Shown here: in pieces, positions 1 through 64,000 of the stretch
How positions within the stretch are numbered: position 1 is the first letter of the stretch
How the letters are laid out: each line of letters begins with the position of its first letter
Translations under genes and position numbers: made by a program
Notes under the pieces: generated by a model
Seen by the model: only the letters and a program-made list of their open reading frames with translations
Databases searched by the model: none
What the model was told of the DNA's origin: nothing
NCBI RefSeq assembly: GCF_012271785.1
Contig: NZ_JAAWVT010000002.1
Span: 1-64,000, forward strand
DNA: 64,000 bases
Direction of reading: 5' to 3'
From: Paeniglutamicibacter terrestris
Lineage (GTDB): Bacteria; Actinomycetota; Actinomycetes; Actinomycetales; Micrococcaceae

Positions 1-33
1 GAAACCCGCCCGCCATCTTCATGCCCGGCTGCC

Positions 34-2214
34 CTAGTGATCCTCCAAGATCAGCAGCGTTCCGGTCGCGCGGGTCATGGCGACATAACGATCGACGGCA
101 CCGGTGATTCCCGTGCCGAAGTCTTGCGGGTTCACCACAATGACCAGATCAAATTCCAGTCCCTTCGCCAACACCGGAGTCAGCGAGGCGACCCGCGGAC
201 GTGGCGCGAAGTTCGGGTGCCCAATGACGGCCGCGTGCCCCGTGGGATGCTGGACCAACCACGCCTCAAGGCGCACCGACAGATCCGCGACACTGCCTCG
301 TTCAACCGGCGCACCACCGGTGCGGATGGATTGCGGCACGTTGGCATCGGGTAGTTCGGCGGTGATGGCGGCCCGGGCCTGAACCATGATCTCGGCCGGG
401 GTGCGGTAGTTGATGGACAAGGTGGAGACGCTGATGCGCGTCAAACCGATCCGGGTGAGGCGTTCTTCCCACGACTCGTCAAACCCCTCCCGCGCCTGTG
501 CGCGGTCCCCGACGATGGTGAAGGAACCCGACGGGCAGCGGCGCAGCAGCATCTGCCATTGAGCATCACTGAGCTCCTGCGCCTCATCCACCACGATGTG
601 CGTAAAGGGACCGGCCAACGGATCCGCACTTTCCTCAGGCAAATCGGCTGCCTGGTCAAGTTTTTCGGCCATATCCTCCCCGCGGAGCATCGAGCTGACG
701 AGTAATTCCGAATCATCGGCAAGGATAGCTTCCTCGATGACGGCGGCCATCTCCTGGCGTCTGGCCGCTAGTTCCGTCCTGCGGCGAGCCCTGCGTGCCG
801 AGGCACCCGAGTCGCCCAAACGCTGCCGTGCGGCATCCAACAGCGGAAGATCGGCATCCGTCCAGGCCAGCCCGTCACTGCGTTGTAACGAGCGAATCTG
901 GGCTTCGCTCAGCCAGGGTGCGCACATGGCCAGGAATGTGGGAATAGTGAACATGCCGGCGACGATGTTGGCCGGTTCCAGCAGTGGCCACGCCGCCGAA
1001 AGTGCGGTGCTCAGTTCCGGATGAGTCGCCAGCGCGGCACGGGCCATGTCGATGGGCGTTTCGGCATCAAGTTTGTCGACCAAGATGTCTAGCAGTGCCT
1101 CGTGGACCGCATCCCGGGCCTCATTGTGCGGAGTTCCGTCCTCCGGCGCGGAGAAGGCCTCGGCCCAGTCACGCGCATCGAGCTCCAGTTCCGCCCACTC
1201 GGTGTTGATGATGGTGCTCTGCGCGGGTGGCTCCTGGAAGAAACCGACGGCCGTGGAGATCGCCGAGACCATCTCGACACTGGACTTCAGCGCTGCGAGT
1301 CCTCGATCAGCTTCGGGCACGGCGGTTTCACCGGCGGGGTCGAGGTCGCTGAGCGTGCAGACTCGAACTCCTTCTTCACCCAGTCCGGGCAGGACATCGG
1401 AAATGTAGGCAAGATATGGCTGGTGCGGGCCGATGAAAAGTACCCCACCCAGATGATGACCAACGCGCGGATCCGAATAGAGCAAATAAGCCGCGCGGTG
1501 CAGAGCCACAACGGTTTTGCCCGTGCCCGGCCCTCCGTCGACCACCAAGGCGCCGCGCGAGGGTGCCCTGATGATCGCATCCTGGTCGGCCTGAATGGTG
1601 CTCACCACATCACGCATCTTTCTCGACCTGTTAACTCCCAGACTGGCGATGAACGCCGACTGATCATCAAGCGCAGCATTGGATTCGAGACGATCGGCGG
1701 TGAAGACCTCGTCCCAATAGTCACTAATGAGTCCCGCGGACCAGCGGTACCGGCGTCGGGCGAGAAGACCCATCGGATGAGCATGAGTGGCAGCGAAGAA
1801 GGGGGCCGCGGCGGGGGAGCGCCAGTCGATCAGTAAGCGACGCCCGTCATCATCGGTGAGCCCGAGTCGACCCACGTAGATCGGTTCCGTACCGTCGGCA
1901 GCCTCCATCCGGCCCAAACATAAATCAAGCCCGAAACGGCTCAGAGTGCGCAGGCGGGTGGCCAGCCGGTGCACCTCCATATCTCGTTCCAGTGCCTCCT
2001 GACCATGTGCTCGCGGACCCTTTCGGGCACGATCAAGGGCGGTGGAGAGTTCGGAGAGTCGTTGTTTGAGGGTCGACGCGATGGCGGAAAAATGCTGTTC
2101 GTCGCCGCTAATCAATGATGGAGCAGATTTCGCGGTCCCGATGAACTCTGGGATAAAGGCGCTTTCGGGGAATGTAAGGGTGGGCTTGGTGGCAGTTGTT
2201 GGTCGCTGAGTCAT
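34..2214 (-). CDS. helR: HelR/HelD-like RNA polymerase-recycling ATPase (UvrD-type)
   Basis: Superfamily 1 helicase-fold protein of about 726 residues. Family knowledge: HelD/HelR proteins pull stalled or drug-bound RNA polymerase off DNA, and actinobacterial HelR lowers rifamycin sensitivity. Visible: an N-terminal helical segment with coiled-coil character (about 40-95), Walker A GGPGTGKT near 227-234, a Walker B-like VDEAQELS, a VGDRAQ motif, INYRTP, and C-terminal GLEFD and YVAMTRAT motifs typical of UvrD-like proteins. The start is placed at the ATG of MTQRP. An upstream in-frame start would run through the rifamycin-associated element at 2271-2289, so it is unlikely. Nearest relatives could equally be annotated HelD; the RAE favours HelR. 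Confidence 0.88.
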   Translation of the reverse strand: MTQRPTTATKPTLTFPESAFIPEFIGTAKSAPSLISGDEQHFSAIASTLKQRLSELSTALDRARKGPRAHGQEALERDMEVHRLATRLRTLSRFGLDLCLGRMEAADGTEPIYVGRLGLTDDDGRRLLIDWRSPAAAPFFAATHAHPMGLLARRRYRWSAGLISDYWDEVFTADRLESNAALDDQSAFIASLGVNRSRKMRDVVSTIQADQDAIIRAPSRGALVVDGGPGTGKTVVALHRAAYLLYSDPRVGHHLGGVLFIGPHQPYLAYISDVLPGLGEEGVRVCTLSDLDPAGETAVPEADRGLAALKSSVEMVSAISTAVGFFQEPPAQSTIINTEWAELELDARDWAEAFSAPEDGTPHNEARDAVHEALLDILVDKLDAETPIDMARAALATHPELSTALSAAWPLLEPANIVAGMFTIPTFLAMCAPWLSEAQIRSLQRSDGLAWTDADLPLLDAARQRLGDSGASARRARRRTELAARRQEMAAVIEEAILADDSELLVSSMLRGEDMAEKLDQAADLPEESADPLAGPFTHIVVDEAQELSDAQWQMLLRRCPSGSFTIVGDRAQAREGFDESWEERLTRIGLTRISVSTLSINYRTPAEIMVQARAAITAELPDANVPQSIRTGGAPVERGSVADLSVRLEAWLVQHPTGHAAVIGHPNFAPRPRVASLTPVLAKGLEFDLVIVVNPQDFGTGITGAVDRYVAMTRATGTLLILEDH

Positions 2215-2270
2215 GCGGTGGATCCAATCCCGTGATGCGGCTTGTGCCTGATCATTGTGGCCCCGATGGG

Positions 2271-2289
2271 GGGCCTTGCGGCAAGCCCC
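2271..2289 (-). promoter_or_regulatory. Rifamycin-associated element (RAE) upstream of helR
   Basis: Read on the minus strand the 19 bases are GGGGCTTGCCGCAAGGCCC. From memory the published RAE consensus is GGGGCTTGCGGCAAGGCCC, so only the central base differs, and the site is an inverted repeat about it. It lies 57 nt before the helR start, in the orientation expected for control of that gene. RAEs are known in front of rifamycin-inactivating enzymes and helR in actinobacteria. Confidence 0.85.
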
Positions 2290-2298
2290 CCAGTGCGC

Positions 2299-2328
2299 GC
2301 TATATTGGAAATGGAGGAGCACCCGGAA
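2299..2328 (-). promoter_or_regulatory. Possible helR promoter
   Basis: On the minus strand TTCCGG (2323-2328) and TATAGC (2299-2304) are separated by 18 nt, upstream of the RAE. If used, transcription would begin near 2292 and the RAE would lie at the very start of the transcribed region. This is a pattern match only. Confidence 0.35.
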
Positions 2329-2415
2329 GCACGCGGGTGACCCTTTTTCCCGGATAGGAACTAGGCACGATAATCCGGGACCGCCCACCACCTCTACCCT
2401 TGCAAAAGACAGAAG

Positions 2416-2460
2416 AGGACCGGTGGGATTCGTCGAATCGCACCGGTCCTCGTGGTTTTT
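2416..2460. terminator. Bidirectional-type hairpin downstream of rarD
   Basis: A 10-bp inverted repeat (AGGACCGGTG with CACCGGTCCT) with a further inner 6-bp repeat is followed on the plus strand by GTGGTTTTT. On the minus strand it lies just after the rarD stop codon, so it probably ends that transcript. Confidence 0.7.
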
Positions 2461-2486
2461 GCGGGTCGTTTGTGCCCGAGGAAAAA

Positions 2487-3437
2487 CTAGCCCACCTTGA
2501 TGGGCGCCAGCCTGCGGGGCACTCTAGCCATGTCGATGCTGAGCAAAATCACTGCAACCCAGACCAGCGAGAACCCCATGAGGCGTTCTGGCGGCATGGG
2601 CTCCCTGAAGACCGTCAATCCAATGATGAATTGCAAGATGGGGGCCAAGAATTGCAGGGTCCCCAAGGTCGTCAAGGGGAGTCGACGTGCTGCAGCACCA
2701 AAGAGCAGGAGCGGCACCGCGGTGACAATGCCGCTGGCTGCCAGCAACCAGAAGTGACCGGCCCCGGATGAGAGCACCGTGTCCTTATTCGAGAGCACGA
2801 GCCAGAGCATGAATCCCAACGCGGGAATGGTCAAGATTGCCGTTTCCATGCTGAGCGACGTCAGCGCGCTTGCAGTGCGTCCCACGCGATTCTTAACAAA
2901 TCCGTAGAAGCCAAAGGAAAAGGCCAACACCAAGGCGATGTAGGGAACGTTGCCGTAGGCAAAGGTCAGAGCGATGACCGCAGCAAGGCCGAAGCCCAGT
3001 GCCACCCATTGCAGCCTCCGCAATTTCTCTTTGAGGAAGACGACTCCCAGGGCAACCGAAACAAGAGGGTTGATGAAGTAACCCAATGACGCTTCCACCG
3101 CATGCCCGTTCAGTACCGCGTACGTATACGTGAGCCAATTCGCGGCGATCAGTAGCGAGGCGAGCGTGAGCCGGAGCATGGCCCTGCGGTCACGGCCGAG
3201 TTCGAAGAAGGAGTTCCAGTTCCGGCTCACGCTGAGCAAGATCGCGCAGAAGACCAAGGAAAAGAGGATGCGGCTGGCGACGATTTCCAGCGGGGAGGCC
3301 GCGGCGATGGTCAGGAAATACAGCGGCAGGATTCCCCAAAGACCGTAGGCTCCGAGGCCCTGCAACAAACCCCTCGAGCGTTCGATCGTGGGGTTGCCGG
3401 TGGTCGTGGCTGTTGCTGTGGCGGGCATTTGGGTCAT
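2487..3437 (-). CDS. rarD: RarD-type EamA family transporter
   Basis: A polytopic protein of 316 residues with about ten hydrophobic segments and the RarD signature at its N-terminus (GLLQGLGAYGLWGILPLYF). EamA/DMT family permeases of this subgroup are annotated as chloramphenicol-sensitive RarD; the true substrate is unknown and may be an amino acid or metabolite. The start chosen is the ATG of MTQMPA. A further 37 codons are open upstream but show no conserved features. It is transcribed away from fprA and ends at a strong hairpin. No operon partner is visible. Confidence 0.85.
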   Translation of the reverse strand: MTQMPATATATTTGNPTIERSRGLLQGLGAYGLWGILPLYFLTIAAASPLEIVASRILFSLVFCAILLSVSRNWNSFFELGRDRRAMLRLTLASLLIAANWLTYTYAVLNGHAVEASLGYFINPLVSVALGVVFLKEKLRRLQWVALGFGLAAVIALTFAYGNVPYIALVLAFSFGFYGFVKNRVGRTASALTSLSMETAILTIPALGFMLWLVLSNKDTVLSSGAGHFWLLAASGIVTAVPLLLFGAAARRLPLTTLGTLQFLAPILQFIIGLTVFREPMPPERLMGFSLVWVAVILLSIDMARVPRRLAPIKVG

Positions 3438-3691
3438 GAGAACTTCAACTGAGATTGCATGGTTTCCATTCCGGATAAGCCAACGCGATGGAGAACATGG
3501 AAGCGCGTGAGGATTGCCCGCGGGTAACATGGTTATTTGGCATCGCATTCAGGCGTTGATTGCCAATTCTTCAAGCCTATCGGTGGCCGGCCCCATCCAA
3601 GTCATTCGATGTTGCGGAGTGACCCCAGAGTCACCGGCTCTGCGGAAAACGGTGTTGTTGTTAGGGTGAGACTCCCCACAACGATTCACGT
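3438..3691. other. Divergent intergenic region rarD / fprA
   Basis: No gene is seen here. It must contain the rarD promoter (minus strand), and it leads into the fprA promoter. GTGAC and GTCAC around 3620-3635 form a small inverted repeat of unknown meaning. Confidence 0.5.
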
Positions 3692-3720
3692 TTGATGAGT
3701 GAGGCCAATTAGACTAGCCT
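3692..3720 (+). promoter_or_regulatory. Promoter of fprA
   Basis: TTGATG (3692-3697), a 17-nt spacer and TAGCCT (3715-3720) form a good -35/-10 pair. The expected transcription start near 3726 leaves a leader of about 46 nt before the GTG at 3772. Confidence 0.6.
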
Positions 3721-3771
3721 GACGTGCGCTATTTGCATGATCTTGTGAACATTCTCCGGAAGGAACCCTTC

Positions 3772-5169
3772 GTGTCCGATTCAGCAGTTCGCCCGCTCCG
3801 TGTCGCCATTATCGGGGCAGGTCCGGCCGGCGTCTACGCTGCCGATATTCTGACCAAGGCCGAGCGTGAATTTGAGGTCAGCATCGACCTGCTCGATGCC
3901 TACCCCGCTCCCTACGGATTGATCCGCTATGGCGTTGCCCCGGATCATCCGCGGATCAAGGGAATCGTCAACGCGCTACACAAGGTGCTCGATCGGGGCG
4001 ACATTCGCTTCTTGGGGAACGTGACCTACGGTCGTGACCTCACCTTGAGTGATATCCGCGGAATGTATGACGCAGTCATCTTCGCCACCGGCGCCATCAA
4101 GGACGCGAACATGGATATTCCTGGAATTGATCTTGAGGGTTCCTACGGCGCAGCAGATTTTGTTTCTTGGTACGACGGGCAGCCGGACGTTCCTCGGACC
4201 TGGCCGCTTGAGGCAAAGGAAATTGCCGTCCTGGGAAACGGCAACGTGGCCTTGGACGTTGCTCGTGTGCTCTCGAAGCACGCCGAGGACCTCCTCGTGA
4301 CGGAAATCCCCGAGAATGTCTTTGAGGGCTTGAAGAATTCACCGGTCACGGATGTTCACATTTTTGGACGCCGTGGACCGGCACAGGTGAAGTTCACACC
4401 GTTGGAATTGCGCGAACTGAGCCACAGCCGCGATGTTGACATCGTCCTCTACCCGGAAGACTTCGAGTTCGATGAGGCTTCGGATGCATTAATCAAGTCA
4501 AATAACCAGGTCAAGACCATGGTCAACACCCTGACCAATTGGATTGTTGAGGAGCAAGATACCGGCGCCTCGCGACGACTGCACCTGCACTTCCTTCATT
4601 CGCCCATTGAAATAGTTGGCGAAGACGGAAAGGTCTCCGGCATCAAGTTTGAGCGCCAAGAACTAGACGGCTCCGGCAACGTGCGGGGAACCGGCGAAAT
4701 TGTCGACTACCCGGTCCAAGCGGTGTACCGAGCCATTGGCTACCACGGTTCTGAACTGGCTGAGCTCGAATTTAATGAAAAGCGGGGTGTTGTCCCCAAC
4801 GAGGGTGGCCGCGTCCTGGACGCAGACGGCGCGCATATTCCAGGGCTCTACACCACCGGTTGGATCAAGCGTGGTCCGGTCGGTTTGATTGGCCACACCA
4901 AGGGTGACGCGTTGGAGACGATTGGGAATCTGCTGGAAGATCGACTCTCACTGCCGGTGGCCAGCCGCCCCGGCGAAGAAGCGATCATCGAATTGCTGGA
5001 GTCCCGCGGTATTGAATACACGACGTGGGATGGCTGGAAGAAGCTTGATGCCCACGAGATTTCACTGGGTACGGCAGCGTCCCCCACGCAGACGTCTGTG
5101 GGTCCGGTTGATCGGGCCCGCATCAAAATTGTTGACCGGGATGAAATGGTTCAGATCTCACGCGGCTAA
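3772..5169 (+). CDS. fprA: FAD-dependent ferredoxin/flavodoxin-NADP+ reductase (FprA type)
   Basis: 465 residues, the size of adrenodoxin-reductase-type FprA enzymes, which move electrons between NADPH and ferredoxin. Visible: an N-terminal FAD-binding dinucleotide fold with GAGPAGVYAAD, the early YGLIRYGVAPDH stretch, a second dinucleotide fold for NADPH (LGNGNVALDVAR), and the family's C-terminal GWIKRGPVGLIGHTKGDALET. The GTG start is preceded by GGAAGGA at 8-nt spacing. A longer reading frame from 3724 exists, but that codon lies almost at the predicted transcription start. Monocistronic; a strong hairpin follows. Confidence 0.92.
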   Translation: MSDSAVRPLRVAIIGAGPAGVYAADILTKAEREFEVSIDLLDAYPAPYGLIRYGVAPDHPRIKGIVNALHKVLDRGDIRFLGNVTYGRDLTLSDIRGMYDAVIFATGAIKDANMDIPGIDLEGSYGAADFVSWYDGQPDVPRTWPLEAKEIAVLGNGNVALDVARVLSKHAEDLLVTEIPENVFEGLKNSPVTDVHIFGRRGPAQVKFTPLELRELSHSRDVDIVLYPEDFEFDEASDALIKSNNQVKTMVNTLTNWIVEEQDTGASRRLHLHFLHSPIEIVGEDGKVSGIKFERQELDGSGNVRGTGEIVDYPVQAVYRAIGYHGSELAELEFNEKRGVVPNEGGRVLDADGAHIPGLYTTGWIKRGPVGLIGHTKGDALETIGNLLEDRLSLPVASRPGEEAIIELLESRGIEYTTWDGWKKLDAHEISLGTAASPTQTSVGPVDRARIKIVDRDEMVQISRG

Positions 5170-5270
5170 GCTGTAGGTGGCAAGGGCTCGTATTTTCCGA
5201 AGTAGCGGAAACTGCGGGTCCTTGTCTTTGTTTAGGGCTGATCGGTCAGCCAGGCGAAATGTGCCAGCAA

Positions 5271-5317
5271 AACCATGAGGTCCGGTTCCCTTCGGGGAAT
5301 CGGACCTCATGGTTTTT
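5271..5317. terminator. Strong bidirectional terminator between fprA and katA
   Basis: An almost continuous stem (AACCATGAGGTCCG with CGGACCTCATGGTT plus inner TTCCC/GGGAA) and a T-run on the plus strand. It separates the convergent fprA and katA genes. Confidence 0.85.
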
Positions 5318-5343
5318 AGCAGCTAGTGGCAACAGCCAGATGT

Positions 5344-6840
5344 TTAGGCTTTGCCCGCCATTTCAGAAGCGCCGTCGGTTGAACCCGCAACGCCGGCCGC
5401 GTAGCCGTCGCGCAAGATCTGGCCGAGGTTCGCATCGACGTTCGTCCAGTACTGGAAGAAGCCTTCGCGGATGGAATCAATGGTGATGCCGTTGCACTGG
5501 CCCAGCAGGTTGGCGTGGAAGCGTTCCTTGGACTCGGCGCTGAAGACCTCACGGTACAGCGTTCCTGCCTGGCCGAAGTCGTCGTCCTCGGAGCGCAAGG
5601 TCTGTGCGGCGCGAACGAGCTCGCCGTCGGTTTCCCAGCTACCCTCGCCTGCGCGTTCCGGCTGTGCTGCCGGGCCGCCGAAGGAGTTCGGGGTGTATAC
5701 GCGGGCCTCGGGGGCGTTGAAGGTGTACTGCATGGCACCTTCGTGCATGTAGGTGTTGACCTTGGATGCATGCGGCTGGTTGACCGGCAGCTGGTTGTAG
5801 TTGGTGCCAATGCGGTTGCGCTGGGCATCCGGGTAGGAGAACACGCGGGCCATCAGCATCTTGTCGGGGCTGATGTCGATGCCCGGAACCAGGTTCGACG
5901 GCGAGAAGGCTGCCTGCTCGATCTCGGCGAAGAAGTTCTGCGGGTTGCGGTTCAACGTGAAGTGGCCGACCGGGATCAATGGGTAATCCTTGTGCGACCA
6001 AGTCTTGGTGATGTCGAACGGGTTGAAGCGGTAGGTCTTGCCTTCTTCGTACGGCATGATCTGAACCGCAACATCCCAAGTCGGGAAGTTGCCTGCGGCG
6101 ATATTGTCGAATAGGTCGCGGCGGTAGAAGTCGGCGTCAGAGCCAGCAAGCTTCTCGGCCTCTTCGTTAGACATGTTGTGCACGCCCTGACGGGAGCGGA
6201 AGTGGTACTGCACCCAGAAGCGCTCGCCCTCGGCGTTGATCCACTGGTAGGTGTGCGAGCCGTAGCCGTTCATCTCGCGCCAGGAGGTCGGCAGGCCACG
6301 GTCGCCCATCAGGTAGGTCACCTGGTGTGCCGACTCGGGGGAGTGAGTCCAGAAGTCCCACTGCATGTCTGCATCGCGCAGGCCAGAAGCGCCAAGGCGC
6401 TTCTGCGAGTGGATGAAGTCCGGGAACTTGATCCCGTCGCGGATGAAGAACACCGGGGTGTTGTTGCCGACGATGTCGTAATTGCCTTCGGTGGTGTAGA
6501 AGCGAAGTGCGAAGCCACGCACGTCGCGCCAGGTGTCAGGGGAACCCTGCTCGCCGGCAACCGAGGAGAAACGCAGCAGCGTCTCGGAGGTCGCGCCGGG
6601 CTGGAAGACTGCGGCACGGGTGTACTTCGAAACGTCTTCGGTGATAACGAGCTCACCGAATGCTCCGCCGCCCTTGGCATGCGGGTTGCGCTCCGGCACA
6701 CGCTCGCGGTTGAACGAGGCCAGCTTCTCAACGAGGTAACGATCGTGGAGGGCTGTGATGCCGTCTGGGCCGGAGGTCAGTGAATGTTCATCGCTGGCAA
6801 CGGGGGCACCGCTCTGTGTGGTGGTGAAGTTCTCGCTCAA
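5344..6840 (-). CDS. katA: Monofunctional haem catalase
   Basis: 498 residues, the usual length of a small-subunit clade 3 catalase, which splits hydrogen peroxide in the cytoplasm. Visible: the distal haem motif [12 protein letters not shown] with catalytic His near 53, VGNNTPVFF with the catalytic Asn, [11 protein letters not shown], and the proximal haem signature [14 protein letters not shown] containing the iron-ligating Tyr. The start is TTG (MSENF), preceded by the excellent ribosome site GAAGGAGA. It lies 57 nt downstream of a Fur-family regulator on the same strand, the arrangement known for peroxide-responsive furA/catR-catalase pairs. Confidence 0.96.
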
Positions 6841-6897
6841 GAGATTCTCCTTCTTCCTGTGGGTTGGTAACTCTTCTGCCGGTTCACCGGCGGGCCG

Positions 6898-7317
6898 CTA
6901 GGCCGCATCGGTTTTCCTGCAGTCTTCGCAGATGCCCTGGTAGAGGACATCGGCAAGCTGGATTTCCATGCCGTGGCTGTTCGACGGTGTCAGGCAGGGG
7001 GCGTGGCCCACCGCGCATTCGACGTCTTCGATGCGGCCGCAGCTGGTGCACAAGGCGTGATGGTGATTGTCATTAACGCGTGTCTCATAGAGTGCCGCGG
7101 AATATGGGGGAGTGAAGCGGCGCAACATGCCTTGCTCGGTCAAATCATTAAGCACGTTGTAGACGGACTGAATGGAAACTTCCGGCAACGTCTGGTGGAC
7201 GGCGATGACAACTCTCTCCGCAGAGGAATGCGGGTGGCTTTCCAAGGCATCGAGCACGGCAAGGCGGCCGCGGGTAACCCGCAGTCCGAGATCGCGCATC
7301 TGAGCCGAATAGTCCAT
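6898..7317 (-). CDS. Fur-family peroxide/iron regulator (FurA/CatR type)
   Basis: About 139 residues: an N-terminal winged helix (LRVTRGRLAVLDAL, then a recognition-helix region SIQSVYNVLNDL), followed by the metal-sensing part with HHHALCTSCG and CEDC, which are two CxxC zinc pairs. Its position upstream of katA suggests a peroxide-sensing repressor of that gene and itself, rather than a general iron regulator. An ATG at 7326 is an alternative start. However, TTGACA-17-TGGAAT ends 7 nt before the ATG at 7317, which favours a leaderless mRNA starting there, as has been described for furA of mycobacteria. Confidence 0.88.
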   Translation of the reverse strand: MDYSAQMRDLGLRVTRGRLAVLDALESHPHSSAERVVIAVHQTLPEVSIQSVYNVLNDLTEQGMLRRFTPPYSAALYETRVNDNHHHALCTSCGRIEDVECAVGHAPCLTPSNSHGMEIQLADVLYQGICEDCRKTDAA

Positions 7318-7324
7318 GTGATCC

Positions 7325-7353
7325 ATTCCACCCTCTTAATTTGAATCTGTCAA
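7325..7353 (-). promoter_or_regulatory. Promoter of the fur-katA unit
   Basis: On the minus strand a consensus -35 TTGACA (7348-7353), 17-nt AT-rich spacer and TGGAAT (7325-7330). The AT-rich stretch is a plausible Fur-family operator, but no clear palindrome was found. Confidence 0.55.
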
Positions 7354-7395
7354 GATAAGAAGCTGCAAGCTGTCCAGAGTCGCTAGACTCGACAC

Positions 7396-8676
7396 GTGGC
7401 CCGACTCCTTGCTGACCTGACCCCTTTGCGCGAAAGCCCTGCCTTCAAGAGATTATGGATCGGCAACGCACTGTCGGCGGTTGGCGGCCAACTAACTCTT
7501 GTTGCTGTCAGCCTCGAGGTCTACGCGTTGACTGGGTCCAGCCTCTACGTTGGACTACTGGGAGCTTTCGCCCTGGTACCGCTGGTGCTGGCTGGACTAT
7601 ATGGCGGCGCTATCGCCGATGCCTATGATCGCCGCAAGGTGGCGCTAACTTCAGCCCTCGTATTATGGACTGCCACCGCAGCCATCGCCGCGCAAGCATG
7701 GCTGGGCGTGGACAACGTGTGGCTGCTCTACGGTCTGGTGGCCATCCACTCCGCTGCCGGTGGGATCAACCAGCCCGCCCGCGGTGCCATCATCCCCGCA
7801 ATTGTGGGACTCAAGAATCTGCCCGCGGCCAACTCGCTCAACATGGTCACCTTCGGCATCTCCCAGATGATTGGTCCGCTGCTTGGCGGGCTTTTGGTCG
7901 CTCAGCTCGGATTTGGCTGGACCTACACCATCGATGTGCTCACCTATGCCGCGGCGGTGTGGTCCGTCTACAAATTGCCCTCGCTTCCCCCGGAAGGAAC
8001 GCCTGCCAAGGCTGGCCTGCGATCGGTCATCGAGGGTTTTAAGTTCCTCGGCACCCAACCCAACGTGCGGATGACCTTCCTGATCGACATCGCCGCCATG
8101 GTCTTAGCCGCGCCCAGAGCACTTCTACCTGCCATTGGTGCGGTGCTCATTGGTGGCGGTGAACTCACCATGGGGCTGCTTTTGGCGGCCACAGCGATGG
8201 GTGCCTTCCTCGCGGGAATGTTTTCCGGGCCCGTCGGACGGATTCACCGCCAAGGCCTGGCGGTGTTTATCTGCGTGTGTTTATGGGGAGCCAGTATTGG
8301 TCTCTTCGGTGTTGTTGTGGTGCTCTCATCACGCAGCCCGGTCCCTTCGGACGGATCGATCGGAGGCTGGATATGGCCGGCAGCCGCGTGCATGGCTCTG
8401 GCTGGTGTGGCGGACGCCGTTTCGTCAGTTTTCCGAACCACCATTTTGCAATCCGCAACCCCCGATCATCTGCGAGGGCGCCTCCAAGGCGTGTTCATCG
8501 TGGTGGTCGCCGGTGGGCCACGGCTAGGTGAAATGCTCTCCGGTGGTGTCGCCGGGGGAATCGGCGAAGGGTGGACGCTAGTCTTTGGCGGCCTGGCCTG
8601 CATTGTGGCAGCAAGCGCACTGATGCGCTGGGAACCAGGTTTCTTGCGTTATGACTCCCGGCGCCCCAGCCCCTAA
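7396..8676 (+). CDS. MFS transporter (enterobactin-exporter-like)
   Basis: 426 residues with about 12 hydrophobic segments. It has the MFS loop 2-3 motif GGAIADAYDRRKV, and the QPARGAIIPAIVG stretch is typical of the EntS-like MFS_3 subgroup of drug or siderophore exporters. Substrate cannot be told. The GTG start lies exactly 6 nt after TAGACT, with no ribosome site, so the mRNA is probably leaderless. It is divergent from the fur-katA unit across only about 70 bp, so the two promoters lie back to back and could share control. It is followed by htpX 110 nt later. Confidence 0.85.
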   Translation: MARLLADLTPLRESPAFKRLWIGNALSAVGGQLTLVAVSLEVYALTGSSLYVGLLGAFALVPLVLAGLYGGAIADAYDRRKVALTSALVLWTATAAIAAQAWLGVDNVWLLYGLVAIHSAAGGINQPARGAIIPAIVGLKNLPAANSLNMVTFGISQMIGPLLGGLLVAQLGFGWTYTIDVLTYAAAVWSVYKLPSLPPEGTPAKAGLRSVIEGFKFLGTQPNVRMTFLIDIAAMVLAAPRALLPAIGAVLIGGGELTMGLLLAATAMGAFLAGMFSGPVGRIHRQGLAVFICVCLWGASIGLFGVVVVLSSRSPVPSDGSIGGWIWPAAACMALAGVADAVSSVFRTTILQSATPDHLRGRLQGVFIVVVAGGPRLGEMLSGGVAGGIGEGWTLVFGGLACIVAASALMRWEPGFLRYDSRRPSP

Positions 8677-8786
8677 TGTCCCAAGACACTGGGGGAACAA
8701 AGGCCGCACTCAGGGACGTTAAGTAAACTGGAAGAAACCAACGCTCCGGAACCTTCCCGGACCGTACATCGAGGAGAGAACTGACG

Positions 8787-9659
8787 GTGCACACTCACAA
8801 CAACGGCCTGAAGACCGCGGGATTGCTTGGCGGCATGTTCGCTCTGCTGCTGGCCATTGGTGCTCTGCTGGCATCCGGAACGGGAAGCAGCAGCTTCATC
8901 TGGATCTTCGCGCTGATCGGTGTCGCGACTACGGCCTACGGTTACTGGAATAGTGACAAGCTTGCTATCCGCTCGATGCAGGCCTACCCGGTCACCGAAG
9001 CGGAGCAACCTGCCATGTATCGGATCGTGCGCGAACTATCGATGACAGCCCAGGAACCGATGCCGCGGTTATACGTCTCGCCAACCATGGCCCCGAATGC
9101 CTTTGCCACCGGACGTAATCCGCAGAATGCGGCTGTGTGTTGCACTGAAGGAATCTTAGGATTGCTTAATGAACGTGAATTGCGCGGGGTCCTGGGCCAC
9201 GAGCTGATGCACGTTTATAACCGCGACATCCTGACGTCCTCGGTCGCGGCCGCCGTTGCCGGTGTCATCACCGCGCTCGCACAATTCCTGCTCTTCTTTG
9301 GCGGAGGAGACCGCCGCAACGTCAATCCACTGGCGTTGATCGCCATGTCGTTATTGGCGCCGTTGGCATCCACCGTGATCCAAATGGCTATCAGCCGCAC
9401 GCGCGAGTACGACGCGGACGAAGATGGCGCCAAATTGACTAATGACCCGCTGGCTTTGGCGTCAGCGCTGCGCAAGCTGGAGAGCGGCGTGCAACGTGCT
9501 CCGCTGCCCAGTGATGACCAGCGCTTGGTCAACACCTCGCACCTGATGATTGCCAACCCTTTCGCCGGAGGAGCCAAGAAACTCTTCGCAACCCACCCGC
9601 CGATGGACGACCGCGTCGCTCGGTTGGAGAAGATGGCTGGCCAGTCCCTCGGCTACTGA
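8787..9659 (+). CDS. htpX: Membrane zinc metalloprotease HtpX
   Basis: 290 residues, M48 family. Two N-terminal transmembrane helices (about 12-30 and 37-53), the zinc-binding HELMH motif (His138, Glu139, His142), two more hydrophobic segments around 155-200, and the third zinc ligand region [12 protein letters not shown]. HtpX cuts damaged membrane proteins. The GTG start has GGAGAG nine nt upstream. The gene stands alone and is followed by a hairpin at 9721. Confidence 0.94.
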
Positions 9660-9720
9660 TGGGCGCTAGGGGCCGAACACAAATAGAGGGCGGCCCCGTA
9701 AAAATTGAATGAATGCACTG

Positions 9721-9772
9721 CTCCCCGAGAGTTGGACTGAACAATTCAGAACCATAATTTCGGGGAGTTTTT
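9721..9772 (+). terminator. Likely htpX terminator
   Basis: CTCCCCGA pairs with TCGGGGAG (9760-9767), followed by TTTTT. The 31-nt loop holds an inner CTGAA-caa-TTCAG hairpin. Confidence 0.55.
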
Positions 9773-9773
9773 C

Positions 9774-9968
9774 ATGCCACAACGACGGCAGTTGACTACC
9801 GAGCAGCGTTGGGCTGCCGTCCACCCATTGCGAGAAGCCGCGGGGTAGCCACAGGCGCGGTTAGGTGTGCGCCACGGATTGGTTCGAAACAATACGACTT
9901 GCCCAGGAAGTATTGTGCCCGCACTAAAAACGTGGACGAATCGATCTGACCTGCGCTTACATGAGTGA
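9774..9968 (+). pseudogene. Possible decayed transposase N-terminus
   Basis: Reading from the ATG gives MPQRRQLTTEQRWAAVH, then a stop after 24 codons. Beyond the stop the same frame continues with a helix-turn-helix-like LGVRHGLVRNN. This resembles the first DNA-binding helices of IS630/Tc1-type transposases (a basic opening, T-x-E-Q-R-W, then a second helix). No inverted repeats, catalytic domain or full frame were found. It may be chance; the match is by eye only. Confidence 0.25.
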
Positions 9969-10038
9969 GGTGTGAGGCCAATGGTCGTTGGGTGCACGGA
10001 AGCGAGAAAAAGCTCGCAACTACCTCCCGTGAAGCGTT

Positions 10039-10067
10039 TTGTTTAGGTTAGCCTCAGCGTTTACTCT
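10039..10067 (+). promoter_or_regulatory. efeUOB promoter with DtxR/IdeR-type iron box
   Basis: TTGTTT (10039-10044), exactly 17 nt, then TACTCT (10062-10067). The 19 bases 10043-10061 match the iron box consensus TTAGGTTAGSCTAACCTAA at 14 positions, including the first 12 without a break. Holo-DtxR bound here would cover the spacer and block RNA polymerase, giving repression when iron is plentiful. Confidence 0.7.
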
Positions 10068-10165
10068 GAGAATGCGCAACTTCAGTTTGCGTATTGACTG
10101 AAGCCCAGCCTTACTCGAGCCGAACAATTTGTTGTTCTCGATGCGGGCCACATTTGAAGGTAACG

Positions 10166-11017
10166 ATGACCGGAAATTTCCTGATTGGCTTGCGCGAAGG
10201 ACTCGAAGCGGTCCTGATCGTGGTGTTGCTTCTTGCCTACTTGAAGAAGAGCGGTCGTAGTCACCTCCTCCCACGAGTCTGGGCCGGAATATCCCTGGCC
10301 GTCCTGATTTCCCTTGGGTTCGGGGCCCTTTTGACCTTCGGCCCACGTGGGCTGACATTTGAAGCTCAAGAATTCATTGGCGGTGGCCTTTCGATTATTG
10401 CGGTTGGCTTTGTCACCTGGATGGTCTTCTGGATGGCAAAAGCGTCAAAGTCACTGAGCTCAGACCTTCATCAGCAAATAGACAAGACCGCCGATGGCAG
10501 CGCTTGGGGATTGGTGCTGGTGGCGGCCTTGGCTGTGGGGCGCGAGGGCCTTGAGACCGCGCTCTTCATTTGGGCAGCCGCCAGAGCTACGGGAGAAACC
10601 TGGCAGCCGCTGGTGGGGGCCTTCCTCGGCATCCTGGTGGCCGTGGGGCTGGGGGCGTTACTTCACCGAGGCGTGCTGAAAATTAACCTCTCCAAGTTCT
10701 TCACGTGGACGGGGGCAGCCTTGGTCATCGTTGCCGGTGGCGTTCTCGCCTATGGTGTACACGATCTCCAAGAAGCCAGGGTCCTGCCCGGACTGCACCA
10801 CCTGGCCTTCGATATTTCCCATGTCATCGAACCCAGCGGATGGGTTGCAACGATTCTCAAGGGTGTCTTCAACTTCTCTCCCGCCACGACATGGCTCGAA
10901 GCGGTCGTATGGGTGCTTTACGTCATTCCTGTCTTATTCCTTTACTTCCGACGCGTTCGCAAAGGCACACGCGGCCGGCGGCCCACCGCTGCCGTGCCGT
11001 CCGCCGCTGGCGCCTAA
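10166..11017 (+). CDS. efeU: FTR1-family ferrous/ferric iron permease EfeU
   Basis: 283 residues, seven-helix inner-membrane permease of the EfeUOB system. Both hallmark iron-binding REGLE motifs are present (Arg10-Glu14 in helix 1 and Arg126-Glu130 in helix 4). The ATG is preceded by GAAGG at good spacing; 24 upstream codons that stay open are outside the family. First gene of efeU-efeO-efeB, with an iron box in its promoter. EfeU takes iron handed over by EfeO after EfeB action. Confidence 0.95.
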   Translation: MTGNFLIGLREGLEAVLIVVLLLAYLKKSGRSHLLPRVWAGISLAVLISLGFGALLTFGPRGLTFEAQEFIGGGLSIIAVGFVTWMVFWMAKASKSLSSDLHQQIDKTADGSAWGLVLVAALAVGREGLETALFIWAAARATGETWQPLVGAFLGILVAVGLGALLHRGVLKINLSKFFTWTGAALVIVAGGVLAYGVHDLQEARVLPGLHHLAFDISHVIEPSGWVATILKGVFNFSPATTWLEAVVWVLYVIPVLFLYFRRVRKGTRGRRPTAAVPSAAGA

Positions 11018-11049
11018 GACCCTGATCACTCTGCAAGGAAAAACCCTTC

Positions 11050-12198
11050 ATGAAAACTCGTATTCTCGCACCCGCTGCTGCCCTGGCCGCTGCAGCGCTG
11101 CTGCTCACCGGTTGCACCGACAATAACGCATCGGCCGATGGCACCATCAGGGTCAACAGCACCAGTGACGCCTGCGAAGTCTCGACCACTTCGGCACCTG
11201 GCGGAACGCTGAACTTCAGTGTCACCAACGGTAGCGACAAGGTGACGGAGTTCTACCTGCTGGCCGACGACGGTCTGCGGATTGTGGGTGAAGTGGAGAA
11301 CGTCGGGCCGGGCCTAAGCCGTGACCTCGTAGTCATTGCACCGGAAGGGAACTACTTCACGGCCTGCAAGCCGGGAATGGTCGGCGACGGCATCCGGGCT
11401 GCCTTCGCGGTGACGGCAGCACCTGCCGGGCAGAGCGTTAACGCTGATCGTGCGGCACTGCAAGAAACTGCTGTGAACTTGTACTCGGCCTATGTTAAGG
11501 ACCAGACACAGCAGCTCGTCGAAGGCACCACCGAGTTCGCCACCGCCTTTGCAGCAGGTGACGTCAAAAAGGCGAAGGAGTTGTACCCCGCAGTTCGCAT
11601 GCACTGGGAACGCATTGAGCCCGTTGCCGAATCCTTCGGTGACCTTGATCCGATCCTTGATGCCCGAGAAGCCGACCTTGAAAAGGGCGACGACTTCACC
11701 GGTTGGCACCGCGCGGAAAAGGATCTCTGGGCACCAAAGGGGTACACCGCTATGACGCAGGCTCAGCGACAAAAGATCGCGGACAAGATGGTCGCCAATA
11801 CCGCTGAATTGCACAGCCGGACCCAGGAGCTGACCTACACCGCCGACAAGCTGTCCAACGGTGCCAAGGAGCTCCTCGACGAGGTGGCCACCGGAAAGGT
11901 GACCGGCGAGGAAGAAGCCTTCTCCCACACCGACCTGTGGGATTTCCAAGCCAATGTCGATGGTGCTCGTATTGCCTACGAGGACCTCAAACCGCTATTG
12001 ACGGAAAACGACTCCGAGCTGGATCAGGCACTGGAAACCAATTTCGCAACCCTGCAGGGATTACTGGACCAGTACAAGAAGGGCGACGGCTTTGTGCTTT
12101 ACACCGAGCTGACCGAGGCTCAGATTCAGGAACTCAGCGCGGCCGTAGATGCCTTGAGCGAGCCACTGTCCAAGCTGACCGCAGCGGTAGTTAAGTAG
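11050..12198 (+). CDS. efeO: Iron uptake lipoprotein EfeO
   Basis: 382 residues. A signal peptide ends in a lipobox (LLTGC, lipidated Cys near 22), so it is anchored on the outer face of the membrane. An N-terminal cupredoxin-like domain (about 35-125, with TACKPGMVGDG) is followed by the helical imelysin/M75-like domain carrying HWERIEPVAESFGDLDP and the HRAEKDLW segment of the family. It binds extracellular iron and passes it to EfeU. It lies 32 nt after efeU and 15 nt before efeB, clearly one operon. Confidence 0.95.
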   Translation: MKTRILAPAAALAAAALLLTGCTDNNASADGTIRVNSTSDACEVSTTSAPGGTLNFSVTNGSDKVTEFYLLADDGLRIVGEVENVGPGLSRDLVVIAPEGNYFTACKPGMVGDGIRAAFAVTAAPAGQSVNADRAALQETAVNLYSAYVKDQTQQLVEGTTEFATAFAAGDVKKAKELYPAVRMHWERIEPVAESFGDLDPILDAREADLEKGDDFTGWHRAEKDLWAPKGYTAMTQAQRQKIADKMVANTAELHSRTQELTYTADKLSNGAKELLDEVATGKVTGEEEAFSHTDLWDFQANVDGARIAYEDLKPLLTENDSELDQALETNFATLQGLLDQYKKGDGFVLYTELTEAQIQELSAAVDALSEPLSKLTAAVVK

Positions 12199-12213
12199 CA
12201 CTCGAAGGAATCG

Positions 12214-13503
12214 ATGATGGGTAGAACCACCGCGGACGACACCGCACGACAATCAACTGGCATTAGTAGAAGAGGGCTATTCACTGCCGCCGGTGCGGGC
12301 GGAATCGGCCTAGCTGTTGGTGCCTTGGGAACCAGCGCAGTGAATGCGGCGGTGGCACCCAAGAGCCCGGACACGGTGGTTCCCTTTTACGGAGAACACC
12401 AAGCGGGGATCGCCACCGAGGCCCAGGACAGAATGCACATTGCGGCATTCGACGTCACCGCGAGCACAAGGGAGTCACTGATATCCCTGCTCAAGGACTG
12501 GACCGAAGCCATCGAGTCGTTGACCCGCGGCGCGGAGATCGGCGATGGTGCCACCGGCGGCAACTATGACTCGCCTCCGGACGACACCGGGGAAGCACTG
12601 GGTCTGGAGGCCAGCCACCTGACGGTCACCATAGGTTTCGGGCGGACGCTCTTTACGCTAGACGGTGTGGACAGATACAACCTGTCCAAGCATTTGCCTG
12701 AGGCATTGATTGAACTGCCGCATTTTTCTGCCGATGCGTTGGAAGACGCCCGCAGCGGGGGAGATTTGATCGTTCAGGCCTGTGCCGACGATCCTCAGGT
12801 GGCAGTTCATGCGGTCCGCAATCTGGCACGTATTGCCTTCGGTCGAGCCCGGGTCCGTTGGTCGCAGATCGGCTTCGGACGCACGTCCTCTACCTCCACG
12901 ACCCAGGCCACCCCGAGGAACCTCTTTGGGTTTAAGGATGGTACGGCAAACCTCAAGTTGGAGGACAATGACCTGCTCAATGAGCACGTTTGGGTCCGTG
13001 GTGGCACCGGCGTCGAGACGTGGATGAATGGTGGGACCTACATGGTGGCTCGCCGTATTCGCATGCACATCGAGACCTGGGACAGGTCGACGATGCGTGA
13101 CCAAGAAAATATCATCGGGCGCACCAAGAAAGAGGGTGCACCGCTCTCGGGTGGTGAGGAGTTCACCGAGCCTGATTTCAATTTGCAGGGCCGCGAGGGG
13201 CCGCTGGTTGCGGTGGATTCGCATGTCGCGATGGCGCACCCCACCAAGAACAACGGTGTGCAGATGTTGCGGCGGGGGTTCAACTACACCGACGGTTCCG
13301 ACGGACTGGGCCGGCTCGATGCGGGATTGTTCTTTATTGCCTTCGTAGTCGATGCGAGAACACACTATGTCCCCATGCAGTCAGCCATGGCCAAAAACGA
13401 CCTGTTGGCGGAGTACCTGCGGCACACTGGGTCGGGACTTTTCGCGATTCCTGCGGGCGTTCAACCAGGGCAGTATCTGGGGCAGGCGCTCTTCGACGCG
13501 TAA
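12214..13503 (+). CDS. efeB: Dyp-type haem peroxidase / deferrochelatase EfeB
   Basis: 429 residues. A twin-arginine signal (SRRGLFTAAGAGG) at about 20-35 sends the folded haem protein across the membrane. The DyP family motif appears as GFKDGTANL (catalytic Asp), with the proximal haem His probably in the later VDSHVAMAHP segment. It acts with EfeO and EfeU in iron oxidation and/or haem iron release. Two ATG codons are adjacent (12214 and 12217); GAAGGA upstream suits either. Last gene of the operon. Confidence 0.95.
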   Translation: MMGRTTADDTARQSTGISRRGLFTAAGAGGIGLAVGALGTSAVNAAVAPKSPDTVVPFYGEHQAGIATEAQDRMHIAAFDVTASTRESLISLLKDWTEAIESLTRGAEIGDGATGGNYDSPPDDTGEALGLEASHLTVTIGFGRTLFTLDGVDRYNLSKHLPEALIELPHFSADALEDARSGGDLIVQACADDPQVAVHAVRNLARIAFGRARVRWSQIGFGRTSSTSTTQATPRNLFGFKDGTANLKLEDNDLLNEHVWVRGGTGVETWMNGGTYMVARRIRMHIETWDRSTMRDQENIIGRTKKEGAPLSGGEEFTEPDFNLQGREGPLVAVDSHVAMAHPTKNNGVQMLRRGFNYTDGSDGLGRLDAGLFFIAFVVDARTHYVPMQSAMAKNDLLAEYLRHTGSGLFAIPAGVQPGQYLGQALFDA

Positions 13504-13700
13504 CTCGTCGACGGTGAGGTGCAGCTTTCGCGCCACTGGATGTGTGTTTTCACCGACGAGGTGACCGACACCAAGCTCCCGTTGTGCAACGCTGTGCGCA
13601 AAATTCTAGCGCGTTCTTGATCAACTCGATGCTCAGTTGTATTCGCATGGCGCCGAAACCGTGAGGAAGATCACCAATTATCTCGTGAAGGTTGAAACGC

Positions 13701-13740
13701 ACGAAGGCTCCGGCGCATCTCAGCGTGCCGGAGCCTTCGT
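13701..13740. terminator. Bidirectional hairpin between efeB and yajQ
   Basis: A 14-bp perfect stem, ACGAAGGCTCCGGC with GCCGGAGCCTTCGT, lies between convergent genes. The T-rich tails are weak on both sides. Confidence 0.65.
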
Positions 13741-13757
13741 GCGTGGACCGTTTTTGT

Positions 13758-14246
13758 TTAGCGGAAGTTCACAAACTGAAGGTCTGCTTCTTCAAAGGAC
13801 CGCAACAGATTCATGGTGGTCTGAAGATCGTCGCGGGACTTCGATGACACGCGCAGTTCGTCACCCTGAATGGTGGACTTCACGCCCTTGGGTGCTTCGT
13901 CGCGGATCAACTTGTTGATCTTCTTCGCCACGTCCTGGGCGATGCCCTCAACGATTTCCGCTTCAATGCGGTATTCCTTGCCCGAAGGGAAAGGATCGCC
14001 GGCTTCTAGCGACTTCAACGAGATGTTTCGCTTGACCAGCTTCGACTGGAAAACGTCGAGAACTGCCTTGACGCGTTCCTCGGAGTTCGCCTTCATTAGA
14101 ATCTTCTCGCCGCTGAAATCGATCTCGGCGCCGATGCCCTTGAAGTCGTAACGCTGGACAATTTCCTTCTGCGCTTGGTTCATCGCATTGGACACTTCCT
14201 GGCTGTCAACCTTGCTGACAACATCAAAAGTTGAATCGCTCGCCAT
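13758..14246 (-). CDS. YajQ-family nucleotide/c-di-GMP-binding protein
   Basis: 162 residues, the normal size of the YajQ (UPF0234) family, with the typical N-terminus DSTFDVVSKVD, the central QRYDFKG and EYRIEAEIVEGI, and the ending SFEEADLQFVNFR. Some members bind cyclic di-GMP and act on transcription factors; the role in actinobacteria is not settled. A strong GGAGG ribosome site precedes the ATG. It is transcribed towards efeB. Confidence 0.93.
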   Translation of the reverse strand: MASDSTFDVVSKVDSQEVSNAMNQAQKEIVQRYDFKGIGAEIDFSGEKILMKANSEERVKAVLDVFQSKLVKRNISLKSLEAGDPFPSGKEYRIEAEIVEGIAQDVAKKINKLIRDEAPKGVKSTIQGDELRVSSKSRDDLQTTMNLLRSFEEADLQFVNFR

Positions 14247-14405
14247 GTGAGCCTCCTACGTGTAGAGAATTTGGTCTTTGCCTACAAGCGTACCGGGGTG
14301 CCACAAAAGCCCGAAAATCCGGCATTTCGCCCACGCACGAACTCTCGATTTGCCAACTCGGGAAATAGTCATGTAGAGTTTCTACTCGTTCCGCAGGGAA
14401 CATTC

Positions 14406-14487
14406 GGCAGATTACCCGAGCGGCCAAAGGGGGCTGACTGTAAATCAGCTGGCAACGCCTTCACTGGTTCGAATCCAGTATCTGCCA
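14406..14487 (+). tRNA. tRNA-Tyr (GTA)
   Basis: A class II tRNA of about 82 nt. The acceptor GGCAGAT pairs with ATCTGCC, the anticodon stem GCTGA/TCAGC encloses CTGTAAA (anticodon GTA), there is a long variable arm, and the T-loop is GGTTCGAATCC. CCA is partly encoded. Confidence 0.97.
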
Positions 14488-14499
14488 CCGAATGAACGA

Positions 14500-14541
14500 A
14501 GCTCGTGTTCAAATCCAAAAGATTTGAACACGAGCTTTTTT
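14500..14541 (+). terminator. Terminator after tRNA-Tyr
   Basis: A 16-bp perfect stem (AGCTCGTGTTCAAATC with GATTTGAACACGAGCT) is followed by a T-run. Confidence 0.9.
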
Positions 14542-14632
14542 CATGCCCAAACGCATCGTCGCAGGTGGTGGGCGCTTTAAATCTTGATGGTCGCCTGTTC
14601 GCTCATGGTGAAACGATTTTTTTGCAAAACTT

Positions 14633-15046
14633 TTACGCTGCAAGCTGCTCGCTCATCGGGACCACATAGATGTCCCACAGCAGCATGATGGATTCCGCTG
14701 GCGCGTCCAACACAGCCTTGTAGTGAGCCCACTGCCACTCGGTGGCGCCGTTGTCCCTCAGTGGCTTTGGGGGACACGACCCTGGGGTTAGCCATCGATT
14801 GCCGTTCCAGATGGCTTGTAAGGGACCAACGGCAGTGGCAGCGGCGGAGGGGTCTTCCAATGGAACCGGGAACGACACCCGCTCTTGAATGCGCACCGCA
14901 GGGGCCAACGCGAATGGAGTAGATTCAAGGATCTCCAGATCCATCGGCAGCCCATCAACATATTGCTCTGCCAGCAGCATGCCCTCAGAAAGCGCCTTAC
15001 GACCGGACTGCCCGCTGGTGATCAACAACAAGGTGCAACGTGTCAT
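14633..15046 (-). CDS. Hypothetical protein, orphan
   Basis: 137 residues from the ATG of MTRCTLLLITSGQ. No family is recognised. The chain is soluble, with a beta-strand-like LLLITSG start followed by a helix, reminiscent of a small alpha/beta fold. The middle is proline-rich, with FPVPLEDPSAAATAVGP, and there are several Trp residues (QAIWNGNRW, WQWAHYK, LLWDIY). No signal peptide or membrane segment is seen. There is no clear ribosome site before the ATG. It lies between tRNA-Tyr and thioredoxin with no partner. Codon use looks normal, so it is probably a real but narrowly distributed gene. Confidence 0.55.
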   Translation of the reverse strand: MTRCTLLLITSGQSGRKALSEGMLLAEQYVDGLPMDLEILESTPFALAPAVRIQERVSFPVPLEDPSAAATAVGPLQAIWNGNRWLTPGSCPPKPLRDNGATEWQWAHYKAVLDAPAESIMLLWDIYVVPMSEQLAA

Positions 15047-15374
15047 TTTTGTATCAACCGTCGGTCGCCCACACGGCCACGTACCGGTTGCTTCCTTTCT
15101 CCTCGACTGGCATCGCAAATCTTTGGTTCCGCCTCGACTTGTGTGGTGCTCCGTAGAACCGCGAATGATGCAGGATTCGCCAGCACCATTGATGACCGTT
15201 TTCCTCCTCGTTATCAGTTCGTCCTGATCCTGAGGATACGGTTGCGAGGGCACTTGTGGGGACGGAGTAATCAATCTGTGGATAACCGCCCGCGGGCGAG
15301 CGGAAACTGGGCCCGAATATGCCCCGAAGGGTCGAATAATGAGTACTGGATGGGGCGAGTCCCGCTTCACGCGG
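15047..15374. other. Divergent intergenic region, no gene
   Basis: About 330 nt between the orphan gene (minus) and thioredoxin (plus). Both upstream regions must be here. No recognisable RNA, repeat or operator was found. Confidence 0.5.
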
Positions 15375-15386
15375 TACCGTAGGACT

Positions 15387-15758
15387 ATGGCTACTATCAA
15401 TATCACCGAGTCTGAGTTCACGACGACGTTGGAAGAAAATGACATTGTCTTCGTGGATTTCTGGGCTGCGTGGTGTGGACCCTGCCGCCAATTTGCACCG
15501 GTCTACGATAAAACTTCGGAAAAATTCCCTGAGGTGACATTCGCAAAGGTTGATACCGAGGCGGAACAGGGATTGGCACGCTCGGCAAACATCACTTCGA
15601 TTCCCACGCTCATGGCCTTCAGGGACAAGGTGCTGGTCTTCTCCCAGCCCGGTGCCATGAACGCGGCGCAACTTGATGACCTCGTCGTGGCGGTCAAGGG
15701 TATCGATATGCAGCAGGTCCATGCGCAGATCGCGCAGCAAGAAGCTCAAGCCCAGTAG
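15387..15758 (+). CDS. Thioredoxin
   Basis: 123 residues, thioredoxin fold with the active site WCGPC (Cys30, Cys33) and the cis-Pro of SIPTLMAF. The sequence carries an extra C-terminal helix rich in Gln/Ala (QQVHAQIAQQEAQAQ), a common extension in actinobacterial TrxA paralogues. It works as a cytoplasmic thiol-disulfide reductase. The ATG follows TACCGT by 6 nt and lacks a properly spaced ribosome site, so a leaderless transcript is likely. It converges on the glycosylase gene with a gap of only 10 nt. Confidence 0.93.
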   Translation: MATINITESEFTTTLEENDIVFVDFWAAWCGPCRQFAPVYDKTSEKFPEVTFAKVDTEAEQGLARSANITSIPTLMAFRDKVLVFSQPGAMNAAQLDDLVVAVKGIDMQQVHAQIAQQEAQAQ

Positions 15759-15768
15759 CTTCTGTGCT

Positions 15769-16761
15769 TTATCGGCGTCGGTGATCCATCGGTGCCAACC
15801 TCGGGCCAAAGGCCTGTTTGCGTTGACCGGATAACCCAATCAGGCGGATGACGCGCTGTCGATGCCCAGCAAAGGGTTGAAGCAGAGCTAACATCCCTGC
15901 ATCGTCAACTCTCCTGCCGGTGAGTACCTGACCAACAAATGCGGCCAAATGGAAGTCGCCCACCGATATATGGTCCGGTGAACCATGGGTGCGCTGCAAG
16001 ACCTCCGCGATGCTCCAGGGACCAACTCCCGGTATCGATGCCAGTGCGGCCTGTAGGGTCCCGGCTCCCATCACGTTCTCCCGCTTGGCGCCCAGCTCCA
16101 GTAGGGCCCAGCGTTCAAGGCTGGCTGCGGCGCCCGCAGCCCGAACGGCGGTGGACGAACGTTGAGCATCAACGCGCGCCTGGTGCCATTGCCACGGCTG
16201 CAGGGATCTGATCGCCGCGGGCGTCGGCGGCAGACGCATCAGTTCTGGAGTGGGCCCCGGAGGGATCTCGCCAACGGCACGGCAAATATAGCGCCATGCG
16301 AAATGCGCCTCGAGGACCGTGACCTTTTGCTCAAGGATGGCCGGGAGCAAGGCATCAAAAACGCGTCCGGTGGAGGGAAACCGCAGCCCGGGATTAAATT
16401 TCCGGCTCTGGGCCACGATCGGGTGCAAAGCCTCCCGGTTTTCTGCCACGTCGAATTCTTCCCAATCGTCGTACGCACCGAGCAAATGCAAACCGCGCTC
16501 AACCGCGTGGCCGGCGCCTTCACCCCAAGCGGAGATCGTGAATCCGGCCCCTGCTTCCGGGACCCTGCGCACCAGAACGCTTGCGGGTCCACCAGTGGTA
16601 TGGAAGCACAACCACGCGCTGGAATCATGGAGTTGGACCGTGGGATCGCCGGCCCCACGCTGCAGAATTCCCAGGGTTTGGCGTAAAGAGTAGGCAGCAG
16701 CTGGCTTCCATGAAGCCTGCGCCTCGGCGCTGGCCTCAGAGGGATGCGGTGCGTCATTCAT
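15769..16761 (-). CDS. DNA-3-methyladenine glycosylase family protein (AlkA-like)
   Basis: 330 residues. The HhH-GPD core is clear in the C-terminal half: a helix-hairpin-helix IPGVGPWSIAEV, followed by the catalytic-Asp segment HISVGDFHLA. The N-terminal half corresponds to the AlkA/OGG-type beta domain (about 1-130). Such enzymes remove alkylated bases to start base-excision repair. Substrate range cannot be deduced. There is no iron-sulfur cluster motif. It runs convergently into thioredoxin. Confidence 0.82.
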   Translation of the reverse strand: MNDAPHPSEASAEAQASWKPAAAYSLRQTLGILQRGAGDPTVQLHDSSAWLCFHTTGGPASVLVRRVPEAGAGFTISAWGEGAGHAVERGLHLLGAYDDWEEFDVAENREALHPIVAQSRKFNPGLRFPSTGRVFDALLPAILEQKVTVLEAHFAWRYICRAVGEIPPGPTPELMRLPPTPAAIRSLQPWQWHQARVDAQRSSTAVRAAGAAASLERWALLELGAKRENVMGAGTLQAALASIPGVGPWSIAEVLQRTHGSPDHISVGDFHLAAFVGQVLTGRRVDDAGMLALLQPFAGHRQRVIRLIGLSGQRKQAFGPRLAPMDHRRR

Positions 16762-16844
16762 GGCTCCATACTCTCACCGAGGCGGGCAATTCCAACGCAT
16801 GAAGATTCACTACGAACGGCGACAATATTGTGACGCGCCGCCGG

Positions 16845-16850
16845 TAGAGT
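16845..16850 (+). promoter_or_regulatory. -10 element of the cbs promoter (leaderless type)
   Basis: TAGAGT ends 7 nt before the cbs ATG, and no ribosome site intervenes, so transcription is expected to begin at or next to the start codon. No convincing -35 was found. Confidence 0.5.
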
Positions 16851-16857
16851 TGGGCGC

Positions 16858-18234
16858 ATGAAGTATGCGAGCACAGTCCTGGACCTGATTGGGAACACCC
16901 CGCTGGTCAAGCTAAATTCGGTCACCGCAGGCATCGATGCCACGATTCTGGTGAAGCTGGAATACCTGAACCCCGGTGGATCCATCAAGGACCGTATTTC
17001 CCTGAAAATGGTTGAGCGGGCCGAGGCAGAGGGGCTTCTGCAGCCCGGCGGAACCATCGTGGAACCCACCAGTGGCAACACCGGTGTGGGACTGGCCATG
17101 GTGGGTCAGCTCAAGGGATACAAAACCATCTTCGTGACCCCCGATAAGGTCGGCGAAGAAAAGCGTGACGTGCTGCGCGCCTACGGAGCCGAGGTGGTGG
17201 TGACTCCCACCGCCGTGGCCCCGGATTCCCCCGAGTCCTACTACGGCGTCTCCGATCGCCTGGTGCGCGAGATCGAAGGCGCCTACAAGCCCGACCAGTT
17301 CTCCAACCCGGCTGCCCCGGATAGCCACTACGAATCCACCGGTCCAGAAATCTGGAACGATACCGATGGCACGCTGACCCATGTGGTCATCGGCGCCGGC
17401 ACCGGCGGAACCATCACCGGCACCGGACGCTACCTCAAAGAGATCTCTGCCGACCGCGCCTCGGGACCGGTCAAGGTCATCGGCGCCGACCCCGACGGTT
17501 CGGTCTACTCCGGCGGCACCGGCCGCCCCTACTTCGTTGAAGGTGTTGGCGAAGACATGTGGCCGGGCAACTACGATGCCTCGGTGCCCGATGAGGTCAT
17601 CGCCGTCACCGACGCCGATGCCTTCTCGATGACCCGCCGCTTGGCCAAGGAAGAGGGGCTGCTGGTTGGCGGATCCTCCGGCATGGCCGTGGTCGCCGCG
17701 CTGTCGGTGGCCAAGGATCTTCCCGCCGACGCCATCGTGGTGGTCATCCTTCCCGATGGCGGCCGTGGCTACCTGGGCAAGATCTTCAACGATAACTGGA
17801 TGCGTTCCTATGGCTTCCTGCGCGATGACACGGCCGACACGGTTGGCGCCCTGCTCACCGCGAAGCCGACGGACCTGCCGGATTTGGTGCATACCCACAT
17901 GAACGAGACGGTGCGCGACGCCGTGGCGATCATGAATGAATACGGCGTCTCGGCACTTCCGGTGCTCTCCGCCGAACCCCCCGTACGCATTGGCGAGGTG
18001 CGCGGCTACATTGACGAGCGCACCCTGACCGAAAAGCTGTTCCGCAACGAGATCGCGTTGACCGATCCGGTGGGCCCGATGGTCACCGCCGCACTGCCCC
18101 TCATTGGCATCCATGAAACCATTGACCGTGCCAAGGAGCAGCTCTCGACGCACGACGCCCTGCTGGTCACCGACGACGGGGCAGCGGTTGGCGTTATCAC
18201 CCGCCATGACCTGCTGACCTACCTCACCCACTAA
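16858..18234 (+). CDS. cbs: Cystathionine beta-synthase
   Basis: 458 residues. A PLP-dependent fold II domain (about 1-320) holds NPGGSIKDR with the PLP lysine and the phosphate loop PTSGNTGVGLAM. Two CBS domains follow (about 335-458). It condenses serine and homocysteine into cystathionine, the first step of reverse transsulfuration. Cysteine synthases lack the CBS pair, which supports this call. metB follows within 20 nt, as in the cysM2-metB region of mycobacteria. The C-terminal domain may sense a nucleotide, by family knowledge only. Confidence 0.93.
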   Translation: MKYASTVLDLIGNTPLVKLNSVTAGIDATILVKLEYLNPGGSIKDRISLKMVERAEAEGLLQPGGTIVEPTSGNTGVGLAMVGQLKGYKTIFVTPDKVGEEKRDVLRAYGAEVVVTPTAVAPDSPESYYGVSDRLVREIEGAYKPDQFSNPAAPDSHYESTGPEIWNDTDGTLTHVVIGAGTGGTITGTGRYLKEISADRASGPVKVIGADPDGSVYSGGTGRPYFVEGVGEDMWPGNYDASVPDEVIAVTDADAFSMTRRLAKEEGLLVGGSSGMAVVAALSVAKDLPADAIVVVILPDGGRGYLGKIFNDNWMRSYGFLRDDTADTVGALLTAKPTDLPDLVHTHMNETVRDAVAIMNEYGVSALPVLSAEPPVRIGEVRGYIDERTLTEKLFRNEIALTDPVGPMVTAALPLIGIHETIDRAKEQLSTHDALLVTDDGAAVGVITRHDLLTYLTH

Positions 18235-18251
18235 GAAAGTTGGCTCCCAAC

Positions 18252-19409
18252 ATGAGTGAAAACATCCAAGGATTCAACACCCGCGCAGTTCATGCCGGGC
18301 AGGCATTTGAACCCCGCACCGGTGCCGTGGTTCCACCGCTGCACTTCTCCTCCACCTATGCCCAAGACGGCATCGGCAACCTGCGTTCCGGTTATGAATA
18401 CGGCCGCGGCGGTAACCCCACGCGCGACGCGTTGCAGGAGCAACTAGCCGCCCTGGAAAACGGAACCCACGCCTTCTCCTTCTCCTCCGGCCTCGCCGCC
18501 GAGGACTCGCTGATTCGTGCCCTGGCGCAGCCCGGGGATCACATTGTGCTGGGCAACGACGCGTACGGCGGAACCTACCGCCTCATTTCACGCGTCCTGG
18601 GTGGTTGGGGCATCGGTAACACTCCGGTGGACATGTCCAACCACGAGGCGCTGAAGGCAGCCATCGTGGCCAACAAGACCCGCTTGGTGTGGGTGGAAAC
18701 CCCGTCGAACCCGATGATGCGTATCTCGGACATCAGCGCCATCGCCGCCATCACTCACGAGGCCGGCGCCCTGCTGGTGGTGGATAACACCTTCGCTTCC
18801 CCGTACCTGCAGCAGCCCCTGGATCTGGGAGCCGACGTAGTGGTGCACTCCACCACCAAGTACATCGGTGGACACTCGGACGTCGTGGGTGGCGCGATTG
18901 TGGTCAAGGATCCTGCGCTGGCCGAAGCCATCGGCTTCATCCAGTTCGCCGTTGGTGCCGTGTCCGGCCCGATGGACGCGTTTTTGACCACCCGTGGCCT
19001 GAAGACCCTAGGCGTGCGGATGCGCACCCACTCGGAAAACGCCATGGCGGTGGCCACCTGGCTGCAGTCACGTCCCGAAGTAGAGGCAGTGCACTACCCG
19101 GGCCTTGAATCGCATTCCGGACACGAGCTGGCCAAATCGCAGATGCGCGACTTCGGCGGCATGGTCTCGGTGCAGTTCACCGGCGGCGAGAACGCGGCAC
19201 GCACCATTGCCGAGGCGACACGCATCTTCACCCTCGCCGAGTCCCTCGGTGGCATTGAATCGTTGATGAACTACCCCTCGGAGATGACGCACGCCTCGGT
19301 GAAGGGCACCGAGCTGGCAGTACCGGTGAACCTGTTGCGCCTCTCGGTGGGAATCGAAGACACCGCTGACCTGATTGCCGACCTGGAGCAGGCCTTCTCC
19401 AAGTTGTAA
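18252..19409 (+). CDS. metB: Cystathionine gamma-synthase / gamma-lyase
   Basis: 385 residues, Cys/Met-metabolism PLP enzyme family. Visible: YEYGRGGNPTRDALQ, the substrate-phosphate region SSGLAAEDSLI, the aspartate of VVDNTFASP, and the PLP lysine in HSTTKYIGGHSDVVGG. Synthase and lyase cannot be separated by sequence here; next to cbs a lyase role completing cysteine formation is plausible. The ATG of MSENIQG is chosen; a TTG four codons earlier is possible. A very strong hairpin follows. Confidence 0.9.
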   Translation: MSENIQGFNTRAVHAGQAFEPRTGAVVPPLHFSSTYAQDGIGNLRSGYEYGRGGNPTRDALQEQLAALENGTHAFSFSSGLAAEDSLIRALAQPGDHIVLGNDAYGGTYRLISRVLGGWGIGNTPVDMSNHEALKAAIVANKTRLVWVETPSNPMMRISDISAIAAITHEAGALLVVDNTFASPYLQQPLDLGADVVVHSTTKYIGGHSDVVGGAIVVKDPALAEAIGFIQFAVGAVSGPMDAFLTTRGLKTLGVRMRTHSENAMAVATWLQSRPEVEAVHYPGLESHSGHELAKSQMRDFGGMVSVQFTGGENAARTIAEATRIFTLAESLGGIESLMNYPSEMTHASVKGTELAVPVNLLRLSVGIEDTADLIADLEQAFSKL

Positions 19410-19429
19410 AAATCTCCTCAGCACAGCAT

Positions 19430-19477
19430 GAGGGCCGCGGCTCTCTAGGACCGAAGTCCTAGAGAGCCGCGGCCCTC
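19430..19477. terminator. Terminator after cbs-metB
   Basis: A 22-bp uninterrupted stem with a CGAA tetraloop ends the convergent pair metB and the membrane protein gene at 19519. The U-tract is short. Confidence 0.8.
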
Positions 19478-19518
19478 GTCTTGAATTCTCAACCTAGCGG
19501 GTTGAAATCAGAGGTGAA

Positions 19519-19956
19519 TTAGCGCGAGTTCGCGGACCTCTGACGCAGACGTTCGGCCTTGCGCCGGGCACGGGCCGCCTTGGACTGCGGGGCAAAGTAT
19601 CGAATGCTTCCCGGGGTCCACAACAGGATGACGCCCACCAGCAGTAGGGCCCCAAAGATGCCCAACCGTACACCTCGGGTCATTAGGGGGATTCCAACGA
19701 TGATTCCACACCAAGTCAGCGAGATCTGCCCGGCCAGTTTGCCGCGCCACAGCTGAAGCGTGCAATAGGCGATCACGGCACCCAACCCCACCAAGGCAAT
19801 ACCCGCGCCCCAGAATCCTGCGGACTCGGAGGCAGGACGCGAGTTGGCGTTGAGGAAGAAACCACCGGCAAAGGCCAGCGCGGACAGGGCAGTTGCCGTC
19901 CACCACCAGCGAGCCGCTAGCAACGTGGCGGGGAGAGTCGGTTTGGTGGTATTCAT
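19519..19956 (-). CDS. Small membrane protein, unknown function
   Basis: 145 residues with about four transmembrane segments (near 18-36, 45-66, 77-95, 98-115) and a very basic C-terminal tail (SKAARARRKAERLRQRS). No family is recognised. The order of hydrophobic segments suggests a single four-helix bundle. It is transcribed towards metB and ends at the shared hairpin. Confidence 0.65.
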   Translation of the reverse strand: MNTTKPTLPATLLAARWWWTATALSALAFAGGFFLNANSRPASESAGFWGAGIALVGLGAVIAYCTLQLWRGKLAGQISLTWCGIIVGIPLMTRGVRLGIFGALLLVGVILLWTPGSIRYFAPQSKAARARRKAERLRQRSANSR

Positions 19957-20131
19957 CCGGCGGCCGCGGGGGAGAAAAGGGGCTGATCCATATTCCGCAG
20001 GTTACCCGATCTCCGCTCGCTGGCAGATTCGGCAGGGGAGTAGGAACCAGCACTGCAGCTAGCGAGGTACCGCTAGACACTGCCGATACGTTGATTCACG
20101 GCGCTTCACCGAGGCCCTTAGAATGATGGAC

Positions 20132-20815
20132 ATGAACGTTTCCCCTGCTGCCAAGCGGCTCGAATCTGACTCCAACCCCATCGCCAGCGGAACGTTGGAA
20201 GCGGTGTGTGTGGTGCACGCGCTGCGGATGGATCCCGGCGCCGTGGGCATCACCGCGATCGACAAGCGTCCGGTTGACGGTGCCGTCAAGGTACGCAAAA
20301 TGGGCCTCTACGCAGATACCCAGGTAGACCGCGAGCACCACGGAGGGCATGATCAAGCCATCTACGCCTACAGTGCTGCCGAGGCGGCGCGCTGGAGCGA
20401 TGAGTTGGGCAAACCGGTGCCGGCGGGACTCTTTGGCGAGAACTTGCGCGTAGTGGGCATCGAGACCACCAACGCCGTGGTCGGCGAACGCTGGAAAATT
20501 GGTGCGCATGTGGTGGTGGAAGTGACCAGCCCACGCATTCCCTGCTCGACGTTTGCACGGTACCTTCGGGAAGAGAATTGGGTGCAGAGGTTCACCGATC
20601 GCGGCGACGTTGGCTGCTTCCTGAAGGTGATCCGCACCGGGAAGATCGCCGCAGGGGACAAGATTACGGTGATGTCCCGGCCGGAACACGGGGTCACTGT
20701 GCGGGAAATCTTTGTGGGACCCAGCCGCGAGGCCGCCGAAGCACTGCTCGAGCACGCACGGAGTACCGAAACGGAGATTCCGGCCAAGGTATTGCGCACC
20801 CTGCCGACGGTCTAA
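20132..20815 (+). CDS. MOSC domain protein (YiiM-like)
   Basis: 227 residues. MOSC domain, the fold shared with molybdenum cofactor sulfurases, with VDREHHGGHDQAIYAY, the glycine-rich GLFGENLRV and the conserved Cys of SPRIPCSTFA. The YiiM/YuaD branch is linked to detoxification of N-hydroxylated bases, by family knowledge. Three ATGs lie close together (20123, 20126, 20132). TAGAAT overlaps the first two and ends 7 nt before the third, so 20132 is taken as the start of a leaderless message. Confidence 0.86.
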   Translation: MNVSPAAKRLESDSNPIASGTLEAVCVVHALRMDPGAVGITAIDKRPVDGAVKVRKMGLYADTQVDREHHGGHDQAIYAYSAAEAARWSDELGKPVPAGLFGENLRVVGIETTNAVVGERWKIGAHVVVEVTSPRIPCSTFARYLREENWVQRFTDRGDVGCFLKVIRTGKIAAGDKITVMSRPEHGVTVREIFVGPSREAAEALLEHARSTETEIPAKVLRTLPTV

Positions 20816-20949
20816 CTCCGCTTGGAGGCCCGTCATTCCGGGGTTTCTTGGGTCATGATGGTGATTCTCTAGGCATAGTTTTTGCGCCTTGGCGAGGCCG
20901 TGTGCGCAACCTCACCGGGATTAACTGACCCAATTCGACGGTGGGGCGA

Positions 20950-21152
20950 TAGTATTAGGTGTTCACTGTATCCGGCTTCCCTCGCATTTTGCCCAATTTT
21001 TGAGGCAAAAGCTCGTCGTGTGTGAGCCCGCAAATTATGCGGGTTGTTCCTTTCATAGGGGAGTCGCCGGACCAAAGTGATTGCGTCCGATTGTGCTGCG
21101 GAACCTCGTTGATACGGGGTCTATTCCGCCCCTATGAATGAGGAAATTCTTT
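20950..21152 (+). promoter_or_regulatory. Promoter and long leader of the DEAD-box helicase gene
   Basis: TAGTAT at 20950-20955 could be the -10; the initiation point near 20962 would give a leader of about 190 nt. It contains a CCCGCA/TGCGGG hairpin near 21026-21043 and no gene. Long leaders are known on cold-shock helicase messages; here only the length and the hairpin are seen. Confidence 0.45.
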
Positions 21153-23207
21153 TTGTCTACTGACATGCCCGAAACCCAGACCAAATCCGCCGATACCAAG
21201 ACCGAAGAGAACGAGATTCTCTTCACCGATCTTGGACTTGATGGCCGCGTCCTCGCAGCCGTTGCCGACTTGGGCTACGAAAAGCCCTCCCCGATTCAGG
21301 CAGCCACCATCCCGCTGCTGCTCGAAGGCCGCGACGTTGTTGGCGTTGCACAGACCGGTACCGGTAAGACCGCCGCGTTCGCCCTTCCCGCACTGTCGAA
21401 GATGGCAGAGCTCGCCGATCTCAATGGCACCGCACGCAAGACCCAGGTTCTGGTTCTTGCTCCGACCCGCGAGCTCGCGCTCCAGGTTGCCGAGGCCTTC
21501 ACCTCCTACGCCAAGCACATGGGTGACTTCACCGTCCTTCCCGTCTACGGCGGATCCGCTTACGGCCCGCAGCTTGCCGGCTTGCGCCGCGGCGCTCAGG
21601 TTGTTGTAGGCACCCCGGGTCGCGTCATCGACCACATCAACAAGGGTTCTCTGGACCTGTCGGACCTGCAGTACGTGGTTCTGGATGAGGCCGACGAAAT
21701 GCTGCGCATGGGCTTCGCCGAAGAGGTCGACAAGATCTTGGAAGCCACCCCGGAAGAGAAGCAGGTCGTGCTGTTCTCGGCCACCATGCCGTCTTCGATC
21801 CGCCGCATCTCCAAGCAGTACTTGCGCAACCCGCAGGAAATTTCGGTCAAGTCGAACACCTCGACCGGCACCAACATCCGCCAGCGCTACGTGCAGGTCA
21901 TGGGAGCCCACAAGCTCGATGCCATGACTCGCATCCTGGAATCCGAGAAGTCCGAGGGCGTTATCGCCTTCGTTCGCACCAAGATGGCAACCGAGGACCT
22001 GGCTGACAAGCTCAAGTCCCGCGGCTTCACCGCTGCAGCCATCAACGGTGACATCCCGCAGCAGCAGCGCGAGCGCACCATCGAGAACCTTCGCGATGGC
22101 AAGATCGACATCCTGGTTGCCACCGACGTTGCAGCTCGTGGCCTCGACGTAGAGCGCGTGTCCCACGTGATCAACTTCGATATCCCGCACGACACCGAGT
22201 CCTACGTGCACCGCATTGGCCGCACCGGCCGTGCCGGCCGCTCCGGCGACGCCATCCTCTTCATGACCCCGCGCGAAAAGTACTTGCTGCGTGCGATCGA
22301 AAAGGCCACCCGCCAGACGGTCGAGCACATGCACCTGCCGAGCGTTGACGCAGTGAACGACAAGCGCCTCGCGAAGTTCGCCGACCAGATCGGTGAGACC
22401 ATCACCTCTCAGGATCTGACGATCTTCCGTAACTTGGTCGAGAAGTTCTCCGCCGAGCACGAAGACATCGACGAAGTTCAGATCGCTGCCGCACTGGCAC
22501 ACATGGCACAGGGCGGCCGCCCGCTGCTCATGCAGGAAATGCCAGCGGCTCCGGCCAAGCAGGCACGCCTTGCCGGCGGCGGCAAGGATGGCTTCGGCTC
22601 TCGTGGCCCGTCCCGCGCACTGACCGAAGGCAACGCCACCTACCGCATCGCGGTTGGCCGTCGCCAGCGCGTCATGCCCGGCTCCATCGTTGGCGCACTT
22701 GCCAACGAAGGTGGCCTGACCTCCGCTCAGATCGGTGGCATCGACATCCGTGCCGATCACACCCTGGTGGAACTGCCGGTAGATCTCTCCGCAGATCAGC
22801 TCCGTTCACTGTCCCGCACTCGCATCGGCGGCGAGCTGATTCACCTCGAGCTCGACAACGGTCGCAGCCCGAAGTCCGACCGCGAAGGCGGAGGCTACCG
22901 CGGTGGCAACGGCGGCGGCGGCGGTTACCGTGGCGGCAACAGCGGCGGCGGAGACCGTGGCGGCAACAGCGGCGGCGGAGACCGTGGCGGTTACCGTGGC
23001 GGCAACAGCGGCGGCGGAGACCGTGGCGGTTACCGTGGCTCGAACGAACGTCGTGAAGGCGGCGCCACCGAGGGCGGCTTCGACCGCGACCGTGGTGGCA
23101 ACGCCGGTGGCGGCTACCGCGGCAACGCAGGTGGCGGAGAGCGCAGCTTCGGCGGCTCCTCACGCAAGCCTCGCACGACCGGTGGCCCGCGCCGCCGCGA
23201 TTACTAA
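21153..23207 (+). CDS. DEAD-box ATP-dependent RNA helicase (CsdA/DeaD-like)
   Basis: About 684 residues. All helicase motifs are present in order: the Q-motif region KPSPIQ, AQTGTGKT (I), PTRELA (Ia), TPGR (Ib), DEAD (II, LDEADEML), SAT (III), VATDVAARGLD (V) and HRIGRTGR (VI). A DbpA-like RNA-binding domain follows near 485-570, then a Gly/Arg/Asn-rich tail. It unwinds structured RNA in ribosome assembly or decay, often in the cold. TTG is preferred as start because AGGAAA lies 6 nt before it; an ATG at 21138 is an alternative. Monocistronic. Confidence 0.93.
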   Translation: MSTDMPETQTKSADTKTEENEILFTDLGLDGRVLAAVADLGYEKPSPIQAATIPLLLEGRDVVGVAQTGTGKTAAFALPALSKMAELADLNGTARKTQVLVLAPTRELALQVAEAFTSYAKHMGDFTVLPVYGGSAYGPQLAGLRRGAQVVVGTPGRVIDHINKGSLDLSDLQYVVLDEADEMLRMGFAEEVDKILEATPEEKQVVLFSATMPSSIRRISKQYLRNPQEISVKSNTSTGTNIRQRYVQVMGAHKLDAMTRILESEKSEGVIAFVRTKMATEDLADKLKSRGFTAAAINGDIPQQQRERTIENLRDGKIDILVATDVAARGLDVERVSHVINFDIPHDTESYVHRIGRTGRAGRSGDAILFMTPREKYLLRAIEKATRQTVEHMHLPSVDAVNDKRLAKFADQIGETITSQDLTIFRNLVEKFSAEHEDIDEVQIAAALAHMAQGGRPLLMQEMPAAPAKQARLAGGGKDGFGSRGPSRALTEGNATYRIAVGRRQRVMPGSIVGALANEGGLTSAQIGGIDIRADHTLVELPVDLSADQLRSLSRTRIGGELIHLELDNGRSPKSDREGGGYRGGNGGGGGYRGGNSGGGDRGGNSGGGDRGGYRGGNSGGGDRGGYRGSNERREGGATEGGFDRDRGGNAGGGYRGNAGGGERSFGGSSRKPRTTGGPRRRDY
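22927..23019 (+). repeat. 27-bp repeats encoding the RGG-type tail
   Basis: Three identical 27-bp copies (22927-22953, 22954-22980, 22993-23019) encode YRGGNSGGG / DRGGNSGGG units. A 12-bp partial unit separates copies two and three, showing slippage-type expansion. Confidence 0.9.
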
Positions 23208-23222
23208 GCACTAAATAGACCG

Positions 23223-23274
23223 AACCCCCGGTGGTTGTTCATCCTGGAAACAGGAAGGACAACCACCGGGGGTT
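23223..23274 (+). terminator. Terminator of the DEAD-box gene
   Basis: A 16-bp stem (AACCCCCGGTGGTTGT with its complement) is followed by TTTTG. Confidence 0.85.
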
Positions 23275-23754
23275 TTGTCTTACCCGAAGCAGCTTCTGCC
23301 GCGACCGGGGCGAGACTTTCGCACCATAGTGCACGGGCGTCATGAGAGGTGATCTCTACCGTGGGGGAGACCTAGCGCCGCGCACGCCCCATCACGGGCA
23401 TGACGGCCCCCTGTGCGGCGGCAGCGGGACGCCCACAGGCTTTGGTATCCCTGCCCGCATTCGCTAGCGGTAGCTAGAGCTCGTAGGGATCTGGTGACCT
23501 CGCATGCTCACTATTCGAAATACTGCCGAGAAGGTGGGGAGGGCTGCTTCAATGAGCCCTGGATCTCTCGAGATCATTCTCCTGCGACCGTACCAAGCGG
23601 CGCTGGAGCGCTCGGCTGTGATGCTGCGGTTATTCATCGTCTGAGCTGATGAATAGTTCCGGTGAGTTGCATCACGAATGGAGTCGGCAAACCACCCTCT
23701 GGCATGCACCTTTCGGTGGATTGTGTGCCGTCCGCCACAAAAGTGCATCTCGAT
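23275..23754. other. Gene-free stretch
   Basis: About 480 nt between the helicase terminator and the tRNA promoter. Short open frames exist on both strands, but none has a ribosome site, conserved motif or typical codon use. Nothing else was recognised. Confidence 0.5.
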
Positions 23755-23783
23755 TTCACGCGGCCCAAAAATGCTGGTAGAGT
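23755..23783 (+). promoter_or_regulatory. Promoter of tRNA-Thr copy 1
   Basis: TTCACG (23755-23760), 17 nt, TAGAGT (23778-23783). The -10 and the 11 nt after it are nearly identical to those before the second tRNA-Thr copy at 25010. Confidence 0.6.
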
Positions 23784-23794
23784 ATTTTCTCGTT

Positions 23795-23866
23795 GCCCCC
23801 CTAGCTCAGTGGTAGAGCGCGTTCTTGGTAAGAACGAGGTCACCGGATCGATTCCGGTGGGGGGCT
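23795..23866 (+). tRNA. tRNA-Thr (GGT), copy 1
   Basis: 72 nt. GCCCCCC/GGGGGGC acceptor, anticodon stem CGTTC/GAACG around TTGGTAA (anticodon GGT), T-arm ACCGG/CCGGT. CCA is not encoded. Identical in sequence to the copy at 25027. Confidence 0.97.
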
Positions 23867-23938
23867 CTGAATGGAATGACCCGCGCCTGAATCTTCTTGA
23901 AAAAGATCCTGATGCGGACGTGGGTATTCACCATTCGT

Positions 23939-24012
23939 GGCGGCTTAGCTCAGCTGGTTAGAGCGCACGACTCATAATCGTGAGGTCCCGGGATCGAGTC
24001 CCGGAGCCGCTA
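23939..24012 (+). tRNA. tRNA-Met (CAT), elongator type
   Basis: 74 nt. GGCGGCT/AGCCGCT acceptor, anticodon stem CACGA/TCGTG around CTCATAA. The terminal G-T pair and overall sequence resemble elongator tRNA-Met of actinobacteria; a lysidine-modified tRNA-Ile is less likely. Confidence 0.93.
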
Positions 24013-24020
24013 CAGAATGA

Positions 24021-24051
24021 TCCCCGTCTCCTTTGGAGGCGGGGACTTTTT
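24021..24051 (+). terminator. Terminator after tRNA-Met
   Basis: TCCCCGTCTCC pairs with GGAGGCGGGGA (one wobble), followed by CTTTTT. Confidence 0.85.
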
Positions 24052-24173
24052 CGTATGCCCTGATGCGAGTGCGCAGAACTAACGCCCAGCCCTGACCGGG
24101 AGTCGGCTGAGAATCTGTAGGTATTGTGCTGCGAAGACAAGTGCGCCGACGACGTCTGTCGTAAGGTTATGCG

Positions 24174-24878
24174 GTGATTTCTATTCTAAATTTGCAAACG
24201 ACGATAGCTGCCATCGCAGTACGTCCGGTGTCTGCCAGTTTCCTACCGGATTGGCTGAATCCGGACGTATTTCTCCGCAATCCCGCGTTGGGTCCGTGGG
24301 TCATTTTGTTGATCTGCGGAATCGTATTTGCTGAAACAGGGCTGCTGGTCGGTTTCTTCTTGCCAGGCGACTCAATGTTGTTCACGGCCGGCCTCTTGGT
24401 CGCCACTGGCGCACTGGATGTGAGCCTGCCGTTATTCGCTACGCTGATTTTCATTGCGGCTTTTGTTGGCGATCAGACAGGCTACTTCATCGGGCGGAAA
24501 GCCGGACCTGCGATCTTCAACAAGCCTAACTCTCGATTCTTCCGCCAAGAATATGTTGAAAAGGCTCATGGCTTCTTCGAACGCTTCGGGGGACGTGCCG
24601 TCGTATTGGCACGGTTTGTCCCGGTGGTGAGGACTTTTGTGCCCGTAATCGCAGGGGTGGCTCATATGAGTTACCGCGTCTTTGCGCTCTACAACTTGTT
24701 GGGCGCGTTGCTCTGGGGCGTTGGCGTGACGATGCTTGGATTCTGGTTGGGGCAATACACATGGGTCGGAGACAACATCGACCTCATTTTCATCGTTATT
24801 GTCCTACTTTCGGTCATCCCGGTCGGAATTGAATTGCTGAAGGCCAGAAGCCGTAAGACCACCGAGGGTCACTCATGA
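24174..24878 (+). CDS. DedA family membrane protein
   Basis: 234 residues, DedA/VTT (SNARE-associated) family, with several membrane and re-entrant segments. Visible: the ETGLLVGFFLPGDSML region, GDQTGYFIGRKAG, and the family signature FERFGGRAVVLARFVPVVRTFVP with its conserved arginines. DedA proteins are implicated in lipid-carrier flipping and membrane homeostasis. The GTG start lies 6 nt after TAAGGT without a ribosome site, probably leaderless. It sits between two tRNA-Thr copies and has a DedA paralogue 290 nt downstream on the other strand. Confidence 0.92.
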   Translation: MISILNLQTTIAAIAVRPVSASFLPDWLNPDVFLRNPALGPWVILLICGIVFAETGLLVGFFLPGDSMLFTAGLLVATGALDVSLPLFATLIFIAAFVGDQTGYFIGRKAGPAIFNKPNSRFFRQEYVEKAHGFFERFGGRAVVLARFVPVVRTFVPVIAGVAHMSYRVFALYNLLGALLWGVGVTMLGFWLGQYTWVGDNIDLIFIVIVLLSVIPVGIELLKARSRKTTEGHS

Positions 24879-24911
24879 CTCGAGTTTGCTGGCTCTAAAT
24901 TGCCCGCCGAA

Positions 24912-24949
24912 AACATGCCGCCAGTGCCTCATGGTGCTGGCGGCATGTT
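24912..24949 (+). terminator. Terminator after the first dedA gene
   Basis: AACATGCCGCCAG pairs with CTGGCGGCATGTT, continued by two wobble and two C-G pairs, with a TCAT loop. Confidence 0.75.
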
Positions 24950-25026
24950 CTCAGTGTGGTGTTCGTCATGAAACTGCCCCTCGATGTGCAATATGGGTCG
25001 ATTGTTGTGTAGAGTATTCTCTCGTT

Positions 25027-25098
25027 GCCCCCCTAGCTCAGTGGTAGAGCGCGTTCTTGGTAAGAACGAGGTCACCGGATCGATTCCGGTGGGGGGCT
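25027..25098 (+). tRNA. tRNA-Thr (GGT), copy 2
   Basis: Same 72-nt sequence as the tRNA at 23795, including the upstream TAGAGTATT-TCTCGTT block that differs by one base. It is therefore a duplication with its own -10 element (25010-25015). Confidence 0.97.
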
Positions 25099-25104
25099 CT
25101 GAAA

Positions 25105-25153
25105 AAAGAACCGCGGTTGATCCCAGAAATGGGATCAACCGCGGTTCTTTTTC
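25105..25153 (+). terminator. Terminator after tRNA-Thr copy 2
   Basis: A 20-bp perfect stem, 6-nt loop and T-run. It also separates the tRNA from the convergent dedA gene at 25170. Confidence 0.9.
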
Positions 25154-25169
25154 GTTCAGTACTCAGCGG

Positions 25170-25799
25170 CTACTTTCGAAGTGATGTATTGCCGCTGACA
25201 CGGGAAACGATGCGGTCGATCAACACCCCGATGCCGATGGCAACCGCCACGGCAATCACGATTCCGAGCAAGTGGTGTTCCTTAAACCATTGGCCCGCCA
25301 GCACACCGATCAAAACCGAGTAGCTGGCCCACCCGAGACTGGAAAAACACGTCAGGATGACGAAGGTGCGGTGCGAGAATCCCGTAGCCCCAGCCACCAG
25401 ATTGACTGCGACGCGTCCGATGGGAACGAAACGCGCCACCAGGATCAATGACACCGGACGAAGGCGCAATTCATAGCCAGCCCATGCGAAAGCATGTTGA
25501 AGGCGTTTGCGGCGCATCCAAGCAAATCGGGTGGTACCGATCGAGCGGCCCAGTAGGTACGCCACGTTATCGCCCACAAAGGCGCCTAGGCCTGCAACCA
25601 ATCCCAAAAGCCACGGATTTGGATTTCCCTGCGTTGGAATGAGTGAAGCCAGCGCCACAACCAACGATTCGCTCGGGACAGGTGGGAAGAATCCATCGAT
25701 GGCGCAGAATGCGAAGACCACGAAATACGACAACGGGTTCCCGGCTGCGGCGAGGACAAAGTTGCTCAACGCGTCCGATGCGGTGGATATAAAGTCCAA
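25170..25799 (-). CDS. DedA family membrane protein, second copy
   Basis: 209 residues from a TTG preceded by AGGA (7-nt spacing); longer upstream frames lack a better site. DedA/VTT family: FFPPVPSESLV near the N-terminus, GDNVAYLLGRSIG, and LILVARFVPIGRVAVNLVAG as the arginine-containing signature. It is only distantly similar to the dedA at 24174, so it is a separate subfamily rather than a recent duplicate. By analogy it helps membrane lipid or charge homeostasis. Confidence 0.9.
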   Translation of the reverse strand: MDFISTASDALSNFVLAAAGNPLSYFVVFAFCAIDGFFPPVPSESLVVALASLIPTQGNPNPWLLGLVAGLGAFVGDNVAYLLGRSIGTTRFAWMRRKRLQHAFAWAGYELRLRPVSLILVARFVPIGRVAVNLVAGATGFSHRTFVILTCFSSLGWASYSVLIGVLAGQWFKEHHLLGIVIAVAVAIGIGVLIDRIVSRVSGNTSLRK

Positions 25800-26058
25800 G
25801 TGAGATCCTGTTCGTTCATTGCCCCGGCCGAACTCGACAAACATGGGCTTGTGGTTCAAGGCTAGTCATGACTAATACCATTTCCTACTTTGGTTTGAGA
25901 TGTGATCAAACCGACTCAATCCGGCGATTTTATGGGGTTGCCCGATAGGATTGACGAAAGTGTGAAAACCGTAACCTTACGAGTCCTGCCCTTAGGGGTG
26001 GAAGTATTGAAGGTATTCGCAGATTTTGACCACGAACCTTCAGGAGAGGACGAGGCCC

Positions 26059-28257
26059 ATGCCCAAGGCGGACTTCAACCAAGACTTCCCTACCCGTGCC
26101 TCGTTGCGGCGCGCTCGTCAGGCCGAGCTGGAAGCTGAGCAAAAGGCTAAGGCCGATGCAAAGAAGACCGTGGCTAAGCCGGGGGAGACCGATGAGTTCG
26201 ATGACGTCCCTGAGGGTAGGGTTGCCGGTTCCAACCCGCTGCTGAGCAAGCCGAGTTCAGCGTCCGTGAACCGCGAACCCGCGGCAGCTAATCAGCCAGC
26301 TTCGGGCGCCGAGACCAAGACCGCAGCGGCTTCCCCCGCTCGCGGCGCGCACGAAGCCGCTAAAACGGCCGAAGCGAAGCCGTCCATGCCGGCTCCCAAG
26401 CCACATCCGGTGCCCACTGCTAAGCCAGAGGTTCAGCCCGCGGCTGCAAAATCAGCACCGACGGCAAAATCTGCGTCCTCGTCAGCTGCCCACAAGGTGA
26501 CTCCGACTCCGGCCGCCAAGCCTGCTCCAGCTCAGGCTGCAAAGCCCGCTGTGACACCGGCGGCAAAACCGGCCCCCGCAGCGACACCAGCGTCAGCCGC
26601 CAAGCCCGCTCCCGCAGCAAAGCCGGCGGTGGCACCGGCTGCCAAGCCTGCACCGGCAGCAGCAACACCGGCGGCCAAACCCGCAGCAACACCGGCGGCC
26701 AAACCCGCAGCAACACCAGCGGCAAAGCCTGCACCAGCAGCTAAGCCTGCAGCAACGCCAACTCCTGCTGCAAAGCCTGCATCAGCGGCAACACCAGCGG
26801 CGAAGCCAGCAGCAACACCAGCGCCTGCGGCAAAACCCGCAGCGGCCCCGGCTGCAAAGCCAACAGCAACACCAACCCCGGCGGCCAAGCCAGCGGTAAC
26901 GCCAACTCCTGCTGCAAAGCCTGCACCAGCGGCAACGCCGGGCGCGAAGCCCGCAGCAACACCAGCTCCAGCAGCCAAGCCGGTACCAACGCCTGCAGCG
27001 AAGCCCGCTGCTGCACCTGCACCCGCTTCCAAGGCTGCGTCGGCACCGAGCGCGAAGCCAGCGCCAGTCGTCACTAAGCCCCCAGTTCCTGCAGCAAAAG
27101 CCAGTACACCGGTGGCCGCAGCAAAGCCTGCTGCAAAGCCAGCGCCGGTTGCGCCCAAGCCAGCTGCACCGAAACAGGACGCAGCCAACAACGCAGCAAC
27201 GGTCAAGCCCGCGGAATCCACATCCACTGCGGCTAAGACTCCTGCTGCCGTGTCCAACGACGGAGCCTCCGAGGACCTCACCACTCCCGAGGGTCGACGC
27301 CAGGCCTTCCGTGAAATGAACCCGGCCGCAGGAGCCCGCGATACCTTCCTGCGCCCCGAGGACGAGACGACCTTCCGTGCCGAGCGCGGCTTCCGCGGCT
27401 TTTTGGCACGTCTGGGCTTCAACATGGAGCCCTCGGCAGAAGAAGTCGAAGAACGCCAATGGCGCCGACTCGTGGGAACACGCCTGAACGAACCCAAGAC
27501 CATCTCCGTGGTCAACGGCAAGGGTGGCGCCAACAAGACGCCCACCGCCGTCCTTCTCTCCGCGGTCTTCGGCCGAAACTCCGGTGACCCGGTCTTGGTC
27601 TGGGATAACAACGGAACCCGCGGAACCCTTGGCTGGCGCACCGTGCAGGGACCGCATGCCGCCCATTCCATGGACTTGCTCGCTGCCGCGCCGAGGCTCA
27701 AGGAAGTCAAGGTCGGTGACCCGGTCATCCACAACTACACGCACTACCAGCCCGAAGATTGCTACAGCGTGCTGCGCACCGACCCCACACTGCTGGCCAG
27801 TGAGCAGTTCATCAACGCGGAAAACTTCGACGAACTACATGGGATCGTTTCGCGCTTCTTCGCGCTGACCATCGTTGACTCGGGCAACGATGAATCGGCC
27901 GAGCGCTGGATGCGTATGATCGACCACACCGATCAGCTGGTCATTGCCAGCACCACGGTGGAGGAACACGCCGAAGCGGGAGCCCTGCTGCTCGAGGCTC
28001 TGGCCAAGCGTGGCGGCCACTATGCGGAACTGGCCAAGAATTCCGTCGTGATCGTCTCGCAGCACCAGCCACATGGCAACAGGGAACAGTTGGACCGTAT
28101 CGCTCACGGGTTCTCCCGTCTGGCCCGCTCGGTCGTTACGGTTCCCTACGATGCTGCCTTGGTCAAGGGGCAGATTCGGTTTGAGCAGCTGCGTCCGGCC
28201 ACCCGCCGTGCTTGGTTGCACGCGACCGCAGCCGTCGCCGGGGCACTGCACGACTAA
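26059..28257 (+). CDS. ParA/MinD-like ATPase with long Ala-Lys-Pro linker
   Basis: 732 residues. The N-terminus is basic (FPTRASLRRARQAELEAEQKAK). Residues about 115-375 form a low-complexity linker of AAKPA/ATPAAKP units. From about 415 a P-loop domain follows, with the deviant Walker A KGGANKT (488-494; Asn replaces the usual second Gly). After that come VWDNNGTRGTLGW, a Walker B-like LTIVDSGNDES and a late RPATRRAWL. This resembles actinobacterial MinD-like/EspI-type proteins linked to secretion or cell-pole processes. GGAGAGG precedes the ATG. Whether it hydrolyses ATP is uncertain. Confidence 0.78.
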   Translation: MPKADFNQDFPTRASLRRARQAELEAEQKAKADAKKTVAKPGETDEFDDVPEGRVAGSNPLLSKPSSASVNREPAAANQPASGAETKTAAASPARGAHEAAKTAEAKPSMPAPKPHPVPTAKPEVQPAAAKSAPTAKSASSSAAHKVTPTPAAKPAPAQAAKPAVTPAAKPAPAATPASAAKPAPAAKPAVAPAAKPAPAAATPAAKPAATPAAKPAATPAAKPAPAAKPAATPTPAAKPASAATPAAKPAATPAPAAKPAAAPAAKPTATPTPAAKPAVTPTPAAKPAPAATPGAKPAATPAPAAKPVPTPAAKPAAAPAPASKAASAPSAKPAPVVTKPPVPAAKASTPVAAAKPAAKPAPVAPKPAAPKQDAANNAATVKPAESTSTAAKTPAAVSNDGASEDLTTPEGRRQAFREMNPAAGARDTFLRPEDETTFRAERGFRGFLARLGFNMEPSAEEVEERQWRRLVGTRLNEPKTISVVNGKGGANKTPTAVLLSAVFGRNSGDPVLVWDNNGTRGTLGWRTVQGPHAAHSMDLLAAAPRLKEVKVGDPVIHNYTHYQPEDCYSVLRTDPTLLASEQFINAENFDELHGIVSRFFALTIVDSGNDESAERWMRMIDHTDQLVIASTTVEEHAEAGALLLEALAKRGGHYAELAKNSVVIVSQHQPHGNREQLDRIAHGFSRLARSVVTVPYDAALVKGQIRFEQLRPATRRAWLHATAAVAGALHD
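26400..27180 (+). repeat. Low-complexity AAKPA-encoding stretch
   Basis: About 780 nt of imperfect tandem codons for Ala, Lys, Pro, Thr and Val, with unit lengths from 9 to 30 nt and variable third positions. It is more likely selected at protein level than freshly expanded. Confidence 0.85.
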
Positions 28258-28272
28258 GTGGAGGCTTTAGCT

Positions 28273-29193
28273 TTGCTCTGCCGCGGCATCCGCTGGCCAG
28301 CGTCCCCGGGAACACCGCAGCTGAGCCTGGACGACGCGCAGCAGGGAAGTCGGGACGTAGAGCTGGCGCGGGGCACCCGGATTGGCTTCCGGGTGCTGCC
28401 CGGGCGCTGGTGTTTGGGCCATCAACTCGTGGCGGACAAGGACCATCGAACTTTGGTGCCATGCCCACGTCAGGCCCTGATCACCAGTGGCACCCAGTGT
28501 GAGTTATGCGAAGCCGCGGACCAGACTCGAGCGATGCATGACTTCCACCGGAGCGATCGGGCCAGTCCCGGACTCCGCGACTACTTGAATCAACCACACT
28601 GGCTCTATATCGCCACGTTTGCTCACGGTGTCACCAAGGTGGGTACCGCCGCGAACCCCAGCAAATGGCGCCGGCTGGCCGAGCAAGGTTCCATCGTCGC
28701 ACGATTCGTTGCCTGGTGTCCCGATGGAGCCAGCGTGCGTCGACTCGAAGATGCCCTGAGCAGCGGATTAGGCATCACCCAGCAGGTGAGGGCGAATTCC
28801 AAGGTTCGTGGCCTGCTGGAGGGCCACACCTCAACGCAGCAGCTGGATCGGCTAAATGCCGAGGCGGCTACCTCGGCGCGCTCCTTGCTGGCCGAACATC
28901 TCGGCGCCTCCGGTTCCACCTCCCGCATCGTGGAGGAGAGCTGGCACGTCCCGGAGCCCAGCATGGAATTGCTGGCGGGTCTGGATGCCAAGAGCTTGCA
29001 GCCTTACCCGGCGGATCTCACGACCGCCGAACATGGATTCACCAGTATTTCCGTGCTGGGGCAGGTGATCGGCGTGAGCATCGAGGGGCAATCGGGACTC
29101 TTTGTTGCCAACGCAGCCCTGCTTAAGGGCCGAAAGCTTGAATTTGGTCCTCATGTGACCAAGGCACCACCGGTGCAAAGTGCCCTGTTCTAA
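28273..29193 (+). CDS. DUF2797 family protein
   Basis: 306 residues. Recognised as DUF2797 by LITSGTQCELCEAAD (a CxxC pair), then QPHWLYIATFAHGVTKVGTA and RRLEDALSSGLGITQ, a GIY-YIG-like segment order (LYIATF ... KVGTA). Function is unknown; the fold suggests nucleic-acid or nuclease ancestry. The TTG start has GGAGG eight nt upstream. A GTG at 28258 directly abuts the preceding stop and has no ribosome site. It follows the ParA-like gene without a gap and may be cotranscribed. Confidence 0.8.
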   Translation: MLCRGIRWPASPGTPQLSLDDAQQGSRDVELARGTRIGFRVLPGRWCLGHQLVADKDHRTLVPCPRQALITSGTQCELCEAADQTRAMHDFHRSDRASPGLRDYLNQPHWLYIATFAHGVTKVGTAANPSKWRRLAEQGSIVARFVAWCPDGASVRRLEDALSSGLGITQQVRANSKVRGLLEGHTSTQQLDRLNAEAATSARSLLAEHLGASGSTSRIVEESWHVPEPSMELLAGLDAKSLQPYPADLTTAEHGFTSISVLGQVIGVSIEGQSGLFVANAALLKGRKLEFGPHVTKAPPVQSALF

Positions 29194-29226
29194 GCCGAAT
29201 CGACCCACTGAATATAGGATTGGGAC

Positions 29227-29511
29227 ATGACCAATACCCCCTGGGAAGCTTCTTCCGGACTGTACAAGAAACTGACCTTCTCTGCGATGGGCGTTGAAGC
29301 CATCGGCATCGTGATGGCCATCATCGGTGCCGGCACGCAGAACACGGCACTGCTCTATACGGCGATGGTAGTGATCGGCATCGGGTTGCTTGGACACCTC
29401 GGCGGGATGGCAGTGCGTGCCCGTGACGCCAGGACCTGGCGCGTCGCCCAAGGATTGGTGAAACCGCGGGCACCCAAGCGGGGAAAATCCGCGTCCAAAG
29501 ACACCCTCTAA
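29227..29511 (+). CDS. Small membrane protein, unknown
   Basis: 94 residues with two transmembrane segments (about 21-38 and 43-62) and a basic tail (KPRAPKRGKSASK). No family is recognised. The ATG follows TAGGAT by 6 nt, a leaderless layout. It lies between DUF2797 and the dehydratase pair. Confidence 0.68.
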   Translation: MTNTPWEASSGLYKKLTFSAMGVEAIGIVMAIIGAGTQNTALLYTAMVVIGIGLLGHLGGMAVRARDARTWRVAQGLVKPRAPKRGKSASKDTL

Positions 29512-29600
29512 CACCGGTACCTTGGTGCTCTGCCGGGTCATCCCCCCGGTTTAAGACCACATTTTTCTAGCATTCGTCCCACACAGGAGCGGTAGCAGTT

Positions 29601-30050
29601 ATGAGCATTAACCCCGAGCTGGCAGGTCGGGTTTACCCGGCCCAGGAACCCTACGTGGTGGGACGCGAGAAGATCCGCGAATTCGCCACGGCAGTCAAGG
29701 CCACCCACCGTGCCCACTTCGATCTGGATGCCGCGGCGTCGCTGGGCCATGATGATCTGTTGGCTCCGCCGACCTTCGCCATCATCGTGGCGCAGCGCGC
29801 GGATGCGCTGCTGGTCAACGATCCGGACAGCGGCATCGACTTCTCCCGTGTGGTCCACGCCGACCAACGCTTCACCCATCACCGGCCCATCATCGCGGGC
29901 GATGAACTAGTAGCAACGCTGCACGTGGACACCGTGCGCGCCATGGGCTCTGGCGCCATGATCAGCACCCGCGCCGAAATCGCCACGGTGGCCGGCGAAC
30001 CGGTTGCCACCACCGTTTCCTCGATTTTGGTACGCGGAGAGGACCAGTAA
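29601..30050 (+). CDS. FAS1-type dehydratase, HadA-like (UPF0336)
   Basis: 149 residues, hot-dog fold, N-terminal MaoC-like family with YVVGREKIREFATAV and LAPPTFAIIVAQR. HadA-type subunits bind substrate but lack the catalytic residues and pair with HadB. Together they dehydrate a (3R)-hydroxyacyl thioester. An AGGAG ribosome site precedes the ATG. The stop overlaps the start of the next gene by one base, so translation is coupled. Mycolic acids are not needed to explain it, since the pair is widespread near murB. Confidence 0.86.
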   Translation: MSINPELAGRVYPAQEPYVVGREKIREFATAVKATHRAHFDLDAAASLGHDDLLAPPTFAIIVAQRADALLVNDPDSGIDFSRVVHADQRFTHHRPIIAGDELVATLHVDTVRAMGSGAMISTRAEIATVAGEPVATTVSSILVRGEDQ

Positions 30051-30490
30051 TGATCGACTTTGACACCCTCGAAAAGGGCCAGCAGATCGGCTCCACCACC
30101 GTGTACGTGAACCGCGCGGATCTGGTGCGTTACGCCGGAGCCTCCGGAGACTTCAACCCCATCCACTTCAACGAGCGCTTCGCCACCGAGGTCGGATTGC
30201 CCGGCGTCATCGCCCACGGCATGTTCACCATGGGTGCAGCCGTACAGCTAGTGAGCGACTGGGTAGGAGACCCATCAGCGGTCATCGACTACCAGACGCG
30301 CTTCACCAAGCCCGTTCCCGTGGACGATCCGGCCGGCAGCAACCCGTCAGAAACCCCGGGCACCGCCATCGAGATCACCGGCGCCATCGGTGCCCTTGAT
30401 GCCGAGGCTCGCACCGCCCGGGTAGATCTGAGCGTTCTGGTGGCCGGGACCAAGGTCCTGGTGAAAGCCCAAGCCGTGGTGCAACTCTGA
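30050..30490 (+). CDS. MaoC-type (R)-specific enoyl hydratase/dehydratase, HadB-like
   Basis: 146 residues, hot-dog fold with the hydratase signature YAGASGDFNPIHFNE containing the catalytic Asp and His, followed by GLPGVIAHGMFTMG. It forms the active subunit with the upstream HadA-like protein. A proline-rich insert (DDPAGSNPSETPG) lies near residue 95. It starts on the last base of the preceding stop codon. Confidence 0.9.
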   Translation: MIDFDTLEKGQQIGSTTVYVNRADLVRYAGASGDFNPIHFNERFATEVGLPGVIAHGMFTMGAAVQLVSDWVGDPSAVIDYQTRFTKPVPVDDPAGSNPSETPGTAIEITGAIGALDAEARTARVDLSVLVAGTKVLVKAQAVVQL

Positions 30491-30531
30491 AAAAGGGACC
30501 ACGTCTTCCCACCCGCAGTGCCAACGCCGAG

Positions 30532-31698
30532 GTGCTGCCCTGGCGTAACGGCGTCATCGCCCTGTACTTTGCCTCCGGGCTGATCCTCTCGGCGTTGGTT
30601 TCACGACTGCCATCGCTGCGCGACGCGCTGGGACTTACGCACGGAGAAATTGGGCTGTTGCTACTCTGCATGACGGCGGGGTCCTTCGTCTCGGTTTCCG
30701 TCTCAGGATTCCTGGTCATGCGTCTGGGCTCCAAGCGCACCCTGGTTGGGGGGTCCTCACTGGCGGCCATTTCGCTGGCCGTGGTGGGTCTGGGAGCGGT
30801 GGGTTTGCACTCGCTGCCGGTGACCGGGGCGGCTCTGGCGTTTCAGGGTGCCGGGGCCGCGGCCTGGAATGTTGCATCAAATGTGCAGGGCGCCGCGATG
30901 GAACGCGCCCTCGGTGTCTCCATCATGCCGGTGCTTCATGGTTTCTTCTCCGTGGGCACGGTGGTGGGGGCCGCGGCCGGCGCCCTGGGCGCGGCGCTGC
31001 ACCTGTCCATCGCCTGGCATTTTGCGCTCGTCTCGGCGGTGGTGCTGGTTCTGATCCACACCGGGACCCGCGTTTTCCGCTCCGATACCTCTTCCACCGG
31101 TAGCGGAAGTTCAAACAAGGCGCTGCTCGCCCAAGCCTGGCGCGAACCGCGCACCGTACTTTTGGGCGTACTGGTGCTGGGCATGGCGCTGGCTGAGGGC
31201 GCGGCGGGGGACTGGGTAGCCCTTGCCTTGGCCGACGGCTACGGCGCCATCAATTCCCTGGGCGCCATCGGCTACGGCGTTTTTGTCACGGCGATGACCG
31301 TCGCCCGGCTCGGCGGCGGGCGCATCCTGGAACGTTGTGGACGTGTCACGGTGATCCGCCTCTCCGCCGCCAGCACGTTGATGGGGCTGCTGCTTTTTGT
31401 CTACGGTCCGTCCCTGATTACCGCCTTTGCGGCCTTGGTATTCTGGGGCTTGGGCGTGGCCATGTGCTTCCCGGTGGCGATGACCGCTGCATCGGATGAT
31501 CCCATGCGCGCCGCAGCGCGCGTCTCGGTGGTCTCCACCATCGGTTACGGTGCCTTCCTGGGCGGACCTCCGCTGCTGGGCCTGCTGGCCGATGTGGTGG
31601 GATTGCTGAACGCTCTCGCATTTGTTGGCATTCTCGTTGTGCTTTCTTTCGTCCTTTCCCCGGCCGCAGGGCCGGCTAAATCAACTCCCAAAAACTAA
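30532..31698 (+). CDS. MFS transporter
   Basis: 388 residues, about 12 transmembrane helices. VSRLPSLRDALGLTHGEIGLLLLC at the start is typical of the YbjJ-like MFS subgroup. Substrate unknown. The GTG start is provisional, because no good ribosome site precedes it; it may be translated by coupling to hadB, which ends 42 nt upstream. It is followed 12 nt later by murB. Confidence 0.84.
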   Translation: MLPWRNGVIALYFASGLILSALVSRLPSLRDALGLTHGEIGLLLLCMTAGSFVSVSVSGFLVMRLGSKRTLVGGSSLAAISLAVVGLGAVGLHSLPVTGAALAFQGAGAAAWNVASNVQGAAMERALGVSIMPVLHGFFSVGTVVGAAAGALGAALHLSIAWHFALVSAVVLVLIHTGTRVFRSDTSSTGSGSSNKALLAQAWREPRTVLLGVLVLGMALAEGAAGDWVALALADGYGAINSLGAIGYGVFVTAMTVARLGGGRILERCGRVTVIRLSAASTLMGLLLFVYGPSLITAFAALVFWGLGVAMCFPVAMTAASDDPMRAAARVSVVSTIGYGAFLGGPPLLGLLADVVGLLNALAFVGILVVLSFVLSPAAGPAKSTPKN

Positions 31699-31710
31699 GG
31701 CTGATACCCC

Positions 31711-32787
31711 GTGAACACCTCCTTGCTGGCAGAGCTGACAACCACTGGTGTGGGCGGAGCTGCCAATTCCTTGGTGCGAGCCACCACCGATGAGCAGATC
31801 ATCACCACCATCCGCGCCGCCGATGCCACCGGCACCCCGCTCTTGCTGGTGGCCGGAGGCTCGAATTTGTTGATCGATGATTCCGGGTTCCCGGGCACCG
31901 TCCTGCAGATCGCCACGACGGGTGTGCACATTGGCAAGACGCTCAGCGATGGTCGTGTCCGGGTAGAAATTGCCGCGGGGCACCCGTGGGACGACGTGGT
32001 GGCCCAGAGCCTTGCCGCGGGTCTCAGCGGCCTAGAGGCGCTCTCCGGGATCCCCGGATCGGCCGGTGCAACGCCGGTGCAGAACGTCGGCGCCTACGGC
32101 TCCGAGGTCGCCCACACCTTCCTCGAAGCCACCGTCTTCGATCGCAGCACCGGAACCGTGAGTAACTTCGGTACCGCAGCGCTGGGCTTCGGCTACCGGG
32201 ACTCGCTGCTCAAGCGCACCACCACCAACGGATCACCAGAATTTGTGGTGCTCTCCGTGTCCTTCGCGCTGGAGGCCAGCAGCCAATCGGCTCCGATCCG
32301 CTACGCAGAACTGGCCCGCTCGCTGGGCGTTGGCGTGGGCGAACGGGCAGATGCGCGCGCCGTGCGGGAGACGGTCTTGGCCCTGCGAGCCTCCAAGGGC
32401 ATGGTGTTTGACCCTACGGATCGGGACAGCTGCTCCACCGGTTCCTTCTTCACCAACCCCATCGTTCCCGCGAGCGCCTTGGCGTCGTTACCGGCCGACG
32501 CTCCGAATTTCCCGGTGGATACCCCCGGGATGGTCAAGCTCTCCGCCGCTTGGCTGATTGATCGAGCCGGCTTCGCCAAGGGCTTCGGATTGACCGGCAC
32601 GGCGGGGGAGAAGCTCAGTGGCGGGCGGGCGTCGCTATCCACCAAGCACACCCTGGCGATCACCAACCGCGGGCAGGCCAGCAGCGCAGATATTCTGGCC
32701 ATTGCTCGGGCCGTGCGGGCCGGGGTCAAGGACCGTTTTGGCATCGAACTTCACAATGAGCCGCTGCTGATCGGCTGCGAACTCTAA
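31711..32787 (+). CDS. murB: UDP-N-acetylenolpyruvoylglucosamine reductase
   Basis: 358 residues. FAD-linked oxidoreductase that makes UDP-N-acetylmuramate for peptidoglycan. Visible: the FAD-binding VAGGSNLLIDD, GIPGSAGATPVQNVGAYG, YRDSLLK, the catalytic Ser region SCSTGSFFTNP, and a C-terminal ending resembling type I MurB (KHTLAITN...). The GTG start is in line with the N-terminus LLAELTTTGVGG. It shares a run with hadA-hadB-MFS, as in related genomes. Confidence 0.95.
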   Translation: MNTSLLAELTTTGVGGAANSLVRATTDEQIITTIRAADATGTPLLLVAGGSNLLIDDSGFPGTVLQIATTGVHIGKTLSDGRVRVEIAAGHPWDDVVAQSLAAGLSGLEALSGIPGSAGATPVQNVGAYGSEVAHTFLEATVFDRSTGTVSNFGTAALGFGYRDSLLKRTTTNGSPEFVVLSVSFALEASSQSAPIRYAELARSLGVGVGERADARAVRETVLALRASKGMVFDPTDRDSCSTGSFFTNPIVPASALASLPADAPNFPVDTPGMVKLSAAWLIDRAGFAKGFGLTGTAGEKLSGGRASLSTKHTLAITNRGQASSADILAIARAVRAGVKDRFGIELHNEPLLIGCEL

Positions 32788-32806
32788 AACCGGGGAGCAA
32801 CACACC

Positions 32807-33946
32807 ATGGCGGCATCCACACCGGGCCTGAGTCCCCGGCAGCGCAGCAGCATCTCCAGGCTGCGGCTGGGAGCCCAGGGGCTAGCGCCCGAATGTGGGC
32901 CCGCGGCCATGACGCGCAGCGCCAGCACTCCCCAAGAGGTGGTGGCGGCGCTCGGCATGATCCAGGCTCAAGACCTGCCCCAGGGATGCTGGGGCATCGG
33001 TGTTCGGCTTCCCGGCGCCAGACTCACCGAGATTCACGACGCCCTGGCCCGTGGGTCAATCATCCGCACCTGGAGTGCTCGGGGCACCTTGATGCTGATC
33101 GTGCCCCGGCTCTACCGCACCCTGCTTGCGGTGACCGGCGCGCGGATGGAAACTCAGATGCGCGCCACGCGGGCCGCAGAAGCTATCACCGATGCCGAAA
33201 TCGATGCCCTTGCCGATGTTGCGCGCGCCTGTTGTGGGCCAGAGGGGGCAACTCGCGCGCAGCTACTGGCCGCCTTTAGTGCCGCAGGATCAAGCATCGC
33301 CGGACAGCGCGGGTACCATCTGATCGTTGCCGTGGCGTTGCGCGGTGCCATAGTTCAGGGACCGATGGAACCCGGAAGTAGCACCCGGCAGCTCTTCATG
33401 GAGGCCTCGGAATGGGTGAAGGAACCGGCTGCTACCCTCGATCCGGAGCAGGCGTTGGATGAGTTGGTGCGCATCTACTTCGCCTCGCACGGCCCGGCGA
33501 CCGTTGCCGATTGTGCCTGGTGGCTCGGATTGCCACTGACTCCTGTTCGGCTGGCGGTGCAGCGTGCCGCTGACACGCTGGCGAGTGTGGAGCTGGGTTC
33601 TCAGCGCTACTTTTTCGCGGCAAGTCACCGAGATCGCTTCGAGACGCCGCCCGGCGCCCGCTCCGTGCTTGCCCTGCCCGGATTTGACGAGTTCATCCTC
33701 GGTTATAAGGATCGTTCGGCAACCCTAGCGGCGGAATTCGCGGAGGTTGTGACTCCGGGGAAGAACGGACTTTTCCGCCGGACCGTTGCCGCCGGTGGGG
33801 AAACCATCGGTACGTGGGAGGTGGAATCGAAGGGCAAGATTCGAGTGGCCCGTTTTGTGCCCTTCTCCGGGATAACGGTTTCGGCGGCACGCCACGGCGC
33901 CATCGAATCAAGGATGAACGACTATTTGAGGTTCCGCGACTCCTAG
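32807..33946 (+). CDS. Winged-helix DNA-binding protein, AlkZ/YcaQ-like
   Basis: 379 residues. HTH_42 (PF06224)-type protein with the hallmark QxQ motif (MIQAQDLP), RTWSARGTLMLI and LALPGFDEFILGYKDR. AlkZ relatives unhook DNA interstrand crosslinks or remove alkylated bases, often for self-protection. This member belongs to the broad AlkX/YcaQ-like group, and its substrate is unknown. No biosynthetic cluster is near. It follows murB by 19 nt, so is probably in the same transcript. Confidence 0.82.
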   Translation: MAASTPGLSPRQRSSISRLRLGAQGLAPECGPAAMTRSASTPQEVVAALGMIQAQDLPQGCWGIGVRLPGARLTEIHDALARGSIIRTWSARGTLMLIVPRLYRTLLAVTGARMETQMRATRAAEAITDAEIDALADVARACCGPEGATRAQLLAAFSAAGSSIAGQRGYHLIVAVALRGAIVQGPMEPGSSTRQLFMEASEWVKEPAATLDPEQALDELVRIYFASHGPATVADCAWWLGLPLTPVRLAVQRAADTLASVELGSQRYFFAASHRDRFETPPGARSVLALPGFDEFILGYKDRSATLAAEFAEVVTPGKNGLFRRTVAAGGETIGTWEVESKGKIRVARFVPFSGITVSAARHGAIESRMNDYLRFRDS

Positions 33947-34040
33947 GACTCGTGTTCCCTTAACCACGACGGGGCTAAACACCGCACAGACCTCGTTTCG
34001 CACCGACCTAGCAACGCTCAGGGTTTGGCCCACACAACAC

Positions 34041-34083
34041 ACAAGCCGGGCACCATACCCCTGCGGGATAGTGACCGGCTTGT
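34041..34083. terminator. Hairpin between convergent AlkZ-like gene and asd
   Basis: ACAAGCCGG pairs with CCGGCTTGT; an internal ACCCC/GGG-type pairing lies in the loop. No long T-run on either side. Confidence 0.5.
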
Positions 34084-34117
34084 CTCGTGTGTCCCGAAGG
34101 ACAGCAAATTCGTGGTG

Positions 34118-35236
34118 TTAGAGGCGGCCCTGCGCGATGGCCAGCATGCGGCGCAGCGGTTCGGCGGCACCCCAGAGCAATTGGTCGCCCACGGTGAAGG
34201 CGGAAATGTAGTTCGGGCCCATTTCCAGCTTGCGGATGCGTCCCACCGGGATGTCCAGGGTGCCGGAGGCGGCAACCGGGGTCAGCGCGTCGACGGTGGC
34301 TTCCTTGGTGTTCGGAACCACCTTGGCCCACTGGTTATCCGCATCCAGCAGCTTCTCGATCTCGGTCACCGAGAGGTCCTCGGTGAGCTTGAGCGTCAGT
34401 GCCTGCGAGTGCGAGCGCATGGCGCCGATGCGCACACACAGTCCGTCAACGATGACCTTGTTGGCCTCGGTGTTGCCCAGGATCTTGTTGGTCTCCACCC
34501 CGGCCTTCCACTCTTCCTTGGACTGCCCATTGCCCAGATCCGCGTCGATCCAGGGGATCAGCGAACCGGCCAGTGGCACGCCGAACTGGGTGGCATCCAG
34601 ACCGCCGCGCTGGGCGGCCAAGACCTTGCGGTCAATTTCCAAGATGGCGGAGGCCGGGTCATCCAGCTCCGAGGCGACGTGGTTGTTGATCTCACCGAAC
34701 TGGGTCAGCAGTTCGCGCATGTGCCGCGCGCCGCCGCCGGAGGCAGCCTGGTAGGTCATCGAGGTTCCCCACTCGACCAGACCGTTTTTGAACAGCCCGC
34801 CCAGACCCATGAGCATGCAGGAGACGGTGCAGTTGCCGCCCACGAAGTCCTTGGTGCCGGAGGCCAGGGAGGCATCGATGACGTTGCGGTTGATCGGGTC
34901 AAGCACGATCACCGAGTCATCGTTCATTCGCAGCGTGGAGGCCGCGTCGATCCACAGGCCATCCCAGCCGCGCGAGCGCAATTGCGAGTGCACCGCGGTG
35001 GTGTAGTCCCCACCCTGGGCCGTGACGATGATCGGCAACTTGGCCAAGGTATCAATGTCGTAGGCGTCCTGCAGGGCGCCGGCGCCCTCGGCAAAGGCCG
35101 GGGCGGCACCTCCTGCATTGGAGGTGGAAAAGAACACGGGGTCGAGGTTCGCGAAGTCGCCCTCGTCCTGCATGCGTTGCATCAGGACGGAGCCGACCAT
35201 GCCGCGGTAACCCACAAAGCCAACGGAAGAAGTCAT
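34118..35236 (-). CDS. asd: Aspartate-semialdehyde dehydrogenase
   Basis: 372 residues, the long form. N-terminal NADP-binding [11 protein letters not shown] and the catalytic [11 protein letters not shown] with Cys136 as nucleophile are as in enterobacterial Asd, rather than in the shorter (about 345) actinobacterial lysC-asd enzymes. It makes aspartate semialdehyde for lysine, diaminopimelate, threonine and methionine. The ATG lies 6 nt after TAAGCT and 58 nt after the preceding gene, so it probably has its own leaderless promoter. Confidence 0.95.
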
Positions 35237-35294
35237 GGTTCAAGCTTAAGGGGTCGGCGCCCCGTCAGGGGAGTCGGTTACGCGCCGTGCTTGA

Positions 35295-35786
35295 TCACAC
35301 GATGTCTTTGTTTTTCGTCGGCCAAGAATTGGGCGACAGCAGATTTGGCTTGGGCAGCCCGCGGGCCTTGCGCAGTTTCCGGGCCCGGTGCTCGGCCAGC
35401 CCCAGATGCATGAAATACCAAGCGATGGCGGCCATGAACAGCTCGACAAAAACCAGTCCCGCCCATTCCCCGGCGGTGGCGTCCTGGATAAAAAACATGT
35501 AGACGAACAGCGCCAGGACAGCGATCCAGCACAGCGTGCCGACGAAGAGCATGCCCGCGCCGGTGGTGATTTTGGCACCGGCGCCGCCGGTGGTGAAGCC
35601 GATTTCTTCTCGTTTGTAGCTGAACAGTTCACCCTGAACAGTGCGCACCAGTAGTCGCTTTTCGCCCGCATCGACCGCTTCTTTGTGGGCCAGCATGACA
35701 ACCATGTCGCGTTTGTCACGTTCTGGATCGTAATAGTTGAACATGCTCTTTTTGGGCTTGGGCGGCACCGGGGGAGTCTGGCTCAT
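35295..35786 (-). CDS. Membrane protein, unknown (coupled to folA operon)
   Basis: 163 residues: a proline-rich start (QTPPVPPKPKK), a soluble stretch with FSYKREEIGF, then two or three transmembrane segments (about 78-97, 104-125) and a basic C-terminus. Not recognised as a named family. Its ATG overlaps the stop codon of the upstream 81-residue protein in an ATGA, so both are co-translated. Confidence 0.7.
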   Translation of the reverse strand: MSQTPPVPPKPKKSMFNYYDPERDKRDMVVMLAHKEAVDAGEKRLLVRTVQGELFSYKREEIGFTTGGAGAKITTGAGMLFVGTLCWIAVLALFVYMFFIQDATAGEWAGLVFVELFMAAIAWYFMHLGLAEHRARKLRKARGLPKPNLLSPNSWPTKNKDIV

Positions 35787-36028
35787 TTGCCCGGCTTCTC
35801 AGCCTGTCCGGCCAGCAGCGCCTTGCGCATGCCCACCAGCTTGAGCGAGCCGAAGGCGAAGATCTGGGTGAAGACCAGCAGCAACACCAGTCCCATGATC
35901 TTCGACCCGGTCAGCACCATAAACAGGCCCAGGCCGGCGAAGATCAGCGCGAAGAGCGGAAAGAACATGTAGCCGAGCACAAAAAGTCCCTCGGGGCTGG
36001 TCTTCAGTGCCTTGATAGCGTCCTTCAT
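35783..36028 (-). CDS. Small two-helix membrane protein
   Basis: 81 residues with two hydrophobic segments (about 16-40 and 45-63) and a short basic end. No family recognised. Its start overlaps the folA stop (ATGA) and its own stop overlaps the next start, so it is firmly part of the thyA-folA run. The tight coupling argues for a real gene, despite the small size. Confidence 0.72.
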   Translation of the reverse strand: MKDAIKALKTSPEGLFVLGYMFFPLFALIFAGLGLFMVLTGSKIMGLVLLLVFTQIFAFGSLKLVGMRKALLAGQAEKPGK

Positions 36029-36597
36029 GCCTTCTGCTCCCAGGCTTCGACGCGGTACTGGGTGCCGTTGGCACCGGTGGCCCATCCGGTCTCGGGATCG
36101 GACAGGGACTTGGTCCACGATCCATCGAGTTTCGGCGCCGTGGTGTCACCCGTCGGCGAGGCATTGATGACGGTTTTGATGGCCAGGTGAGCCTGGGGGG
36201 AGAGGGCGGCGTAGATCTCTCCGCCGCCGATGACCCAAATCTCCTCGGCACCGGCAGCCGTGCGAGCTGCGCTCAGTGCTTCGGCGGTGTTGGCCACCGG
36301 TACGGCGCCGGCGGTACGCAAGGCCTCGTGGCGATCCGCATCGCGGGTAATCACGATGTTGGTGCGCCCGGGCAACGGGCGGAACTTTTCCGGGAATGAT
36401 TCCCAGGTCTTGCGTCCCATGATGACCGGGTGACCGTTGGTGGTGCGCTTGAAGTGGGCCAGGTCCTCGGGAAGGGACCACGGCATGGAGCCGTCGGCGC
36501 CAATGACGCCGTCGGCGGCTTCGGCCCAGATCATGCCGATGCGCTCAGTGGTGGTGGTTTCGGCGCGGTGTCCGGCGCTCTGCTGTGAGTTGCTCAT
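36025..36597 (-). CDS. folA: Dihydrofolate reductase
   Basis: 190 residues, slightly longer than usual (about 160) owing to a charged N-terminal extension (residues 1-20). Visible: [24 protein letters not shown] with the catalytic acidic residue, [21 protein letters not shown], and [13 protein letters not shown] for NADPH binding. It reduces dihydrofolate left over from thymidylate synthesis, matching its partner thyA, whose stop codon overlaps the folA start (ATGA). Confidence 0.95.
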
Positions 36598-37397
36598 ACG
36601 GCGATGGGGGCCTTAATCGTCGGGTGGTGTTGGTAGTCCTCGATCACGAAATCATCAATCGTGTAGTCGAAGATCGAATCGGGGGTGCGCGTGATGCGCA
36701 GGCGTGGATACGGGTAGGGCTCGCGGGTCAGCTGTTCGGTGACCTGCTCCACGTGGTTGTCGTAAATGTGGGTATCGCCGCCGGTCCAGATAAATTCACC
36801 GAGCTCTAGGCCGAGCTGGTCGGCCATCATGGCGGTCAGTAACGCGTAGGAGGCAATGTTGAACGGAACGCCCAAGAACATGTCGGCGCTGCGCTGGTAG
36901 AGCTGGCAAGAGAGTTTGCCGTCGGCGACGTAGAACTGGAAGAACGCGTGGCAGGGAGGCAGCGCCATGTTCTGGATCTCCGCGACGTTCCAGGCCGAAA
37001 CGATATGGCGACGTGAATCTGGATTTTCTCGCAAGGAGTCCATGACCTGTGCGATTTGGTCGATGTGGCGGCCATCGGCCGTGGGCCAGGATCGCCACTG
37101 GACGCCGTAGACCGGGCCCAGCTCGCCATCTTCATCTGCCCATTCATCCCAGATCTTCACGCCATTCTCGCGCAAGTATGAGGTATTGGAGTCCCCGCGT
37201 AGGAACCAGAGAAGCTCCACGGCGACAGACTTAAAATGGACGCGCTTGGTGGTGATCAGCGGAAAGGATTCCGCCAAGTCAAAGCGTATCTGGCGGCCAA
37301 AAACACTCGAGGTGCCGGTTCCGGTTCGATCACCCTTGGCAGTGCCATGGGCAAGAACGTCGCGGAGTAGGTCCTCGTAAGGGGTTGGAATCGTCAC
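36594..37397 (-). CDS. thyA: Thymidylate synthase
   Basis: 267 residues, classical folate-dependent enzyme: dUMP to dTMP with methylene-tetrahydrofolate. Visible: [14 protein letters not shown], the phosphate-binding PDSRRHI, the nucleophile Cys149 in [10 protein letters not shown], and [13 protein letters not shown]. The GTG start lies 6 nt after TAGACT with no ribosome site, consistent with a leaderless message. It heads the coupled run thyA-folA-two membrane proteins. Confidence 0.96.
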
Positions 37398-37409
37398 TGA
37401 ACCAGTCTA

Positions 37410-37812
37410 AACGCTGGCCGCGCGATCGACTGCTGAGGAAGTCCTCGAGTGGGCACCGACTCCTTGGGTCGGTGCCGAATGATGCTCAGTCAACACCTCA
37501 TGCTTGCTGGAGGTGTCGAGTGGATTCCCGGCCGCTTTCCCGCGTGCACGGGCGCAAAGTCGGTGTCGGCGTGGGGCCGCTGTGCTCAGAAATCCTGCCC
37601 TTGGTGTGCTGCCGCAGAGCGTCGCGGCGGCACGCGGTGTGATCCCCAGCTCGGGAACGAGCCTGCGGCGAGTCGAATCTCAATCCACACCATGAAGTGG
37701 CCGTTGGCCCTGCGGCAGCAAGAGATTTGACGCAAGAGGAACGACGGGGATCCCACGCGCCGTGCCGATGGCATCGGCCTTGTCCCCAAGGACCGGTGCT
37801 CGGCGAGCGAAT
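37410..37812. other. Gene-free stretch between thyA and the GntR gene
   Basis: About 400 nt. It holds a GGCACCGAC/GTCGGTGCC hairpin at 37452-37476 and a GCCGAT-GGC-ATCGGC hairpin around 37764-37778, the second perhaps the terminator of the GntR unit. No protein gene is credible. Confidence 0.45.
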
Positions 37813-38193
37813 CTAGTCGGTGTTCCTCAGCCGGCCCTGGAGCAGCGACACTAAGGTCTCATCGGTGATGCCCGCTTCCCGGGAGGCGGCGATCAGATCA
37901 GCGATTTTGACCTGAAGGTGTTCATCCGCCGCACGAGTAGAGTCCGCCGGTGCGTGGGTCACCATGGTCCCCAGTCGTCGCCTGCTCTGAATCAAGCCCG
38001 CGGCCTCGAGCTCCTTGTACGCTCGAGCCACGGTCCCGGTGGCGACACCAAGGTCGGTGGCTAGCGCCCGAACGGTGGGTAGACGTGCGCCGTCGGCCAG
38101 CCGCCCGACGGCGATGAGGGAAGCGATCTGGGTGCGGATCTGCTCAAACGGGGGAGTTGCATCGCGAAGGTCAACGGCAATTTGGATGCTCAA
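37813..38193 (-). CDS. GntR-family regulator, short YtrA-like type
   Basis: 126 residues. An N-terminal winged helix with PPFEQIRTQIASLIAVGRLADGARLP, then VRALATDLGVATGTVARAYKELEAAGLI, is diagnostic for GntR. The C-terminal part is only about 45 residues, too short for a ligand domain, as in YtrA regulators. The TTG start overlaps the stop codon of the upstream membrane-protein gene (TTGA). YtrA members usually repress their own operon, which fits the palindrome at 40041. Confidence 0.88.
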   Translation of the reverse strand: MSIQIAVDLRDATPPFEQIRTQIASLIAVGRLADGARLPTVRALATDLGVATGTVARAYKELEAAGLIQSRRRLGTMVTHAPADSTRAADEHLQVKIADLIAASREAGITDETLVSLLQGRLRNTD

Positions 38194-40022
38194 TGGTTGC
38201 TCGGCGTGGAATATTGCGTGGTTGGCCGCGGTGCACGATAAACGGTGGCCGCCGGAAGCAGACACAGAATGATACCCAGGACCAAGGTGATGAGCTGGAA
38301 GCCGGAAGGATCCTGGTCGTAGTACATACCCTCGCCATAACCATGTCCGCTGGGCGCCCAAAATGTTGGATCTCCCAATAGCGACGTGAGCAGCAAGGAA
38401 ACTCCACCGAGCATCCGAGCGCCGCGCTGAGCCAGCAATAATCGGATCTTGGTGTCTTCGCTCCTGCTGGCGTCAGCCCGCAGTGCACTGTGGGTCGCAC
38501 TGCGATATAGCACACCAGCGAGCGCCGCGACGATGACGAGTATCGCGGCTGCCCACCACACGATCTCCCGAAGAGCGGGCGGGCCAGCAACCGCAAAGTT
38601 GATCACCGATGTGACTCCGAGCGTTGTTGCCAGAACCAGCACCGTGAGGAACCACCCCGGGAGCAGACCCCGGCGGGGGGTCTCGAGGCTCGGCCCACCG
38701 ACTCGGCGAGAGATCACCCATGCCGCCAGTAGATTCAGCAGCAGATAGCTGCCCGCAGCCAGCACGATCGTCAGAGCTAGGTTCCCCATGGTTTGCAGGC
38801 GGGTGGGGTCGGTGGAATCAAAGGAGAAGGTTTGGGTCCCGTCGGCGGAGGTTGTCGTGCTGTAAACGGACCCCGTGGCTTGCATCCCCATGAACATGAC
38901 AACTAGGAACATCACCAAAAGTCCGATGCAGTGGGTCAGCAGCAGGAAGTCTCGTGCCGTGGAAAATGAGCGGGACGGTGCCGAGCTTCCGACGAGCGCG
39001 TTGGGAGAAATATCGACAAGTTTCGGAGGGGAGCAGCTCACGACCACGATGATCAGTGCAAGGAAGCTGATGCTCGCTATCAGGTTCAACACGTTGGCAT
39101 GGTTTTGTGCACTCTCGCTGAAGGAGGGACCACTGGCCGTGATCGGCAGGGCCCAATCGGCCCGGGCTCGGATGCCTTCGGCGAGGTATGACGCGGAGGC
39201 GGCGCCAAAGCCCGCAATTACTATCGATGCGGTACGCAAGAGCCGATTGATCCACACGGAACGCAGGATGGAATTCTCCCCAGCGTCCAGGGCATCGAGC
39301 GGCGGACGCCGGACAATGACTGCCGCTGCTCCGGCGCTACCCAGTAGGGCCAAGGCCATGCCGCCCATGAGGTAGGGGCCCACCTCGTTGCCGGATCGAG
39401 TTCCCGTGATGGAAGAAATATAGGGGGAATTGCCCTTGGCGTCGGTGGAATCGAGATCTATCGGGTTTCCGTCGTCGTCAACGGGGTTCCCGAAGTCATC
39501 GGTCTCGCCGTCGTAGCTCATCTCCTGCGAGCTTGAACTCGAGTCGCTACCTTCCCGGTGCGGAGCGCCGGGGTCATTCCACACAAAAATGATGGCCACC
39601 GTGCTGATGACTGTGCAGACCAAGAGCAGGCTTGCTAAGAATTTTGGCACCAACGTCTTGACGCTGCGTACTTCGAGTGAGGCGCTACGCACCGGCTTTA
39701 GATGCCGGGGCCAGGTGAATTGGCCCAGGATGTAAACAAGCGTCAGCCACAGGCCGGGTGCTGCGGCATGCATCAGCATGGTGGTGGGTTGAGTATCGAC
39801 CATCATCCCGGTGCCTGCATCGGGGGCGATGGCCCACAGATTCGACAGGCCGGAGGTTCCTGAGGCGAAAAACGCTATCAGTGCCGTCCAGAAGGCATGG
39901 CGTGAAATGGCTTCGGTGGTGTTTGTCGCGTTTGGTGCTGCCACGAAAAAGCGCAAGAGGACATAGATCAGCGCGGCGGATATCGCCAAGCCGAAACCGA
40001 CGGATGTCAGTGCATTGATCAT
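38190..40022 (-). CDS. Large polytopic membrane protein, unknown
   Basis: 610 residues with about 12-13 transmembrane segments and no recognised family. After the fourth segment comes a hydrophilic, acidic, Ser-rich loop (about 170-210) with the near-repeat FGNPVDDDGNPID. A second soluble loop (about 380-405) carries DGTQTFSFDSTDPT. It is the first gene of a two-gene unit with a YtrA-like regulator, so its expression is probably induced by a small molecule or envelope stress. No ABC ATPase is present, unlike typical YtrA operons. Confidence 0.75.
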   Translation of the reverse strand: MINALTSVGFGLAISAALIYVLLRFFVAAPNATNTTEAISRHAFWTALIAFFASGTSGLSNLWAIAPDAGTGMMVDTQPTTMLMHAAAPGLWLTLVYILGQFTWPRHLKPVRSASLEVRSVKTLVPKFLASLLLVCTVISTVAIIFVWNDPGAPHREGSDSSSSSQEMSYDGETDDFGNPVDDDGNPIDLDSTDAKGNSPYISSITGTRSGNEVGPYLMGGMALALLGSAGAAAVIVRRPPLDALDAGENSILRSVWINRLLRTASIVIAGFGAASASYLAEGIRARADWALPITASGPSFSESAQNHANVLNLIASISFLALIIVVVSCSPPKLVDISPNALVGSSAPSRSFSTARDFLLLTHCIGLLVMFLVVMFMGMQATGSVYSTTTSADGTQTFSFDSTDPTRLQTMGNLALTIVLAAGSYLLLNLLAAWVISRRVGGPSLETPRRGLLPGWFLTVLVLATTLGVTSVINFAVAGPPALREIVWWAAAILVIVAALAGVLYRSATHSALRADASRSEDTKIRLLLAQRGARMLGGVSLLLTSLLGDPTFWAPSGHGYGEGMYYDQDPSGFQLITLVLGIILCLLPAATVYRAPRPTTQYSTPSNH

Positions 40023-40040
40023 GAAGTGGTGCTCCCAAAC

Positions 40041-40086
40041 CTCGAACTTTGTATCAATGTATCAAGTCTTTGAGACAAAGTTCGAG
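40041..40086. promoter_or_regulatory. Palindromic operator upstream of the membrane protein/GntR unit
   Basis: CTCGAACTTTGT and ACAAAGTTCGAG form a perfect 12-bp inverted repeat, extended by TCA/TGA after one mismatch, with a 14-nt centre. Inside is a direct repeat GTATCA-AT-GTATCA. On the minus strand TTGTCT-17-GATACA could be the promoter, so a repressor here would block it. Confidence 0.7.
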
Positions 40087-40125
40087 GGGGATCGGCTCAT
40101 GAAGCGAAAAAGTGCCGAATTGTTA

Positions 40126-40449
40126 TCAGAGAACTAGGTCGTTGTACTCCGGGTAGCGCCGAAGGTAATCCTGAACGTAGGAGCACTCGGGGATGATCTT
40201 CAACTGGCGTTGGCGCATCTGCTCCAAGACCAAGGTCACCAGTGCGCGGGCGTAGCCGTGACGCCCATATTCCTCATTGATGATGGTGTGCTGCAGCGTG
40301 GCAACATTCCCCTCAACGCTGTAGCCCAGGAAACCCACATACGTCGCCCCGTGCCAGAGGGAGTAGCGGCCGCGATCCTCGTCATGGTCCAAGCGCAGAC
40401 CCTGGTGCGCAATCTTTTCCGGGGCCGTGCCGTGATTCTTCTGGATCAT
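40126..40449 (-). CDS. GNAT-like N-acetyltransferase, YjdJ type
   Basis: 107 residues. Short Gcn5-related fold (Gly-rich EYGRHGYARALVTLVLEQM, the acetyl-CoA-binding helix start) with the late CSYVQDYLRRYPEY segment characteristic of the YjdJ/GCN5-like small family. Substrate unknown. GGAGT precedes the ATG. It stands between the large membrane protein and the Nudix gene; the neighbours do not reveal its role. Confidence 0.85.
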   Translation of the reverse strand: MIQKNHGTAPEKIAHQGLRLDHDEDRGRYSLWHGATYVGFLGYSVEGNVATLQHTIINEEYGRHGYARALVTLVLEQMRQRQLKIIPECSYVQDYLRRYPEYNDLVL

Positions 40450-40534
40450 GATGCACTCCTTGTCGAGGCTCGAAAATCTCTTGTGGTGCCGCGTATGTGC
40501 TCACCTACCAAGAGACTACAGCGAAGAGTGCGCG

Positions 40535-41500
40535 CTAGTCCTCAAATGCTTCGTAAACTTCAACCGAAACAAGTTTTCCCTTGCCAGATACCGGTTGGTG
40601 AACCACGATGATCGAACCCGGTCGCAGGAAAGGATCCTCAGCCGGTAAGAACGCCCGGAGCCGAGAGCTCATGCGTTTGCGTAACTCCTCCAGCACCAGC
40701 GGCAACACCGGACGATGCGTGCACATGGCCTGGGAACGATGCTTATTCAGCAATTTGGCCACGGCGCGCATCGCCTTGCCCGGGTGACGCTTTGCCTCGT
40801 GTTCGGTGATCGAACCGAGCAGCTTCAACGGCAGATGCTGTTCCTTGAGGTAGGGCGTCACCGTCTGCACACAACGAATCCACGGGCTGGAGGCGACGCG
40901 CGTCGGACGCCACGATGTCACTAAGCGTGAGACAGCCAGCGCCTGACGCTGCCCGGTGGCAGCCAAGGGGCGTTTGCCTTCCTCCCGCGTCCAATTGGAG
41001 CGCGGCTTCGCCTTGGCATGGCGGATGACCACAAATGGCACGGTGAACAATTCGCCGGCCTGGTGGGCGGCCACCAGTGCATCCAACGGTTCCAGATCAC
41101 CCGGATTGGTCAGCCACGTGCGCGCCAATTCTGGGGTGGCCCAACGCACCGCATCAACTTCCTTGCCATCTGGCACCGGCGTGGTGCCGGGGGAACGCGC
41201 GGCCCAATAGTAGACAACCTTGGGCCCGGAGTTGACCTCATATCTCATCGCGGGCAGTGGAATGCCCAAGGTGATGTCCAGACCGATCTCTTCAAGGACT
41301 TCCCTGGTGGCGCACTCGGGCATGGTTTCCCCGGGATTGATCTTGCCCTTGGGCCATGACCAATCGTCATATCGTTCGCGGTGAATCATCAACACCTCGA
41401 GCCCTGCACCGTTGACCCGCCACACCAAAGCACCGGCCGCGCGAACGGCAAAATCTGCACCTCGGATGGCTTCCGAATCACTAGAACGAACTAACTCCAC
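40535..41500 (-). CDS. mutT1: Nudix hydrolase fused to histidine phosphatase (MutT1-like)
   Basis: 321 residues in two domains. Residues about 15-150 hold the Nudix box GKINPGETMPECATREVLEEIG. From about 157 comes the RHG phosphatase motif VVIRHAKAK, with its second catalytic His probably in MCTHRPVL. Mycobacterial MutT1 has the same architecture; it degrades 8-oxo-dGTP and diadenosine polyphosphates and lies next to ppk. Here ppk lies immediately upstream with a 4-nt gap, so both are in one unit. It starts with GTG. Confidence 0.9.
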   Translation of the reverse strand: MELVRSSDSEAIRGADFAVRAAGALVWRVNGAGLEVLMIHRERYDDWSWPKGKINPGETMPECATREVLEEIGLDITLGIPLPAMRYEVNSGPKVVYYWAARSPGTTPVPDGKEVDAVRWATPELARTWLTNPGDLEPLDALVAAHQAGELFTVPFVVIRHAKAKPRSNWTREEGKRPLAATGQRQALAVSRLVTSWRPTRVASSPWIRCVQTVTPYLKEQHLPLKLLGSITEHEAKRHPGKAMRAVAKLLNKHRSQAMCTHRPVLPLVLEELRKRMSSRLRAFLPAEDPFLRPGSIIVVHQPVSGKGKLVSVEVYEAFED

Positions 41501-41504
41501 GCCC

Positions 41505-43718
41505 CTAGCGCCTGACCGCGGTTCGCTGGCGGGTGCGAGACTCGATCAGCCACGACTGAATGTCTAGGAGTCGTTGGCCATTTTCATCGGTGTGGTGTCG
41601 GGTCCAGTCGCCCTCGGAGTCAAGATGCCAGCTGGCCGTTCCTGGGTCCATGTACCGATCCAGCAGTGCCACCAGTTCGCTGATGTCCTCACGGCTGCTC
41701 AGCGATACCAGTGCCTCGACGCGTCGATCCAGGTTGCGGTGCATCATATCGGCGGAACCGATGAAGATCACCGGCTCCCCGGCATTGGCGAAGCAGAAGA
41801 CGCGGGAGTGCTCCAGGAACCGGCCCAAGACGGAGCGAACCCGAATGTTTTCGCTCAGGCCCGGCACGCCGGGACGCAAGGAGCAGATGCCGCGGACAAT
41901 GACATCGACCTGAACCCCGGCCTGTGAAGCACGGTACAGCGCATCGATGATGGCCTCATCGACCATGGAGTTAACCTTGATGACCACCCGGGCCGCAAGA
42001 CCCGCCTTGCGGTTGGCGATCTCCGCCTCAATGCGGTCGATCAGCCCGCTGCGCAGCGAGCGCGGAGCGACCAACAAACGCTTGAAAGTTGAGCGCGGAG
42101 CAAAGCCGGAAAGCTGGTTGAACAAACGCGATAGGTCCTCGCCCACGGCGTCGTCGCTGGTGAGCAGCCCCAAATCCTCGTAGTAACGAGCGGTACGCGG
42201 GTGGTAGTTGCCGGTGCCAATGTGGCAATAGCGCCGCAGCTTATCTCCCTCGCGGCGAACCACCAGGGAGAGCTTGGAGTGGGTCTTGAGGCCAACGATG
42301 CCGTAGACCACGTGAACACCGGCCTGTTCCAACTTCCGGGCCCAGGTGATGTTGGCCTGCTCATCAAAGCGTGCCTTGATTTCTACCAGCGCCAGCACCT
42401 GCTTGCCGGACTCGGCGGCATCAATGAGCGCATCCACAATCGGGGAGTCGCCGGAGGTGCGGTACAGGGTCTGCTTGATGGCCATGACCTTGGGATCATT
42501 GGCCGCCTGCTCCAAGAATGCCTGAACCGAGGTGGAGAAGGAGTCATAGGGGTGGTGCAGCAGGATGTCGCGGCGGCGCATCGCGGCAAAAACGTTGGCG
42601 GCCTTGGAGGTCTCGGACTCGTTGAGGAAGCGCGAGGTGTGGGCCAGCTGCTTGGGGTAGTGCAAATCTGCTCGGTCAATGCCGGCAATGACACCCATTC
42701 CGCGCAAATCCAGCGGGGCGGGGAGGGCAAATACCTCGTCCTCTTCGATGCCCAGCTCGCGCACCAGCAGGGCGAGAATGTTGGGGCTAATATCCTCAAC
42801 GACCTCAAGGCGCACCGGGGGACCGAAGCGCCGGCGCAGCAGTTCCTGCTCTAGGGCCTTGAGCAGGTTCTCCGCGTCGTCTTCCTCCACCTCGAGGTCC
42901 TCGTTGCGGGTGACTCGGAAGAAGTGGTGTTCAACGATGTCCATGCCCGGGAACAAGAGTTCCAGGTGCACGGCGATGACATCTTCGAGCGTGATGAAGC
43001 GGGCGATGCGTCCGGCGGAGTTTCCGGCGCGCGGTCCATCCACGGAGATCAACCGGGCCATCATGTCCGGGACCTTGAGCCGGGCAAAGAGCTCCTTGCC
43101 GCTCACCGGGTTGCGCACCACCACCGCCAGGTTCAGCGAAAGTCCGGAAATGTAGGGGAAGGGGTGGGCGGGGTCCACGGCCAGCGGGGTGAGGATCGGG
43201 AAGACTTGGTCGATGAACCAGCGACGCAGTTCCTCACGCGCCCGCTCGTCCAGGTCCTTCCAGCCCACCAACAGGATTTGTTCTTCCTCCAGGGCGGGGC
43301 GGACCTGGAGCGCAAAAACTTCGGCATGACGTACTTGCAGGGCGTGCGCGTCGGCCAGCAGCCGCTCCAACTGATCGATCGGGCTAATGCCGGTCGTTGA
43401 TGGCACCGCGAGGCCCGTGGCAATACGACGCTTGAGGCCAGCGACGCGCACCATGAAGAACTCGTCAAGGTTGGAGGCGAAGATCGAGAGGAAATTGACC
43501 CGCTCCAGCAGGTGCAATTCCGGATCCTCGGCCAGCTCCAAGACGCGAGCGTTAAAGTGCAGCCAGCTCAGTTCCCGGTCCAGAAAACGATCGTCAGCGA
43601 AGTCGCCCTCGGGAAGCAGCGACGGTGCAAACTCGGGCAGCTCGATCCGGTCCTGGGTGGCCCGGGCCGCGGGCACATCGGTGATGCCCAATGCTGATGT
43701 GACTGGGTGCGGTTCCAT
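41505..43718 (-). CDS. ppk: Polyphosphate kinase (PPK1)
   Basis: 737 residues, four-domain PPK1. Visible: the N-terminal [39 protein letters not shown], and the phospho-histidine segment [10 protein letters not shown], then [12 protein letters not shown] near the C-terminus. It makes and uses inorganic polyphosphate from ATP and is important for phosphate and stress metabolism. It lies directly upstream of mutT1, as in mycobacteria. AGGGG eight nt before the ATG serves as ribosome site. Confidence 0.96.
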
Positions 43719-43801
43719 GGCTGTTGCCCCTAGCGTGGATGGTGAGGTTCATAAGCCGCGCGCCAACGGCAGGCCGTCGGGGCGCGGCATCGCGTTGCCT
43801 A

Positions 43802-44770
43802 CTACCTTACCGAAACCGGGGCGTACATGACGTCGACATCCCACTTGGTGAAGCCCAATTTTCGGTATAGCGAGACGGCCGCCACATTGTCGGCATCCAC
43901 GTAGAGCATCAGGGCCGGCAGCCCCAAGGAATTCAGGTGCGTGATGCCCGCGAGGGTGAGGACCTTGCCCAGCCCGGTGCCCTGTGCCTCGGGGATCACA
44001 CCCACCACGTAGATCTCGCCAATGCGCTGATGTTCCCCGGTCACGGGGGAGGAGAGCGCCGGGTGCACCTTGGTCCAGTGGAAGCCCACAATCTGTTCCT
44101 GCGCATTTACTGCCAGCAGGAAGCCGGCGGGGTCAAACCAGTCTTCGGCCATGCGCGCTTCCAAGTCATCAAGCGTCATGGAACCCTGTTCGGGGTGATG
44201 AGCGAAGGCCGCGGCATTGGCAGCGATCCAGCCCGGGCCATCACTGTCCGGATTAAAGGCGCGGATGCTGATGCCCTCGGGCACGATGGCGGCGGGTACC
44301 GGGGTGCCGGTGATCATGCGCATGCGCCAGAGCTCACGCACCGGGGCAAAGCCGTTGGTCTCGGCCAGCCGGGCGGCGGCCTCGTGATTGCCATGGGCCC
44401 ACGCCCGCAGCTTGCCCAATTCGGTGTGCTGCCCCAGCGCCTCAAGCAGGGCACCGGCGATGCCCGAATCGCGGAAGGCCGGGTCCACGACCATTTCCAG
44501 GGTTCCGGGGTCCCCGAGCACGGCGATGGCAACACCCACCAGCTCACCCGAATTTGTTGCCGGCCCCTGAACGAGGTAGGCGTAGGCGCCGATCAATACG
44601 TCGGGATCCGCGGTGCTACGCAATTCCACGAGCGTCTGCTCGCTTAAGGGCGGGTTGCCGTCGGCTTCCTCCGCGGTGGTGGCCAATTCGCGCAGCGCGC
44701 GCAAGGCATCGGGTTCCGGAGAACCGTGGTTGATCTCAATTCTGACTTCGGGATTCGTCGCAGCGCTCAT
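43802..44770 (-). CDS. mshD: Mycothiol synthase
   Basis: 322 residues made of two GNAT domains, of which the second is complete, with VVGVIPEAQGTGLGKVLTLAG binding acetyl-CoA and FTKWDVDVMY near the end. MshD acetylates the cysteine of Cys-GlcN-Ins, the last step of mycothiol synthesis. This is strong evidence for an actinobacterial host. The ATG follows TATCTT by 7 nt, so it may have its own leaderless transcript, in addition to readthrough from glnR 26 nt upstream. Confidence 0.95.
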   Translation of the reverse strand: MSAATNPEVRIEINHGSPEPDALRALRELATTAEEADGNPPLSEQTLVELRSTADPDVLIGAYAYLVQGPATNSGELVGVAIAVLGDPGTLEMVVDPAFRDSGIAGALLEALGQHTELGKLRAWAHGNHEAAARLAETNGFAPVRELWRMRMITGTPVPAAIVPEGISIRAFNPDSDGPGWIAANAAAFAHHPEQGSMTLDDLEARMAEDWFDPAGFLLAVNAQEQIVGFHWTKVHPALSSPVTGEHQRIGEIYVVGVIPEAQGTGLGKVLTLAGITHLNSLGLPALMLYVDADNVAAVSLYRKLGFTKWDVDVMYAPVSVR

Positions 44771-44796
44771 ACTCCCAAAGATAGCCGCAGCGGCAC

Positions 44797-45495
44797 CTAA
44801 GCGTCGACGACCTCGGGGTTTTCGTTGCGTTGTGAGGCGAAACGGTAGCCGACGTTACGCACGGTGCCGATCAGCTGCTCATGGTCGGTGCCCAGCTTGG
44901 CACGCAGACGACGCACGTGGACGTCCACGGTCCGGGTGCCTCCGTAGTAGTCGTAGCCCCAGACTTCGTGCAGCAATTGCTCACGGGTGAAGACCCGTCC
45001 GGGGTGCTGCGCGAGGTACTTCAGCAGCTCAAATTCCTTGTAGGTCAGGTTCAGCGGTTCGCCGTGCACCTTGGCGGTGTAGCTGGCCTCGTCGATCAGC
45101 ACACCGGCTGCCCGGATCGGTGCGCTGGTATCTGCCTCGGTGTGCGAGGAACGAGCCAGTGCCAGGCGCAGGCGGGCTTCGACCTCCGCTGGTCCCGCGG
45201 TATCAAGGATCACGTCATCAACCTGCCAGGAGGCGCTAATCGCTGCCATCCCGCCCTCGGTGAGCACCAATAACAGGGGGCTGGAGACACCGGTGGTGCG
45301 CAGCAGCTGGCACAAGGTGCGTGATGCGGCTAAGTCTTTGCGTCCATCCACGAGCACCAGCTGGGCACCGTCGGCGGCCAGCATGGCGTTTCCCTGTGCG
45401 GGAAGGACACGCACCTCGTGGGAGAGCAGGCCCAAGGAGGGCAGAATATCGCCCTCGGGGCCCGGGGTGTTGGTCAACAGCGCGATGATGGCCAT
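44797..45495 (-). CDS. glnR: GlnR-type OmpR-family regulator
   Basis: 232 residues. An N-terminal receiver-like domain (to about 115) that lacks the usual acidic pair and the conserved Lys but keeps an Asp in LVDGRKD, then an OmpR winged helix with [48 protein letters not shown]... character. This matches GlnR, the orphan nitrogen regulator of actinobacteria, and its neighbourhood with mshD is also seen in mycobacteria. The ATG of MAIIALLTN is used; a GTG four codons upstream is possible. Confidence 0.88.
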
Positions 45496-45732
45496 CGAGA
45501 ACTTCACCCGTCTTCTTCTTGTTTGATTTGCCGATTCACGGCCGCATTCCCGGTGTGGGGAACGGTGCATTGAATCGATGCGTACGTAGAAAGTATAGAT
45601 TGCCGTGGGTTTCGATCACATTTCCGGCACGTGACGCGGGCCGCACTCGCGGCCAGGCAACTGCGTTTCTGCCCGGTACAACGGGGCGTAGCGGGCGGGG
45701 CGAGAGTGGTGCAATGTACGTAATAAGGCAGG

Positions 45733-46479
45733 ATGGAACCCGTGAGACTTAAAGTTTTGAGCACCGGAACCATAACGCTGGCCCTGTTGATAGGTGCCGG
45801 CTTCCTCTCCGGCGCCGGTGCGTGGCTGGTGCCATCGGTGACGCTGGTCCTCCTGGCAATTTTTGCCCTGGGCTGGCCGCGACTCTTGGCACTGCCCGCA
45901 CCGCTGCCGGTGTCGTTGGTGATTTTTGTTGTCTCGGCGGCTGCCACGCTGTTGGGACTTTGGGGGCCGGGCGGTCCCAGCCTGCTCTGGGTAGCCCCCG
46001 GTCTTGGAGTGGGCATCATCCTGATGTTTCTCACCCAGTTGGTCCGCGGCACGGATGCGCAAAAGCGCCTGGACTCCGTGGCCGTTGGTAGCGCCGGAAT
46101 GTTGATCGCTTCCTGCGGCGCCGGATGGGCAGTACTGGGTGCCCAGCCCGGTGGCCCGACGCTCGCGCTAATGGCCGGCATTGGAATCATGGGTGCAGCG
46201 ATCCCTGCCGCTACTCGTTTGCCGGACCGGATCGTCTTCCCGCTGGGCTTCATCGTGGCCGTGCTCGCCGGTGGTGCCGCAAGCTTGCTCAGCGACGAGG
46301 TATCGCTGCCGGTGGCGATGGTAGTTGGAGCCCTGTGTGGACTCGTGGTGGTTGGTGCACGCGCCATGATCACCTCGCTGGGCGGGCCCAAGAGCTTCAC
46401 CCAAATTCTGGCCGCGGCACTGGCCCCACTGCTGGTAGCGGGCTCGGTCACCTGGTACGTGCTGCTCCTGCTGCTCTAG
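45733..46479 (+). CDS. Polytopic membrane protein, unknown
   Basis: 248 residues and about eight transmembrane helices, rich in Gly, Ala and Leu; no recognised family. The first helix starts near residue 12, and the last ends at the C-terminus (SVTWYVLLLLL). It is divergent from glnR across about 240 nt, and is followed by a 38-residue membrane peptide gene. Ribosome-site-like AAGGCAGG precedes the ATG. Confidence 0.68.
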   Translation: MEPVRLKVLSTGTITLALLIGAGFLSGAGAWLVPSVTLVLLAIFALGWPRLLALPAPLPVSLVIFVVSAAATLLGLWGPGGPSLLWVAPGLGVGIILMFLTQLVRGTDAQKRLDSVAVGSAGMLIASCGAGWAVLGAQPGGPTLALMAGIGIMGAAIPAATRLPDRIVFPLGFIVAVLAGGAASLLSDEVSLPVAMVVGALCGLVVVGARAMITSLGGPKSFTQILAAALAPLLVAGSVTWYVLLLLL

Positions 46480-46568
46480 ATCCGCGGCCGGCGCTACAAG
46501 CCGGGGCACAGGAGTGGCCGGCGTCATGAAAGAGCTTTTGGGCCAGCAAATGCGGTTAGGATGGTGGC

Positions 46569-46685
46569 ATGAACGAATACCTTGGACTCGAAATCTTCTT
46601 CCTCTCGCTGCTGACCCTCGCGGGCCTGGGCATGGCCGGCTTCGCCGGACTTGTTGTCGCACGGCTTTTCAAGGGCCAGAAGTAA
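46569..46685 (+). CDS. Small membrane protein of 38 residues
   Basis: A single transmembrane helix: MNEYLGLEIF followed by LLTLAGLGMAGFAGLVVARL and a KGQK end. The ATG is 6 nt after TAGGAT, the same leaderless layout as many longer genes here, and codon choice is normal. No family is recognised. It lies 25 nt before the nitrobindin-like gene and may be cotranscribed. Too short to be proven from sequence alone. Confidence 0.6.
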   Translation: MNEYLGLEIFFLSLLTLAGLGMAGFAGLVVARLFKGQK

Positions 46686-46710
46686 ATAACGACTCTAGGA
46701 AGCACACGTT

Positions 46711-47310
46711 ATGCCAATTGAAATTCCCACGGATCTGACCCCCGAACTGGTACCGCTGTCATGGCTGATCGGTTCGTGGGAAGGCGCCGGCCGACTCGGC
46801 GAAGGCGAAGCGGATGACGAATTCTTCTGGCAACGCGTGAGCTTCACCCAGAACGGCTTGCCGTTTTTGGAATACCGGTCAGAAACGTGGATCACCGACG
46901 AGAACGGCGTGAAGTTGCGCCCACTCACCTGCGAATCCGGTTTCTGGTCCTTAGAACGCCCCATGGAGGATGCGGATCTTGGCCCGGGTATGACTCCCGG
47001 CGATATTGTTCCGGCTCTGCGCTCGGCACAGGACGTTGAAGACCTGCGCACCGCAGAAGGCGGCTTCAAAATTCAGGCCAACATCGCGCATCCCGGGGCG
47101 ATCTCCGAACTTTACTATGGTGTCATCACCGGCCCGCAGATCCAGCTCGCCACCGACCTGGTCATGCGCGGCACCAACGCCAAGGCCTATGCCTCTGCGA
47201 CCCGAATCTACGGTCTGGTCAACGGTGAGCTCTACTGGCGCTGGGATGTCTCCACCGGCGCCAACGACCTGAAGGCTCACGCCTCGGCCGCCCTCAAGAA
47301 ACAGGACTGA
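46711..47310 (+). CDS. Nitrobindin-like FABP family haem protein
   Basis: 199 residues. A ten-strand beta barrel family marked by GSWEGAGRLGEGEA (the GxWxGxG motif) and a conserved C-terminal HASAALKK whose His would bind haem iron. Nitrobindins convert peroxynitrite to nitrate, by family knowledge. AGGAAG precedes the ATG. It is followed within 3 nt by the YgfZ-like gene, so both are in one operon. Confidence 0.88.
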   Translation: MPIEIPTDLTPELVPLSWLIGSWEGAGRLGEGEADDEFFWQRVSFTQNGLPFLEYRSETWITDENGVKLRPLTCESGFWSLERPMEDADLGPGMTPGDIVPALRSAQDVEDLRTAEGGFKIQANIAHPGAISELYYGVITGPQIQLATDLVMRGTNAKAYASATRIYGLVNGELYWRWDVSTGANDLKAHASAALKKQD

Positions 47311-47313
47311 GTC

Positions 47314-48384
47314 ATGGCGCTTTCGCCACTATTGACACGACCCGGCGCAGTCGCCGGGGCAGGTATCGATGAGGGCGTTGCTGCCCACTACGGCGAGTTG
47401 GCCAAGGAGCAACGCACCCTGCTCAACGGCACCGCCGTGGCAGATATGTCCCACTTTGATGTGGTGAAGCTTGCCGGCGAGGACCGGATCTCCTGGCTGA
47501 ATACTCTTTCCAGTCAGGCACTGATCGACTTGCGCCCGGGTCAAAGCACCCAAACTCTGCTGCTGAGCGTTCAGGGTCGCATAGATTTTGACATCCGCGT
47601 GCTCGCTGACCCCGAGACGTTGTGGCTCTTGGTGGAACCGGGCCAGGGAGCTCCGCTGACCGCATGGCTCCAACGCATGCGCTTTATGCTGCGTGTTGAG
47701 ATTACCGATGTCTCGGCGGACTTCGCGCTGGTGGGCTCCTGCGCCCCGCAGCCGGCCCTTGAGGCCTACCCGGTGTGGATCGATCCGTGGCCCCAGGTCA
47801 TCGGTGGCGGCTACGCCTACTCGGCACCGGAGCACCCCGGTGTTGAACGCCCGTGGTTTGAATACATCGTTCCCGTGACGCAATTGCAGGACGCGGTAGC
47901 GTCGCTGGACCTCGCCGGCATGCTGGCGGTGGAGGCCTTACGCATCGCCGCATGGCGTCCACGTTTTGGTTTTGAGACCGATGATAAAACCATTCCGCAC
48001 GAGCTCGATTTGGTGCGCACCGCCGTTCACTTGGACAAGGGCTGCTACAAGGGCCAGGAAACCGTTGCTCGTGTGCACAACGTTGGTCGCCCGCCGCGGC
48101 GCCTGGTGTTCCTGCAGCTTGACGGTTCTATGCACACCCTTCCGGCCCTCGGCTCCACCATCTGCGTGGGAGAGAAGGTGCTCGGTACGCTCACCTCGGT
48201 GGCATCGCACTTCGAGGCGGGACCCATCGGGCTGGCCCTGATCAAGCGCAACATCGACCCGGACCTCGAGCTGGAGGTTGTTGATGGCGCCGAGCGCTAC
48301 GCGGCCAAGCAAGAGGTTATCGTCAGCACCGATGCGGGGCAGACCGCTGGGCGCTTCACCGGATTCATCCGCCCACCGCGCTAA
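47314..48384 (+). CDS. ygfZ: YgfZ/GcvT-like folate-binding protein
   Basis: 356 residues. GcvT-related fold with the diagnostic KGCYKGQETVARVHN motif holding the reactive Cys. YgfZ proteins assist iron-sulfur cluster assembly or repair using folate. N-terminal VADMSHFDVVKLAGEDRISWLN is typical of the aminomethyltransferase-like barrel. It directly follows the nitrobindin-like gene, a frequent actinobacterial pair. Confidence 0.92.
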   Translation: MALSPLLTRPGAVAGAGIDEGVAAHYGELAKEQRTLLNGTAVADMSHFDVVKLAGEDRISWLNTLSSQALIDLRPGQSTQTLLLSVQGRIDFDIRVLADPETLWLLVEPGQGAPLTAWLQRMRFMLRVEITDVSADFALVGSCAPQPALEAYPVWIDPWPQVIGGGYAYSAPEHPGVERPWFEYIVPVTQLQDAVASLDLAGMLAVEALRIAAWRPRFGFETDDKTIPHELDLVRTAVHLDKGCYKGQETVARVHNVGRPPRRLVFLQLDGSMHTLPALGSTICVGEKVLGTLTSVASHFEAGPIGLALIKRNIDPDLELEVVDGAERYAAKQEVIVSTDAGQTAGRFTGFIRPPR

Positions 48385-48406
48385 GGAAGCCGTGTTGGGC
48401 CAGCGA

Positions 48407-48456
48407 GCGCTAAGTCAGCGGCGCTAGGTCGGTCGCGCTAAGCACTAAAGTCAGCG
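48407..48456. repeat. Imperfect 14-nt direct repeats between convergent genes
   Basis: GCGCTAAGTCAGCG, GCGCTAGGTCGGTC and a third copy with an 8-nt insertion. No function is evident. Confidence 0.6.
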
Positions 48457-48464
48457 CGTCTCTC

Positions 48465-49193
48465 TTAGAGACCGTCGTGCAGCTTCAGCGTCAGCAGTGA
48501 GCCGAGGCGTTCAAAGCCCAGCGAGGTGGCCAAGACGCCGGCACCATCCTGTCCTTCGCGGATACGTGCCTGTGGAATCAGTCCCTCGCTCAGCGCGTCA
48601 TCCACGGCCAGCGCCGCGGCATAACGGCCCAGCCCGTGGCGACGTAAGCCGGGATGCGTGAGCACGGTGGTCTCCGCCAGCAGGCCGCCCGGAGCCCAAT
48701 AACCGGCACCCGCGACCGGGTCCGACCCGGTGTCGGAAAAGAGTACAAAACATTGATCGCAGCCATCCAGCGTGGTGCTTGCTGCATCGTCATGCGGAGA
48801 ATTCTCGCGCAGCTCGGCCAAATCATCCACGTCGGTTGAAACGGTGATGGCCTCGGAATCCACGATCTCAAAGGGTGAGTCCAGATACGTCAGGGCGTCA
48901 ATCCCCAACGAGCGGACCGAAGGGGCCAAGCCGCTGGCACGCAGGAGCCCCAGCAGCGCCCGGTCATCGAGGAAACGTGCCTGCGGATCATCGCTCAGCA
49001 GCGACAAAATATCTGCCGGCGCACGCACCACCTGATGTTCACCCAGGCGCAATACCTCAACACGGTTGCTGCCCAGGGACGGGACAAAGAAGCTTGCGCC
49101 CTCCCTATCGGGCTGCAACGCGGTGTCGGGGACGGAAAATTCACGGGCCCACGCCAGCGCGATGATGGCGCGCGTGCCAAATTCTAGATTCAC
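48465..49193 (-). CDS. GNAT family N-acetyltransferase-like protein
   Basis: 242 residues. The C-terminal half holds the GNAT acetyl-CoA motif HPGLRRHGLGRYAAALA followed by a SLGFERLGSLLTLKL ending; the N-terminal half (about 1-115) is not recognised. Substrate unknown. The GTG start lies 6 nt after TAGGCT, again without ribosome site. It lies downstream of pfkA on the same strand but has its own likely promoter in the gap. Confidence 0.78.
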   Translation of the reverse strand: MNLEFGTRAIIALAWAREFSVPDTALQPDREGASFFVPSLGSNRVEVLRLGEHQVVRAPADILSLLSDDPQARFLDDRALLGLLRASGLAPSVRSLGIDALTYLDSPFEIVDSEAITVSTDVDDLAELRENSPHDDAASTTLDGCDQCFVLFSDTGSDPVAGAGYWAPGGLLAETTVLTHPGLRRHGLGRYAAALAVDDALSEGLIPQARIREGQDGAGVLATSLGFERLGSLLTLKLHDGL

Positions 49194-49260
49194 GTATTGA
49201 GCCTAGTGCAGGTCGGTGGTGCCGATGAACCGTGGCGGCACGCGGGGGTGGGGCACTGGC

Positions 49261-50289
49261 CTAGCCGAAGAGCACCTTGGCCTCGTCGTAACGTTCCTGC
49301 GGGACGGCCTTGAGGTTATTCAGCGCCGCTTGGAACGGTACCCGGTTGATTTTGGTGCCGCGCAGCGAGACCATCGTGCCCCAGGCTTGGTCGGCCACCG
49401 AATCTACCGCGGCCATGCCCAAACGAGTGGCCAAGACGCGGTCAAAGGCGCTGGGCACCCCGCCACGCTGAATGTGCCCGAGCACCGTCGCCCGGGTCTC
49501 AATGCCCGTGGCGTCCTCGATGAACGGGGCCAACTGCTCTCCGATGCCACCGAGGCGGGGACGGCCGAAAGCGTCCAGGCCGCGCTCGGAGAAAGCTCCC
49601 TCGGCTCCCTCGGGGACAAAGCCCTCGGCCACGACCACCAGCGGGGCACGCCCGCGGTCGTGGGCCTCGGAAACCCACGCGTAGATCTGTTCCATGGTGG
49701 TTGATTGCTCGGGAATGAGGATGGCGTGCGCGCCGGTCGCCATACCCGCATGCAGTGCCAGCCAGCCCACGTGCCGGCCCATGACCTCGGCGATCATGCA
49801 ACGGTGGTGGGATTCCCCGGTGGTGCGCAGTCTGTCGATGGCCTCCACGGCAATCTGGTTGGCCGTATCAAAGCCGAAGGTGTAATCGGTGGCATCCAGA
49901 TCGTTGTCGATGGTCTTGGGAACTCCGACGATCTTCAGCCCGGCATCGGTGAGCCGTTTGGCCCCGGCCAAGGTGCCCTCTCCACCGATGGCGATCATCG
50001 CGTCCACGCCCACACGCTTCAGCGTCGCGGCAATGTTTGCTGCTCCACCGTTCTCGCCCTCAAACGCGTTGGTGCGTGAGGTGCCCAGAATGGTGCCGCC
50101 CTGCTTGGAGATACCGCGGACGGCGGTGCGCGAGAGCTCCACGGTGTCCCCGTCCTTGACCCCGCGCCAGCCATCGCGGAAGCCAACAAACTCGTGGTCG
50201 TAGCTCTTGATACCGTTCAGGACTGCCCCACGGATGACGGCATTTAACCCAGGGCAGTCTCCGCCGCTGGTCATGATCCCAATGCGCAT
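49261..50289 (-). CDS. pfkA: 6-phosphofructokinase (ATP-type, Gly/Lys subgroup)
   Basis: 342 residues. Visible: SGGDCPGLNAVIRG, GGTILGTSR, the Mg/ATP motif GGEGT (102-106), PKTIDND with catalytic Asp (124-130), AEVMGRHVGWLA and the C-terminal LGHIQRGG. At the two diagnostic sites the enzyme has Gly after the acidic residue (ATP rather than pyrophosphate) and Lys where E. coli has Gly, as in actinobacterial group III enzymes. It drives the committed step of glycolysis. Confidence 0.94.
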   Translation of the reverse strand: MRIGIMTSGGDCPGLNAVIRGAVLNGIKSYDHEFVGFRDGWRGVKDGDTVELSRTAVRGISKQGGTILGTSRTNAFEGENGGAANIAATLKRVGVDAMIAIGGEGTLAGAKRLTDAGLKIVGVPKTIDNDLDATDYTFGFDTANQIAVEAIDRLRTTGESHHRCMIAEVMGRHVGWLALHAGMATGAHAILIPEQSTTMEQIYAWVSEAHDRGRAPLVVVAEGFVPEGAEGAFSERGLDAFGRPRLGGIGEQLAPFIEDATGIETRATVLGHIQRGGVPSAFDRVLATRLGMAAVDSVADQAWGTMVSLRGTKINRVPFQAALNNLKAVPQERYDEAKVLFG

Positions 50290-50452
50290 GCTCGCTCAAT
50301 TCCTTTTCGCTGCTCGATCGGCCGAGCCCGCGAGAGCGAGTACGGCTGTGGTGGTGATATCGGAGCGCGACATTGGGCTCGCCAACATCCAGTTTAGCCA
50401 CGGCAATGCTGTGATGACCAACACGTAGTCCATGGTGACGACGTTCTGCCAT

Positions 50453-50508
50453 AAAAAAGGGCCGCGTCCCGCGGTGCACCGGTTGAAACGGTGCGCCGCG
50501 GGACGCGG
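50453..50508 (-). terminator. Terminator of the PspC cluster (minus strand)
   Basis: A 20-bp stem with one wobble (CCGCGTCCCGCGG core) and a 7-nt loop; on the minus strand CCTTTTTT follows. It ends transcription of the genes at 50565-52462. Confidence 0.85.
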
Positions 50509-50564
50509 GTGAAAAATCATCCGGATCCCCTGCAGTCGGTAGCTACCGGCTGCAGGGGGATCTA

Positions 50565-50831
50565 TTACTTGTTCAGGCCGCGGATCATCTTCTGCAGCGG
50601 AATCGAATCATCTTGGGCCGGCAGCAACAGCCAGGCCACCACGTAGGCGCCGATGCCCAGGACCGGCAGCAGGAAGCTGAGCAGCAGGCCGATGCGCACG
50701 AGGGTGACATCCCAGCCGAACTTATCGGAGATGCCGCCGGCGACGCCACCAACTAAACGCTTGGGGCCGCGGCGGAAGGGGATCGATCGCAAGGAATTAA
50801 AAAAGGTGTCCATGGTGTCAAAGTCTTTCAT
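50565..50831 (-). CDS. PspC domain protein
   Basis: 88 residues. PspC (phage shock protein C) domain with RLVGGVAGGISDKFGWDVTLVRI and an amphipathic region plus a transmembrane segment GIGAYVVAWLLLPAQ. In this stress family such proteins sense membrane damage. An ATG six codons downstream (50813) is an alternative start. It lies in the same strand and probably in the same transcript as the LiaF-like gene, downstream of it. Confidence 0.86.
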   Translation of the reverse strand: MKDFDTMDTFFNSLRSIPFRRGPKRLVGGVAGGISDKFGWDVTLVRIGLLLSFLLPVLGIGAYVVAWLLLPAQDDSIPLQKMIRGLNK

Positions 50832-50912
50832 GTTCTAGGGGCTGATGGGGCTGTCATTCCGCTGCTGATTCGCGGTGACTTCACCGAGAGCGGGTTATTG
50901 AGCGCGTGCGGT

Positions 50913-51140
50913 TCACTCGGAGCGGCGTGCCGCGGCGATGCCGGAAATGATCAGGATCACTCCGGCACCTCCGAGTAAGGAAATGAAGAGCAACGGTGCG
51001 CTGATCTGGAAGGCCAAGAGCAGCGAGGCCAGGAGCGCCAACCCGATGGCCAACAGGATCAGTCCGAAGACCAGGGTCCCGGTGGGGAAGTTTGCGGTGG
51101 GAATCGGTGAATCGTGGTGTTCTTCGGTGTGCTGGCTCAT
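50913..51140 (-). CDS. Small two-helix membrane protein of the PspC cluster
   Basis: 75 residues: a polar N-terminus rich in His/Glu (SQHTEEHHDSP), then two transmembrane helices (about 22-44, 48-68) and an RR end. No family is recognised. Its start overlaps the stop of the LiaF-like gene (ATGA), so it is co-translated with it. Confidence 0.75.
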   Translation of the reverse strand: MSQHTEEHHDSPIPTANFPTGTLVFGLILLAIGLALLASLLLAFQISAPLLFISLLGGAGVILIISGIAAARRSE

Positions 51141-52462
51141 GGTGCCACCTCCGCTTTCGCTACGTTGATTGTGAGGCTGCTGAAGACGCCATCCAGCTGC
51201 AATTCCAGGGTGGGACCGACGGCGTCGGCATTGAGGATTCTTTGCCCCTCGCCCATCGAGGCGGACTGCCCATCGACGGTGAGCGAGGAGAAGACTCCGT
51301 CGGTATTGATGGCGACCGGGATATTGTCCGGGACGGTGAGGGTCATCGACGAAAAGACATTATCGATCTGCACCTCGGTGTCCTCGGTGATGTTCGAGTA
51401 GGAGCGCAGATCCATGGCACCGGAGCTAAAAACGTTCTCCCGTCCGCCGGAATCCGTAGAAACGATCCCGGGGATGATCATCGCGCCCTGCGTATCGCGC
51501 AGTGAGTTACCTCCCCAGATCAACGCGAAGACCAGTGCGACGATGCCAAAACCCACCAGTGCGCCGCCGGTGCGGTGCTTCAGCGCCGCACCGATGATCC
51601 CCAGCGCGATAATGATCAGCGCGATGGCAAAGCCCACCGCGGCGGCGTTCACGTTGATTTGCAGCATGTTCAGCTGCGCCAACCCCACGACCATGGCAAA
51701 GGCCAGTACGGCTAGTCCCAAGACGATGGTGGCGACATACCCGGGTACCGACTTATTGCGTGGCGCCCGAGGTTTGCTGATCGGTGGGATTGGTGGGGTG
51801 AACCCCGCGGCTGGGGCCGGGGAACCTGGGGTGGGAATCGGCATGGTGCCCTCCGTGAACTGGTGGGAAAGGGGAGTCGTGGGCGCATCGGCGGCCAACG
51901 CGTCGGGCGGTACCGCGGTGCTACCGGTGAAGACGGCCGGAGCTGCGGGCGAAGAATCGTTGCTGCTCATCGGCCGCGGCCCAATAAATCCGTCGGGGTA
52001 GGCAGTGGCAGCTTCACGCTCATACACCTCGGAGGTTCCTGGGGTGCGGGCAGGTACGCTGCCACGACGGGAGAAGATCAAGAAGCCGATGCCCAGGATC
52101 ACCAGCAGGGTCCAGAAGCCGCCGTCCCACCAACCAAAGAGGGACGGGGAGCTCACCGCCCCGATGATGCTCAGGATCAGCGCGCCGCTCATTCCACTGC
52201 TCCACCGCCCGACAATGGCCTCCTGCACATGGATCCGGCCGTCCTCATCGGGAAGTACCGCCCAGGCCAGACCGTAGGCCAGCACGCCGATGCCGCCAAC
52301 AAAACATAGCGCCACGCCAATGCCGCGCACCAAGATGGGGGCGAGCCCAAAACGTCGTGCCACTCCGCCGGCAACGCCGCCGACCCAGCTCTCGGAACTG
52401 CGTTGCAGACCCAGCTCTCGTACCCAGCGGAAAAACCCGTGTTCCTTAGTTGCTTCGTTCAT
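51137..52462 (-). CDS. PspC-LiaF-like membrane protein
   Basis: 441 residues. An N-terminal PspC domain (SWVGGVAGGVARRFGLAPILVRGI) with several transmembrane segments, a Pro/Ala/Thr-rich linker (about 165-235), more hydrophobic segments, and a C-terminal beta-rich domain with repeated DNVFSSMTLTVP / DGVFSSLTVDG / DGVFSSLTINV elements as in LiaF/'cell wall-active antibiotics response' proteins. LiaF inhibits its cognate kinase when there is no stress. It is divergent from the histidine kinase gene, whose product should be its partner. Confidence 0.85.
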   Translation of the reverse strand: MNEATKEHGFFRWVRELGLQRSSESWVGGVAGGVARRFGLAPILVRGIGVALCFVGGIGVLAYGLAWAVLPDEDGRIHVQEAIVGRWSSGMSGALILSIIGAVSSPSLFGWWDGGFWTLLVILGIGFLIFSRRGSVPARTPGTSEVYEREAATAYPDGFIGPRPMSSNDSSPAAPAVFTGSTAVPPDALAADAPTTPLSHQFTEGTMPIPTPGSPAPAAGFTPPIPPISKPRAPRNKSVPGYVATIVLGLAVLAFAMVVGLAQLNMLQINVNAAAVGFAIALIIIALGIIGAALKHRTGGALVGFGIVALVFALIWGGNSLRDTQGAMIIPGIVSTDSGGRENVFSSGAMDLRSYSNITEDTEVQIDNVFSSMTLTVPDNIPVAINTDGVFSSLTVDGQSASMGEGQRILNADAVGPTLELQLDGVFSSLTINVAKAEVAP

Positions 52463-52588
52463 GCTTCTATCCTCGTCGCTGGGCAGGCACCCCCGCTATG
52501 GGGGTCAGCCCTGATTGAACCCTGAACCGAACCCCGGGATCGCTTGGTACCGGCACCAAAGCCCGTGTAGGCGTGCTTGGATGGATAC

Positions 52589-53866
52589 ATGAACCAAACA
52601 GCACCGCGCCCCGAGCTGACGCGCGGAGATGACCGCATCATTGCCGGTGTCGCCGCCGGGTTGGCGCGCCACCTGGGGCTGAGCGTACGGCTGGTGCGCA
52701 TTGGATTTATGCTGGCCACCGCGTTGCTCGGAGCAGGGGTGGTGCTTTATGCCTGGCTGTGGATCTTTGTTCCCAGCGCGCGCGACGCACGGCGTGATGC
52801 CGAGCGCAGTACCGGAACCCGACGCTTCTCACTGGCCGAACAACTGGCCAATCCCGAGCCCTCCGCCGATGTTAGAGGCAGCTCACGGCAGGGACTGTGG
52901 CGCCAGATCGTGGTGGGGATCGGGCTGTTGCTCATCGCCGCTCTGGGCGCTGCCCAACTTGTGGGTGCCTTCGAGATCCGCTGGAACGTGATTTGGCCGC
53001 TCGCCGCGGTGATTGGCGGCGCGGTGATCGCCTGGATACAGCTCGATGAGGGCGGCCGCGCGGGGCTGCGCAAGAGCAGCGGAACCATCGGGGCTGCCGG
53101 TATCACCCGGCTGTTGTCGGGCGTTTTGCTGGTGGTACTCGGCTTGCTGTTGCTGCTCAGTGGCACCGTGGGCATTAGCGCGCTGCTCTCCGGGCTGGTG
53201 GTCGCGCTGGCCGTGATTGCCGGGCTGGTACTGGTGTTATTGCCCTGGGCGCTGCGCTTCTGGCGCGATTTTGTCTCCGAACGCAGCAACCGTGAGCGCG
53301 CGGCGGAACGAGCAGACATCGCCGCTCACCTCCACGATTCGGTCCTCCAGACCCTGGCACTGATCCAGAAGCGCTCGACCGATCCGGCCATGGTGCTGAC
53401 ACTGGCCCGCGCCCAGGAACGAGAGCTGCGCACCTGGCTTTATGCCGAGCCCGAACCCAGCCAGGACGGGATCAGTGCCGCAATACGTGCCGCGGCGGAG
53501 GAAATTGAGGAACTGTATCTGGTGTCCATCAATGTGGTGGCCGTCGGTGAACGGATCGGGGTGCCCGGGCACGATGCCCTCTTACAGGCGACCCGTGAGG
53601 CCATGACCAATGCGGCAAAACATGCCGGGGGCACCATCTCGGTGTATATCGAGGCGGACGCGACCGGCATCGAGGTCTTTGTCCGTGACCGCGGTGCCGG
53701 CTTTGACCCGGGCGCCGTCTCGGCGGATCGGCACGGGGTGCGCGAATCGATCATCGGGCGCATCAACCGCAACGGTGGCACGGCTACGATCAAGAGTGAT
53801 CAGGATGGCACCGAGGTGCAGCTGTTCATGGAGGCAAAAATTGGAGACGAGCATGACGAGCAGTGA
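52589..53866 (+). CDS. PspC-type sensor histidine kinase (HPK7 family)
   Basis: 425 residues. The PspC domain is fused at the N-terminus (DRIIAGVAAGLARHLGLSVRLVRIGFM), followed by four or so transmembrane helices, a dimerisation helix with HLHDSVLQ (phospho-His249), and a GHKL ATPase with EAMTNAAKHA and RDRGAGFDPG. It is paired with the LuxR-type response regulator overlapping its 3' end. The system resembles LiaSR / DesK-type signalling of cell-envelope stress. The ATG at 52589 is preferred over a TTG four codons earlier. Confidence 0.9.
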   Translation: MNQTAPRPELTRGDDRIIAGVAAGLARHLGLSVRLVRIGFMLATALLGAGVVLYAWLWIFVPSARDARRDAERSTGTRRFSLAEQLANPEPSADVRGSSRQGLWRQIVVGIGLLLIAALGAAQLVGAFEIRWNVIWPLAAVIGGAVIAWIQLDEGGRAGLRKSSGTIGAAGITRLLSGVLLVVLGLLLLLSGTVGISALLSGLVVALAVIAGLVLVLLPWALRFWRDFVSERSNRERAAERADIAAHLHDSVLQTLALIQKRSTDPAMVLTLARAQERELRTWLYAEPEPSQDGISAAIRAAAEEIEELYLVSINVVAVGERIGVPGHDALLQATREAMTNAAKHAGGTISVYIEADATGIEVFVRDRGAGFDPGAVSADRHGVRESIIGRINRNGGTATIKSDQDGTEVQLFMEAKIGDEHDEQ

Positions 53867-54527
53867 AAATGCCCCCGCCGGTACCCCGGTGCGCGTGGTG
53901 GTGGTTGATGACCACGGGATCTTCCGGTCCGGGCTCAAGGCAGACCTGGACGAGCGCCTGAGCGTGGTCGGTGAGGCCGCCAGCGTGGAGAGCGCCATCG
54001 CCGTGGTGCACAGCCAGCTTCCCGACGTGGTGCTGCTGGATGTACACCTGCCCGGTGGACGCGGAGGCGGCGGGGCAGAGGTGCTGGCCGGCTGTGCCGA
54101 CGTTTTTTCGAGTGTGAAGTTCCTGGCCCTGAGTGTGTCGGATGCCGCGGAGGACGTGGTCACGGTGATCCGCGCCGGTGCCAGGGGGTATGTGACCAAG
54201 TCAATTTCCGGTCAGGAGATTTCCGATGCCGTGCTGCGGGTTGCCGGCGGAGATGCCGTGTTCTCCCCACGGTTGGCCGGTTTTGTGCTTGATGCCTTTG
54301 GGACTCAAGCCGCGATCAGCGCCGATGAGGAACTGGATTTGCTCAGTGCCAGGGAGCTGGAGGTCATGCGCCTGATTGCGCGCGGCTACAGCTATAAGGA
54401 GGTCGCGAAGGACCTGTTCATTTCGGTGAAAACCGTGGAAACCCATGTGTCATCGGTGCTGCGCAAGCTCCAGCTCTCGAATCGTCACGAACTCACCCGT
54501 TGGGCAGTGGACCGCCGGATCCTCTGA
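53853..54527 (+). CDS. NarL/LuxR-family response regulator
   Basis: 224 residues. A receiver domain with VVVDDHGIFRSGL, phospho-accepting Asp63 (LLDVHLPGG), conserved Thr/Ser and Lys (GYVTKS), then a LuxR helix-turn-helix (LSARELEVMRLIARGYSYKEVAKDL, SVKTVETHVSSVLRKL). The start has GGAG six nt upstream and overlaps the kinase gene by 14 nt, so the pair is translationally coupled. Likely targets are the PspC/LiaF-like genes on the opposite strand. Confidence 0.93.
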   Translation: MTSSENAPAGTPVRVVVVDDHGIFRSGLKADLDERLSVVGEAASVESAIAVVHSQLPDVVLLDVHLPGGRGGGGAEVLAGCADVFSSVKFLALSVSDAAEDVVTVIRAGARGYVTKSISGQEISDAVLRVAGGDAVFSPRLAGFVLDAFGTQAAISADEELDLLSARELEVMRLIARGYSYKEVAKDLFISVKTVETHVSSVLRKLQLSNRHELTRWAVDRRIL

Positions 54528-54549
54528 GCCCCAGCCCCCGGGTAACAAA

Positions 54550-54596
54550 AAGGTCGGTGTGGCTGCCTCCATCAATGGAGGCAGCCATACCGACCT
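54550..54596. terminator. Bidirectional terminator between response regulator and aspC
   Basis: A long stem AAGGTCGGTGTGGCTGCCTCC with its near-perfect complement; on the minus strand TTTTTG follows, on the plus strand only a short tail. Confidence 0.85.
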
Positions 54597-54608
54597 TGGG
54601 TGCCGAAA

Positions 54609-55808
54609 CTACTTGGCTTCGCCCAGCAGTGCTGCCAGTCGGCCCACACCCTCGGCTAGATCTTCGTCACCGAGTGCGTAGGACATGCGGATGTAGCCGG
54701 AGGGGCCGAAGGCCTCACCCGGGACCACCGCAACCTCGGCCTGTTCCAGGATCAGCGCGGCAAGCTCGGCACTGGTGGCCGGAACGATGCCACGGATTTC
54801 GCGACCGAGCAGGCCGCGGACATCCGAGTAGGCGTAAAAAGCACCCTCGGGCACCGGGCAATTCACTCCGTCGATGGCGTTCAGGGCCGAAACCATGGCC
54901 TTGCGACGACGGTCAAAGGCGGTGCGCATCTGCGCCACGGCGTCCAACGGACCAGAGACGGCGGCCAGAGCTGCGATCTGCGAGACGTTCGAGACGTTCG
55001 AGGTGGCATGTGACTGCAGGTTGGTGGCGGCCTTGATGACATCAAGTGGCCCGGCCATCCATCCCACGCGCCAGCCGGTCATGGCGTAGGTCTTCGCCAC
55101 ACCGTTCAGGATGATGACCTTGTCGCCCAGCTCCGGTGCTGCCGTGGCGATCGACGTGAAGACCGCGTCGTCATAGGTCAGGTGCTCGTAAATCTCATCG
55201 GTAATAACCCAGAGGTCCTTCGATGCTGCCCAGCGGCCAATCTCTGCAACCTGCTCGGGCGAGTACACCGCACCGGTCGGGTTTGACGGCGAAACAAAGA
55301 GCAACACCTTGGACTTCGGGGTTACCGCGGCCTCAAGCTGCTCGATGGTGACCTTGTAACCCTGCTCCGGCCCGGCAAATACCTCAACGGGCACGCCGCC
55401 GGCCAAACGGATGGCCTCCGGGTAGGTGGTCCAGTACGGGGCCGGCAGAATGACTTCGTCTCCCGGATCCAGCAGCGTGGCAAACGCGTTGTATACGGCC
55501 TGCTTGCCACCATTGGTCACCATCACCTGGGACGCATCAAGCTGGTAACCAGAGTCACGCATGGTTTTTTCGGCAATGGCGGCACGTAGCTCCGGCAGTC
55601 CGGCCGCGGGGGAGTAGCGGTGGTACTTGGGGTTACGGGCCGCGGCAACTGCTGCCTCAACGATGTAATCGGGGGTGGGGAAATCCGGCTCACCGGCACC
55701 AAAGCCGATGACGGGACGCCCCGCCGCCTTCAGTGCCTTGGCCTTGGCGTCTACGGCCAGAGTTGCGGATTCTGCAATGGACCCGATACGTCGGGAAATG
55801 CGTGCCAT
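54609..55808 (-). CDS. aspC: PLP-dependent aspartate aminotransferase
   Basis: 399 residues, class I/II aminotransferase. Visible: [39 protein letters not shown], the Asp of ITDEIYEHL and the PLP lysine of [16 protein letters not shown]. It most likely interconverts aspartate and oxaloacetate. AGGAAG sits before the ATG of MARISRR; a longer frame runs upstream but holds no conserved sequence. Its place upstream of the tRNA-Trp-secE region is common in the family. Confidence 0.92.
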
Positions 55809-55948
55809 GTCGTCGCTTCCTGAAGGGATGAGGAAAGGTGGTGGAAATACGTATGGACTCAGCTTAGTCGGCAGCGAGGTGGCAGCGCGATTAATGGTTG
55901 TAACAGCCGGGAGTATGAAGGGGCCCGGCGCGGAGTCAGCGACGGAGG

Positions 55949-56527
55949 CTACTGGCCGATTTCCTTGCCATAGCGCGAGCGATGTAGCTCGTTGGCCGCC
56001 GTGAGCGCTGAATCGCGTTCGGGTTGCTGGTTTTTCACCTGGTGCCACTGGAAATAGGCTGCGGACATCAGGAATACCACCGGGGTGATGACAAAGGGAA
56101 GGAACAGCACTCCGTCATAGGCGATCATGCCGAATTGGGCCCCGGCGGTGAGCACCAGCAGGCTGGTTCCCACCCACATCAGCAGGTTGGTACTCAGGCG
56201 CATGGCCCAGATGATCAGTCCGATGCCCAGGTACCAGGACAGAGGAAGGGCAGATCGGAAGGAGATCACCGACACGCTCGCCGCCAGTAACAATTGCAGG
56301 ACCATGATCCCGCGCAGTTCCTTGCGTCCGCGCAGAGCCACCCACAGACCGGCGGCGATCAGCAGCGGGACGGCGGCCAATAGCAGATGCGGCAATAGTG
56401 CCTCTGCGCTGGAATAGCGGGCGGTGATCCTCAAGATCGCATCAAGCACCGAACCGCCCGCAAAGACAAAAATAACCAGGGCAATGGACTGGCCAGGGCC
56501 GAGGGCCTGTGGTTTGGTGGGGAGCAT
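55949..56527 (-). CDS. Membrane protein, unknown
   Basis: 192 residues with about six transmembrane segments and a polar C-terminal tail ([26 protein letters not shown]). No family is recognised. The ATG lies 6 nt after TAGGTT, so the message is probably leaderless. It is followed at 140 nt by aspC on the same strand. Confidence 0.68.
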
Positions 56528-56700
56528 GTACTCAACCTAACAGTGAGTACGAGGCAGTAAAAAAGACCGAGATTTCGTGCTTGAACACCTCGGTTCGACA
56601 ATCAGCACATTCTTTGAGTAGACTTGTTCCTCGGTGTTGGAAAACATCTGGATCACCAAGTCCGATAAGGATTTTAGTGGTTCACGAGCATCTCGCTCGA

Positions 56701-56773
56701 AGGGTAGTGGCGCAATTGGTAGCGCAGCGGTCTCCAAAACCGCAGGTTGCAGGTTCGAGTCCTGTCTGCCCTG
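56701..56773 (+). tRNA. tRNA-Trp (CCA)
   Basis: 73 nt. AGGGTAG/CTGCCCT acceptor, anticodon stem GCGGT/ACCGC around CTCCAAA (anticodon CCA), T-loop GGTTCGAGTCC. Its location just before secE is conserved in actinobacteria. Confidence 0.97.
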
Positions 56774-56889
56774 CGCAGTAGCAATCATCTACGGTTGCTC
56801 GGCGAATATTCACGTCACGGTGTGTTGTGGTCAATACGGCTGCAGCACACCGTGGCTGTTTCAAGTGGGATAATCTGAAACGAGGAACC

Positions 56890-57156
56890 GTGACCGAAAC
56901 GACTGCGAGCGATTCGCATGGCGCTGGACACAATAAGAAGCCGTCCAAGGCCGGTTTCTTTGCGGGTCTTGCTCTCTTCTTCCGACAGATGATTTCTGAA
57001 CTGAAGAAGGTCGTCACCCCGACCCGCAGCGAGCTAGTCAACTACACGTTGGTTGTCATCGGCTTCGTGGTGTTGATGATGGTGATCATTTCCGCTCTGG
57101 ACTTCGTGTTCGGCAACGGATCGATTTTGATCTTCACCAATTCGCCCGAACAGTAA
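56890..57156 (+). CDS. secE: Preprotein translocase subunit SecE
   Basis: 88 residues. Charged N-terminus, the conserved amphipathic helix FFRQMISELKKVVTPTRSEL and one C-terminal transmembrane helix (about 50-72). Essential part of SecYEG. The GTG start has GAGGA just before it. It follows tRNA-Trp and precedes nusG by 57 nt, the normal order. TAATCT at about 56873 may be its -10. Confidence 0.94.
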   Translation: MTETTASDSHGAGHNKKPSKAGFFAGLALFFRQMISELKKVVTPTRSELVNYTLVVIGFVVLMMVIISALDFVFGNGSILIFTNSPEQ

Positions 57157-57213
57157 CGCGCGAGCATTCGCCCCAAACTTCTGGTGAACCAGTAACAGAA
57201 AGCAGGAACCGCA

Positions 57214-57969
57214 GTGTCCGAGCAGGAACTCGAACCGCAGGCCACCGAGAATCTCGAAGGCCAGGCCGTAGAGGTTGATACCGAAGAGGTGTCGATCGAT
57301 TCCGTCGTTTCCGAGGACGCCGAGCAGGCTCCCGAGGTTGAAGCAGCCGAGGAAACCCCGGCCGTGGATCCCATCGAAGAATTCCGTACGCAGCTTCGCC
57401 GTCAGCCCGGCGACTGGTACGTCATCCACTCTTACGCAGGTTACGAAAACCGCGTCAAGGTCAACCTTGAAACCCGCATCCAGACCCTGGGCATGGACGA
57501 ATTCATTTATGAAATTCAGGTCCCCATGGAAGAAGTTGTGGAAATCAAGAACACCACACGCAAGATCGTGCGCCGTGTTCGTATCCCCGGCTACGTTCTG
57601 GTCCGTATGGAACTGACCGACGCCTCGTGGGGTGCCGTTCGACACACTCCGGGTGTTACCGGCTTCGTGGGCAACGCTCACAACCCGGATCCGCTGCGCC
57701 TCGAGGAAGTCTTCTCGATGCTGGCTCACACCATCGTGACCGAAGAAGAAGGCGAGCACTCGAAGGCGGGCCGCGCCCCGATCACCGAGGTCAACGTCGA
57801 CTTTGAGGTTGGCGAATCCGTCATCGTCAACGACGGTCCGTTTGAAACGCTGCCGGCAACGATCAGCGAGATCAAGCTCGAATCCTCCACGATGGTCGTT
57901 CTGGTGTCGATCTTCGAACGTGAGACCCCCGTGACCCTGTCGTTCAGCCAGGTCACCAAGATCGCGTAA
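57214..57969 (+). CDS. nusG: Transcription termination/antitermination factor NusG
   Basis: 251 residues: an acidic N-terminal extension (about 1-60) typical of actinobacteria, the NGN domain beginning at [15 protein letters not shown], and the C-terminal KOW domain ([21 protein letters not shown]). It binds RNA polymerase and links it to ribosome or Rho. GTG start with GCAGGA upstream. Confidence 0.96.
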
Positions 57970-57988
57970 CATTTAAACTTCGTGCCTA

Positions 57989-58076
57989 TCCCCGGATGCT
58001 TTACCGGGGTATGACACGGTTCTGATCGCCGCGCCACGGCGATCAACCCCCCGAGGCACGCTCCTGTGCAACGGGG
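57989..58076 (+). promoter_or_regulatory. Structured leader of the rplK-rplA unit
   Basis: Three hairpins in the 130 nt before rplK: CCCCGG/CCGGGG at 57990-58009, GATCGCCG/CGGCGATC at 58024-58044, and a third from CCCC near 58047 to GGGG near 58076. L11-operon leaders often bind ribosomal protein L1; whether this one does is not shown. Confidence 0.4.
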
Positions 58077-58101
58077 CCACGCAATAGAAGAAGGACCCGA
58101 C

Positions 58102-58533
58102 ATGGCCCCCAAGAAAAAGGTCACCGGACTCATCAAGCTGCAGATCCAGGCAGGCGCCGCCAACCCGGCACCGCCGATTGGTCCGGCGCTTGGTCAGCAC
58201 GGCGTCAACATCATGGAATTCTGCAAGGCGTACAACGCCGCCACCGAGTCGCAGCGCGGCAACGTGGTTCCGGTTGAAATTACTGTCTACGAAGACCGTT
58301 CCTTCACCTTCGTCACCAAGACTCCTCCGGCAGCCGAGCTCATCAAAAAGGCTGCAGGCGTCACCAAGGGTTCAGCTACCCCGCACACCGTCAAGGTTGC
58401 CAAGCTGACTCAGGCTCAGGCCGAAGAGATCGCCGCTGTGAAGATGGAAGATCTTAACGCCAACGACATCAAGGCTGCAGCCTTGATCATCGCCGGCACC
58501 GCCCGCTCGATGGGCATCACCGTAGAAGGCTAA
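58102..58533 (+). CDS. rplK: Ribosomal protein L11
   Basis: 143 residues, the standard length. [28 protein letters not shown] and the C-terminal RNA-binding domain ending [11 protein letters not shown] are diagnostic. Part of the GTPase-associated centre. GAAGGA precedes the ATG. Confidence 0.98.
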
Positions 58534-58693
58534 TTCCGCCTTTTACACCCGCGTCGCTAGTTTTCTAGTAACGCAACCCCATGACAAAGAAGACGATGTG
58601 GAATCATCCGGAATCATCCGGTGCCCCTCATCGCAAGTGGCAGGGTCCAGCGCGATCCAATGATGACCACGACTGCATAAGGAGAAAAAGCAG

Positions 58694-59401
58694 ATGGCAA
58701 AGCGCAGTAAAGCATTCGTAGCCGCCGCGGCTAAGATCGAAGAAGACAAGTTCTACGCTCCGGCCGAGGCAGTTGCCCTGGCCAAGGAGATCGCCTTCTC
58801 GAAGGCTGACGAGACCGTTGAGGTTGCATTCCGCCTCAGCGTTGATCCCCGCAAGGCCGATCAGATGGTTCGCGGTACCGTAATCCTTCCGCACGGCACC
58901 GGCAAGACCGCCCGCGTGGTTGTCTTCGCAAACGGCGAAAAGGCAGAAGCTGCAATCGCAGCCGGCGCCGACTTCGTTGGCTCGGACGACCTGATCGCTA
59001 AGATCGCTGGCGGCTGGACCGACTTCGACGCAGCAGTTGCTACCCCTGACCTCATGGGCAAGGTTGGCCGTTTGGGTAAGGTCTTGGGTCCTCGTAACCT
59101 GATGCCGAACCCGAAGACCGGTACCGTGACCATGGATGTCGCCAAGGCCGTCAACGAGATCAAGGGTGGCAAGATCGACTTCCGCGTCGACAAACACTCG
59201 AACCTGCACTTCATCATCGGCAAGGTTTCTTTCGATGCTCAGAAGCTCGCAGAGAACTACGCAGCAGCACTGGACGAGGTGCTTCGTTTGAAGCCTTCCT
59301 CTTCCAAGGGCCGCTACATCTCCAAGGCTACCGTTGCTTCCACCTTCGGCCCGGGCATCCCGGTCGATTCGAACGTAACCCGCGTTCTTTCCGAGGCATA
59401 A
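58694..59401 (+). CDS. rplA: Ribosomal protein L1
   Basis: 235 residues. Typical L1 segments [45 protein letters not shown] and the ending [14 protein letters not shown]. It binds the L1 stalk and may repress its operon. AAGGAG precedes the ATG. A tandem 11-bp repeat (GGAATCATCCG) is in the leader at about 58600. Confidence 0.98.
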
Positions 59402-59417
59402 TAACGCCTCATCGTTT

Positions 59418-59462
59418 CGAACCCGGTACCAACCTCCTTTTGGGGGATTGGTACCGGGTTCG
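59418..59462 (+). terminator. Terminator after rplA
   Basis: 15-bp stem CGAACCCGGTACCAA with its complement and an additional inner CCTCC/GGGG pairing. Confidence 0.8.
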
Positions 59463-60200
59463 GTCGTTTAACCACCGAATCGGAGTCAATTCGCGGGTCC
59501 TGACTCGTGTGCCCGACATGTCCCACGCGTTCGCTGGCCGTATCCCTTAGCCCGGCTGGTTCGCCGGCTGGTTGCGCACCACCACGAGCTACACGTTCCG
59601 TTGCTGTAGCGCTCCAAGTAGCTCCATGAGGCACTGCTACCGCCCATAGCCTCCACCGTGCGTCCGCCTCCACGGTGCATCGTGCCAATGCACCGCCTAA
59701 CGTCGCACCGTGACGCTGAGCGTTGGCCATCGGCGCCTCGCAGGTCGGCCATGCTGGCGGTGGACCTGCGAATTCCAGTGAGACCTAACTCGAATCTAAA
59801 GCAGCGGGCTGATTGGGCGCTCGGCCGTGCTGGTCATGACCAAACCTCGGAACGAGGTCAGCGGTCGTGAGATTCCTAGCCCTGGCAGGTTCCTTCAGGA
59901 CGTGATCGTCGTGAATCTGAGCTGGCCAGCGGTCTCGTATCGGCCAGTGCCAGCCACGGCGAAGATCTTCATCGGCCGTCACGGACCACCTACGTGCCGG
60001 CGCCCTAGAATGGCGGGGTTGACCTGTTGGTTCGAAGTATCACCAGGGGCGGCACAATTTCCCGAAAGACTTCCTGAATAGCCCGTGCGCTCGCTTGGTG
60101 CCGGGGGAGTGGTGAGGCTTCGAGAAGCCTCGCCTTTGGATAGTCGCAACGGCGTGTGGCTTCTTCCCTGTCATCGATGTCCATGCTTTCCGCCGAGGTG
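59463..60200. other. Gene-free stretch between rplA and the 6C-like RNA
   Basis: About 740 nt. Open frames are short, run in all six frames and lack family motifs or ribosome sites. A GAGGCTTC-GA-GAAGCCTC palindrome lies near 60115-60132. This may be decayed gene sequence or carry unrecognised RNA. Confidence 0.5.
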
Positions 60201-60201
60201 A

Positions 60202-60229
60202 TTGTGCGTATGCCCTTGAATGATAGAGT
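60202..60229 (+). promoter_or_regulatory. Possible promoter of the 6C-like RNA
   Basis: TTGTGC (60202-60207), 16 nt, TAGAGT (60224-60229), putting the start near 60236 at the head of the first hairpin. Confidence 0.45.
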
Positions 60230-60235
60230 TGATTC

Positions 60236-60414
60236 GTCACGATTTGATCGTGACGGGTGATTCGTTCACCATGTGCTCCATGGCGGAGACCCCAAGCCCC
60301 GCCCCGAGCACATTACCGCAGCAATGCGTTCCCCCAAGTTGCATTGCTGCACAGGTAGGCTCCTCCCTTCCGCTATCCCCCAAGTTGCGGAACCCGAGGG
60401 GCCTACCGCTTTTA
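60236..60414 (+). ncRNA. 6C-like RNA with three C-rich-loop hairpins
   Basis: Hairpin B (60318-60350) has a 10-bp stem, GCAGCAATGC/GCATTGCTGC, and loop GTTCCCCCAAGTT. Hairpin C (60354-60407) has a 12-bp outer and 6-bp inner stem and loop TATCCCCCAAGTT, and ends in CTTTT. This is the two C-loop hairpin layout of actinobacterial 6C RNA (B11 in mycobacteria). Upstream, hairpin A (60271-60313) also exposes CCCCAAG, and two small hairpins (60235-60255, 60256-60270) precede it. The 5' end is inferred from the promoter match. Confidence 0.8.
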
Positions 60415-60458
60415 ACAATTAGGTCCGTGAGGGGTAACGCGGAACACCTCTCACCGAT

Positions 60459-60487
60459 TTGTTCCGTCGCTGGCACACTGCTAGGCT
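60459..60487 (+). promoter_or_regulatory. Promoter of rplJ-rplL
   Basis: TTGTTC (60459-60464), 17 nt, TAGGCT (60482-60487). The transcription start would lie near 60494, at the edge of the L10 leader. Confidence 0.65.
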
Positions 60488-60494
60488 TGTGAAT

Positions 60495-60600
60495 ACCGAA
60501 GACCGTCGGTCGAGAATTACTGCTTATGCGGTGAGACTCTGAAAGTCCCACAAAGGACGACCTGCGCAGGTGAACGAAGTGAATTTCTCGCAAGTATTTG
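60495..60600 (+). ncRNA. L10 leader (ribosomal protein L10 autoregulatory RNA)
   Basis: Contains the conserved leader parts: the CCGAAGACCG-type opening and the highly conserved GACCTGCGCAGGTGAACGAAG kink-turn region (60559-60579), where L10(L12)4 binds to repress rplJL. Spacing to rplJ is as expected in actinobacteria. Confidence 0.85.
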
Positions 60601-60609
60601 CGTGCTTTC

Positions 60610-60639
60610 CGCCCCGTGCATCTGCATGGGGCGTTTTTT
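60610..60639 (+). terminator. Attenuator hairpin in the rplJ leader
   Basis: CGCCCCGTGCA and TGCATGGGGCG form an 11-bp stem directly followed by TTTTTT, after the L10 leader and before rplJ, so it can stop transcription when L10 is in excess. Confidence 0.8.
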
Positions 60640-60703
60640 ATGTCAGTACTCCTGGCCGGGCTGGATCGACTGGTTATCAGATCTATACCCCGGAAGGAGT
60701 GTT

Positions 60704-61258
60704 ATGGCAACGCCGACTAAGGTTTCCGCAGTAGAGGAAATCACCGCCGACTTCAAGGAGTCGACCGCCGCTGTCCTGACCGAATACCGTGGGCTTACTG
60801 TTGCGCAGCTCAAGCAGCTTCGCCGCTCACTTGGTGCAGATACCAAGTACGCGGTTGTGAAGAACACCTTGACTGGTCTCGCAGCAAAGGAAGCCGGCAT
60901 CGAAGCATTCGAAGGCCAGCTTGCTGGCCCGACTGCAATCGCCTTTATTAAGGGCGACGCAGTTGCTGCCGCTAAGAGCCTCACGGATTTCGCTAAGGAC
61001 AACAAGCAGCTCATCATCAAGACCGGTTACTTCGAGGGCAAGGCCCTTGACGCAACCGAGGTTGCCGCCCTGGCTGCCCTTGAATCCCGTGAGTTCCAGC
61101 TGGCACGTGTTGCCGGTGTGCTGCAGGCTCCGGCATCCGCCGCTGTCCGCACCATCGAAGCACTGCGCGTCAAGCTCGAAGAAGCAAACGGTGGCGCTGC
61201 TGAAGCACCTGCCGAGGCCGAGGCACCTGCTGCCGAAGCCGCCACCGAAGAAGCCTAA
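60704..61258 (+). CDS. rplJ: Ribosomal protein L10
   Basis: 184 residues. TEYRGLTVAQLKQLRRSLG and KNTLTGLAAKEAG are the rRNA-binding parts. The C-terminal helix carries an Ala/Glu-rich tail (about 165-184). GGAAGGAG precedes the ATG. Together with L7/L12 it forms the ribosomal stalk and binds its own leader RNA. Confidence 0.98.
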   Translation: MATPTKVSAVEEITADFKESTAAVLTEYRGLTVAQLKQLRRSLGADTKYAVVKNTLTGLAAKEAGIEAFEGQLAGPTAIAFIKGDAVAAAKSLTDFAKDNKQLIIKTGYFEGKALDATEVAALAALESREFQLARVAGVLQAPASAAVRTIEALRVKLEEANGGAAEAPAEAEAPAAEAATEEA

Positions 61259-61326
61259 GCTTTCTTCAACCCCTCACTCAAGTAACTTGCGGCGCGTAAG
61301 TGCCGCCGACGGAAAGGCTGCCCATC

Positions 61327-61698
61327 ATGGCTAAGCTGTCCACCGAAGAGCTCTTGGAAGCCTTCAAGGAAATGACCATCATCGAACTCTCCGAGTTCGT
61401 AAAGACCTTCGAGGAGACCTTCGACGTCTCCGCAGCTGCTGTTGCAGTTGCCGGCCCGGCCGCTGGTGCCGCTGAAGCCGAAGAGCAGACTGAATTCGAC
61501 GTTATCCTCGAAGCAGCCGGCGACAAGAAGATCGCAGTTATCAAGGAAGTTCGCGCCCTGACTTCGTTGGGTCTGAAGGAAGCCAAGGAGGTCGTTGATT
61601 CGGCTCCTAAGGCTGTCCTGGAAGGCGCCACCAAGGAAGCCGCAGAGAAGGCAAAGGAAGCCCTCGAGGCTGCCGGCGCTACCGTTACTGTCAAGTAA
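61327..61698 (+). CDS. rplL: Ribosomal protein L7/L12
   Basis: 123 residues. N-terminal dimerisation domain ([30 protein letters not shown]), Ala/Gly-rich hinge (about 35-55), and C-terminal domain with [24 protein letters not shown]. It recruits translation GTPases. It follows rplJ by 68 nt. Confidence 0.98.
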
Positions 61699-61713
61699 CT
61701 CTTCGCTTCTTAG

Positions 61714-61757
61714 CCGCTGGCCCGCAAAACCGTTTGGTTTTGCGGGCCAGCGGTCTT
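61714..61757 (+). terminator. Terminator after rplJ-rplL
   Basis: 18-bp perfect stem CCGCTGGCCCGCAAAACC with its complement, 4-nt loop GTTT, then TCTTTT. Confidence 0.9.
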
Positions 61758-61890
61758 TTAACTTTGATTTCAAACCTGTGATTTGCTGTGTGTTTCATGA
61801 CTTATCGCCTCCCGACTGAACTTAACCAATGTTCCTTGCTATCGTAGATAACGGATAGATAACGAACGCGAAAATGGTTAGGGTCAATGC

Positions 61891-63084
61891 ATGGCGGGAA
61901 ATGGCACGGCGGTACTTGAAGCCGTACATGAAACCGACCGGATCTCAAACCCGGTAGATCACCCAGTTGTCGCCAAGAAGGCGCCGCGGCTGGGGCTACT
62001 TGATGCGTTACGTTTTGCAGCAGCATTGTTGGTGCTCCTTTTCCACTACACCGCATGGCACCACGGATATTGGGGGACCCCCGAGGCCAAGGATGCATGG
62101 CCGGTACTATCGAGAATCAGCGTGTATGGGAACATGGGCGTCCAGCTCTTTTTCATTATCAGCGGATTCGTCATCCTGCTCTCCGCCTACGGTAAGGGTG
62201 CCGGAAGATTCGTGGGATCCCGTATAGGTCGTCTATATCCTGCCTATTGGGTAGCGGTGCTGGCCACTGGATATCTGGTAATAGTCATGTGGCCGCAGGT
62301 GGGTGCGGGGCTAGGGGTGAAAGAACTGCTGGCCAACCTGACCATGTTCCACCCAGCCATGGAGCTGCGACATATTGACGGCGTTTACTGGACGCTCTGG
62401 GTGGAAATGCGTTTCTATCTGCTCATTCTCGTTCTTATGGTTCTGCGCCTGTTGACCATTCGTGGGATCACCATTCTTGCCGCTACCTGGTCAGTCCTTG
62501 GACTGGCAGCCCATCTCGGCGGTAATGCCCAGGTCGCAACGGACCTGATGAGTGACTACGCGCCGCTGTTTTGTGGCGGAATCCTGATCTTCCTCATCTA
62601 CCGATTCGGTCACAGCATTCTTCGCTGGTCCCTGCTGGTCATGAACGTCGGGATCGCCGCCTATTTCACTGGATTGAAGGGCCCAGTAGAGGCCATGGAA
62701 CTGGTCGGATACGACATTCCTGCGTGGAACTACTGGGTCATTGTGGTGGGGTTGTTCACCGTCATCGCACTTCTGACACTGAGCCCACTACGCAACATCC
62801 AGTGGAAGTTTCTGGCGCTCTTGGGCTCCCTTACCTACCCCGTCTACCTCCTGCACCAGGTATGGGGATGGTGGCTGATTGACCATTTGAATCCGGTACT
62901 CGGAAAGTACGTCACGCTCCCGCTGGTGATCGCTACGGTATTTGCTGCCGCGTACCTGATTCAACGCTTCATCGAACGTCCACTGGCTAAACCACTTGCA
63001 ACGGCCACCACCAACGCGCTGAGCCGTGTTGGATCGAAAATCAGGGATCTGAAGAAATCTAACGAGCCGGTTCTGGGTCGCTAA
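61891..63084 (+). CDS. Membrane acyltransferase (acyltransferase_3 / OafA type)
   Basis: 397 residues, about ten transmembrane helices. It has the catalytic-region LRFAAALLVLLFHY (conserved His), GVQLFFIISGFVI and RIGRLYPAYWVA, typical of the family that O-acylates surface sugars or antibiotics. No SGNH domain is attached. The acceptor is unknown, with no polysaccharide genes near. The ATG follows TAGGGT by 6 nt. Its 3' end overlaps the convergent ybaK gene by 26 nt. Confidence 0.88.
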   Translation: MAGNGTAVLEAVHETDRISNPVDHPVVAKKAPRLGLLDALRFAAALLVLLFHYTAWHHGYWGTPEAKDAWPVLSRISVYGNMGVQLFFIISGFVILLSAYGKGAGRFVGSRIGRLYPAYWVAVLATGYLVIVMWPQVGAGLGVKELLANLTMFHPAMELRHIDGVYWTLWVEMRFYLLILVLMVLRLLTIRGITILAATWSVLGLAAHLGGNAQVATDLMSDYAPLFCGGILIFLIYRFGHSILRWSLLVMNVGIAAYFTGLKGPVEAMELVGYDIPAWNYWVIVVGLFTVIALLTLSPLRNIQWKFLALLGSLTYPVYLLHQVWGWWLIDHLNPVLGKYVTLPLVIATVFAAAYLIQRFIERPLAKPLATATTNALSRVGSKIRDLKKSNEPVLGR

Positions 63085-63550
63085 TATCTGCCAGGGTTGC
63101 CTTCAATGCGTGGATCAACTTCGTTGAATCCACGAATGCTGAGTGGCCATGGGCGCCGGCGCCGAGGCAGATTTGACCGCCGTCGATGCCTAGATCTGCA
63201 TAAACGGGCCACTGCGTTGTTGAGCCCAGCGGCGTGATGGTGCCGCGTTCATACCCTGTGGCCGTGTACGCGACGTCGGCGTGTGGCAGGGACAACTTAT
63301 TGACCCCCAGCAGCGCGCGAAGTTTGGGCCACGAGATCACGCGGTCACCGGGAATCAGGACAAAGAGAAAACTGCCGTCCTTGTGTTTTACGACCAAGGA
63401 TTTCACGATCTTTTCAGGAAGAATCCCCAAGAGAGCCGCAGCCTCCGTGAGACTCGAAGCCGGGCCCCGAGTCACCACCTCGATGTCAAGACCGCGCTGT
63501 GCGGCATCGAGTTTCATGCGTTCGACCCCAGGCGGCAAGATGATGTCCAT
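63059..63550 (-). CDS. YbaK/EbsC-type aminoacyl-tRNA deacylase
   Basis: 163 residues. YbaK/ProX editing domain: EKIVKSLVVKHKDGSFLFVLIPGDRVIS with the conserved Lys, KLSLPHADVAYTATGYERGTITPLG and DLGIDGGQICLGAGAHG. Such proteins hydrolyse mischarged tRNA, for example Cys-tRNA-Pro. No tRNA synthetase is adjacent. Its stop codon lies inside the acyltransferase gene on the opposite strand. Confidence 0.88.
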   Translation of the reverse strand: MDIILPPGVERMKLDAAQRGLDIEVVTRGPASSLTEAAALLGILPEKIVKSLVVKHKDGSFLFVLIPGDRVISWPKLRALLGVNKLSLPHADVAYTATGYERGTITPLGSTTQWPVYADLGIDGGQICLGAGAHGHSAFVDSTKLIHALKATLADISDPEPAR

Positions 63551-64000
63551 GGCGATTAGGCCCCAAATCTCACGTGCGAAATACCGTCAGCATTGTGCCC
63601 ATTGGTGCCCGCCGCGGCGTGGACCCGTAATGGGTGGCGTGGCCGGGAATCTCGTGCACAGATTCCGATAGCGGGGGATAGGGCAGCTCTAGGTGCATGA
63701 GAAATTGCCGTGTTGTCTCTGGATAAGTACACGTTCAGATACTCACTTTCTGGGAACACGCGAGGCCAAGTTGAGTGTTTCTAGGCTAGTGCCTCTGGTC
63801 TGCACCAGCACCCCCCACAAACTTGCGCGTGATGTAAATCTCAGCAAAAACTGGGCCTGGGCTGCTGGGTTGCATGCCGGACGGTAGACATGGTAGGTCC
63901 GATGGTGTAACGTTGAGATTTGCGTCTTCTCTTTTCATCTCCGGCCTTCATATAGCGGTAGGCCTGCTCAGCGGTGCTGTGAACAGTGAAACTCTTCGCA
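63551..64000. other. Terminal gene-free stretch, possibly upstream of rpoB
   Basis: No credible gene in the last 450 nt. In related genomes rpoB follows rplL, so this may contain the rpoB promoter and leader. That is inference from gene order, as the gene itself lies outside the window. Confidence 0.35.

Follow-up and report, generated by a model that had tools for sequence, protein, structure and literature searches.

What occupies the long gap between rplA and rplJ in Paeniglutamicibacter terrestris? The window analysed here is a 64-kb stretch of this bacterium (NZ_JAAWVT010000002.1:1-64,000; GC 60.9%), taken from assembly GCF_012271785.1, hereafter the source genome. The genes of the region are ordered secE, nusG, rplK, rplA, a gap of ~1.3 kb, rplJ and rplL; the identity of rplJ was confirmed with Pfam, whereas secE, nusG, rplK, rplA and rplL carry presumptive names given on the basis of their translations. 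Within the gap, at 60236-60414 of the forward strand, lies a stretch that the original prediction described as an extended 6C-like RNA, with three hairpins presenting CCCCAAG loops to G-rich mRNA starts. This element is referred to below as the type 1 RNA.

Structure and conservation of the type 1 RNA

Folding bears out the three predicted hairpins, in sequence as well as in position. The type 1 RNA folds at -89 kcal/mol, compared with a mean of -50.95 (sd 4.11) for shuffled sequences (z -9.26), and none of 200 shuffles was as stable. Hairpin A, the 'third' hairpin, is found at exactly the predicted 60271-60313, with the expected 8-bp outer and 5-bp inner stems and its CCCCAAG loop at 60290-60296; covariation had been proposed as its test, and 6 of its 12 pairs (helices 3 and 4) show double changes. 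Hairpin B (60318-60350) presents the loop TTCCCCCAAGT (60329-60339, with CCCCAAG at 60332-60338), and double changes are seen in 4 of 11 pairs. Hairpin C (60354-60407) presents TCCCCCAAG (60376-60384, with CCCCAAG at 60378-60384), and has double changes in 7 of 15 pairs (helices 6 and 7). To these the fold adds two hairpins beyond those originally named, the 5' hairpin P1 (60236-60254; 91.5% of cells paired, double changes in 4 of 9 pairs) and the small P2 (60256-60270), whose stem, GGTGA/TCACC, is unchanged in all 13 aligned rows and is therefore uninformative on covariation. All five are on the forward strand. Both copies of CCCCCAAGTT in the 64-kb window lie within the type 1 RNA; 0.18 occurrences would be expected, and only 2 of 100 shuffled sequences reach two.

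Conservation was assessed on an alignment (A1) of 13 sequences, from which L008, identical to L007, and the divergent copy of genome G002 (L029) were excluded. The structure pairs in 96.6% of the alignment cells, compared with 90.6% after shuffling; double changes are found in 21 of 52 pairs (8.5 after shuffling), and the covariation score is 0.266 (0.151 after shuffling), with none of 500 shuffles reaching the observed value on any of the three measures. The number of further pair types is unexceptional (37 vs 35.5, with 169 of 500 shuffles as high), and structures slid along the alignment pair in 36-47% of cells. The loop words of hairpins A, B and C, either CCCCAAG or CCCCCAAG, are invariant in all 13 copies, and the loops are thus fixed while the stems change. 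Stems that vary around letter-identical loops, with a loop common to other RNAs, name the likely active word of the molecule. Given this covariation and its presence in each of the 15 genomes searched in the genus (below), the type 1 RNA is beyond chance; it is a real multi-loop RNA. No model in Rfam 15 matches it, a plasmid search with the region gave no match, and no description was found in the openly licensed literature among the best-ranked matches.

A putative promoter can be read at 60202-60229 of the forward strand, with a -35 element TTGTGC (60202-60207), a 16-nt spacer and a -10 element TAGAGT (60224-60229), and transcription is expected to start at ~60236. The TTG of the -35 element and a TG-N-TA arrangement at the -10 element are invariant in 13 of 13 relatives in the upstream alignment. 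At the other end, the long outer stem of hairpin C is followed by GCTTTTA and looks like an intrinsic terminator, with the expected 3' end of the RNA in the T-rich tail at 60408-60414 of the same strand. A consensus promoter scan reported no promoter-like site in the rplA-rplJ gap, 60202-60229 included, and hairpin C is absent from the output of a terminator scan with a loop limit of 8. As the scans report neither end, we infer both ends, and with them a free-standing transcript, from the sequence itself.

Distribution of the type 1 RNA

Within the genus, BLAST recovered the type 1 RNA from 14 of 15 genomes, and a covariance model, R1, from all 15; 13 of these 15 supplied the sequences on which R1 was built. 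The locus is fixed, with rplJ adjoining the RNA in all 14 BLAST loci and in G002, and with rplA inside the retrieved DNA in 10 of the 14 BLAST loci. Among 395 genomes of the family R1 matches 17, namely the 15 of the genus, G043 (genus g30; 55.1 bits), where the RNA likewise lies between rplA and rplJ, and G360, a match of 23.2 bits that was discarded since CCCCAAG is absent. Among 297 genomes of the order only the source genome is matched; the family and order draws were run with stricter filters, losing weak matches. In L353, R1 also matched a stretch downstream of rplJ, at 24.1 bits, which proved to be a long GC-rich hairpin without the CCCCAAG loop, and R1 scores of ~24 bits are therefore distrusted, including that of locus L289 (24.9 bits). 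A pattern scan of genome contigs was set aside as too loose, as it returned 117 stretches, mostly from unrelated phyla; two of these (L041 and L044) gave no R1 match.

For a view beyond the genus, rplJ was compared, together with 1.5 kb of upstream DNA, in 28 genomes from 25 other genera. Genera g30, g11 and g23 each contribute one genome with a trio of C-loop hairpins ahead of rplJ, on stems that differ from those of type 1 and with loops that include ATGCCCCCAAGAC, CCCCAAAG and CCTCCCCCCCAAATTT; a strict scan recovered two of the three hairpins in g30, and all three in g11 and g23. Run without filters, R1 scores these RNAs at 60, 34.4 and 33.8 bits, respectively, with E-values of 4.1e-9 for g11 and 6.1e-9 for g23. 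In the remaining 25 genomes no C-loop set lies within 1,300 bases upstream of rplJ (242 in one genome), the strict scan finding one stray C-loop hairpin in each of two of them. The upstream sequence reached rplA in 8 of the 28 genomes, three with the RNA and five without, and the rplA-rplJ gap was incompletely seen in the other 20. On the rplJ tree the presence of the RNA, carried by 9 of 34 rows, needs four changes. This patchy distribution may reflect loss, repeated arrival, or unseen copies.

Further RNAs with CCCCAAG loops

The loop of the type 1 RNA recurs elsewhere in the genome, on different stems. The clearest relative, type 2, lies at C26:40058-40231 on the minus strand of the source genome (locus L270, ~559-732, minus strand), and folds as a four-way junction with an 18-bp outer stem enclosing three CCCC(C)AAG hairpins. 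Type 2 was found in 14 of 395 family genomes, all in this genus (14 of its 15). In an alignment (A2) of 11 sequences from 10 of these 14 genomes, excluding G005 (the same as G006), G007, G008 and G014, double changes are present in 24 of 54 pairs, and none of 500 shuffles was as high on any of five measures. In the source genome the RNA is preceded by a HisKA_3 kinase gene, with a nitroreductase gene on the other side. A palindrome, TGAGGNNNCCTCA, precedes the outer stem by ~140 nt in every copy but one (14 of 15), only the second copy of G013 lacking it; at L270 the palindrome reads TGAGGTTACCTCA. This count covers all 15 copies, while the upstream alignment omitted L334, L328 and L333. In G002, which lacks type 2 by the model, a stretch with other stems (L295) has two copies of CCCCCAAG, one clearly in a hairpin loop, and stands behind a kinase gene that by eye looks like that of type 2.

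Tandem CCCCAAG pairs spaced 25-55 apart number 154 in the 15 genomes, compared with 58 for a reversed control (7 vs 0 in the source genome), in a count that includes some coding stretches and scores a triplet as two pairs. When 20 tandem stretches were hand-picked for folding, at least two copies lay in hairpin loops in 11; the nine that failed include L284, the second type 2 copy of G013, and L295, with one looped copy each. Sets of three or two CCCCAAG hairpins are found behind an IMPDH-like gene (L277, L283, L291) and near a CsbD gene (L289 of G001, 671-830 counted on the minus strand). Others lie between kinase and Hpt genes (L280, L281, L292 and, in the source genome, L273). In the case of L273 (C26:89060-90370), a strong hairpin with a CCCCCAAG loop is present at ~655-790, between kinase-like and Hpt-like frames; two such hairpins form in its relatives L281 and L292, and one in L280.

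How widespread looped copies are in the source genome was addressed at 100 of its 150 CCCCCAAG sites. A hairpin-loop position is supported at p up to 0.02 for eight of the 100, where 2 would be expected, and types 1 and 2 account for four of the eight, which argues for a small set of multi-loop RNAs rather than a genome-wide motif; the loop of type 1 hairpin C gave p 0.07 in this simple site-by-site test. A group of CCCCAAG multi-loop RNAs in the genus is therefore probable. Conservation of the loop in every copy of the FAA-hydrolase element, considered at one point, was dropped, CCCCAAG occurring three times in G011 (L286) and once in the source genome (L254). As a separate observation, G014 has several occurrences of CCCCAAGGACAATAATCCCG...GGTGGCCCCCAAG; in L282 this sequence adjoins a frame that by eye is transposase-like, and it may belong to a mobile element.

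Possible partners of the loops

6C RNA (RF01066) is taken here to be the same as mycobacterial B11, in agreement with what is reported on B11. The account of type 1 that we favour, to which we would give an even chance, is that of a free-standing, multi-site small RNA whose CCCCAAG loops pair with G-rich mRNA starts. A promoter of its own in the rplA-rplJ gap would drive a transcript of ~180 nt that ends with hairpin C and presents three identical loops on stems that are free to vary. Where these loops meet CUUGGGG-like stretches at mRNA starts, translation would be hindered, and any one loop may be sufficient, as with mycobacterial 6C/B11 and the Listeria RNA LhrC. The C-rich loops of B11 are reported to base-pair at ribosome-binding sites, and one of them, whichever it is, is enough for eccB4 (PMC10470900). 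LhrC is reported to have several members per genome, each with three redundant CU-rich, C-containing sites that serve one target (PMC4132741). LhrC differs in that it belongs to another phylum, has a UCCC motif, carries one of its sites in single-stranded form, and binds Hfq.

Counts of complementary sites speak against the pairing account, in that there is no clear excess before ATG over the control. Across the 15 genomes, CTTGGGG 3-10 bases before ATG (CTTGGGGN{3,10}ATG) gives a raw count of 1185, compared with 1101 for a GTTGGGG control (GTTGGGGN{3,10}ATG), and in the source genome alone the counts are 75 and 75. A few real targets could be hidden in such near-equal numbers. Sites of CTTGGGGG stand before a plausible start in 8 of 100 cases, compared with 23 of 100 for the sense motif, many of whose sites before starts probably lie inside genes. 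No target stands out among the 100 CTTGGGGG sites, the one tidy candidate being L196 (C1:210115-211315), where CTTGGGGGCATG at ~601 falls at a plausible gene start. In addition, the potential pairing core amounts to 7-8 bases only.

The loops may instead be read by a protein. CsrB and RsmZ titrate CsrA from mRNAs, and by the same logic an RNA-binding protein may recognise looped CCCCAAG, with multi-loop RNAs titrating it off mRNAs. We consider such a sponge somewhat unlikely for type 1. It would suit the occurrence of one loop on differing stems in several RNAs (at least two looped copies in 11 of the 20 hand-picked stretches), the closed junction from which type 2 presents its three loops, the near-equal counts of complementary and control sites ahead of start codons, and the place of type 2, after a kinase gene and downstream of the conserved palindrome; the copy behind the histidine kinase gene would then be an arm driven by a two-component system. 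The repeated identical loops and this kinase-linked arrangement are also the points of likeness to CsrB and RsmZ, whereas the type 1 loops are CCCCAAG, not GGA, and the repeated GGA loops that, with a CsrA partner, mark membership of Csr/Rsm are absent. There is, however, no protein candidate, and single CCCCCAAG hairpins are few outside types 1 and 2 and their kin, so that the sponge protein would have no clear set of mRNA sites. Moreover, nine of the 20 hand-picked stretches fold without two motif loops, and 6C/B11, the close C-loop precedent in actinobacteria, acts through pairing.

A broader proposal, which we think quite unlikely, is that a lineage of actinobacteria has an RNA control circuit of its own, in which RNAs of differing stems and neighbours share CCCCAAG, often three per molecule, and are read by one trans-acting partner. 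That partner would be either a protein that binds the loops or mRNAs targeted in common. If it holds, type 2 behind its kinase gene and conserved palindrome would link the circuit to a two-component system, as an actinobacterial counterpart of Gac/Rsm. Actinobacteria are not known to have the usual RNA chaperones, and type 1 bears on the question of how small RNAs reach their targets there. Together, the fixed loops of type 1 and the related multi-loop RNAs elsewhere in the genus suggest a little-known group of regulators that act through several sites.

Relation to 6C RNA

With respect to ancestry, type 1 could be a true 6C RNA that has moved and diverged, hairpins B and C being the 6C hairpins and A an addition. 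This reading is compatible with a multi-site regulator, and we find it rather doubtful. Type 1 and 6C/B11 share tandem actinobacterial hairpins with C-rich loops, the last of them terminator-like, and the 6C arrangement of two adjacent C-loop hairpins with a terminator-like second is seen in B and C, with A making three. They differ in that type 1, at ~180 nt, has three C-loop hairpins and two 5' hairpins and lies beside rplJ, in a window without a match to the Rfam 6C model, and in that its loops, CCCCAAG or CCCCCAAG in all 13 rows, are not the runs of about six C that characterise 6C.

The original prediction called for a run of the 6C model on the region, and there it did not hold: no match was obtained in the window at the gathering cut-off or at E up to 5, nor in the whole source genome at E up to 1. 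The label 'extended 6C-like' does better for the group upstream of rplJ. The g11 RNA scores 49.6 bits, narrowly above the 47-bit cut-off, with its hairpins 2 and 3 aligned to the model and its CCCCCAAG hairpin as the extra one; the g30 RNA scores 34.3 bits, below the cut-off, and the g23 RNA has no match at E up to 1. R1 in turn recovers the g11 and g23 RNAs at the E-values given above. However, stretches in G002, G003 and G005 of the family score up to 40.7 bits with the 6C model (the other values being 37.4 and 33.5), candidates that were rejected because their folds, judged by eye, are not two C-loop hairpins. The g11 score is therefore a narrow pass and the 6C link suggestive only; the group may fairly be described as 'extended 6C-like', short of proof of membership.

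Known 6C loci offer a second comparison. In a draw of 296 genomes of the class, 141 have a 6C match, 111 of them above the cut-off, and the best 30 of the 141 loci, 23 of which come from one family, were inspected together with the 110 nt before each match. Two C-loop hairpins are found in 29 and three in one, so that the extra hairpin is no general 6C trait as sampled. CCCCAAG is absent from all of the best 30 matches and their immediate surroundings, and neither rplA nor rplJ appears in the flanking DNA retrieved with them, both of which count against 6C descent. The third loop and the position by rplJ that the original prediction singled out thus hold up. Six frames flanking 6C loci were scanned, and yielded one HAD hydrolase and one weakly ParA-like frame, below cut-off. 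In mycobacteria and in S. coelicolor, 6C is reported to lie near Ms1 (PMC6582537). The site between rplA and rplJ differs from the places of the 6C loci seen. Type 1 nevertheless represents a possible bridge to 6C, a small RNA widespread in actinobacteria.

Two loci of other genera were noted in passing. L376 (G019, genus g6) has at ~1411-1601 three tandem C-loop hairpins, two with CCCCAAG, scores 46.3 bits with the 6C model, and lies ~270 kb from rplJ. L378 (G018, genus g5) carries, on its minus strand, a pair of C-loop hairpins in the 6C arrangement that score below the 6C cut-off, at 38.9 bits, and is possibly a diverged 6C in this family.

Relation to rplJ

The position of type 1, on the same strand and upstream of rplJ wherever it is found, raises the prospect of a cis-acting element, in which type 1 would form the upstream portion of the rplJ leader and control L10/L7/L12 synthesis. 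This is very unlikely, however, because rplJ appears equipped with signals of its own downstream of type 1: a promoter-like block, TTGTTC-17-TAGGCT (60459-60487, forward strand), and an L10-leader-like element at 60478-60648 of the same strand. The latter is the sole match of the L10 leader model (RF00557), at 23.5 bits against a cut-off of 44; the model has no match over type 1, and the two elements are alike as upstream neighbours of rplJ but separate. Type 1 likewise has its own promoter-like block and terminator-like end, its multi-loop relatives adjoin unrelated genes, and in 25 of 28 genomes of other genera rplJ stands without the set in the upstream DNA seen, including five of the eight in which rplA was reached. 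That type 1 is no RNA gene at all, but a coding stretch or chance hairpins, is scarcely credible: open frames of 90 aa (forward strand) and 118 aa (reverse strand) cross the region, but one- and two-base gaps between relatives break both, for which reason the coding reading is rejected, and the double changes preserve pairs.

Two minor features of the window may be added. A long stem-loop directly 3' of rplA (59418-59462) is terminator-like but has no T tail, and two tRNA-Thr (GGT) genes of identical sequence lie 1.2 kb apart, at 23795-23867 and 25027-25099.
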